Virus record (IMG/VR): IMGVR_UViG_3300005529_000087
Location: 1 to 26,428 of that record
DNA length: 26,428 nt
Source of the DNA: a virus
Direction: 5' to 3' (one strand)
Shown: positions 1-26,428 of the stretch, in pieces
How positions within the stretch are numbered: the first letter of the stretch is position 1
How the letters are laid out: each line of letters opens with the position of its first letter
The notes under the pieces: model-generated
Databases searched by the model: none
The model's input: only the letters and a program-made list of their open reading frames with translations
Told to the model about the DNA's origin: nothing
Position numbers and translations under genes: made by a program

Positions 1-174
1 GCAATATCCCGCTATCTGTCCGCTCACGCGGTCGATGAGCTGGCCGAGGAGCGTATCGCTCGAGGTGTCGGTAATCCCGAGCATGGCTTTGACGTTGGCC
101 ACGGTGGTGAGCTGGCGCGCGGCGGCGTTCGCCACCGGCACCACCGTTTCGAGTAGATCGGGAAATGTGCGCAT
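1..174 (-). CDS. Head-tail connector (gp6-like adaptor), partial
   Basis: Only the first 58 codons are present; the gene runs off the left edge. The ATG at 174 opens a protein beginning MRTFPDLLETV, followed by a segment LTTVANVKAMLGI (about residues 22-34), then an acidic stretch and an amphipathic helix LLGQLIDRVSGQIAGYC. That pattern (a 'Lxxvk.mLgi.d...D.ll..lI..as..ie.yc' signature) is typical of the N-terminus of gp6-like head-tail adaptors, which dock under the portal and join head to tail. Its place downstream of capsid genes in the late operon agrees. A purine stretch (GAGGGTAGGG on the minus strand) precedes the start. Family call from pattern and position; the C-terminus cannot be examined. 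Confidence 0.75.
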   Translation of the reverse strand, partial: MRTFPDLLETVVPVANAAARQLTTVANVKAMLGITDTSSDTLLGQLIDRVSGQIAGYC

Positions 175-199
175 GCCCTACCCTCGGCCGAGAAGAGAG

Positions 200-225
200 C
201 GCCGCCGCCCTCGCGAGCGGCGGCG
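200..225. repeat. GC-rich inverted repeat between late genes
   Basis: Perfect 9-bp arms CGCCGCCGC (200-208) and GCGGCGGCG (217-225) with an 8-nt loop. It lies in the 72-bp gap between the small virion protein gene and the connector gene. On the minus-strand transcript the stem is followed by a CTCTCTTCTC stretch, not a clean U-run, so it could be a weak terminator, an mRNA 3'-end stabiliser or a processing site. A similar stem occurs at 728-756. Confidence 0.5.
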
Positions 226-246
226 TTTCAGTCAACCGCGAGCCGC

Positions 247-690
247 TTACTGCGGCGGGTTGGCGGTCGGCGACACGTTGGCATGGCCGAGCACGGCCAC
301 CGCGGCCATCGGCGCGTTGCCGGTATTGGCGCTCGGCGTGATGGTCAAGCGCGTGTAGCGCTTGCCGCCGCGATAACCGAGCTTGCGGCACTTGCCATCG
401 GCCGAGAAATCGAAGCTCGCGTTTTGGAGCGCCGTCTTGCCGTCCGAGGTGGCGCCGATGAGGTCGTCGGCGCCGCACGCCACCGCGTCGGACAAGTCCG
501 ACTTGTCGCCGTGATCCATGGTCACGGCAAAGGTGGCATCGGCGTCGGCGAGAGTGCCCGTTACGATCGCGTAGAAGAGCGAGTCGAAGCCCTGGCGGTC
601 GATGATGGCGCCCACCTGAGCGGTGTTGTCGGTAACCACCACCGGCGTGATAACCGGCACGATGTGGTTGAGGTTAAAGATGTCCTTCAA
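247..690 (-). CDS. Small capsid-associated virion protein (putative head decoration)
   Basis: 147 aa, between the major capsid and connector genes, where siphoviruses often encode a head decoration or cement protein. The start is TTG at 690 with a GGAGA ribosome site about 8 nt upstream. The sequence is beta-rich with no membrane segment. After an N-terminus MKDIFNLNHIVPV there is a GFDSLFYAIVTG segment, a central DHGDKSDLSD stretch, a LGYRGGKRYTRLTI motif around residues 102-115, and a C-terminal VLGHANVSPTANPPQ tail. I have seen this kind of protein next to HK97 capsid genes in alphaproteobacterial prophages, normally as hypothetical. The virion role is inferred from position and the jelly-roll-like beta pattern; it could instead be a neck accessory protein. 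Confidence 0.6.
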   Translation of the reverse strand: MKDIFNLNHIVPVITPVVVTDNTAQVGAIIDRQGFDSLFYAIVTGTLADADATFAVTMDHGDKSDLSDAVACGADDLIGATSDGKTALQNASFDFSADGKCRKLGYRGGKRYTRLTITPSANTGNAPMAAVAVLGHANVSPTANPPQ

Positions 691-727
691 GGGAAGTCTC
701 CGCGAAAAGAGAGAAGGGAAAGAGATT

Positions 728-756
728 GCGGCGGCTCTTTAAGGCCACGCCGCCGC
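728..756. repeat. GC-rich inverted repeat after capsid gene
   Basis: 8-bp arms GCGGCGGC (728-735) and GCCGCCGC (749-756) in the 98-bp gap between the capsid gene and the next gene. On the minus-strand transcript the stem is followed by AATCTCTTTCCC, so it may act as a partial terminator or 3' stabiliser that keeps capsid mRNA in excess. A second short stem GGCGGG/CCCGCC with loop CGTAAA lies between it and the capsid stop codon. Confidence 0.45.
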
Positions 757-788
757 GCGAGGGCCGGCGGGTTTACGCCCGCCCGGTG

Positions 789-2156
789 TTAGGTCGAGTG
801 GAACTTGAGGAACTTGATGCACTCGAATTGGAGCACGTCGCCGCCGGTGCGCTTGCGCGTGTAGAACACCACGTAAGGCTTGGCGGTGTACGGATCGCGG
901 AGCACGGTGATGCCGAGCCGATCGACGATCTGGTAGCCCTGCTGGAAGTCGCCGAACGCCATGGAGAGGGAATTGTCGGCGATCGCCGGCACGTCCTGAG
1001 CGATGGTGATGGGGTACTCGAGGAGAGTCTGCGGCGTGCCCTTCTGCAAGCTCGGCTCCCACAGATAGCGATTCTGCGAGTCCTTGAGCTTGCGCACCTT
1101 GGCCACCACCTCGCGGCGGGTGAGCCACTGTGCATTCTGCAGGTAGCCCGTTTTCATTTCCTGCACGATGTTGAATAGGCAGTCCGCCGAGGTGAGGTCA
1201 CCGTCCGCGCCGGTGGGGATGTACTCGAAAGTGCCCCACGCGCGCGTGGCGTCCGTCGTGGTGCTCACCGGATAGGTGAAAATGCCACGTGGCTGGCCGG
1301 CGCCGGTGCCGTTCACGAAAGCGGCATTCTCGGTGCGGGTGAGAATGTCGCTCACCTTGTTCGCGAGCCACCCCTCGATGTCGATAGCCGCATCCTCGAG
1401 GAGAGTCTGAGTCGCCTTCGGCGATGCGTATTGCTCCGCCGGGACGATTTCCCACTCGCCGAGCTGCGGCGTGCCCGTCTCGCCGCGCGATGCCGTCTCG
1501 GCCACCCAACCGCCGGTGGCGGCCTGGTCGGTGTCCTTGAGGCCCTTGAGCCGATCGCTCGAAATCGCCTGAACCGACGCGATGGAGCGAATGGGCGAGG
1601 TTTCGAAAATGCGGGTGACAATCCGGCCGGTGGTATCGGCGGGAATGACATAACCGCCATCCGGCTGCACGCCGGCGGCCAACGCCTTCTGTTCGTCGGC
1701 GTTGATCTGCTTGTCGCCGCGCGCCATGAGGCTCTTGAAAGCGGCCTTGTAATGGCCGTAGCCCTCGAGGTCCATTGCCGGCGGGACGGGCCGGCCGGCC
1801 TGGACAAAGGCGCCGGTGCGGTGAGCGTTGAAGCTCTTGAGCTCGAGCTCGAGCTTCGCGCCTTCCTCGGTGCCGGGTGCGCCGGGCCGGTTCATGCGCT
1901 TTTCGATTTCGTCGGCGCGCTTGGTGAATTCGGCGGCCACCTTGTCCATGGCGGCCTTCTTCTCCGAGAGCTCATCGAGGGTCTTGTTGATCTTGTTGAG
2001 CTTCTCCTCGGTGAGCGAGTCGCGCTTGGCGAGCGCATCCTCATTCGCCTTCTTGAATTCGGCGAAAGCCTTGCCGAGCTCCTCGGTGACCTTCTTGAAT
2101 TCCTCGGCGGTGGGCGGCGAGCCGCCGTCCTTGAATTCGATGCCGTGCGTGTGCAT
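789..2156 (-). CDS. Major capsid protein, HK97 family
   Basis: 455 aa from ATG 2156 (MHTHGIEF). This start is chosen because GAGGA sits just upstream, overlapping the end of the protease gene; a longer open frame to 2282 has an un-protein-like, Arg/Pro-rich leader. Residues about 18-85 are a strongly charged coiled coil, the delta/scaffold domain of HK97 capsids that the neighbouring protease normally removes. The rest is the HK97 fold region: GGYVIPADTTGRIVTRIFE, the P-domain, LTRTENAAFVNGTGAGQPRGI typical of the E-loop/A-domain area, and a C-terminal VFYTRKRTGGDVLQFECIKF. It forms the icosahedral shell. The order protease-capsid in the same operon is standard. Confidence 0.96.
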   Translation of the reverse strand: MHTHGIEFKDGGSPPTAEEFKKVTEELGKAFAEFKKANEDALAKRDSLTEEKLNKINKTLDELSEKKAAMDKVAAEFTKRADEIEKRMNRPGAPGTEEGAKLELELKSFNAHRTGAFVQAGRPVPPAMDLEGYGHYKAAFKSLMARGDKQINADEQKALAAGVQPDGGYVIPADTTGRIVTRIFETSPIRSIASVQAISSDRLKGLKDTDQAATGGWVAETASRGETGTPQLGEWEIVPAEQYASPKATQTLLEDAAIDIEGWLANKVSDILTRTENAAFVNGTGAGQPRGIFTYPVSTTTDATRAWGTFEYIPTGADGDLTSADCLFNIVQEMKTGYLQNAQWLTRREVVAKVRKLKDSQNRYLWEPSLQKGTPQTLLEYPITIAQDVPAIADNSLSMAFGDFQQGYQIVDRLGITVLRDPYTAKPYVVFYTRKRTGGDVLQFECIKFLKFHST

Positions 2157-2164
2157 TGAAGTCC

Positions 2165-2860
2165 TCACTTGAAAGTGTTGCGGATGGTTTGGGCAAGCTC
2201 GGCAACCGCGCCGAGCTCCACGCTCCCCCCGCCAGCGTCGCGCATGGCCAGGAAGGATTTGAAGCCCTGGTTGATGATGCACCGGGCCTCAGAGCGGCTA
2301 TACCCAGCGTCATGCGTGAGTAGCCGCTCAAACTCGCGAATCGCCTCGGCCTCGCTCTTCACGTTGGCGATTTGCGCCTTCGGATTCATAGGGCGAGTGA
2401 CTATCGAGGCTTCAAAGAGGTGAACCTTTTTGAGCGTGCGCCGCGGCTCATGCGGTTGCGTGCGCACGCTCCACTCCTTCGGCATATAGCCGATCGACAT
2501 ACCGGAGATAGCCGGCCGCGGCTTCATCTTGAGGAGCTGGTACACGTCGCGGCCGCGCGTGGTTGGCGCGAGCTTGCCCTCGACATGGAGGCCCTTATCG
2601 TCCTCTTTCATATCGGTCCACACGCCGATGGGGGTTTGGTCCTCGGCGGTGCCCATGAAGCCGCCGCCGTGCTGCAGAAGCATCGCCGGCCATTGGCCGG
2701 TGCTCTTCGCTTCCTGCAATGTGTCCTTGAAAGCGCCCGGCGCGATCATGTCGCCGCCGAGGTCGACATTGCCGAACGTGGCGGCATGGCCCGAGAACGT
2801 CATGTCGTTCTCATCGCCGGCAAACTTCACCTCGCCGAGCCGTTCAAAGAAGTGCTGCAT
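2165..2860 (-). CDS. Prohead maturation protease, HK97 gp4 / S78 family
   Basis: 231 aa serine protease that cleaves the capsid scaffold domain during head maturation. Family signatures are present: GHAATFGNVDLGGDMIAPGAF near residues 24-44, the LLQHG motif with likely catalytic His64, SGMSIGY with likely catalytic Ser122, and LFEASIVTRPMNP with acidic Glu150 at the usual place. The start at 2860 has GGAG 8 nt upstream, within the last codons of the portal gene; only 3 nt separate the portal stop and this ATG, suggesting coupled translation. The C-terminal about 60 residues are a variable tail. Length fits the family. Confidence 0.95.
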   Translation of the reverse strand: MQHFFERLGEVKFAGDENDMTFSGHAATFGNVDLGGDMIAPGAFKDTLQEAKSTGQWPAMLLQHGGGFMGTAEDQTPIGVWTDMKEDDKGLHVEGKLAPTTRGRDVYQLLKMKPRPAISGMSIGYMPKEWSVRTQPHEPRRTLKKVHLFEASIVTRPMNPKAQIANVKSEAEAIREFERLLTHDAGYSRSEARCIINQGFKSFLAMRDAGGGSVELGAVAELAQTIRNTFK

Positions 2861-2863
2861 GGT

Positions 2864-4120
2864 TCATGCTCCGGGTTGAGGTTCCGCCGAGCTCGCCACC
2901 GGCGGCTTGGTGCCGTCCACGGTGTTGAGAGGCATGAGCGGGACGTCGAGGCCGCCAATCGGGTTGAGCTCTTCGAAGCCGCGCGCCTCATTGCGCGTTA
3001 GCCAACCGCCGGTGATGCCGGCGTTGTAGTAGGCGGCTCGCGTCGCCGGCGCCCCGCGCAAGAGCTCGGTATCCGTGAATTTCGAGTAAAGGCCGCCGGT
3101 GGTGCGCTCCTCGAGGGTGAGGAGCGAGGTGTCGATCGCCTTCTCAATCCGGCGATGCCATGGCCGCGCCGTGTAAACCGCATGCGCCAGGAACATTTGC
3201 TCGGCGCTCGCATAAGTTGAATTCTTGTCGTAGTGGCCCACCATGATCGGCAAGACGCCCATGGCGCGGCAAATCTCCTCAATCTGGAAACGCCGAGTCT
3301 CGAGGTGTTGAGCGTCCACGCCGCTCATTTGCATTTGCGTGAACTTGGCGTCCCGATCGAGCACCAATGGCTTGCTCGAGTTGTGCAAGCCGCTGACATA
3401 CGACTCGAGCCACGCGGTGAGCTTCTTGTGTTGCTCCTCGGTGAGCGTGCCGGTGATCGAGTACAGGCCGGACACGTTGGCGCCGTTGCGGTGAAGCCTG
3501 GCGTGGGCTTCTTCGGTGGCCAGGCCGAGGCCGATGGCCTCGCGCGCAAGCCGCACAATCTCACTCGAAAACCACCCGGACCAATTCGGGTGCGCACGGA
3601 TGTGCCAGATTTGCGCCTGAGAGAACACTTGCGAAGGGCCGCCCATCGGCGGCGTCACGCGATACTCGAGCGAATAATCCGGCTTGCGCGTCACCATGAC
3701 TGTCTGAGGCTCGAAAGGGATGAGCTCGACAAGGCGGCCGCGCACGTAATTCTTGAAAACGTAGGCGTTTCGCACCAACGCCAAATGCGTGCCGATTTGG
3801 TCGCGGAATTCGAGAGCGTCTTGCCAGTCATTCGGCTTGCCGTCGAAGAGCTCATATAGCGGATGGTCCGTTGCCTCCTCGCGGTTGCCGTTTTTGGTCA
3901 TCCGGTAAATCTTGAGCGGGATGGTCGAGAGCGACTCGGCGATCACCCGAGCGCACGCGAGCACCGTGGTCACCTCGAGCGCGGTGGCATAGTTGACGCG
4001 GGCGCCTGACTTAACCTCGGGCGGCCCGTAGATTTCGCGCAAGAGGTTGAGAGCGTCATCGCCGAGGGCCTTGGCCTGAGGCTGGCCGCCGCGGCGAAAT
4101 AGGCGTCCGAAGAGACTCAT
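2864..4120 (-). CDS. Portal protein, HK97 family
   Basis: 418 aa. Forms the dodecameric ring at one capsid vertex through which DNA is packaged and to which the tail attaches. Recognisable portal features are VTTVLACARVIAESLSTIPLK (residues about 50-70), HPLYELFDGKPN, LALVRNAYVFK, HIRAHPN, and the stem/wing region RRFQIEEICRAMGVLPIMVGH followed by NSTYASAEQMFLAHAVYTARPWHRRIE. The C-terminal Gly/Pro tail SSAEPQPGA is flexible. ATG 4120 has GGAG about 8 nt upstream and follows the terminase stop by 14 nt. Confidence 0.96.
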   Translation of the reverse strand: MSLFGRLFRRGGQPQAKALGDDALNLLREIYGPPEVKSGARVNYATALEVTTVLACARVIAESLSTIPLKIYRMTKNGNREEATDHPLYELFDGKPNDWQDALEFRDQIGTHLALVRNAYVFKNYVRGRLVELIPFEPQTVMVTRKPDYSLEYRVTPPMGGPSQVFSQAQIWHIRAHPNWSGWFSSEIVRLAREAIGLGLATEEAHARLHRNGANVSGLYSITGTLTEEQHKKLTAWLESYVSGLHNSSKPLVLDRDAKFTQMQMSGVDAQHLETRRFQIEEICRAMGVLPIMVGHYDKNSTYASAEQMFLAHAVYTARPWHRRIEKAIDTSLLTLEERTTGGLYSKFTDTELLRGAPATRAAYYNAGITGGWLTRNEARGFEELNPIGGLDVPLMPLNTVDGTKPPVASSAEPQPGA

Positions 4121-4134
4121 TCAATGGCTCCGCG

Positions 4135-6006
4135 TTAGGCCGCCGCTGCGGTTTCCCAAAATGATTTGCCTTGCGCCGGCGGGTTCATCGCCATGAGCGC
4201 CGTGGCATTGAAGCTCGCCATGAGCGGGTCGATTTTCGCGGTGCCGGCGGCTTGCTTGGTGATGGTCACCGCGTTGCCTCTTTGCTCGGCCTTCGCGTTG
4301 CTCACACACCACGCCATCATGGGTTGGCCACAGTGCCGCTCAACGCCGTCCGCGAGATCCCGCTCCATCGTCTTGATGGCGCCGTTGAGCTTCCACCCCT
4401 GCGAAATGCCCACCACCCGGTCACCCTCGATGCCGGCGTTATTCGCCGCGGTGACTATCGCGCCCACGCCGGCCGGGTCCACGCCGAGCTTCCACAAGAG
4501 CCCGCTATCGTTCACTCGGCGAAAGATGGCCTCGAGCTCCTCCGCGTCCTGGCCTGGCCGGCTGGTGATGGTCATATCGCCCGCGGCGGCGAAATCCCTG
4601 AAACGCGGCGCCTCGGATTTGCGCCGCTCGAGCACCTCGGGTCGCGCCCATGCGTGATGCCAAGAGAGGGTGCGCTTGGTGACGCTATCGCGGCCTTTCA
4701 GCGAGAGGCCGAGCAAGTCATCTAGGCCGCCGCCATCGGCGCCCATCACCACCACCTCACTCCGCGCCAGGATGGACTCGAACGTGAGGCCGGGCTCGGC
4801 CGCGGCTTCCCAATGATCGGCGCCGGCCCAACGGTTGGCGCGGAGGCGCATGCCGATTTCAACATTGAGGTGTTTGGCCAGGAAGAGCGCGAGGCCCTCT
4901 TTCGGCCCGCGCTTTTCCTCCTCGAGCTTGTCGGCGAGCCACTCTTGCCGCACCGAGCGGCCGAGATTCGGGTTGGTGATGTAGAAATTTTCAGGCTTGA
5001 GGTATGGCCGGCCCTCGTCCTCGAGCATCGCCGGCGGGAATTCATAGAGCACCGGCAATTTTTTGCGGTCGATTATGCCGCCGTCCCTCACCTCGCGGAA
5101 ATAATCGAGCTTCGATTTGAATACGCCGGCCGGCGGCTCATCCGATTGCGTCGAGAGGTAGATCACGAAGCCCTCGGGCCTCGAGACAAGTCCGCCGGTC
5201 GCTTCCTTGAGCATCGCGTCGGCGTTCGCGCGCTTGCCGAAGAGCCAAAGCTCATCGACCAAGACAAAGGCCGCCTTCTTGCCGCTCACCGTATCGCTAT
5301 CGGCCGCCACCACCTTGAGGAATGCGTTGGTGGTGCGGTGCGTAATCTCCCTGAGGTTGGCGTTGACGTGGAAGAGCGCCGAGAGCTCCGGGTCGGCCTC
5401 GACCATGCCGGCCGCCGGCGTGAATGAGTTGTCCGCAACCTCTTTGGTGGGCGCCAGGATGAGCGCCTCATTGTCATAGCGCCAGTTTCGGCAAAGCGCC
5501 GTCACCATGATGCCGGCGGCCAAGGTGCTCTTGGTGTTCTTCTTGGCGATGAGGAGAAAAAACTCCTCAATCAACCGCGTGGCCGTTTCAGGATTGAGCG
5601 CGCCGAAGATGGCGGCCACGAAATCGAACACCCATTGAGGCGCGCACTCGCCGAAGGTGGGTTTGCCGGACAAGTCGACCACGCGAAGCGACTTGAATAC
5701 GCTCAACGCCGCCTCGGCCTCGGCCGGGAAGAGTGGCCCGAAAGGGATGAGCGACCGGCGCTCGAGGATTCGGCGCTCCCAATCGCGGCACGCCGTCGAC
5801 CACTCGGGTGCGGCTAGTTGAGTAGTGGTTTCGGCGGCGCCGGCGGCGCGAATTTGCCCGTTACCTTCTCCGCCGCCTGTTGCTGCGCTTGCTTCTTGCC
5901 GAGCTTCGGCGCCACTGGCACCTCCGGCGAGCTCGCCGGCGCCTTGCTTGCGCGCTCCTCGAGCTGATTTGCGGCCCGCGCCGCGCTTCGCTGGTCGCTT
6001 AGCCAT
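4135..6006 (-). CDS. terL: Terminase large subunit (start uncertain)
   Basis: Packaging motor ATPase plus nuclease. From the conserved WSTACRDWERRI onward the protein is colinear with phage large terminases of the Terminase_1 type: Walker-A-like IAKKNTKST, Walker B FVLVDELW, a coupling-type YLSTQSDEPPAG, then nuclease-domain acids in GADGGGLDDLLGLS and LGVDPAGVG. The usual Gly in the P-loop (KKNGKS) is Thr here. The start is a problem: between the conserved N-terminus (about position 5802) and ATG 6006 there is no in-frame ATG, GTG or TTG. A start at 6006 gives 623 aa but adds an Arg/Ala/Gly-rich 68-residue leader read out of frame over the terS gene, with no good ribosome site. A rare start (for example ATT near 5855 behind AGAAGG) or ribosomal frameshifting from terS are alternatives. 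Confidence 0.92.
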   Translation of the reverse strand: MAKRPAKRGAGRKSARGARKQGAGELAGGASGAEARQEASAATGGGEGNGQIRAAGAAETTTQLAAPEWSTACRDWERRILERRSLIPFGPLFPAEAEAALSVFKSLRVVDLSGKPTFGECAPQWVFDFVAAIFGALNPETATRLIEEFFLLIAKKNTKSTLAAGIMVTALCRNWRYDNEALILAPTKEVADNSFTPAAGMVEADPELSALFHVNANLREITHRTTNAFLKVVAADSDTVSGKKAAFVLVDELWLFGKRANADAMLKEATGGLVSRPEGFVIYLSTQSDEPPAGVFKSKLDYFREVRDGGIIDRKKLPVLYEFPPAMLEDEGRPYLKPENFYITNPNLGRSVRQEWLADKLEEEKRGPKEGLALFLAKHLNVEIGMRLRANRWAGADHWEAAAEPGLTFESILARSEVVVMGADGGGLDDLLGLSLKGRDSVTKRTLSWHHAWARPEVLERRKSEAPRFRDFAAAGDMTITSRPGQDAEELEAIFRRVNDSGLLWKLGVDPAGVGAIVTAANNAGIEGDRVVGISQGWKLNGAIKTMERDLADGVERHCGQPMMAWCVSNAKAEQRGNAVTITKQAAGTAKIDPLMASFNATALMAMNPPAQGKSFWETAAAA

Positions 6007-6242
6007 TTGATCGCCGCAACGTTGCCCTTCTTGGCGGCCTTGTCGGCGTACTCGAGGAGCTCGGCGCGCTTGATATCGGCGCCGTGCTCGAGCTCGGCCG
6101 GGAAAGCCGCCCTTAAAGTTTCGTGATCGGTGCCGATCGAGCGCGCAATCCGCTCGATGCTCCACCCATCGGCCCTCAAGCGCATCACCTTCTCGCGCTG
6201 AGCCGGCGTTGGCTTGAATTTAGGACGGCCGCGCCGTGCCAT
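5814..6242 (-). CDS. terS: Terminase small subunit
   Basis: 142 aa from ATG 6242 (MARRGRPKFKPT), with GGAGAG 6 nt upstream; an open frame to 6344 lacks such a site. Residues about 12-45 form a helix-turn-helix (REKVMRLRADGWSIERIARSIGTDHETLRAAF), the DNA-recognition part of small terminases. A helical oligomerisation segment follows (ADIKRAELLEYADKAAKKG) and then an Ala/Pro/Gln-rich tail. It recognises the packaging site and loads the large subunit. It is directly upstream of and overlaps the large-subunit frame, and follows the HNH gene, the usual order in cos-type HK97-like phages. Confidence 0.85.
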   Translation of the reverse strand: MARRGRPKFKPTPAQREKVMRLRADGWSIERIARSIGTDHETLRAAFPAELEHGADIKRAELLEYADKAAKKGNVAAIKWLSDQRSAARAANQLEERASKAPASSPEVPVAPKLGKKQAQQQAAEKVTGKFAPPAPPKPLLN

Positions 6243-6252
6243 TTTCGACTCT

Positions 6253-6274
6253 CCAATTGTCCGCGGAAAATTGG
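6253..6274. other. 22-bp dyad before terS, cos-site candidate
   Basis: Arms CCAATT (6253-6258) and AATTGG (6269-6274) share their centre with CCGCGG (6261-6266); 20 of 22 positions are symmetric. It lies 11 bp upstream of terS, in the 130-bp gap between HNH and terS. That is where HK97-like phages carry cos and where the terminase/HNH pair cuts. A second palindrome GGCCGGCC (6292-6299) next to an A8 tract lies close by. It could instead be an mRNA hairpin touching the terS ribosome site. Confidence 0.4.
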
Positions 6275-6372
6275 CGCAAGGCCCTGAAATCGGCCGGCCA
6301 AAAAAAATTGTGCGCGTGCGTCCGTGCGCGGTTGCCGCCCCCAAAAGCGCCAGAGATTCGACCCGCCCACCC

Positions 6373-6696
6373 CTATCGCAAATTGCGCTCGGCCCTGGCC
6401 GCGGCCGTCTTGCGCGTGTGGCTCGAGCCGCACCGCGCCATGCCGTTACTCACGTCGAAGGGTGCGCCGCCATCCTTGAGCTCAACGATGTGGTCCGCGA
6501 ATAGCCGTTGGCCGGGGAAGTGCTGAGCGGTGCAAGCCGGGTCTTGGCACATCCCGCCCGCGCGCTGGATTACCTCGGCCCTCCATTTCGCATATTCGGC
6601 GGAGTGGTAAATCGGGTCGGCAACCTTCGGCGGTGGTGCTGCGATCGAGGTATCGAGAGTGGCCACGCGCGGCCGAAGTGTCGCGAGCCTGGCCAA
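6373..6696 (-). CDS. HNH endonuclease (packaging-associated)
   Basis: 107 aa. Zinc-ribbon HNH fold: Cys50 and Cys55 (CQDPAC), DHIVELKDGG with Asp68-His69, Asn84 and Cys89 in SNGMARC, and His93 with Lys96 in SSHTRKT. Small HNH proteins beside the terminase are needed for specific cos cleavage and head morphogenesis in HK97-type phages. The start is TTG 6696 (MARLATLRPR, matching the usual N-terminus of such proteins) with no Shine-Dalgarno. It begins 1 nt after the stop of a 25-aa membrane peptide gene, so translation is probably by re-initiation. Confidence 0.9.
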   Translation of the reverse strand: MARLATLRPRVATLDTSIAAPPPKVADPIYHSAEYAKWRAEVIQRAGGMCQDPACTAQHFPGQRLFADHIVELKDGGAPFDVSNGMARCGSSHTRKTAAARAERNLR

Positions 6697-6697
6697 G

Positions 6698-6775
6698 TTA
6701 GAACACGCCGAGGCTATGGAGCGCGAACGCCAACAGTGTGAGCGAGGTTGCTATGTGCACGATTGCTTCTGCCAT
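6698..6775 (-). CDS. 25-aa membrane peptide leading the late operon
   Basis: ATG 6775 opens a peptide with one hydrophobic stretch, HIATSLTLLAFALHSLGVF, long enough to span or enter a membrane. Its stop codon is 1 nt from the TTG start of the HNH gene, which lacks its own ribosome site; this coupling is the main reason to believe it is translated. It is the first frame after the late promoter and terminator. Function unknown; it may be just a leader peptide. Confidence 0.4.
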   Translation of the reverse strand: MAEAIVHIATSLTLLAFALHSLGVF

Positions 6776-6787
6776 GGTGCACCAATG

Positions 6788-6819
6788 AAAACGCCCGCTC
6801 GGCGGGATGCCGGCGGGCG
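6788..6819 (-). terminator. Intrinsic terminator just after late promoter (tR'-like)
   Basis: On the minus strand a stem of CGCCCGC (comp. of 6813-6819) with GCGGGCG (comp. of 6792-6798) is extended by an inner CGGC/GCCG pair around a 5-nt loop and followed directly by TTTTC. It lies some 10-40 nt downstream of the expected late-promoter start site and upstream of the packaging genes. Confidence 0.7.
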
Positions 6820-6837
6820 CAAGTCCTAACAAGCGCA

Positions 6838-6868
6838 TATATAGCCTCTTAGCCGCCGCAAATGTCAA
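6838..6868 (-). promoter_or_regulatory. Late promoter candidate (PR'-like)
   Basis: Minus strand: consensus -35 TTGACA (6863-6868) and -10 TATATA (6838-6843), spacer 19 bp, or overlapping -10 hexamers at 17-18 bp. The -35 box overlaps the stop codon of the Q-position gene. The start site is expected near 6830, immediately before the terminator at 6788-6819. Confidence 0.65.
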
Positions 6869-7593
6869 TAGTCGAAATGGGCGACAAGTGCCGATAATCC
6901 GGCCCTCAACCGGCTCATGCCATGGGCTCGCGAATCGCTGCCGCGAATTCCGCGCATTAGCGCCCAATCGCTGGCCGCGCCATCCATGATAACCACGTGC
7001 ATCACCACGCCTTTCGAGCGGTACGGCACGGCGCTCATCGCCGCCAGATAGTCCACCGTTGCGCTCACCCGTCCGGTGAACATGCGGTCGGGATTGGCCG
7101 AGCTCTGCACTACCACCGGCGAATAGCTCCCGATCATCTTGGGATTGAGGCCGGCCTCGCACCATAGTTGCCAAAGACGGTTGGCCGCGCGCCATTCCTT
7201 CGGCTCGATGTGGCCTCCGGTGTAGTAGCGATCAATCATTCTCTGTGGGGTGATGCGCTTGGGGAAACCGGACTCCTTGGTGATGCGGAGCTTTTGCGGC
7301 GCGACTTCAACCCGGTGACCATGCTGCACCGCATAGGGTGATGGCGAATAGCGGCCGCCTTCATCCGGGCCAGGATCGGCAAGCCGCTTGGCATCGCGTT
7401 GGCGCTTGGCATCGGTGAGCTCGAGCCGCTTGCGCACGTATTCCATTCGCTCGGCGCTCGGTGCCTCGAGCTCGAGGCCGCGTGCGCTATTCCACATCTT
7501 TGGGCCGGGCGGTGCGTTCTCATCGAGCTCGGCAATTTGCTCCTCGAGCGAACGTTCAAACGCCGCGCCTCGAGCTTTACGGCGCTTGCCCAT
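6865..7593 (-). CDS. Putative late-transcription regulator (Q position)
   Basis: 242 aa, last gene of the minus-strand early operon. Basic N-terminus (MGKRRKARGAAFERSLEEQ), a middle charged region ERMEYVRKRLELTDAKRQRDAK, and a C-terminal half with PQRMIDRYYTGGHIEPKEW, AANRLWQLWCEAGL and a final MSRLRAGLSALVAHFDY. The 'Y..G.I....W.AA.RL...W..AGL' arrangement recalls DUF6456-like domains, but I hold this loosely. No classical Q motif or zinc finger is seen. The argument for function is position: the gene ends inside the -35 box of a strong promoter that is followed at once by an intrinsic terminator and then the packaging genes, as Q precedes PR'/tR' in lambda. Late antiterminator or activator is an inference. 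ATG 7593 directly follows the preceding stop. Confidence 0.8.
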   Translation of the reverse strand: MGKRRKARGAAFERSLEEQIAELDENAPPGPKMWNSARGLELEAPSAERMEYVRKRLELTDAKRQRDAKRLADPGPDEGGRYSPSPYAVQHGHRVEVAPQKLRITKESGFPKRITPQRMIDRYYTGGHIEPKEWRAANRLWQLWCEAGLNPKMIGSYSPVVVQSSANPDRMFTGRVSATVDYLAAMSAVPYRSKGVVMHVVIMDGAASDWALMRGIRGSDSRAHGMSRLRAGLSALVAHFDY

Positions 7594-7809
7594 TCACTTC
7601 ACCCGATTGCCATAGAGCTTTGTGGCGGCGTTCTCGCACATCGCGCGCTCGGGCCATGGGATGTGCTGGTCGGGCCAAATCACGATGATTCCGAATTGGC
7701 GCCAAAGGTCGCGCGCCTTCTCTCGGAATTCCTCGGCGGTGCCGCTCGAGGGAGCGACACGCTGCAGCGACGTGCGCACGCGGTGCTCACGATAGCGCGC
7801 GCCGCTCAT
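7594..7809 (-). CDS. Hypothetical early protein, 71 aa
   Basis: From ATG 7809 (MSGARYREHRV), overlapping the preceding gene by the 4-nt ATGA junction and abutting the Q-position gene. Basic N-terminus, then TAEEFREKARDLWRQFGIIVIWPDQHIPWPERAMCENAATKLYG. The central FGIIVIWPDQH and WPERAMCENAATKLYG segments look folded (a beta strand then a helix); no transmembrane segment. Family not recognised. Confidence 0.7.
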   Translation of the reverse strand: MSGARYREHRVRTSLQRVAPSSGTAEEFREKARDLWRQFGIIVIWPDQHIPWPERAMCENAATKLYGNRVK

Positions 7810-8048
7810 TGTCTCGGCGCCACCCAAAACGACACCGGCCGAAAGCCGTGTGTGCCGAACATTTTGAATTTGATCTTTCCGCCGAGCATCAAGAGCCGCA
7901 TATCCTCCGGCTCGAGCTCGAGCGTGACGGTGTAGCCGCTCTCATCGAGGCTGGCGCGGATGGACTCGCACTCGCCATGCTTTTCCGCATCCCAATTCTT
8001 GGGAGGCGTGAGCGTTATGTTGTTCTCCGGCGCATCAACGATTCGCAT
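7806..8048 (-). CDS. Hypothetical early protein, 80 aa
   Basis: ATG 8048 with AGGTGA 5 nt upstream. Small beta-rich acidic protein: TVTLELEPEDMRLLMLGGKIKFKMFGTH in the C-terminal half, ending RPVSFWVAP. No catalytic motif or membrane segment seen. It sits in the chain of coupled early genes. Family not recognised. Confidence 0.72.
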   Translation of the reverse strand: MRIVDAPENNITLTPPKNWDAEKHGECESIRASLDESGYTVTLELEPEDMRLLMLGGKIKFKMFGTHGFRPVSFWVAPRQ

Positions 8049-8056
8049 GGTTCACC

Positions 8057-8767
8057 TCATTCGGGGATTTCGGTTGGTAACGGTGGCTCTTCCTGGCCGA
8101 TCGGAACGTCGGTGATGAATTGCTCCTGTTGCCTGGCGGTGGTGCGCCGAGCTGGTGGCATCGGTGGCATCACGATTTGAGGCGTTGCCCATTCCGCCGG
8201 CGCTCGGTTCTCGAGCTTCGCGAGCTCGCGTTCCGCTCTTTGCGCAAGGTCGAGCCGGCCGTGTTTCCAGCCGAGCCAAATGCTCGCCCTCAATCGTTGC
8301 TCGAGCGGCTCTTGAGGCGGTGGCTCGGCTTTCGCCGGCTTGCGCTTCTCTTCGATGAGCCGGTCGATGCGCCATTGTTGGCGCTTGCGCTCCTCGAGCT
8401 TCGGCCTGGCGTGTTTCCAGAAATCGGCGACTTGCGGAAAGAACGATGATTCTTTGGCGCACGCATCGGCCGCGAGCTTGAGGATATCGAGCGGAATTTC
8501 CGCGAGGTGCCGTTGGTACTCGCCGGCCATCGCTGCGAAAAACCGCTCAGCGTTGGAATCGCCCATCCCCTCGGTGGCGGGTATCTGTTGCGTGAGCATC
8601 AAGGGCATCATCACCGAGCTCACGCCATCGGCTCCGGCCGGCTTGAGCAATTCGGCAATGGCCTGGCGGCCTTGCTCGAGGAGCTCGGGCAATACCGTGT
8701 GCGATGGCGGTTTCCATGTCGCCGGCACCAAGACGCGCTCGCCGGCGTCATTCTCCGTTTCCCTCAT
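8057..8767 (-). CDS. Replication-module protein next to DUF1376 gene, unknown function
   Basis: 236 aa from ATG 8767 (MRETENDAGERV), which overlaps the end of the replication gene by 20 nt; an upstream ATG at 8869 would overlap it by 122 nt and is less likely. The middle holds a helical segment AAMAGEYQRHLAEIPLDILKLAADACAKESSFFPQVADFWKHARPKLEERKRQQ. The 'P.DIL..A...c...s.fFP.vadf...a.p.l..r' pattern is common in phage proteins encoded straight after replication initiators. Pro- and Arg-rich linkers follow, then a C-terminal TTARQQEQFITD. By position it could be a helicase-loader partner (lambda P / DnaC place), but no P-loop is present, so this is inference. Confidence 0.75.
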   Translation of the reverse strand: MRETENDAGERVLVPATWKPPSHTVLPELLEQGRQAIAELLKPAGADGVSSVMMPLMLTQQIPATEGMGDSNAERFFAAMAGEYQRHLAEIPLDILKLAADACAKESSFFPQVADFWKHARPKLEERKRQQWRIDRLIEEKRKPAKAEPPPQEPLEQRLRASIWLGWKHGRLDLAQRAERELAKLENRAPAEWATPQIVMPPMPPARRTTARQQEQFITDVPIGQEEPPLPTEIPE

Positions 8768-9644
8768 TGGTGGGTCCGCGATCGCGAGAAGCACCGAAGG
8801 CGGAAGCGAACATTGCGGCGCGTTGTGCTCGAGTCCGCCTTTGCGGTTGGTTGTAAGAGCGCGTGCCATTCTCTTCGCTCCATTCGATGGCGTTGAAGGT
8901 CCACGTGTGCCAAGCGCGATTCCAATCGGCCATGAGGTTGCCCTTGGCGATGTGATGCGCTTTGAATTTCTCGAGCTCGCGGTCGATATCGACTCGAGCG
9001 GTGGCGTGAGTGCCGGCGAGCGTGTCCGCGGTCCATTCGCGGAGCTCCGGCGTTAGCGTCCAATCGGGTGGCAGTTTCGATCGCCGCTTTTCGGGCTTGC
9101 CGTTGGGTGCGCGCGCGTTAGCGCGGCCTCTATCAACAGTAAGACTCTCTCTACTTCTTTGGTCGTTGATGGTTGATGGTTGATAGTTAGCAGAGCCTAA
9201 GCCGTTGTTTTCGCTCAATTCAGGCCCCGACTTCTCCGCCGGATCGCCGGAACTTCGGGCCGAAGTTGCGCCGAAGTCCGGCCGATGTTGCGCCGCGGTA
9301 TGCTTCTCGGCCTTCGCTTTTCCGCCGCGGCTGGCCTTCTCGATACGGCCATTTGCGCGTTCGATTTCGCGCTCCGCGCGTTCATTGGTGAGGTGCGGTT
9401 GGCCGTCGATCGTGACCACGCGGAGCTTGCCCACCTCGAGGAGCCGAGCCCGCAAGCGGCGCCATGTCCGCACATCGCACGCGAGCGCTTTGGCCAACCA
9501 TCGCTCATCATCGGCAATCGGGCCGCCGCGCGAGTAGATCAGCGAGCACGCATCCCAATAGGCGCCGCGTTCATCGAGCTCGAGCTCGCGCGTTCCCACA
9601 AGCCACTCATCCGGCGAGAAGTCGACGCGGCGCACCTTGCTCAT
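8748..9644 (-). CDS. Replication initiator, DUF1376 / YdaU-like with DnaT-like C-terminus
   Basis: 298 aa. N-terminal about 90 residues match DUF1376: DFSPDEWLVGTRELELDERGAYWDACSLIY, then a short winged-helix with WLAKALACDVRTWRRLRARLLEVGKL. A Ser/Gln-rich linker (about 115-185) is encoded by an AT-richer stretch with iterons. Residues about 188-255 are the DnaT-like module LPPDWTLTPELREWTADT followed by FKAHHIAKGNLMADWNRAWHTWTFNA, a ssDNA/helicase-loader interaction domain found in phage replication proteins. It probably binds the origin inside its own gene and recruits host helicase. ATGA overlap with the methyltransferase gene upstream. Confidence 0.87.
   Translation of the reverse strand: MSKVRRVDFSPDEWLVGTRELELDERGAYWDACSLIYSRGGPIADDERWLAKALACDVRTWRRLRARLLEVGKLRVVTIDGQPHLTNERAEREIERANGRIEKASRGGKAKAEKHTAAQHRPDFGATSARSSGDPAEKSGPELSENNGLGSANYQPSTINDQRSRESLTVDRGRANARAPNGKPEKRRSKLPPDWTLTPELREWTADTLAGTHATARVDIDRELEKFKAHHIAKGNLMADWNRAWHTWTFNAIEWSEENGTRSYNQPQRRTRAQRAAMFASAFGASRDRGPTNEGNGE
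9131..9190. repeat. Iterons inside replication gene, origin candidate
   Basis: Three tandem heptamers GTTGATG (9165-9171), GTTGATG (9172-9178), GTTGATA (9179-9185), and an inverted copy TATCAAC at 9131-9137. They sit in the linker-coding part of the replication initiator gene, in a stretch clearly richer in A/T than its surroundings. Lambda O carries its origin iterons in the same place. Low-complexity coding (Gln/Ser/Thr/Asn linker) is the rival explanation. Confidence 0.45.
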
Positions 9645-10852
9645 TTGCTAGGCCCGGCAAAGAGCGGCGTATCCTCGCCGCGCACGTGTGCGATGCGCCG
9701 GCGAATGTCCGCGATGTATTGCGGCTCGCGCTCCACCAAGATGGCGTCAAAGCCTTCGGCCATGCAGGCCATGCCGGTGGTGCCGCTTCCGGCGAACGGG
9801 TCCAAGACGGTGCCACCGGGCGGCGTGATGAGGCGCACAAGCCACCGCATCAAATCCACCGGCTTCACCGTAGGATGGGCGGAGCCGAGCCGATCGGCTG
9901 CATCGGCCTTCGCGCTGTAGAAAAATCGGTCGGCACCGCCGGCGTCACCGTGAAAGGCGTTCGATGCCTGCCGATCTATCTGCCCGAATACAGATTTGGT
10001 GCTCGAGCTCGGCTCGGTGCCGCGCACTGGCGCGAAAGCGCCGGCTTGGCGAGGAAAGAGCCGCAAAACTTGCTCGCTCCCATCGTGCACGACGTTGGCC
10101 GGCCACCGGCCGAGCGAGTGAGCGCCGATTTGAGCGCCGCCCTTTATGCCGCCATCAAATCCGCGCTTGGCGCCGGTTTCGAAATACTCAAACGCCGCGC
10201 GCTCTTCGGCGGCGATGCGGCAACCGTCTATGTTGAGCGCGCCGGCGCCGTGCTCGAGCACGTTGTCGGCAATGCTGCCATCCCGCGGCCTCATCGCCAG
10301 GCACACCGGCTCGAGCGCCGGTTTGAGCGCCGAGCCGAACGCTCCCCAATAGGTGGCGAAGTGGCTCCGCGACATTTCCCAATCTTTCGGGTCGTCCATC
10401 GGGTCGATGCCCAAGAGCATCTTGTCGAAGTGCGCGCCGAAATCGTGGCTCTTCGGAAATCCCGAGCCATAGAGCCACGCCACCATATCGAGGATGATGA
10501 AACCGGCGTCCTCGATCGCGCATGCCATCCGGTGATAAGTGCGCGTGCCCGAGAACGCGGTGAGATAGCCGCCGGGCGGCAAGAGCTCCCAAACAAGCCG
10601 CCATGTTTCCGGCTTAAAGGCGATATCGCCGCCGTCCCATTGCTGGCCCATGAAACCGCGCGCGGCGCGCTTATAAACGCCGGTGGCGCCCGAGCTCTTC
10701 GGCGCCTTGGCATCCTCGCCGCCGAAGCGCTTAACGATGCTCGCGAGGTGGTACGGCGGGTCGGTGGCGGCCGCGTGCACGCGCGCGCCTTCATCTTTGA
10801 GGCGCTTGAGCACCTCGCGCATGTCGCCAGGCTCGAGGCGAATGGTGCTCAT
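9641..10852 (-). CDS. DNA methyltransferase, beta-class (N6-A or N4-C)
   Basis: 403 aa. Motif IV TDPPYH (Asp31-Tyr34) comes first and the SAM-binding motif I DPFAGSGTTG (residues 351-360) near the C-terminus, the beta-class order. HPTVKPVDLMRWLVRLI (motif X-like) precedes motif I, and the middle about 200 residues would hold target recognition. The aromatic DPPY motif means an exocyclic amino group is methylated (adenine N6 or cytosine N4). No restriction partner is seen, so it is an orphan phage enzyme, either protecting phage DNA against host restriction or controlling expression. It starts in the early operon through an ATGA overlap with a 46-aa gene and ends in an ATGA overlap with the replication gene. 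Confidence 0.92.
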   Translation of the reverse strand: MSTIRLEPGDMREVLKRLKDEGARVHAAATDPPYHLASIVKRFGGEDAKAPKSSGATGVYKRAARGFMGQQWDGGDIAFKPETWRLVWELLPPGGYLTAFSGTRTYHRMACAIEDAGFIILDMVAWLYGSGFPKSHDFGAHFDKMLLGIDPMDDPKDWEMSRSHFATYWGAFGSALKPALEPVCLAMRPRDGSIADNVLEHGAGALNIDGCRIAAEERAAFEYFETGAKRGFDGGIKGGAQIGAHSLGRWPANVVHDGSEQVLRLFPRQAGAFAPVRGTEPSSSTKSVFGQIDRQASNAFHGDAGGADRFFYSAKADAADRLGSAHPTVKPVDLMRWLVRLITPPGGTVLDPFAGSGTTGMACMAEGFDAILVEREPQYIADIRRRIAHVRGEDTPLFAGPSK

Positions 10853-10989
10853 TGCCTCGCCCTCATCAATGCGGCCGCGAGCACAAGGTCGAAGCGCTCT
10901 TCCGGCTCGGGCCAGCGTTCGCCGGTGAGGAGTGCAAGAAGGCGAATCGCGGCAAGCGCCTCGAGGTAATTTCCCGCGGCATCGCTCAT
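10849..10989 (-). CDS. Small hypothetical protein, 46 aa
   Basis: Begins MSDAAGNYLEALAAIRLL and ends LVLAAALMRARQ. Helical, Ala/Leu-rich with a charged middle (GERWPEPEERFD). ATGA overlaps at both ends tie it to the basic 106-aa protein upstream and the methyltransferase downstream, the main evidence that it is real. Family not recognised. Confidence 0.6.
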   Translation of the reverse strand: MSDAAGNYLEALAAIRLLALLTGERWPEPEERFDLVLAAALMRARQ

Positions 10990-11306
10990 CGGCGGCACCC
11001 TTTGCGCTTGGTCTTTGCTCGAGCTCGAGCTCGCCGAGGCTTCGGCTTTGTGGCCGATCGGCGCCGGCGCTTCGGTTTCGGCCGCTTGATGCCGAATTGC
11101 ATGGGCTCGCCGAGAAGGTCTTTTTGAATGACCACCGCGGCGCCGCTCTCGAGAAGGTGCGCGAGCGTGAGCCGGGTTACATAGCGGCCGCTGGCAAATC
11201 GCGGCGTGCCGCTACTGTCCACATGGATAAACTCGCCGCGGCGTTTGAGGCGAGCTTTGGCGCGCTCGGCCTGGCGCGCGATCCGATCGGCGTCACGCTG
11301 GCGCAT
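10986..11306 (-). CDS. Basic hypothetical protein, probable nucleic-acid binder
   Basis: 106 aa from ATG 11306; a GTG one codon earlier is possible. The middle has GEFIHVDSSGTPRFASGRYVTRLTLAHLLESGAAVV, a compact beta/alpha segment. The last about 35 residues are almost all Lys/Arg/Pro/Ala (PKPKRRRRSATKPKPRRARA), a typical nucleic-acid-binding tail. The tail DNA also contains GAGCTCGAGCTCGAG read as Arg-Ala repeats. Start and stop overlap neighbours by 1 and 4 nt. Confidence 0.62.
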   Translation of the reverse strand: MRQRDADRIARQAERAKARLKRRGEFIHVDSSGTPRFASGRYVTRLTLAHLLESGAAVVIQKDLLGEPMQFGIKRPKPKRRRRSATKPKPRRARARAKTKRKGCRR

Positions 11307-11794
11307 CACCCTGCCGCCTTCGCTGGAAACTTGAATTGAGCCGTGAGCATCACGGCCACGGCGCTCGCCTGGTTGTGGTTCTGCACATCGGGGAAGCGCT
11401 GTTGAATGGTCTTGAGCACAAGCTCGCGCGCCGCCGATCGCTGGCCGGTGACGTGTTTTTTAATCACGTCCCACGCGATGCCTCGAGGCTCCGCCACCTT
11501 CTTGAGCGCGCACCACGATTCGACGGCGCCCAATTGCTTGCCGTGCGCGTGGAGCGTCTCAACTCCGTTTTTGCCCACAAAGGTGATTTGCTCATAAACC
11601 ACGTCGGTGAGCTTCTCGCCGGCGCCCTCGAGCTGGCCGAGCGTGGCCGTGAGCCATTGCCGCTTGGCCAGCAACCGGAGCCCATCGGTGTGAGCGTCGC
11701 GCCGGAGGTTGACGACTCCCGAGGTGATGCGATCGCCGCGGCGCCACAGGCACCAACCGAATTCCCACCCGAGGTCGAGAGCGAGCACGGCCAT
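11306..11794 (-). CDS. RuvC-like Holliday-junction resolvase, acidic site altered
   Basis: 162 aa from ATG 11794 (MAVLALDLGWEFGW); a longer open frame to 12094 lies over the previous gene and is not protein-like. RNase-H fold of phage RuvC-type nucleases: first acid Asp7 in LALDLG, second acid Glu68 in VVYEQI, then a helix HAHGKQLGAVESWCALK and WDVIKKHVTGQRSAARELVLKTIQQRFP. The closing motif, normally of the type D-x-x-D/N-x-A-D-A-L-A, reads QNHNQASAVAVM, so the usual third and fourth aspartates appear replaced by Asn/His and Ser144. It would resolve branched DNA before packaging; activity is uncertain given the substitutions. Confidence 0.82.
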   Translation of the reverse strand: MAVLALDLGWEFGWCLWRRGDRITSGVVNLRRDAHTDGLRLLAKRQWLTATLGQLEGAGEKLTDVVYEQITFVGKNGVETLHAHGKQLGAVESWCALKKVAEPRGIAWDVIKKHVTGQRSAARELVLKTIQQRFPDVQNHNQASAVAVMLTAQFKFPAKAAG

Positions 11795-11798
11795 GCCG

Positions 11799-12131
11799 TT
11801 ACTCGTCGTTCTGTCCGTTGGCCGCTTCCTCAATGCGCGGCTTGATGAACATATCGAAGAGTGTGCGGCGCTCTTCCTCTTCGGCCTGCAATGTCGCCGC
11901 GCTCTTGGTGCGCATGCGGTGGATTTGCTTGGCGACGATGCGGTTAATGCCGCCGTCCTCGATCGCCTTCCATTCGTTGGCCACGCGGCCGCGGAGCGTT
12001 GCGATTTGGTCCTCGAGCTCGGCGATGCTCTCGAATTTGGCTTTGATATCGTCGTAACCGAGCCGGTTACTCTTGAGGCCAGGCTCGCCGCCACCTTGCG
12101 GCGGTGCGGCCGGCGTTGATGCTTTTGCCAT
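11799..12131 (-). CDS. GapR/DUF2312-like coiled-coil protein (weak)
   Basis: 110 aa from ATG 12131 with AAGG upstream. After a disordered Pro/Gly N-terminus comes a helical core: DDIKAKFESIAELEDQIATLRGRVANEWKAIEDGG, then INRIVAKQIHRMRTKSAATLQAEEEERRTLFDMFI. The spacing (helix pair with 'LE..ia.L', Gly turn, 'i..m', 'EEE...L.d.fi') resembles DUF2312/GapR, a small alphaproteobacterial protein that binds overtwisted DNA and is also carried by phages. Identity is low by eye, so it may just be another small coiled coil. Confidence 0.68.
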   Translation of the reverse strand: MAKASTPAAPPQGGGEPGLKSNRLGYDDIKAKFESIAELEDQIATLRGRVANEWKAIEDGGINRIVAKQIHRMRTKSAATLQAEEEERRTLFDMFIKPRIEEAANGQNDE

Positions 12132-12196
12132 GGTCGGTGTGCCTTTTCGGCTTGATTGGTGAGAGGGGGATGCGCGGGATGCCGCCCGCGCTCGGT

Positions 12197-12490
12197 TCAC
12201 ACGTTGGGCGGCTCCATGGTCGGAAGGTTGAGCCGCGTGCGAAGGCGGAGCGCATCGCGCAAGGCGAGGAGCCGCGCGGTGGGCATGAAATAAATGGTGA
12301 CAGAGCCGCCGAGGCCCTTCACCGGCATCACGTAATAGATGGCGCCTTCGGCCTGCAACCGCTCGAGCGCGCCGAGCAATTCCGGGCCGCGGCGCCGGTC
12401 ATTGTCCGCGAGGAGCTCGAGCTCATCCGTGATGAGCCAAGAGGGCGAGGTGTCGACTCCCTCGGCGATGAACGGGGCATCGGCGCTCAT
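12197..12490 (-). CDS. Hypothetical early protein, 97 aa (winged-helix-like)
   Basis: ATG 12490 overlaps the previous stop (ATGA). Sequence pattern SPSWLITDELELLADNDRRRGPELLGALERLQAEGAIYYVMPVKGLGGSVTIYFMP resembles a winged helix: helix, helix (LLGALERLQAEGAI) and two strands (IYYVMPV, SVTIYFM). A DNA-binding accessory role is possible. A 65-bp gap separates it from the next gene downstream. Confidence 0.65.
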   Translation of the reverse strand: MSADAPFIAEGVDTSPSWLITDELELLADNDRRRGPELLGALERLQAEGAIYYVMPVKGLGGSVTIYFMPTARLLALRDALRLRTRLNLPTMEPPNV

Positions 12491-12711
12491 TTGCGGTGCA
12501 TCCGCATGATGCGGCGAGCGCGGCGCTGAGCTCTCCGCGCGGCGCGCTTCTCGCGCACCCATTGGGGGACAAACCGGATGAGGAGTCGGCCGGTCCATCG
12601 TTGGCGCACAAGCTCGCGCACACCGGCCACCACATCCCTCCGCAACCGCTCCCGGTGGTGATAGTCGCGGACATTTTCGAAGAGGAATCGATTGAGCGCG
12701 GCGAGGCTCAT
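12487..12711 (-). CDS. Small very basic protein, 74 aa
   Basis: Starts MSLAALNRFLFENVRDYHHRE and ends in an Arg-rich tail (RAARRAQRRARRIMRMHRK); over a third of residues are basic. Middle helix LRRDVVAGVRELVRQRWTGRLLIRF. ATGA overlaps at both ends. Probably binds nucleic acid; family not recognised. Confidence 0.6.
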   Translation of the reverse strand: MSLAALNRFLFENVRDYHHRERLRRDVVAGVRELVRQRWTGRLLIRFVPQWVREKRAARRAQRRARRIMRMHRK

Positions 12712-12905
12712 TTGCGGCCGCCCCTGAGCTCGGCGCGTACCGCGCGATAGGTGGCGAGAAGCGATACCAACGGGTGAGCGCTCACGTAAACCGTGGCCAG
12801 GCCGAGCATGGCATAGCGGTGCCAGAGATCCCGACCGAATTCGAAGCCGCGCCAACCGTGGAGCTCGAGGCCCACCGAACCGCGGCAAACTGGTTTCCAC
12901 TTCAT
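12708..12905 (-). CDS. Small hypothetical protein, 65 aa, one hydrophobic segment
   Basis: MKWKPVCRGSVGLELHGWRGFEFG is followed by a moderately hydrophobic stretch YAMLGLATVYVSAHPLVSLL and a basic end RAVRAELRGGRK. It could associate with the membrane. ATGA overlaps with both neighbours support translation. Confidence 0.58.
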   Translation of the reverse strand: MKWKPVCRGSVGLELHGWRGFEFGRDLWHRYAMLGLATVYVSAHPLVSLLATYRAVRAELRGGRK

Positions 12906-13207
12906 GGCTCTTCGCGGCCTTCCATAATGGCGAGCGCACGCCGCAACCTCGCCTCGGTTCTCGAGGCGTCATCGTCGCGACGTGTCACCCGGTCGACAAA
13001 GGCCCGCACCGCCGGGGAAGCGGCCATTAGCTTGATGAGGTGCTCGCCGCCGGGGCCATTTTCCTCGGCGAGCCATTTCTTGACGGTGCCGAGCGCGGCG
13101 CCGGTGTCCTGGCAAATGCTCTTGGTCATCGACTCGCCGGCGTAATCCTCGCGGAGCGCGGCGGCGATGCCGCTGGCGTAATCGTGCGAAGTGAAGTCTA
13201 TGCGCAC
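12902..13207 (-). CDS. HTH DNA-binding early protein, 101 aa
   Basis: Start taken as GTG 13207 (reads RIDFTSHDYASGI after the initiator); an internal ATG would cut off the first helix. A helix-turn-helix is evident in SMTKSICQDTGAALGTVKKWLAEENGPGGEHLIKLMAASPAV (residues about 26-67), of the type that recognises DNA in small phage regulators. A basic C-terminal helix RTEARLRRALAIMEGREEP follows. Fourth or fifth gene of the minus early operon; it might regulate that operon. ATGA overlap with the 65-aa gene downstream. Confidence 0.7.
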   Translation of the reverse strand: MRIDFTSHDYASGIAAALREDYAGESMTKSICQDTGAALGTVKKWLAEENGPGGEHLIKLMAASPAVRAFVDRVTRRDDDASRTEARLRRALAIMEGREEP

Positions 13208-13746
13208 GGAAGGCCCACAGAAGTCGGGCCAGTAGCGGCCCGGAAAAGATTGCACGCCAACGGGCCGGCAAATGCGGCCAACCGAATCACCGGACGCGCG
13301 CACGCCGGACGCGCTAAAACGCCGGCATGAGAATGCACGCGCGCAAGCGGATGGGTGCGGCGGAGCTCGAGGGGCTGAGCTCCGCCGCGGCAAGGCGTCC
13401 GCCGTTGAGCTCGACCGAGGGTGCGGCCGAGCCCATGCGTGGGGGGAAGGGAAACGGCCGGCGCCCTGCGAAGAGTGGCCACGCCGCTGGCCATCAACCG
13501 CCCTTGCGAGCGGAGCCGAACCCGGCGCCGATGGTGCGCCGCGTCGATGGTCAACGCCGTGGCCGGCTGATATGGGCCCTCACCCGCGAGCACGGCTTGC
13601 AAACACCGGGCGCCTCGCGGAGCGGTCCCGATTACCGATGCCTTGTGAGCCGGCTGGCCCGTTGTATTTCGGAAACTGACTTTGCGGAGCTCGAGCTCCG
13701 CGCGGGCCGAGCCAAGACGCCCCACGCCGAGGCTCGGCCCGACCAT
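13198..13746 (-). CDS. Doubtful open frame filling the only large gap
   Basis: 182 codons opening directly on the stop codon of the GIY-YIG-like gene and ending 10 nt inside the HTH gene, the tight packing expected of this operon. Against it: the second half is Arg/Pro/Ala-rich without fold-like patterning and uses many codons unlike the neighbours (CTT, CGT, CGG). The plus strand here also carries a long open frame with a protein-like patch RLIWALTREHGLQ. If neither is coding, 13208-13746 is a 540-bp non-coding stretch with no hairpin or promoter I could identify. Confidence 0.25.
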   Translation of the reverse strand: MVGPSLGVGRLGSARAELELRKVSFRNTTGQPAHKASVIGTAPRGARCLQAVLAGEGPYQPATALTIDAAHHRRRVRLRSQGRLMASGVATLRRAPAVSLPPTHGLGRTLGRAQRRTPCRGGAQPLELRRTHPLARVHSHAGVLARPACARPVIRLAAFAGPLACNLFRAATGPTSVGLPCA

Positions 13747-14184
13747 CTAGCGAAGCTCTCCGCCGCGACGATGGCGGCCGTACTTCCGGCGGCACATCGC
13801 GCGGGCCTTCACCAATTGGCGAAGAGCGGCCGGAAGCATGCGGCTGGTGAGCACGTCGAACGGATAGAATTCACGCCGCTCAGCGAATTTCGGATGCCGC
13901 CGCGCCACAAGCCGGCGGTGGAGCTCTTGCTCGAGCTCAAGCGTGGCCGGAACGAAGGCCAATAGCTTGAAATGCTCGCGCGCTTTTCGACTGCAAAGGC
14001 CGGCCACTCTCGCGCGGGGATTGAGAGAGAAGCCGATTTTGACTGCGCCGGCGCCCACAAGCTCCGCCACGTAGAGGAAGCCCTCGCCGCGCTCGATGCT
14101 CGCTCGCGCCAGGCGCATGCCGCGGAGCGCGCTGGCGCGGTGCTCCGGCCGTTTCCAGAATTCGGCGGCGCGATGGTTTCCCAT
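13747..14184 (-). CDS. GIY-YIG-like (T5orf172 / MUG113 type) protein
   Basis: 145 aa from ATG 14184. The core has FLYVAELVGAGAVKIGFSLNPRARVAGLCSRKAREHFKLLAF (about residues 36-77), matching the 'vY....g..KIG.S.np..R...l' signature of T5orf172/MUG113 domains in the GIY-YIG nuclease superfamily. A conserved-looking ELEQELHRRL with candidate catalytic Glu follows, then FAERREFYPFDVL. Such proteins are DNA binders or nucleases in phages. The N-terminal about 35 residues are basic. Its start shares bases with the stop of the 51-aa gene upstream. Confidence 0.78.
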   Translation of the reverse strand: MGNHRAAEFWKRPEHRASALRGMRLARASIERGEGFLYVAELVGAGAVKIGFSLNPRARVAGLCSRKAREHFKLLAFVPATLELEQELHRRLVARRHPKFAERREFYPFDVLTSRMLPAALRQLVKARAMCRRKYGRHRRGGELR

Positions 14185-14339
14185 CAAGCGGCCTTTCGCG
14201 AGAGAGCCGCCAATTGCCGGTTCATCTTGTCCAGCAACGCGAGAATGCGCTCGCCCTGGCGTGCCGTTATCACGCGTGCGGCCACAGGATTGCCACAGCC
14301 CTTGGCGCGCTTTTTTGCCGGTGAACTCTCCCGCTTCAT
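14184..14339 (-). CDS. Small basic protein, 51 aa
   Basis: ATG 14339 with GGGGGAG just upstream. Lys/Arg/Ala-rich (MKRESSPAKKRAKGCGNPV) with one amphipathic helix RQGERILALLDKMNRQLAALSRKAA. Overlaps the GIY-YIG-like start by one base (TGATG). Likely real from its strong ribosome site and coupling; function unknown. Confidence 0.58.
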   Translation of the reverse strand: MKRESSPAKKRAKGCGNPVAARVITARQGERILALLDKMNRQLAALSRKAA

Positions 14340-14347
14340 CACTCCCC

Positions 14348-14458
14348 CTAGCCTTTCAGAATTTCGTCGAGGCGCTCGGTTAATGCCCGCAAGAGCTCAA
14401 TCACGCGCTCGGCTTGCTCGGCGCTCATCGGCGGCGAACCGGGCGGGCGACTTTTCAT
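14348..14458 (-). CDS. Small protein, 36 aa
   Basis: MKSRPPGSPPMSAEQAERV then a Leu-rich amphipathic helix IELLRALTERLDEILKG, enough for a small dimerising coiled coil. GGAAGGG lies upstream and the ATGA junction couples it to the Cro-position gene. Second gene of the minus early operon; function unknown. Confidence 0.55.
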   Translation of the reverse strand: MKSRPPGSPPMSAEQAERVIELLRALTERLDEILKG

Positions 14459-14700
14459 GCCGCCCTTCCGAGTTTTGGGCGCTTTGTCTCCGCGCGCCGC
14501 GTGACGCCCGCTGAGGCGCGTTCCGAGTCCATATAGGCGCGTATGCGATCGAGATTTGCCACGGTGAGGCCGCCGCCCTGCCGGACGCGCTCGACAAATT
14601 TCCCGTCGTTCATCGCGCGCCGGCCAAATGTCGATTCGGGAATTCGAAACTCAGAGCAAAAGGCGGCGATTTCGGCGAGGAGAGTCTCGGTGGTCGACAT
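14455..14700 (-). CDS. Cro-position HTH regulator, 81 aa
   Basis: First gene of the minus early operon, divergent from the CI gene as cro is from cI. The sequence ETLLAEIAAFCSEFRIPESTFGRRAMNDGKFVERVRQGGGLTVANLDRIRAYMDSE contains a helix-turn-helix-like 'fc..f.Ip.stFgr.a.nD..fv.rlr.G' pattern that I know from alphaproteobacterial phage and chromosomal small regulators. It probably binds in the divergent control region and represses CI. ATG 14700 has no Shine-Dalgarno and lies only 8 nt below the -10 box, so the transcript should be leaderless. Confidence 0.75.
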   Translation of the reverse strand: MSTTETLLAEIAAFCSEFRIPESTFGRRAMNDGKFVERVRQGGGLTVANLDRIRAYMDSERASAGVTRRAETKRPKLGRAA

Positions 14701-14708
14701 GGCGGGGG

Positions 14709-14737
14709 AAGTTAAGGGGACATATCCCCATGGTCAA
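14709..14737 (-). promoter_or_regulatory. Early promoter toward Cro-position operon
   Basis: Minus strand -35 TTGACC (14732-14737), 17-bp spacer, -10 TAACTT (14709-14714). Operator 14716-14729 fills the spacer and operator 14738-14751 abuts the -35 box. The architecture is nearly the same as the promoter at 15961-15989. Confidence 0.75.
14716..14729. promoter_or_regulatory. CI operator, Cro-side site 1
   Basis: GGGGACATATCCCC, fits GGGGA-N4-TCCCC. It covers the spacer of the minus early promoter, so occupancy should block polymerase. Repressor assignment is by location beside the cI gene and recurrence at the second early promoter. Confidence 0.75.
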
Positions 14738-14751
14738 GGGGAAACATCCCT
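14738..14751. promoter_or_regulatory. CI operator, Cro-side site 2
   Basis: GGGGAAACATCCCT, one change from GGGGA-N4-TCCCC. It starts 22 bp (two helical turns) from site 1 and touches the -35 box. It also lies upstream of the likely cI start region (weak -10 TATTAG at 14751-14756), so it may mediate autoregulation. Confidence 0.7.
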
Positions 14752-14768
14752 ATTAGCCACAGGGGCCG

Positions 14769-14791
14769 CATGTGGAAGCCTCTTCCACATG
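14769..14791 (+). promoter_or_regulatory. Perfect palindrome over cI start codon
   Basis: Arms CATGTGGAAG (14769-14778) and CTTCCACATG (14782-14791), 3-bp spacer, no mismatch. The 5' arm contains the likely cI ribosome site (GGAAG) and the 3' arm contains the cI ATG (14789-14791). As RNA it would hide both; as DNA it could be an operator for the Cro-position protein. Confidence 0.6.
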
Positions 14792-15478
14792 AATGAGCGG
14801 CGGCAAAAACTAAATCGGGAGCTCCGGCGGCGCATGGAGGCGCTCAGCGTCTCCGCCAAGAAACTGAGCCTCGACGCTGGCCTCAGCGAAACGGCCGTCA
14901 AAGATATCCTCAGCGGCAAATCGGAAAATCCCAAGCACGATACGCTCGCCAAAATAGCGAAGCGCCTTGCATGCACCGTCGCCGATCTCATGGGCGAGCG
15001 CCCGGCCGCTCGGCCGAGAGCGGTGAGCGAGGGGGGCGACACCATCGCCATCAATGAGCTCGACGTGCACGCCGCCGCCGGCATCGCCGGCGACGATGGC
15101 GAGGCAATCCTCGCTTCGGATGAGCCTGGCCTTGTGACTGGCGTGCACACTTACCCGGCCGCCAGCTTCCGCGAAGCCTACGGCATCAATCCGGGCAATA
15201 TCCGAATTATCCCGGTGCGCGGAAATTCGATGGAGCCAGAATTGTGGTCCGGGCAACGGGTCATGGTCGACGTCGACGATCGCTCGCCGTCGCCGCCCGG
15301 CATTTTTGTGGTATGGGACGGCCTCGGCTTGGTGCTGAAATACGTTGAAGTTATTGCGAATTCCGAGCCGGTGCGCGTTCGCATTTCGAGCGCACATCAA
15401 GCGTTCAAGCCTTACGAGCGCAACCTCGACGAAGCCTACATCAACGGCCGCGTCGTCGGAGTCTGGAAGCGGCTTTAG
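14789..15478 (+). CDS. CI-type repressor, HTH plus S24 peptidase
   Basis: 229 aa from ATG 14789 (MNERRQKLNRELRRR); the open frame continues upstream to 14543 but that part overlaps the divergent gene and control region. N-terminal XRE-type HTH, residues about 8-68 (MEALSVSAKKLSLDAGLSETAVKDILSGK). A linker with candidate self-cleavage Ala97-Gly98 follows (DVHAAAGIAG). The C-terminal LexA/S24 domain has catalytic Ser147 in VRGNSMEPEL and Lys184 in GLVLKYVE. It maintains lysogeny by binding the GGGGA-N4-TCCCC operators at both early promoters and is inactivated by RecA-stimulated self-cleavage on DNA damage (family knowledge). Convergent stop overlap with the lipoprotein gene. Confidence 0.93.
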   Translation: MNERRQKLNRELRRRMEALSVSAKKLSLDAGLSETAVKDILSGKSENPKHDTLAKIAKRLACTVADLMGERPAARPRAVSEGGDTIAINELDVHAAAGIAGDDGEAILASDEPGLVTGVHTYPAASFREAYGINPGNIRIIPVRGNSMEPELWSGQRVMVDVDDRSPSPPGIFVVWDGLGLVLKYVEVIANSEPVRVRISSAHQAFKPYERNLDEAYINGRVVGVWKRL

Positions 15479-15891
15479 CTGCTAGCTGGTCCTAAAATCT
15501 TGCCGCCGCCGCGCGCGCATATCGCCGCGGTGAATGTCGTTTTGGCGCCGTTGCTCTCGAAATAGCACGTCACCTTGGCGTCCGGCGCGTAAATCTCGCC
15601 CTTCGCGCCGGTCATCGGGCCGGACACGACAGGCGGCTCCTTATAGAGCGCCGAGGCGCGCGTGGCGTAGAAGCCCTTGGCATTCATGCAGCGCTCGGCA
15701 AATGCCTGAGCCTCGCCCGCGCCTACCCATCCGCCGCCGAATGACGCCGCGGCCATCCGCGTGTCACGTTCGCACTCATAAGCCGCTTGCTGCAGCTCGG
15801 TGTCCGAGGCGCCCGGCTTGTACCAAACAAACTCTTCGGTCGCGCATCCCGCCATCAGGAGGGCGAGCGCCAGTATCGCTAATCGTTTCAC
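15475..15891 (-). CDS. Lipoprotein moron between cI and second early promoter
   Basis: 138 aa from GTG 15891 (KRLAILALALLMAGC), chosen for the strong GGAGG 6 nt upstream; the in-frame ATG at 15915 lacks one. Signal peptide with lipobox LMAGC, lipidated Cys16, so an outer- or inner-membrane lipoprotein. The mature part has WYKPGASDTELQQAAYECERDTRMAA, a Gly-rich turn, then AFAERCMNAKGF, a two-Cys pattern seen in small chromosomal lipoproteins. It runs opposite to the early operon and convergent with cI (stops overlap by 3 nt), in the place of lambda rex. Expression in the lysogen and a role in host surface change or superinfection exclusion are inferences. Confidence 0.85.
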   Translation of the reverse strand: MKRLAILALALLMAGCATEEFVWYKPGASDTELQQAAYECERDTRMAAASFGGGWVGAGEAQAFAERCMNAKGFYATRASALYKEPPVVSGPMTGAKGEIYAPDAKVTCYFESNGAKTTFTAAICARGGGKILGPASS

Positions 15892-15946
15892 AGTCGGCCT
15901 CCAAGTAGGTTGCAAAGTCTACATGATCGCCGATTGTGGCGAGTGT

Positions 15947-15960
15947 GGGGAAGTTTCCCC
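15947..15960. promoter_or_regulatory. CI operator, N-side site 1
   Basis: GGGGAAGTTTCCCC, perfect GGGGA-N4-TCCCC, abutting the -35 box of the plus early promoter. It also lies about 55 bp upstream of the lipoprotein start on the other strand and might affect its promoter. Confidence 0.77.
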
Positions 15961-15989
15961 TTGACGGTGGGGATACTTCCCCCATACCT
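15961..15989 (+). promoter_or_regulatory. Early promoter toward N-position operon
   Basis: -35 TTGACG (15961-15966), 17-bp spacer, -10 ATACCT (15984-15989; TACCTT at 18 bp is the alternative). Operator 15969-15982 lies in the spacer. The expected start near 15996 gives a leader of about 24 nt before ATG 16020. Confidence 0.75.
15969..15982. promoter_or_regulatory. CI operator, N-side site 2
   Basis: GGGGATACTTCCCC, perfect GGGGA-N4-TCCCC, inside the spacer of the plus early promoter and 22 bp from N-side site 1, the same spacing as the Cro-side pair. Confidence 0.77.
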
Positions 15990-16019
15990 TCCCCCTCGAA
16001 ATCGAGCGGGGACAGCCAC

Positions 16020-16232
16020 ATGCAACCAAGTTATCCCGATATCACCCGCGGCAAGCGGGTTGTGCACAACCTCTACGGCCGCGGCCGTGTCGAAATCGTG
16101 CACCGCAATGAGCGCCAGGCCGGCGTTGTGTTCGATGGCGAGAAGGCCCGGCGCCGCGTTTGGCTGCAGCACTTGGCGGCCGAGCCCACCGCGATGCCGG
16201 CCAACCGGCCCGAGCTCACGGTGGTGCGATGA
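16020..16232 (+). CDS. Small Tudor/SH3-like protein in the lambda N position
   Basis: 70 aa, first gene of the plus early operon. The core ITRGKRVVHNLYGRGRVEIV, then AGVVFDGEKARRRVWLQHLA, follows the pattern of small Tudor/SH3 RNA-polymerase-binding modules: 'G..V.H..fG.G.V' then 'a.V.FD...k....l..L'. That pattern is found at the C-terminus of UvrD/PcrA and in CarD/Mfd-RID domains. This resemblance is by eye. Position (first gene behind a CI-controlled promoter, opposite the Cro-position promoter) is that of lambda N. A polymerase-binding or antitermination role is an attractive but unproven inference. ATG 16020 has only a weak GGGG upstream. Confidence 0.72.
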   Translation: MQPSYPDITRGKRVVHNLYGRGRVEIVHRNERQAGVVFDGEKARRRVWLQHLAAEPTAMPANRPELTVVR

Positions 16233-16498
16233 GCTCTGCCGATATCACCACCGCCGATGTGACGCGGCCGCGCGGGGAAACCGCGCAAGCGCGCACCACG
16301 ACCATCTATCGCATCGCCGAGCTCATCGGCCGCTATAAGCCCGAGCACGATACCGGCTCGGGCAAGTGGCACGTGTGGGATAGCGAGGATGGCAAGCGCA
16401 TCGAGGCGCACTATCCCGATGAGGCCACGGCGCGCGCCGGCGCGCGGCTTGCGGCGGCGTGCGATATCCGCGCGCTCTTCGATGAGCCGCGCCGGTGA
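16229..16498 (+). CDS. Hypothetical early protein, 89 aa
   Basis: ATG 16229 overlaps the previous stop (ATGA). After a low-complexity N-terminus comes TTTIYRIAELIGRYKPEHDTGSGKWHVWDSEDGKRIEAHYPDEATARAGARLAAACDIRALFDE. The 'G.W.v.D..dG..i...yp.e..A...A..la...' pattern suggests a small alpha/beta fold like those in phage proteins handling DNA ends; no catalytic motif is clear. Family not recognised. Confidence 0.7.
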   Translation: MSSADITTADVTRPRGETAQARTTTIYRIAELIGRYKPEHDTGSGKWHVWDSEDGKRIEAHYPDEATARAGARLAAACDIRALFDEPRR

Positions 16499-16752
16499 TG
16501 CGTCGCCCCTCATCGTGGATCATAGCCGCAATGGTCGCGGTGGGCGTAATTGCGGCGGTGCGCGGCGCGCTCGGCGCCGAGCCGGTCAAGGCCGGCTACG
16601 TCATCGTTGTGGCCGAGCCCGGCAAGCCGCCACGCTCACGGCCCTTTGTCTATGACGTAAAGACGGCCTGCGACACCGACGCGGCCGGCGAGCATCTTTT
16701 CGGGCGCTGGCCGAGCGGGACTCGCTTCGCATGCGCGCCGGTGAAGCGATGA
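16498..16752 (+). CDS. Exported small protein, 84 aa
   Basis: Starts at ATG 16498, sharing one base with the previous stop. N-terminal signal peptide MRRPSSWIIAAMVAVGVIAA followed by AVRGALGAEP with a probable cleavage near Ala-Glu. The mature part about 55 aa, GYVIVVAEPGKPPRSRPFVYDVKTACDTDAAGEHLFGRWPSGTRFACAPV, has two Cys that could form a disulfide. Periplasmic location expected. Unusual in an early recombination operon; possible envelope or superinfection role (inference). Confidence 0.7.
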   Translation: MRRPSSWIIAAMVAVGVIAAVRGALGAEPVKAGYVIVVAEPGKPPRSRPFVYDVKTACDTDAAGEHLFGRWPSGTRFACAPVKR

Positions 16753-16868
16753 GAGAGTTTGAAAAATTCCTCCGCGCTTACGGTCACGTGATTCTGCCGT
16801 GGGCCGCGATAATCGGCGGCATCGGCGCGGCCTTGCTCATCGTGTGGCTCTTGCGCGTGCTCGGATGA
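16749..16868 (+). CDS. Single-span membrane peptide, 39 aa
   Basis: MREFEKFLRAYG then a long hydrophobic segment VILPWAAIIGGIGAALLIVW and LLRVLG. One transmembrane helix with a GxxG packing motif. ATGA overlaps on both sides couple it to the exported protein and the CCxC protein. Function unknown; may pair with the exported neighbour. Confidence 0.68.
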   Translation: MREFEKFLRAYGHVILPWAAIIGGIGAALLIVWLLRVLG

Positions 16869-17026
16869 GTGCGCGCTCCGCCGATCGGGAGCCGCGCCGC
16901 TGTTGCGTTTGCGATGCGCGGCTCTCGCGCCTCGAGCTCGGCCATGAAGCCGAGCACATCCGCGCCGAATGGGCGCGCGCCGTTTCCCCTCCACCGACCA
17001 AGAAGGAAGCAACCGACCATGATTGA
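16865..17026 (+). CDS. Small CCxC protein, 53 aa
   Basis: MSARSADREPRRCCVCDARL followed by a helix LSRLELGHEAEHIRAEWARAV and a charged tail. Three Cys in a CCVC knuckle with two His in the helix could bind one zinc ion. ATGA overlap upstream; its last 8 nt overlap the next gene's start. Function unknown. Confidence 0.6.
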   Translation: MSARSADREPRRCCVCDARLSRLELGHEAEHIRAEWARAVSPPPTKKEATDHD

Positions 17027-17972
17027 CAAGCCTGGCCTCTATGACGCCGAGCGGGTGCCCGATCGGCTTTACCATGCCGACCCGGTGATTGAGCCCTCGC
17101 TCTCGAGCTCGATTGCCAAATTGCTAGTGACGCGCTCGCCGCTTCACGCCTGGTATGAGCACCCGCGCTTGAACAAGGCCAAGGTGCCGGAGACTCGAGC
17201 GCCGAGCCGGGAAATGAATATCGGCTCGGCCGCTCACCGCCTCATCTTGGGCGCCGGCGCCGAGGTGGTCGAAATCGCCGCCGATCATTTCAAGACCAAG
17301 GCGGCGCGCGAGGAGCGTGATGCCGTTCTCCGCCGCGGCGGCATTCCAATCTCTTCACCCGATATGGAGAACGTGAAAGAGCTCGCCACGGCCGCGCGCG
17401 ATCAAATCGCCGGCTATCCCGAGCTCGCCGGCCTTCTCGAGAAGGGCACCGCCGAAGTGACCGGCGTGTGGCAGAGCATCAACGGCATTTGGTGCCGCAT
17501 GCGAGTCGACTGGTTGCCGGCAAAGGCGCGCGAAGGCGGCCACATCACCTTGGTGGATTTGAAAACCACAAGCGGAAGCGCGCACCCGGACGATTGGCAG
17601 CGCACCGCCTTCGACCTTGGATACGATTTTCAGGCCGCCCACTATGAGCTCGGCGCGCAAGCGCTCATTCCCGATGTGCGCTCGGTGCGCTTTGTGTTCA
17701 TCGTGATAGAGCAAGAGGCGCCCTATTGCATGAGCGTCAACGAATTCGGTGGGCAGGCCCGCGCCGAAGCCGAAGAGCTCATCAAGATGGCGCACCGCGA
17801 TTGGCACCAGTGCATCACGCGCGGCGAGTGGCCGGGCTATCCGCTCGAGGTATCGCACCTCGACCCGCCGAAGTGGCGCAGCGAGCGCGCCGAGGTGCGC
17901 CGGCTCGCGCTGCAACGCCGAGCCGAGATTTGGCAACGGCCGCTCGAGCTCGCCGCGCCGGGGCCGGCGTAA
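17019..17972 (+). CDS. PD-(D/E)XK exonuclease, RecE/DUF3799-like
   Basis: 317 aa from ATG 17019 with AAGGAAG upstream. Motifs of the RecE-type fold: SSSIAKLLVTRSPLHAW (residues 29-45), GSAAHRLILG with His73, EVTGVW with Glu146, CRMRVDWL with Asp164, and LVDLKTT giving the core Asp180 and Lys182. YDFQAAHYELGAQAL supplies the downstream Gln/Tyr helix. The enzyme probably resects dsDNA 5'-3' to give 3' overhangs for annealing or recombination, together with the RecA/Sak4-like protein encoded downstream. The N-terminal leader DNA resembles those before the next ATPase genes. Confidence 0.9.
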   Translation: MIDKPGLYDAERVPDRLYHADPVIEPSLSSSIAKLLVTRSPLHAWYEHPRLNKAKVPETRAPSREMNIGSAAHRLILGAGAEVVEIAADHFKTKAAREERDAVLRRGGIPISSPDMENVKELATAARDQIAGYPELAGLLEKGTAEVTGVWQSINGIWCRMRVDWLPAKAREGGHITLVDLKTTSGSAHPDDWQRTAFDLGYDFQAAHYELGAQALIPDVRSVRFVFIVIEQEAPYCMSVNEFGGQARAEAEELIKMAHRDWHQCITRGEWPGYPLEVSHLDPPKWRSERAEVRRLALQRRAEIWQRPLELAAPGPA

Positions 17973-18011
17973 CTGCCCCTCACCCTCAACCGACCAACGA
18001 AAGACCGACCA

Positions 18012-19352
18012 ATGACCACTCAAGACAAGCCGCTCAAGATTGTCTCGCTTCAAGCCGAGAACGTGAAAAAGCTGGTGGCCGTGCGCATCGACCCGCGCGG
18101 CAATCTTGTGCAGATCACGGGCAAGAATGGCGCCGGCAAAACCTCGGTGCTCGACTCCATTTGGTGGGTGCTCGCCGGCGCCGGCTCGGTGCAAAAGGCG
18201 CCGATCCGCAAGGGCCAGGAGCGCGCCACCATCAAGATGGACATGGGCGAGCTCATCGCCACGCGCACCTTTGCGCGCAAAGAGGATGGCGGCTTTACCA
18301 CGTCCATCGCGGTGGAGAACGCCGAAGGCGCGCGCTTCCCGAGCCCGCAAAAGCTCCTCGACTCGTTGCTCGGCTCGCTCACCTTCGACCCGCTCGAGTT
18401 TGCGCGGATGAAGCCCAAAGACCAATTCGACACGCTCAAGCGCTTTGTGCCTGGCGTGGATTTCGCGGCGATCGACAACGCCAATCGCGGCGACTTTGCC
18501 AAGCGCACCGAGGTGAACCGGCGCGCGAAGGAAGCCGAAACGCGCGCCGGCGCCATCGCCATGCCGCCCATCACGCCGGCGGAGCGCATTGATGAGAGCG
18601 CGCTTGTCGATGAGCTCGCGGCCGTGGGCGAGCACAACGCCGAGCTCGAGCGGCGGAAGGAACGGCGCCAGCAAGTGGCCGAGGAAGCCAAGGCCAAGCG
18701 CCTCAAGGCCGAGGAATACCGGACGAAGGCGGCCGAGCTCCGCCAGCAGGCCGAGGCTGCAGAGAACACCGCCGCGGGGCTCGATGAGGCCGCCGGCACC
18801 CTCGAGGATAAACTCAGCACCGCCGAGGCGTTGCCCGAGCCGAAGGATGCGGCCGAAGTGCGCCGGCGCCTCGAGGCGGCCAAGCAAAGCAACGCGGTGC
18901 TCGACCACATCGCCCGCCGCACCGAGCTCCTCGAGGAAGCCCGCAAGCTCGAGGCCGAGGCCAAGACCATCACCGAGCGGATGGAGGCCCGCGAGCTCGA
19001 GAAGCGCGAGGCCATCGCCAAAGCGGAGCTCCCGGTGCCCGGCATCGGCTTCGGCGAGGAGAGCATCACGCTCAATAGCGTGCCATTCGAGCAAGCCTCG
19101 AGCGCCGAGCAACTCCGCGCCTCGCTGGCGATCGCCATGGCCAGCAACCCGCGGCTTCGCGTCATTCGCGTGCGCGAGGGCTCGCTACTCGATGAGGACG
19201 GTTACCGCATCGTCGCCGAAATGGCGGCCGAGCGGGACTTTCAGGTATGGGTCGAGCAAGTCGACTCCTCCGGCAAGGTCGGTTTCGTGCTCGAGGACGG
19301 CCAAGTGCGCCGCGCGCCCGACGCTGAGCCTGCGCAACAGGCGGCGGAGTAG
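18012..19352 (+). CDS. SbcC/RecN-like coiled-coil ATPase
   Basis: 446 aa. N-terminal beta strands LKIVSLQAENVKKLVAVRI and Walker A GKNGAGKTS (residues 37-45) as in SMC/Rad50/RecF ATPases. Coiled coil from about 195 to 350 (RRKERRQQVAEEAKAKRLKAEEYRTKAAELRQQ...). C-terminal lobe with SSAEQLRASLAIAMASNP, a degenerate ABC signature, then REGSLLDEDG as likely Walker B, and FQVWVEQV. Half-size compared with SbcC (no long arm, no zinc hook seen). It probably assists the adjacent exonuclease in end processing. Start ATG 18012 lacks a clear ribosome site; the 39-nt gap carries the shared leader motif. Confidence 0.88.
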   Translation: MTTQDKPLKIVSLQAENVKKLVAVRIDPRGNLVQITGKNGAGKTSVLDSIWWVLAGAGSVQKAPIRKGQERATIKMDMGELIATRTFARKEDGGFTTSIAVENAEGARFPSPQKLLDSLLGSLTFDPLEFARMKPKDQFDTLKRFVPGVDFAAIDNANRGDFAKRTEVNRRAKEAETRAGAIAMPPITPAERIDESALVDELAAVGEHNAELERRKERRQQVAEEAKAKRLKAEEYRTKAAELRQQAEAAENTAAGLDEAAGTLEDKLSTAEALPEPKDAAEVRRRLEAAKQSNAVLDHIARRTELLEEARKLEAEAKTITERMEARELEKREAIAKAELPVPGIGFGEESITLNSVPFEQASSAEQLRASLAIAMASNPRLRVIRVREGSLLDEDGYRIVAEMAAERDFQVWVEQVDSSGKVGFVLEDGQVRRAPDAEPAQQAAE

Positions 19353-19357
19353 CGCCG

Positions 19358-19690
19358 ATGGATGCCACGACGCCGCCCGATCGCCGCGCCCAAAACTCCG
19401 CGCGCCTTCGCGCCGCCATCCTCGGTGCATGCCGTGAGCTCATGGCAAAGGGCAATTTCCGGCCCGGCGCCGCCGAGGTGGCCGCCCTGGCCGGATGCTC
19501 GACCCGCACGGTGTTCAATTACTTCGAAGATACCGAGGCCGTTCATCATGCGGCGATCACCGACGGAGCCACCCGGGAGGCCATCTTTTCGGCCATCACC
19601 TCGGCCGCTCGGCCGATGGAGTCGATGGTCGAATACGTCGTGGCGGCCGCCGTTTTCGGTCGCGCTCTTTCCCCTCAACCCGCCGAATAA
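19358..19690 (+). CDS. Minimal TetR-type HTH protein, 110 aa
   Basis: RLRAAILGACRELMAKGNFRPGAAEVAALAGCSTRTVFNYFEDTEAVHHAAI (residues about 16-67) is a textbook TetR/AcrR N-terminal DNA-binding domain ('..tv..vA..aGvs..t.y.yF..ke.l'). The usual about 120-residue ligand domain is missing; only a short helical stretch REAIFSAITSAARPMESMVEYVVAAAVF follows. Ends with a stop at 19688-19690, so it is not a frameshift fragment joined to the next gene. GGAG 8 nt upstream. It may regulate this operon or another phage promoter without a ligand. Rare in phage recombination operons. Confidence 0.83.
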   Translation: MDATTPPDRRAQNSARLRAAILGACRELMAKGNFRPGAAEVAALAGCSTRTVFNYFEDTEAVHHAAITDGATREAIFSAITSAARPMESMVEYVVAAAVFGRALSPQPAE

Positions 19691-19704
19691 GGAGGCACCC
19701 GAAG

Positions 19705-20784
19705 ATGCCCGACACGACCTTTACGCCGGCCAGCCAGGTCAACGAACGCCACGCCATGGTTGTCGCCCTCGAGGCACCGCCCAACTCGGGCAAGACCTTT
19801 TCGGGCATGCGGCTCGCCAAAGGCATGGCCGAGGCTCAGGGAAAGCGCTGGTGTGTCATCGACACCGAGGGCGGCCGCACGCTTCACCTCCGCAAGCACT
19901 TCGATTTCGACTTCGCGGAAATCAAGCCGCCGCACCGACCCGAGAAATACCTAAAGGCCGCTCAGGACGCCCAGGCCCGCGGCTACGGCGCGGCGCTCAT
20001 CGACTCCTTTTCCAACGTGTGGCGCGGCATCGGCGGCGTGCTGAGTTGGGCCGATGAGGAGCTCGAGGCCATCGTCGAGCGCGAGCGCAACAACGCCAAG
20101 CGCTTCAACCGGGATTTCGACGAGAGCACCGTGCGCTTCAAGCAAAAGACCAACGCGCTCATCCGTCCAAAGATGGCCTTCAAGTTTATGATGGCGGGGC
20201 TCCTCGACCTTCGCATGCCGCTGGTGCTCTCCATCCGCGGCGAGGTGACTTACGATCCGGGCGACAAGAAAGAGATTTTCAAGGTTCACATGAATAAGGG
20301 CATTGGCTTTGACGTCACGTGCCGCTTTCGCCTCATGCCGGACAAGAAAGGATTTATCGACACCAGCGACTCCGAGAAATTCAAGATGGAGGGCGACCAC
20401 TCCGCCATCTTCAAGCATGGCGAGCAACTCAGCGAGGTGCACGGCGCGGCGCTCAACGCCTGGGCCACCAACATGCCGCTTCCCGGCCAGCCGAGCGAAA
20501 AGCCGTTCAAGTGGTCGACAAGCTCGGGCAAGGCCATGGGATGGGACACCGCCGCCGAGTGGTCGGCCGTCATCGTGAAATCGGTTGCCGGCTGGAAGGA
20601 CTCGGCCCTGCAGCCATCGCTCGACCGCAACGGTGCCGAGCTCGAATCCCACTTGGCCGACCATCCCGATGAGGTGCAGGCCATCTTCAAGGCCTTCGCC
20701 GATCGCGGCGTCTATCCCAAGGGTCGGGCTCCGGCCAAGAGCGAAGCCGCCGGCGGCGGCGCAGGCGGGGAGTTGCCGCTATGA
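19705..20784 (+). CDS. RecA/Sak4-like AAA ATPase
   Basis: 359 aa from ATG 19705, behind a strong AAGGAGG. Walker A APPNSGKT (24-31), VIDTEGGRT (51-59), Walker B AALID (96-100), then SFSNVWRGIGGVLSWADEEL; ATP-binding core of phage RecA-like NTPases such as Sak4 single-strand-annealing partners. The C-terminal half (DKKEIFKVHMNKGIGFDVTCRFRL, then FKWSTSSGKAMGWDTAAEW) is an extra domain, so it is longer than Sak4. With the exonuclease it would complete a recombination module. Could also be a DNA-packaging-independent NTPase of unknown role. Confidence 0.82.
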   Translation: MPDTTFTPASQVNERHAMVVALEAPPNSGKTFSGMRLAKGMAEAQGKRWCVIDTEGGRTLHLRKHFDFDFAEIKPPHRPEKYLKAAQDAQARGYGAALIDSFSNVWRGIGGVLSWADEELEAIVERERNNAKRFNRDFDESTVRFKQKTNALIRPKMAFKFMMAGLLDLRMPLVLSIRGEVTYDPGDKKEIFKVHMNKGIGFDVTCRFRLMPDKKGFIDTSDSEKFKMEGDHSAIFKHGEQLSEVHGAALNAWATNMPLPGQPSEKPFKWSTSSGKAMGWDTAAEWSAVIVKSVAGWKDSALQPSLDRNGAELESHLADHPDEVQAIFKAFADRGVYPKGRAPAKSEAAGGGAGGELPL

Positions 20785-20990
20785 ACCGCTGCAGCACGTG
20801 CTCGGCATGGTCGGAACTTGTCGCGCGCTCGGTCGGCGGCGGTCCGGTCGAGGCGCTTTGCATCAAGCCGGACTCTCCCCTGAGCGGCAGATACGTCACC
20901 GGCCGCCAGGGTTGCCCTCACCACACCACCGACCCGCGTTTCGCGGATCATCCGAGCGAGCGTGCCCCAAGCGCGGCGGTGATATCGTGA
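20781..20990 (+). CDS. Small zinc-finger-like protein, 69 aa
   Basis: Begins MNRCSTCSAWSEL; Cys4, Cys7, Cys27 and Cys45 with His46-His47 (GRQGCPHHT) give a plausible treble-clef or zinc-ribbon site. ATGA overlap with the ATPase gene and GTGA overlap with the next. Function unknown; may bind DNA or a protein of the module. Confidence 0.65.
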   Translation: MNRCSTCSAWSELVARSVGGGPVEALCIKPDSPLSGRYVTGRQGCPHHTTDPRFADHPSERAPSAAVIS

Positions 20991-21199
20991 ACCTCGCCGA
21001 GAAACTCGCGCGGGAAATCCGCCGAGTCACCGAGCTTCGCGAGCTCTACCGCGAAGCCGGCAAGGAGCCTCGCGTCAACGTCGCCCCGGCCATGATGATG
21101 ATGGATATGGCGCTTGAAGCCGCGTGCATCGCCGCCGGCAAGGATGATGCGGTCGAGCAACTCGCCGCGCTCAAGGAACTTGAGGGCTTCGAGAAATGA
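20987..21199 (+). CDS. Helical hypothetical protein, 70 aa
   Basis: GTG start at 20987 overlapping the previous stop. Two helices LAEKLAREIRRVTELRELYREAGKE and a Met-rich PAMMMMDMALEAACIAAGKDDAVEQLAALKELEGFE. No metal-site or catalytic pattern. Coupled to the DUF5131 gene by ATGA. Function unknown. Confidence 0.65.
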   Translation: MNLAEKLAREIRRVTELRELYREAGKEPRVNVAPAMMMMDMALEAACIAAGKDDAVEQLAALKELEGFEK

Positions 21200-22215
21200 G
21201 CACCCGCATCGAATGGACGGACGAAACGTGGAATCCGACAGTTGGGTGCTCCATCGTCTCGCCCGGCTGCACCAACTGCTATGCGATGAAGATGGCCCAC
21301 CGCGTCGGGCCGAACTTCCCGCACTATGCCGGCCTCACCAGGATGACCAAAGGCGGCCCGGTGTGGACCGGCAACGTGTCGACCGCGCCCGACCGCGCAT
21401 TCCTCAAGCCGCTGCGCTGGCGCGACCCGCGCCGCATATTCGTCAACTCGATGAGCGACCTTTTCCATGAAGGCATAGCCGACGAAATCGTCGATCGCGT
21501 GTTCGCGGTAATCGCGCTCGCCCCGCACCACACCTATCAGATACTCACCAAGCGCGCCGAGCGGATGCACGTCTATATGACCGCGCCCGATCGGCGCGAG
21601 AAGATCATGGCGGCGGCGGTGAACATCCAAGCTCAGGGCCGCAAGCGCCTGCCGGACTATGCGCGCTCCACGATGATAACCGCCATGGCTTGGCCGCTAC
21701 CCAACGTGTGGCTCGGCGTATCGGCGGAGGATCAATCGCGCGCCAACGAGCGCATCCCGCTCTTGCTCGAAACGCCAGCGGCGGTCCGGTGGGTGAGCGC
21801 CGAGCCGTTGCTCGGGCGGCTGGTGCTCGACGGCCGAAACATGACGGGCGATGAAACCTATTGGGACTTTTTGCGCGGCGAGCGGGGTGCCTCCGTCCAG
21901 CACGTCGCCATCCAACCGGAGGAAACCGCGCGGCTCAGTTGGGTGGTCGCCGGCGGAGAGAGCGGGCCGGGCTCGAGGCCCGCGCATCCCGATTGGTTCC
22001 GCTCGCTCCGAAACCAGTGCGCGGCGGCGGGTGTTCCGTTCTTCTTCAAACAGTGGGGCGATTGGGGACCCGCCGAGCTCATCCACGATATTGAAGGCAA
22101 CAGGTTCCGAGAAATGGAGGAGTACGTCGAGCCGACTAACGGCATGTATCGGCTCGGCAAGCGCGCCGCCGGCAACCTTCTCGACGGCGCGAAGCATGAG
22201 GCGTGGCCGGCATGA
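21196..22215 (+). CDS. DUF5131 (phage Gp37/Gp68) family protein
   Basis: 339 aa. Family N-terminus IEWTDETWNPTVGCSIVSPGCTNCYA with Cys18, Cys25 and Cys28 (C-x6-C-x2-C), reminiscent of radical-SAM cluster ligands. Further family blocks are RIFVNSMSDLFHEGI, HTYQILTKRAERM, NVWLGVSAED, RWVSAEPLLG and VVAGGESGPGSRPAHPDWFRSLRNQC, then FFKQWGDW. It looks full length. Biochemical activity is not established; the iron-sulfur/radical-SAM relation is the common guess. Found in many phages, here inside a DNA-processing operon. Confidence 0.92.
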   Translation: MSTRIEWTDETWNPTVGCSIVSPGCTNCYAMKMAHRVGPNFPHYAGLTRMTKGGPVWTGNVSTAPDRAFLKPLRWRDPRRIFVNSMSDLFHEGIADEIVDRVFAVIALAPHHTYQILTKRAERMHVYMTAPDRREKIMAAAVNIQAQGRKRLPDYARSTMITAMAWPLPNVWLGVSAEDQSRANERIPLLLETPAAVRWVSAEPLLGRLVLDGRNMTGDETYWDFLRGERGASVQHVAIQPEETARLSWVVAGGESGPGSRPAHPDWFRSLRNQCAAAGVPFFFKQWGDWGPAELIHDIEGNRFREMEEYVEPTNGMYRLGKRAAGNLLDGAKHEAWPA

Positions 22216-22532
22216 GCACGGTGGCGCAATTTCCGCCGGCCTCGCTCGAGGCCCAACTCGCCGAGCTCCGGCGCGAGCGACGTGACCGCGCCGAGCGCCG
22301 CGACGCGATCGACCTTTCGAGCAAGCGTGCCACGATAGTCGAGGCGGCCCACCGCAACAACGCGCTCGACGGCGCCGTCAAGACGCTCGAGCGGTTGGTC
22401 GAGGCGCAAGCCCGCGGCGAGCCCGGCCGCAAGGAGCTCATCGAGGCGCTCCGCGAGGCCGTGCACGCCATCGAGCAAGGGTGCGAGTGTCCGGCGAGCG
22501 TCCGCGATGTTCTCGCTAAGGTGCGGGCATGA
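22212..22532 (+). CDS. Coiled-coil hypothetical protein, 106 aa
   Basis: ATG 22212 overlaps the DUF5131 stop. Highly charged helical protein: ASLEAQLAELRRERRDRAERRDAIDLSSKRATIVEAAHRNNALDGAVKTLERLVEAQ, then a second helix KELIEALREAVHAIEQGCE and ASVRDVLAKVRA. Probably a dimeric coiled coil. Function unknown; coupled to both neighbours. Confidence 0.68.
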   Translation: MSTVAQFPPASLEAQLAELRRERRDRAERRDAIDLSSKRATIVEAAHRNNALDGAVKTLERLVEAQARGEPGRKELIEALREAVHAIEQGCECPASVRDVLAKVRA

Positions 22533-22732
22533 CCGACATGGAGCTCACCATCGTGGCCGAACGGAGCCGCGCCCATCGCGCGCTCGCCAAGGTCGCCCCC
22601 GATCGGCTCCGCGAAATCGTCGCGGCCGTCGAATCCGTCGCCATCGCCGAAGCCGTCGACCAAAGAGCGGCTCGAGCGTTTGAGCGCATCGCCGTCCACC
22701 AAGTCGCCCTCTCGCTTGGAGTGAAAGCGTGA
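22529..22732 (+). CDS. Small helical protein, 67 aa, before HerA-like gene
   Basis: MTDMELTIVAERSRAHRALAKVAPDRL..., all helix with many Ala/Arg/Glu. ATGA upstream and GTGA downstream overlaps tie it to the HerA-like ATPase, so it may be a partner. No motif recognised. Confidence 0.62.
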   Translation: MTDMELTIVAERSRAHRALAKVAPDRLREIVAAVESVAIAEAVDQRAARAFERIAVHQVALSLGVKA

Positions 22733-24453
22733 AATACCCTCTTCCCGACCCTGTTCTCTCGCGTCACATCGCCTTCCTCGGCAAGACGGGGAGCGGCAAA
22801 ACCACCTCCGCGAAAGGCGCGGTCGAGCACGTGTTGCGCACCGATCCCACCGCGCGGGTTTGCGTGCTCGACCCGATCAAATCGGATTGGTGGGGCCTCA
22901 CCTCGAGCGCCAACGGCAAGAGCGCCGGCTTTCCGTTTCAGATACTTGGCGGCCCGCACGGCCACGTGCCGCTTCACGCCTCGGCCGGCAAGGCGGTGGG
23001 CGAGCTGGTAGGCCGCGGCGCTCTCCCGCTCTCCATCATCGACATGGCTGATTTCGGGATGGGCGGCCTTCAACAGTTTTTCAACGACTTCGCGCCGGCG
23101 CTCATGCGCTCCATGACCGGCGTGCTTTATCTAGTGCTCGAGGAGGCGCACGAATTCGCGCCGAAGGAACGGGCCGGCATCGCCAATGAGAATATGTCGG
23201 TTTACTTCGCGAAGAAGCTCGCCACCGCCGGCCGCTCCAAAGGTATCCGGCTCATCCTTGTGACGCAGCGCACGCAACAATTGCACAACGCGCTCCTCGG
23301 CTCTTGTGACACCGTGGTGGCACATCGCCTCACCGCGCCGGCCGATCAAGGCCCGGTGAAGGAATGGCTTAAAGCGCATTTCGACAAGGCCACTTTTGAG
23401 AAGGTGGCCGACTCGCTCGCCAAGCTCCGCACCGGCACCGGCTTTGTGTGCTCGAGCGAAATGGAAGTGGCCGGCGAGTCGGAATTCCCCAAGCTCACGA
23501 CTTTCGACAATTCCGCCACGCCCACCGGCAACGGCGGCCGCCTCGAGGTGAAAACCGCGCCGGTCGATCGCGAGAAGCTCCGCGCCATCATGGGTGACGC
23601 TGTGAAAGAGGCCGAGGCCAACGACGTGCCGGCGCTCAAGAAGCGCATCCGCGAGCTCGAGCTCGAGGTGGCCAGGAAGCCGGCGCCGGCGGCCATCGAC
23701 CCGGCGGCGCTCGAGGCTGAGCGGCAACGCGGCTTCCGCGAGGGCCGTGATGCCGGTGCGAACGAAATGAGCCGGCAATGGGGGAAGCGTGTTGACGCCT
23801 TCCGCGAGGCGCACGTGGCGGCAATGTCCGGCCTGGTCGAGCCGATGCCGTTGCTTCCGCCGCTCGCGCCGGCGCCGATCGTCTCGAGCTCCACGAAACC
23901 GGCGAGCGCGGCCTCGAGAATTCCGCCGGCGGCCGCCTCTCCCGCCGCGCCTCAAGCGGTGGCCGATGGCCTGAGCGGCCCTCAACAATCCATCCTCGAT
24001 GCGCTCGCGTGGCTCGAGAGCGTAGGCGTGCGTCCGGCCGATAAGGCCCGCGTGGCCTGGCTCGCCAACGTCTCGCCGAATTCCTCCGGCTTTCAGAACA
24101 ATATCGGCCGGCTCCGCAAGGTGCTCGGCCTTGTGGCCTATCCCACCGGCGGCAAGGTCGAGCTCACCGACAAGGGCCGCGCGCTGGCCAACCGGCCGCA
24201 AACGCCGCCGGACAACGCCACGCTTCACGCCGGCATCAAGGCCAAGCTGCCCGGCCCGCAATGGGCCATCTTCGAGGCGCTCATTGGCGTCTATCCAACC
24301 TCGATATCACGCGAGCAACTCGCCACCGGCCTCGGCGTTTCGGTGGACTCGAGCGGTTACCAAAACAACCTCGGCTCGCTCCGCTCCATCGGCCTTATCG
24401 ACTATCCCGAGCGCGGCATGGTGCGCGCGCTCCCGGTGCTCTTTGTGGAGTAG
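22729..24453 (+). CDS. HerA/DUF87-like ATPase with duplicated winged helix
   Basis: 574 aa, GTG start at 22729. Walker A GKTGSGKTT (18-26), VCVLDPIKSDWWG, Walker B VLYLVLEEAHE (132-142), and RSKGIRLILVTQRTQQLHNALLGSCDTVVAHRL typical of HerA/FtsK-like hexameric translocases. A charged coil (about 295-365) and a Pro/Ala linker follow. The C-terminus has two related winged-helix units at about 415-487 and 507-567, both with GPQ..I..AL and SSGxQNNxGxLRxxGLxxYP. It probably pumps or opens DNA; HerA normally works with a NurA nuclease, here possibly the PD-(D/E)XK enzyme encoded 5 kb upstream (inference). Confidence 0.87.
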   Translation: MKYPLPDPVLSRHIAFLGKTGSGKTTSAKGAVEHVLRTDPTARVCVLDPIKSDWWGLTSSANGKSAGFPFQILGGPHGHVPLHASAGKAVGELVGRGALPLSIIDMADFGMGGLQQFFNDFAPALMRSMTGVLYLVLEEAHEFAPKERAGIANENMSVYFAKKLATAGRSKGIRLILVTQRTQQLHNALLGSCDTVVAHRLTAPADQGPVKEWLKAHFDKATFEKVADSLAKLRTGTGFVCSSEMEVAGESEFPKLTTFDNSATPTGNGGRLEVKTAPVDREKLRAIMGDAVKEAEANDVPALKKRIRELELEVARKPAPAAIDPAALEAERQRGFREGRDAGANEMSRQWGKRVDAFREAHVAAMSGLVEPMPLLPPLAPAPIVSSSTKPASAASRIPPAAASPAAPQAVADGLSGPQQSILDALAWLESVGVRPADKARVAWLANVSPNSSGFQNNIGRLRKVLGLVAYPTGGKVELTDKGRALANRPQTPPDNATLHAGIKAKLPGPQWAIFEALIGVYPTSISREQLATGLGVSVDSSGYQNNLGSLRSIGLIDYPERGMVRALPVLFVE

Positions 24454-24457
24454 CGGA

Positions 24458-24667
24458 ATGGTCGCCGAAACCTTCGCGTGGATCATCCGGCATCGCGGAG
24501 TCGATTGGCCATGCCGCACCGAGCAAGATGCTCTCGGCGTGCTCTGCTATTTGCGCGACTTCGGCCGCGCGCCTCTCCACATCATCACGATTACGCCCGA
24601 GCCGAGCGAGCGAATGGCGGCGCTCCTCGCGACGTTGCCCGGCCAAGCGCAAAGGCCGCTCCTCTAA
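24458..24667 (+). CDS. Hypothetical protein, 69 aa
   Basis: ATG 24458 with GGAG overlapping the previous stop region. MVAETFAWIIRHRGVDWPCRTEQDALGVLCYLRDFGRAPLHIITITPE looks folded (helix, helix, strand), ending LLATLPGQAQRPLL. It follows the HerA-like gene by 4 nt and precedes the excisionase-like gene by 2 nt. Family not recognised. Confidence 0.62.
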   Translation: MVAETFAWIIRHRGVDWPCRTEQDALGVLCYLRDFGRAPLHIITITPEPSERMAALLATLPGQAQRPLL

Positions 24668-24669
24668 CC

Positions 24670-25005
24670 ATGCTCCGCCTCGCCCAACCTCTCGAGCTCG
24701 AGGAAGCCGACCCGGAGGAGTCGGTTACCGTGGCGGTGGCCGCGCGCCGGCTCGGCTGCGACGAGTCGACCGTGCGCGCTATGCTCAACGCCGGCGAGCT
24801 CGAGGGTTTCAGGGTGGGCAAATGCAAGCGCGGCCGCGGGCCTGGCGGCGTGCGCATTCAATCCGAGTCAATTCGGCTCTACAAAGAGCGGCACCGGATC
24901 GGCGCCGCGCCGGCCAACGATGCCGGAAAGCGCCGGCGCGTTGTCCACACTTCCGGCCACACCGATGCCATGCGCTGGTTGCGCTCTCGAGGCATCGTCC
25001 CCTAG
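24670..25005 (+). CDS. Excisionase-like HTH protein
   Basis: 111 aa. ESVTVAVAARRLGCDESTVRAMLNAGELEGFRVGKCKRGRGPGGVRIQSESIRLY (residues about 20-75) is a MerR/HTH_17-type winged helix as in phage Xis proteins: 'tv..aA..lg.s..tVr.ml..G.l.g.rvg...r...i...si..y'. A basic tail RRRVVHTSGHTDAMRWLRSRG follows. Directly upstream of the integrase, the normal place for an excision factor; it would bend attachment-arm DNA and favour excision. Start ATG 24670, 2 nt after the previous stop. Confidence 0.8.
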   Translation: MLRLAQPLELEEADPEESVTVAVAARRLGCDESTVRAMLNAGELEGFRVGKCKRGRGPGGVRIQSESIRLYKERHRIGAAPANDAGKRRRVVHTSGHTDAMRWLRSRGIVP

Positions 25006-25014
25006 CTTCTCCGG

Positions 25015-26247
25015 GTGACCGTTTTCCGCAACCGTTTCCGTGGCGGGCGGTGGCGCTATGACTTCCGAGCGGGTGGCATCCGTTACCAAGGGTATTGCAT
25101 AGACCCGGCCACCGGCGAGGATGCGAGATCACGCCAGCACGCCGAGGAGCTCGAGGCGCTCATCCGCCGTTCCGTGCGCCGGCAAGTCGACGCGGCGCGC
25201 TCGGTGTCGCGGCCTGGTAGCTTCTCGCTGGCCGAGGCGCTCCGCCTTCACATCGAGGGACAAACCGGAAGCACGCCGCTGCACATCGCCAATCTCGAGC
25301 TCTACGCGCGCGAGCTCCTCGAGCACTTCGGATATGGCCGCGCCATCGCCGATATCGACCAAATCGCGGTGGACGCCTACCGGAGCAACGCCGCGAAAGC
25401 AAAGGTGTGGATTTGGAAAGGCGGCCCGCGCAAGCGCGCCAAGATGCGGCCCGACCAAGCGGCGCGTTTCATGGTGCGCGGCGATCGGCAACGCTCGCCG
25501 GCCTCAACCAACCATTACCTCGATTGCCTGCGGGCGGCGTTCAACGTGGCGGCGCGAATTAGAGATCCCGTCAACGGCCGGCCGATGCTGCCGCACCCGC
25601 CCGAGGTGAAGCCGTTGCCGGTGCCCGAGCATAGGCCGCGGCCGATGCCGGACGCCGAGCTCTATGCGCGCCTCAAGCTGGCGCCGCCGTGGGCACGCGA
25701 GGCGGCCGAGCTCGCCCGGCACTTTGGCTTGCGCCGGGCCGAGGCGCTCCGGGTCACCATTGACCACATCGACCGCGATCGGCGCGGCCTGCACTTCCGC
25801 GGCGCCGAGAGCAAGAGCGGCCGCGATGAGTGGGCGTGGCCGATCGCCGGCGGGTGGGAGCTCCTCGAGCGCCTCGAGCGCCAGGCTCGAGCTCGAGGCG
25901 TGCGCCACCTCATCACGTGGCCCGGCGCAGCCCACATGGCCGATTTCCTGGCCGGCGAGCCGGTGCCGCGGAAGGCATGGCGGCCGCTCAAGAGCATCCG
26001 GCGCTCATGGCGCCGCACCGCCCTCGAGGCCAAGGTGGCCGCCCCGCACCGGCTGCATGACGTGCGGGCCAGGTACATCACCGAGGTGGCCAAGGTGAAC
26101 CGAGGAATTGCCAAAGAATCGGCCCGGCACGCCGACCCGGTGACCACTGAGCGCTATATCGGCGTTGCCTCGAGCGAGGTGGCCGAAATCGTGGGAAGCG
26201 TCCCACGGCCAAAAAAACGGCCTCCGCGGGCCGCTCGGGGAGGGTAG
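25015..26247 (+). CDS. int: Tyrosine recombinase, phage integrase
   Basis: 410 aa, GTG start at 25015 without an obvious ribosome site. N-terminal arm-binding part (FRNRFRGGRWRYDFRAGGIRYQGYC), a core-binding helical domain about 70-190, then the catalytic domain: Arg240 in HFGLRRAEALRV, Lys267 in ESKSGRDEWAW, His348-x-x-Arg351 in RLHDVRARYI, His372 in SARHADPVTTERY and nucleophile Tyr381. All R-K-H-R-H-Y residues appear present, so it is probably active. It integrates the phage into the 3' part of a tRNA-Pro(CGG) gene, a fragment of which lies 131 bp downstream. A palindrome GTGGGA-N4-TCCCAC is embedded near its 3' end. Confidence 0.95.
   Translation: MTVFRNRFRGGRWRYDFRAGGIRYQGYCIDPATGEDARSRQHAEELEALIRRSVRRQVDAARSVSRPGSFSLAEALRLHIEGQTGSTPLHIANLELYARELLEHFGYGRAIADIDQIAVDAYRSNAAKAKVWIWKGGPRKRAKMRPDQAARFMVRGDRQRSPASTNHYLDCLRAAFNVAARIRDPVNGRPMLPHPPEVKPLPVPEHRPRPMPDAELYARLKLAPPWAREAAELARHFGLRRAEALRVTIDHIDRDRRGLHFRGAESKSGRDEWAWPIAGGWELLERLERQARARGVRHLITWPGAAHMADFLAGEPVPRKAWRPLKSIRRSWRRTALEAKVAAPHRLHDVRARYITEVAKVNRGIAKESARHADPVTTERYIGVASSEVAEIVGSVPRPKKRPPRAARGG
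26191..26206. repeat. Operator-like palindrome in int 3' end
   Basis: GTGGGAAGCGTCCCAC, 6-bp arms around AGCG, resembles the GGGGA-N4-TCCCC operators except for the second-position change. It encodes Val-Gly-Ser-Val-Pro of the integrase. It may be a weak CI site, an arm site or chance. Confidence 0.3.
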
Positions 26248-26304
26248 CTTGCCGGCACGTCAAAAACGGTCGCTCACCCGTAAGGGAAACCGTAAGGAAC
26301 TCGA

Positions 26305-26338
26305 GGCCAGAAATGGCCGAATCTGGCCTAAATTGGCC
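26305..26338. repeat. 10-bp phased GGCC repeats, attachment-arm candidate
   Basis: In the 131-bp non-coding stretch between int and the tRNA fragment, GGCC recurs at 26305, 26315, 26325 and 26335, exactly one helical turn apart; the last three are TGGCC with AT-rich filler. Two CGTAAGG repeats (26279-26285, 26291-26297) lie just upstream. All four sites face one side of the helix, as expected for integrase-arm or excisionase binding. No gene is seen in this gap. Confidence 0.5.
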
Positions 26339-26378
26339 TTTGAAAAGTGCGGTTTTCCGGGCCTTGCGCCGTTGGGCG

Positions 26379-26428
26379 CTGGTTTCGGGAGCTAGGGGCC
26401 GGAGGTTCGAATCCTCTCACTCCGACCA
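26379..26428 (+). pseudogene. tRNA-Pro(CGG) 3' fragment, att core
   Basis: Reads as anticodon arm CTGGT-TTCGGGA-GCTAG with anticodon CGG (26386-26388), variable bases, T-arm GGAGG-TTCGAAT-CCTCT (26401-26417), 3' acceptor strand CACTCCG, discriminator A and encoded CCA at 26426-26428. Upstream there is no matching 5' acceptor strand (CGGAGTG expected), so this is not a complete gene. It is the 3' duplicate left by integration; the restored tRNA should be at the other prophage end, outside the window. A GCGCC/GGCGC hairpin (26367-26380) just before it mimics a D-arm. Confidence 0.85.

Follow-up and report, generated by a model that had tools for sequence, protein, structure and literature searches.

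A compact predicted promoter–terminator unit at the 3′ end of the gene for a probable Q/GafZ-like late antiterminator in a virus genome

Results

Gene order around the 242-aa gene

The window analysed here, a 26,428-base IMG/VR virus record with a GC content of 64.8%, carries the 242-aa gene, a promoter, a hairpin and the HNH, terminase, portal, protease and capsid genes on the minus strand, all in one direction (Table 1). The 3′ end of the minus-strand early operon consists of a DUF1376 primosomal-type gene and small ORFs followed by the 242-aa gene, which is probably translationally coupled to the preceding ORF because the two share a TGAATG junction. The interval from the 242-aa gene to the HNH gene starts with TTGACA, placed on the stop codon; an A/T-rich −10 tract comes next, then GTTAG, a hairpin with its T-run and finally a 25-aa ORF. 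The stop codon of this small ORF lies 1 nt ahead of the TTG start of the HNH gene; its product matched no family in domain and profile searches and may act as a leader or as a small membrane peptide. The original prediction had set the terminator ahead of the packaging genes, which agrees with its position, although the 25-aa ORF (6775–6698) and the HNH gene (6696–6373) intervene before terminase. The named phages among the relatives infect alphaproteobacteria (Rhizobium, Aurantimonas and Bradyrhizobium), and the related viruses are apparently viruses of this class.

Table 1. Coordinates of the features discussed (window positions unless a related locus is named)
Feature	Position	Strand	Basis or remark
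HerA/DUF87-like ATPase	22729–24453	+	opposite early arm
DUF5131 protein	21196–22215	+	opposite early arm
SMC/RecF-like ATPase	18012–19352	+	opposite early arm
CI-like repressor with S24 domain	14543–15478	+	
242-aa Q-position protein, proposed Q/GafZ-like late antiterminator	6865–7593	−	profile and model comparison
−35 element TTGACA	6863–6868	−	contains the TGA stop (6865–6867) of the 242-aa gene
−10 tract CTATATA	6838–6844	−	aligned with CATATT of L071, equal spacing
GTTAG, predicted transcription start (~G6830)	6826–6830	−	distance kept in L071
Predicted intrinsic terminator (hairpin 6819–6792, T-run 6791–6788)	6788–6819	−	folding; sequence prediction
25-aa hydrophobic ORF MAEAIVHIATSLTLLAFALHSLGVF	6698–6775	−	first ORF past the terminator
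HNH endonuclease gene	6373–6696	−	first recognised late gene
Probable terminase small subunit (HTH)	5814–6248	−	weak matches and position ahead of TerL
Terminase large subunit	4135–6027	−	within the operon beyond the terminator
Portal, prohead protease and major capsid protein genes	789–4120	−	same late direction
NusG/RfaH-type protein of L087	4184–4786		directly ahead of promoter–hairpin–HNH
NusG/RfaH-type protein of L113	1425–2324		directly ahead of promoter–hairpin–HNH
NusG/RfaH-type protein of L122	1562–2290		directly ahead of promoter–hairpin–HNH

Predicted promoter and terminator

The anticipated TTGACA and TATATA boxes, the first of them on the stop codon of the 242-aa gene, were confirmed at 6868–6863 and 6843–6838. 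Two −10 registers can be read: TATATA (6843–6838), with a 19-nt spacer and 4/6 matches to TATAAT, and CTATAT (6844–6839), with an 18-nt spacer. CTATAT is the −10 hexamer of the Sinorhizobium meliloti/rhizobial promoter consensus CTTGAC-N17-CTATAT (PMC2873474). TTGACA occurs twice in the window, counting both strands, and a −10-like tract follows at a suitable distance only for the copy on the stop codon. A sigma-70 scan restricted to spacers of 16–18 nt found no promoter here because the spacer is 18–19 nt and the −10 is weak. The description of the promoter as strong was thus not borne out, and with such a spacer and a −10 matching TATAAT at no more than 4/6 positions, the basal promoter may be weak.

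The hairpin CGCCCGCCGGCATCCCGCCGAGCGGGCG is followed by TTTTCATT; its stem has a folding energy of −22.6 kcal/mol (z −2.4 for 61 nt), and 6819–6788 is the most stable hairpin-plus-T site of the minus strand. The RNA from the predicted start to the terminator would be ~43 nt long, in line with the stem and T-run foreseen within about 40 nt of the start. Rfam gave no match.

Conservation in the nearest relative

Searches of GenBank phages, plasmids, IMG/VR and GTDB genomes revealed no close relative of the 242-aa protein, and none of the TerL neighbours L002–L070 has a relative of it. The nearest relative, L071, was reached via its HNH neighbour and encodes a homologue that is 49% identical. L071 retains TATTGACATT and an A/T-rich −10 tract, keeps TTGACA and GTTAG 38 nt apart as in the window, and has an equivalent hairpin followed by TTTCATTGGTGC, with rebuilt arms. 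When the spacers of the window and L071 are compared, only the −35, the −10 and GTTAG are conserved and the remaining letters differ; CATT past the stop codon is common to both. The 25-aa ORF is missing in L071, whose HNH gene has an ATG start shortly past the T-run. Judged from these sequences, the conservation of the unit is beyond chance. The hairpin is likewise retained despite changed arms in L073, L072, L100 and L181, as in L071. Folding six hairpins to a consensus worked poorly (6 pairs), apparently since their stems were out of register in the alignment, and each hairpin was folded singly instead.

Promoter and hairpin travel together upstream of HNH genes

With the HNH protein as an anchor, 75 distinct upstream regions, including that of the window, were compared. 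A strict hairpin (≤ −13 kcal/mol plus a T-run, with the stem starting 10–135 nt ahead of HNH) was present on the coding strand in 24 of the 75 and on the opposite strand in 9, the mean of dinucleotide shuffles being 3.15; as 51 loci are without one, the promoter–hairpin layout is not universal. A search for perfect-stem hairpins (13/74 loci) was too strict, and folding was used in its place. TTGAC lies 20–75 nt ahead of the stem at 18 of the 24 hairpin loci (shuffle mean 2.5, maximum 8 in 500 rounds). Of the loci without a hairpin, just 4 of 41 contain TTGAC in the region, and the promoter thus goes hand in hand with the terminator. The distance from TTGAC to the stem is mostly 46–62 nt, which places the RNA start roughly 10–25 nt before the hairpin.

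The promoter–hairpin unit is found 3′ of a phrog_9306 gene in the named phages RR1-A and AmM-1, and in AmM-1 the −35 also overlaps the stop codon of that gene. In L075 the unit lies 3′ of a DUF6456 gene, and in Bradyrhizobium phage ppBeUSDA76-2 the hairpin is 16 nt past a phrog_21451 gene. No hairpin was found past the phrog_21451 gene of L179, and the strong GC inverted repeat of L076 lacks a T-run. A second TTGAC occurs 17–21 nt past the first in L084, L153, L089, L074, L104, L148 and L087, so that their −10 region contains TTGAC; the repeated motif may be a binding repeat for the protein encoded just upstream.

Unrelated families occupy the slot

The position directly before the promoter–hairpin–HNH arrangement, here called the slot, is filled by families that are unrelated to each other: phrog_21451 (the window, L071 and L072), DUF6456 (L076 and L075/L078), DUF6362/phrog_6836 (L079), phrog_9306 (L084, L089, L104 and L136, and by tblastn RR1-A and AmM-1) and NusG-type antiterminators (PF02357, phrog_6386 ‘transcription antiterminator’; L087, L113 and L122), with which the slot proteins of L124, L125 and L130 cluster. 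The slot protein of L090 weakly matches Phage_antitermQ. The position of the NusG/RfaH-type proteins suggests late control by NusG paralogues in these three phage contigs. The replacement of one protein by a non-homologous one at a slot beside the promoter–terminator, where one family consists of recognised antiterminators, constitutes the strongest genomic argument for antitermination, although an argument by analogy of this kind is not a proof. The DUF6362-like loci L080 and L085 have no hairpin, so their slot proteins may be activators rather than antiterminators; L079, with a clear DUF6362 protein, does have one.

Distant relationship of the 242-aa protein to DUF6456 and phrog_21451

In a Pfam search at E up to 1, Phage_antitermQ (PF06530) and other models were unmatched, in keeping with the expectation that the 242-aa protein has no familiar Q motif. 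The sole listing was a weak one, DUF6456 (PF20057), with 14.6 bits and an E value of 0.037 over model positions 24–134 of 136; as this score is under the curated cut-off of 26.3 bits, we call the protein a relative rather than a member of DUF6456. NCBIfam was uninformative, and the protein matched neither the NusG N-terminal nor the KOW domain (hhalign 0.2%).

Profile comparison by hhalign aligned the combined window and L071 sequences with phrog_21451 over residues 80–242 (probability 64%, E 6.5e-5) and with DUF6456 over residues 120–240 (58%, E 9.8e-5), and phrog_21451 with DUF6456 at 96%; against five other Q-slot families all probabilities were below 3%. L072, also phrog_21451, gave no direct alignment with the window and L071 sequences (0.3%). 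In a one-genome search of the window, the phrog_21451 profile found the 242-aa gene at E 4e-5. Among 14 control genomes, phrog_21451 and DUF6456 both matched only, at the genome level, Caulobacter vibrioides, the organism of GafZ. On these profiles, with hhalign probabilities that are moderate, the 242-aa protein belongs to the wider DUF6456/phrog_21451 (GafZ-like) superfamily as a distant relative. A literature search, mostly of papers available without subscription, met DUF6456 only in two papers, each dealing with gene transfer agents (GTAs), and antitermination by GafZ in a single study, and found no earlier phage link.

Modelled fold

Within the structure model of the 242-aa protein, confidence is confined to parts of residues 118–242 and is low in the N-terminal half. 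A sequence search of solved structures returned nothing for this protein, and Foldseek alone gave no match with E < 0.4. In a structure comparison of the model, every entry with Z > 5 was a sigma region 4 or a Q-type antiterminator. The sigma region 4 matches cover residues ~165–242 (about the last 70). Phage 21 Q (Q21, 6p1b) matched with Z 6.3 over 104 residues (~127–242) and AlpA (7xya) with Z 5.1 over 94 residues within the same stretch, and the model of the DUF6456 phage protein of L076 had Q21 as all five of its best matches (Z 6.9–7.4 over 103–106 residues). These Z values are modest; at less than 8 they may stem from a shared overall arrangement, and the two models were built on the same seven very diverged sequences. 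In the 242-aa model, a low-confidence loop (~147–167) separates the first helix from the long one and would lie about where the ring loop of a Q-type protein is expected (PMC9371919).

Discussion

Taken together, the anatomy of the locus, its conservation, the NusG-type company in the slot, the DUF6456 profiles and the likeness of the model to Q21 and AlpA give good support to Q-type late control by the 242-aa protein, as originally predicted. We consider it likely that the locus switches on late genes in the manner of lambda Q and that the 242-aa protein is a Q/GafZ-like late antiterminator. RNA polymerase would start near 6830, constitutively or nearly so, and would by default stop ~43 nt on at the hairpin, so that the HNH, terminase, portal and capsid genes would not be expressed. 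At a late stage of induction, the 242-aa protein, produced from the early operon, would bind within the promoter via its sigma-region-4-like helix-turn-helix and load onto RNA polymerase at the side where the RNA leaves; the polymerase so modified would pass the terminator into the late operon.

The closest known counterparts by profile are regulators of GTAs. In Rhodobacter capsulatus, homologs of GafA are annotated as DUF6456, the C-terminal 162 aa of GafA bind the RcGTA promoter across the −10, the −35 and the transcription start site, and GafA contacts the RNA polymerase omega subunit (PMC9638019). Caulobacter GafZ is homologous to the C-terminal part of GafA; Tran and Le showed that it associates with transcription of the entire GTA cluster and lets the polymerase pass terGTA and rrnB T1, and that antitermination depends on an element between the −10 and the −35; GafY is presumed necessary in Caulobacter because the −35 is degenerate, and the authors suggested that GafA may act as an antiterminator as well (PMC11150451). 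The 242-aa protein shares with GafZ and GafA the distant profile relationship over residues 120–240, a sigma-like HTH and a late (packaging/capsid) operon governed from one promoter. Unlike theirs, its gene is phage-borne and directly upstream of its presumed promoter, and the terminator lies ~12 nt past +1 here but past the first gene in the GafZ system. The spacer, read by eye, shows no obvious inverted repeat of the sort found at the GafZ site of Caulobacter, and, in contrast to the GafZ system, no DnaA-type HTH or GafY-like partner was found in the window; together with the perfect −35, the lack of such a partner fits a promoter that needs no activator.

With the Q systems of phage 21, lambda and 82 the locus has in common the position of the gene and a late promoter followed by a terminator, and with phage 21 Q possibly also the fold, to judge from the model. 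It differs from them in that its −35 box lies inside the regulator gene, and no sequence similarity between the 242-aa protein and the three Q proteins was detected. The lambda 6S RNA is ~194 nt long, and the leader here is much shorter. Pseudomonas aeruginosa AlpA is an antiterminator that recognises a promoter-internal element with an intrinsic terminator downstream (PMC9371919); it resembles the 242-aa protein in the fold match but serves chromosomal lysis control and has no sequence similarity that we found. The NusG-type phage antiterminators (phrog_6386) in the same slot of L087, L113, L122 and their relatives are an unrelated family, analogues rather than homologues. To call the 242-aa protein a new type of antiterminator, as was first proposed, therefore goes too far: in the best reading of the profiles and models, it would be a divergent phage branch of the existing GafZ/DUF6456 kind with an unusually compact layout.

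The main rival, which we regard as unlikely, is that the 242-aa protein activates the late promoter in the way proposed for GafA, by recruiting RNA polymerase, with a hairpin that only ends early transcripts arriving from upstream and is overcome by activator-driven strength. The DUF6456 annotation of GafA homologs and the promoter and omega contacts of GafA (PMC9638019) speak for such a role, and a sigma-region-4-like fold suits promoter binding. Yet a hairpin downstream of the promoter would stop the late transcript itself, and promoter and hairpin nevertheless co-occur; moreover, GafZ, the homolog of that very part of GafA, antiterminates, NusG-type antiterminators occupy the same slot, and the perfect −35 has no GafY-like partner in the window. 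More improbable still is a reading in which the hairpin just terminates the early operon in the ordinary way, the promoter-like boxes arise in part as a by-product of the conserved C-terminal Tyr and stop codons, and late control lies elsewhere. It is true that TAT-TGA supplies the TTGA of the −35, that terminators are common past the last gene of an operon and that the scan with 16–18 nt spacers saw no promoter, but a by-product would not account for CATT past the stop, the 38-nt spacing, the A/T tract and GTTAG being kept in L071 despite the changed spacer, for the sevenfold enrichment of TTGAC before the hairpin across loci with unrelated C-termini, or for the near absence of TTGACA from the rest of the window.

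Rather than a terminator, the inverted repeat might be a processed or protective 5′ RNA stem, since hairpins are able to shield the 5′ ends of RNA, or else a DNA operator; we give this very little credence. The GafZ site of Caulobacter is likewise a GC-rich inverted repeat (PMC11150451), but it lies between the −10 and the −35 and the repeat here lies past +1. The T-rich tail after the stem, and stem letters that change while each sequence still folds, also point to a terminator.

Late control in temperate phages of alphaproteobacteria is little described, and the compact promoter–terminator layout belongs to a recurrent and apparently undescribed pattern in phages of this class. For a broader proposal we see the chances as evenly balanced: alphaproteobacterial temperate phages would share an interchangeable late-control cassette, pairing any one of a set of unrelated antiterminators (DUF6456/phrog_21451, phrog_9306, DUF6362-like or NusG-like) with a compact promoter–terminator that overlaps or abuts the 3′ end of the gene, and the DUF6456 branch would have the Q21 fold, so that GafA and GafZ, the master regulators of GTAs, would be domesticated phage Q proteins. 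If antitermination holds, ‘hypothetical protein’ families in the Q position could be named as antiterminators, all open to testing by a single reporter design. The origin of GafA and GafZ from phage Q proteins would become directly testable, including the antitermination by GafA suggested by others (PMC11150451), and the layout, as read from sequence, would link these viruses to the regulators of GTAs.

Two related phages carry DnaA-type genes nearby. In phiLM21 (L095), gp34, labelled a transcription antiterminator, lies 88 nt ahead of HNH, and no promoter–hairpin unit was found there; at 4399–5390 of L095 the DnaA-type HTH gene gp33 precedes gp34, an order that recalls the GafY–GafZ pair. In AmM-1, a gene for a DnaA C-terminal domain is located two genes ahead of the slot protein.

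Follow-up and report, generated by a model that had tools for sequence, protein, structure and literature searches.

What does a perfect palindrome do at the very start of a phage repressor gene? In the window analyzed here, a virus record of 26,428 bases, the palindrome CATGTGGAAG-CCT-CTTCCACATG could act in DNA, as an operator, or in RNA, as a hairpin over the start codon. The original prediction described its form exactly: the 10-bp arms are complementary at every position, the loop is 3 nt, and the final three bases (14789-14791) are the repressor ATG, which thus lies within an arm and in frame with a 229-amino-acid (aa) open reading frame (ORF). GGAAG, which had been named as the ribosome site, is not established as such: its Shine-Dalgarno match is weak, at a distance of 10 nt from the ATG, and the evidence from the phage family favors a leaderless mRNA.

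When the 150 bp around the palindrome were shuffled 20,000 times with dinucleotides preserved, 28 shuffles contained any palindrome whose arms reach at least 10 bp with a loop no longer than 12 nt. Across the whole window, the same size class yields five palindrome rows at three distinct places, compared to a mean of 1.5 rows over 40 shuffles, so that such palindromes are not rare window-wide and this one is notable for its position. The other perfect palindromes with arms of at least 10 bp are found at 13357-13388 (12-bp arms, 8-nt loop) and 25870-25900 (10-bp arms, 11-nt loop). Two simple explanations were considered and rejected. An intrinsic terminator is disfavored, as the palindrome is not followed by a T run and no terminator-like match is found there, and a repeated element or host regulator box is unlikely, as the sequence occurs once in the 26-kb record (which may be incomplete), even when three mismatches are allowed. 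Six IMG/VR stretches carry its core with the ATG, TGTGGAA-N5-TTCCACATG, and in none of the six does this core open a repressor gene.

The surroundings of the palindrome are those of a genetic switch as far as sequence goes, with divergent repressor and Cro-position genes and operators between them (Table 1); 89 bp lie between the two start codons. The 229-aa ORF matches HTH_26 (E = 1.1e-9) and PHROG 4, annotated as "transcriptional repressor" (E = 1.2e-24), and has a match to Peptidase_S24 that falls below the curated cutoff. Its closest relative is the repressor of the IMG/VR locus L002, at 70% identity. The 81-aa protein has no match in Pfam. Its AlphaFold2 model consists of four helices (pLDDT 79.5), and a Foldseek search with this model returns helix-turn-helix (HTH) regulators among the best matches, none with an E value below 0.9; from this predicted fold we infer that the protein binds DNA. 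Within the order of G001, many genomes also carry matches to the 81-aa protein's domain inside long open frames (about 375 to 720 aa).

Recognizable CI-type sites in the window have the form GGGGA-N4-TCCCC and occur as two pairs, at 14715-14752 and 15946-15983, neither of which was mentioned in the original prediction. The four sites are nearly identical to one another, and each pair brackets a TTGAC -35 element, the leftward TTGACC in the first pair and the rightward TTGACG in the second. Judged by their sequence, O1/O2 and O4/O5 are most simply repressor operators at two early promoters. The TCAA (plus strand) between O1 and O2 is conserved in most relatives. A sigma-70 scan of positions 14600 to 16100 returned no promoter, and the promoter elements in Table 1 are accordingly weak and derived from geometry. 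The second operator pair, with TTGACG between its sites, is about 1.2 kb from the first, and in L002, L099, L110, and L127 a second pair is present about 1.3 to 1.4 kb away. Such a distance between pairs would suit DNA looping.

Table 1. Features of the repressor region, with positions in the window
Feature	Position	Strand	Basis
Perfect palindrome, proposed O3, overlaps repressor start codon	14769..14791		Sequence, chance test, O3 position of relatives
Putative operator O1, AGGGGACATATCCCCA, inside spacer of the 81-aa gene's promoter	14715..14730		
Putative operator O2, AGGGGAAACATCCCTA, 22 bp from O1	14737..14752		
Putative operator O4, TGGGGAAGTTTCCCCT, second cluster, past the repressor gene	15946..15961		
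Putative operator O5, TGGGGATACTTCCCCC, 22 bp from O4	15968..15983		
-35 TTGACC, 81-aa gene's promoter	14732..14737	-	
Weak -10 TAACTT, 17-nt spacer, 8 nt before the ATG at 14700	14709..14714	-	Inference
Weak -35-like TTAGCC/TAGCCA, leaderless repressor promoter by family geometry	14753..14759	+	Inference
AAGCCT where relatives have the -10; poor match in the window	14776..14781	+	
TATTAG, alternative -10, would yield a leader with the hairpin	14751..14756	+	Sequence, inference
-35 TTGACG, rightward promoter between O4 and O5	15961..15966	+	
Repressor (CI-like), 229 aa, Cro/C1-type HTH and weak S24 peptidase match	14789..15478	+	
81-aa divergently transcribed protein, Cro position, predicted four-helix HTH-like fold	14455..14700	-	
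Out-of-frame mini-ORF MWKPLPHE (8 codons), opened by left-arm ATG, overlaps repressor start	14770..14796	+	Frame read by eye

To place the palindrome among related loci, searches were performed with the 81-aa protein, which gave 14 IMG/VR loci and, in the order of G001, 67 matches in 61 of 397 genomes. The 25 matches in short frames (<150 aa) were read, and L078, L083, and L086 were dropped from these as having no usable repressor start. A search with an operator-pair pattern blind to the third site yielded 29 stretches, of which 17 were usable and 12 were dropped; L091, L097, L101, L106, L107, L109, L116, and L117 have no divergent repressor after the match, and L098, L118, L100, and L119 were dropped as copies or near copies of L054, L051, L095, and L103, respectively. 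L079, L080, L084, L085, and L087, near copies of L077/L081, stand outside the O3-similarity, hexamer, hairpin, and GGG-N6-CCC counts; L013 and L050, which are without clear O1/O2, stand outside the scoring of O3 against O1/O2; and L005, L006, L012, L016, and L020 stand outside the alignment. L126 to L130 postdate the counts. Among these, L127 shows O1, O2, O3, and a second pair, and the other four have no clear repressor start with an O3. A genome scan with the single repressor found no relative. With a two-row alignment, the scan picked up one MAG of Mesorhizobium and, in a Lachnospiraceae MAG, a distant HTH match that was left out of further analysis, as were four loci from a search with the AAA protein.

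In the related phages and prophages of Alphaproteobacteria, the divergent region contains three operators, with the O3 center 8 to 10 bp before the repressor ATG. Alignment on this ATG reveals O1, TCAA, and O2 in most loci and a third dyad at the ATG in about half. For this alignment and for the hexamer and hairpin counts below, repressor starts were chosen by eye, mostly as the ATG before the HTH, which could favor nearby sites. GGG-N6-CCC occupies the O3 place in 22 of 47 relatives, compared to about 0.2 expected from shuffles; as the loci in this count, in the O3-similarity scoring, and in the hexamer count are interrelated, such shuffle expectations overstate the number of independent cases. 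Between -22 and +2, the motif is found in 11 of 17 loci chosen by the O1/O2 pattern (0.03 expected) and in 11 of the 30 picked for their protein similarity (0.16 expected); in a control stretch, 0 of 17 have it. All 22 loci with GGG-N6-CCC at this place have an O3 center at -8 to -10, and in such loci O1 is mostly centered about -65 to -68 from the ATG (to -80 in a few) and O2 mostly about -43 to -46. With O1 and O2 of the relatives picked by eye before O3 was scored, 13 of 28 relatives have a top-scoring site around the ATG that is similar to their own O1/O2 at P < 0.05, with three more at P < 0.1.

Several loci vary the arrangement. In L018, the repressor ATG is preceded by two O3-like dyads that overlap each other (GTCCTCAATCGGGGAC and GGGGACAATATCCCC), and the O3-like site of L092, GGGACATTCCC, is one base shorter than usual, the window deviating in the opposite direction. 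In the viral contigs L097, L101, L106, L116, and L117, GGGAGTAGTCCC units are arrayed in tandem at intervals of about 24 bp, and no repressor start follows the array.

A -10-like hexamer (score of at least 4.5) ends 6 to 7 nt before the ATG in 25 of 48 loci, compared to 3.7 expected, and in L077, L081, and L090 TTGACG lies 16 to 17 nt upstream of this hexamer. A -10 inside O3 and this close to the ATG implies that relatives would transcribe a leaderless repressor mRNA. For S. meliloti, PMC3616915 reports 171 TSS of leaderless mRNAs. Several genomes belonging to one order (L077, L079, L080, L081, L084, L085, L087, and L090) share a very similar chromosomal region that encodes a repressor and a small protein and has three operators; the O3 of this region contains CATAAT, with TTGACG 16 to 17 nt upstream. 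For a repressor promoter under O3, the family geometry is strong, whereas the window's own hexamers are weak; by this geometry, the phage studied here may likewise have its repressor promoter under the palindrome and a leaderless repressor mRNA.

The palindrome falls where the third operator is expected. Relative to the ATG, O1 lies at -66, O2 at -44, and the dyad of the palindrome, calculated from the coordinates, at -8.5, so that the window has a third dyad over the repressor start at the fixed O3 place of its relatives. The outer arms, TGTGG...CCACATG, are those of O3 in L014 and L113, and the middle is one base longer. The half-site, in contrast, is GTGGAA, not GTGGGA nor the phage's own AGGGGA/TGGGGA. 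Compared with its own O1/O2 half-sites at spacers of 3 to 6, the palindrome matches at 8 of 12 positions, no better than shuffles (P = 0.50), and the best fit, with a spacer of 7 (N7), reaches 10 of 12 (P = 0.013 for N7 alone and 0.086 over spacers of 2 to 10). An O3 that shares the O1/O2 operator sequence was tried and set aside. In L002, the nearest relative, the same two site pairs are present, and there is no O3 or palindrome at the repressor start (7/12, P = 0.87). Position and symmetry thus fit an O3, while sequence kinship with the phage's own operators does not.

Together, these comparisons make it probable that the palindrome is an OR3-type third operator of a lambda-like immunity region. 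Its ligand is more likely the 81-aa protein, as the half-site and spacing of O3 differ from those of the four near-identical operators. In the scheme proposed here, repressor bound at O1 and O2 would turn off the promoter that reads leftward into the 81-aa gene, and repressor bound at O4 and O5 would turn off a rightward early promoter. O3 would overlie the beginning of the repressor gene, at the spot where relatives place the -10 of a leaderless promoter, and a protein bound there would block repressor transcription; were that protein the 81-aa one, the phage would be committed to lysis. Alternatively, the repressor itself may be the ligand, giving weak self-repression at high concentration. 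On this reading, O3 has diverged in specificity from the sites of the repressor itself. The original prediction had also proposed a DNA role, as an operator for the Cro-position protein; this role gains support from position, as relatives have a third operator at the same place, and the "second control layer" it envisaged is better put as a third operator of the primary switch.

A stricter form of this reading, which we put forward tentatively, is that specificity is split: the repressor would read four 14-bp operators, and the unrelated 81-aa HTH-like protein alone would read one 17- to 23-bp operator with an odd dyad, which would block the repressor promoter as DNA and fold over the start codon in a read-through transcript. 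If true, one element would act at both the DNA and RNA levels.

Action mainly through RNA we consider unlikely. Here, a transcript from upstream, begun at TATTAG or at an establishment promoter further left, would fold the palindrome, hide the start codon, and lower repressor translation. On such a transcript, the ATG in the left arm would in addition open the out-of-frame mini-ORF of Table 1. The isolated 23-nt hairpin does fold, at -12.9 kcal/mol (z = -6.6), and is the second most stable at the homologous place among 48 loci; the -10-like hexamer of the leaderless promoter is also poor in the window. However, energies at that place range from 0 to -15.3 kcal/mol over the 48 loci, indicating that a stable stem is not kept. 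What relatives keep are operator half-sites, and they do so likewise at O1 and O2, far from the repressor start codon, so that symmetric half-sites explain the symmetry of the palindrome without RNA. Furthermore, many relatives look leaderless, and an mRNA starting at the ATG cannot form the hairpin. Longer leaders of 65 and 106 nt are not clearly more stable than shuffles (z = -1.0 and -1.5), and the 150-nt leader that is (z = -3.0) includes O1/O2. Of the hairpin originally predicted, then, the folding holds for the isolated element, while variable stability and the leaderless geometry of relatives argue against its use; a side effect on read-through mRNA is possible.

It is likewise improbable that the palindrome is a weak, altered-spacing site of the repressor, serving self-repression at high concentration with the 81-aa protein uninvolved. 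Written as TGTGGA-N7-TCCACA, the palindrome agrees with the half-site TGGGGA at five of six positions per side, the O3 sites of relatives match their own O1/O2, and the C repressor of Rhizobium phage 16-3, also alphaproteobacterial, has operators of more than one geometry and binds sites of different spacing. Yet the N7 fit weakens to P = 0.086 over spacers of 2 to 10, and a 3-bp change in spacing rotates the half-sites by about 100 degrees relative to each other, which a rigid dimer should not tolerate. Less likely still is a chance palindrome or a drifted, nonfunctional O3 remnant: palindromes of like size do arise in whole-window shuffles, L002 lacks an O3, and the sequence does not recur before repressors, but local shuffles seldom produce one, the dyad is exactly at the O3 place, and drift would erode a symmetry that is perfect here over 10 bp.

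The proposed arrangement has counterparts in known switches. In lambda, repressor mRNA from PRM is leaderless. The distance between O2 and O3 centers is about 35 bp in the window, compared to about 23 to 24 bp in lambda, and unlike in lambda the window's O3 directly adjoins the start codon; the 81-aa protein showed no detectable kinship with lambda Cro. As with OR1-OR2-OR3 of lambda (PMC4488713), there are three positions between divergent genes; the third covers the repressor promoter in lambda and is predicted to do so here. In the switches of phiKO2, PY54, and N15 (immB), operators similarly lie between the repressor and Cro-position genes. The phiKO2 repressor is described as binding three OR and two OL sites and its Cro as binding OR3 only (PMC4997575); the window has the same two OL-type and three OR-type positions, whereas its O3 differs strongly from the other operators, and in phiKO2 the repressor also binds OR3. 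In the account of PY54, the one palindrome bound by Cro lies immediately upstream of cI, and the cI and cro mRNAs are leaderless, beginning at AUG (PMC4488713). There, a palindrome just ahead of the repressor gene, present once in the genome, serves as the third operator; the window's candidate O3 agrees with it in symmetry, place, and single occurrence in the record. The 81-aa protein of the window matches no named Cro family.

Closer to the window, Rhodobacter phage RcapNL (JQ066768, L007), whose repressor is 31% identical, has O1, O2, and an O3-like GGGCAAGTTTCCCCA just before the ATG; its O3 resembles its own O1/O2 (P = 0.044), which is not the case in the window. For Rhizobium phage 16-3, the operators listed in PMC12429752 are oL1, oL2, oR1, and oR2, with no third right site in that list, unlike the window.

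An isolated palindrome thereby gains a place within a switch, one that belongs to alphaproteobacterial phages and prophages with mostly undescribed operators. Many phages and prophages, mostly traced to Alphaproteobacteria, follow one grammar: operator, TTGAC, operator, about 35 bp, operator, ATG. In phiLM21-like prophages of Sinorhizobium, the search described in PMC12429752 found no exact counterparts of the lambda or 16-3 operators, and this grammar offers a direct route to the operators of these prophages. With the third site diverged as it is here, whether the Cro-position protein has a private site of its own becomes a directly testable question.
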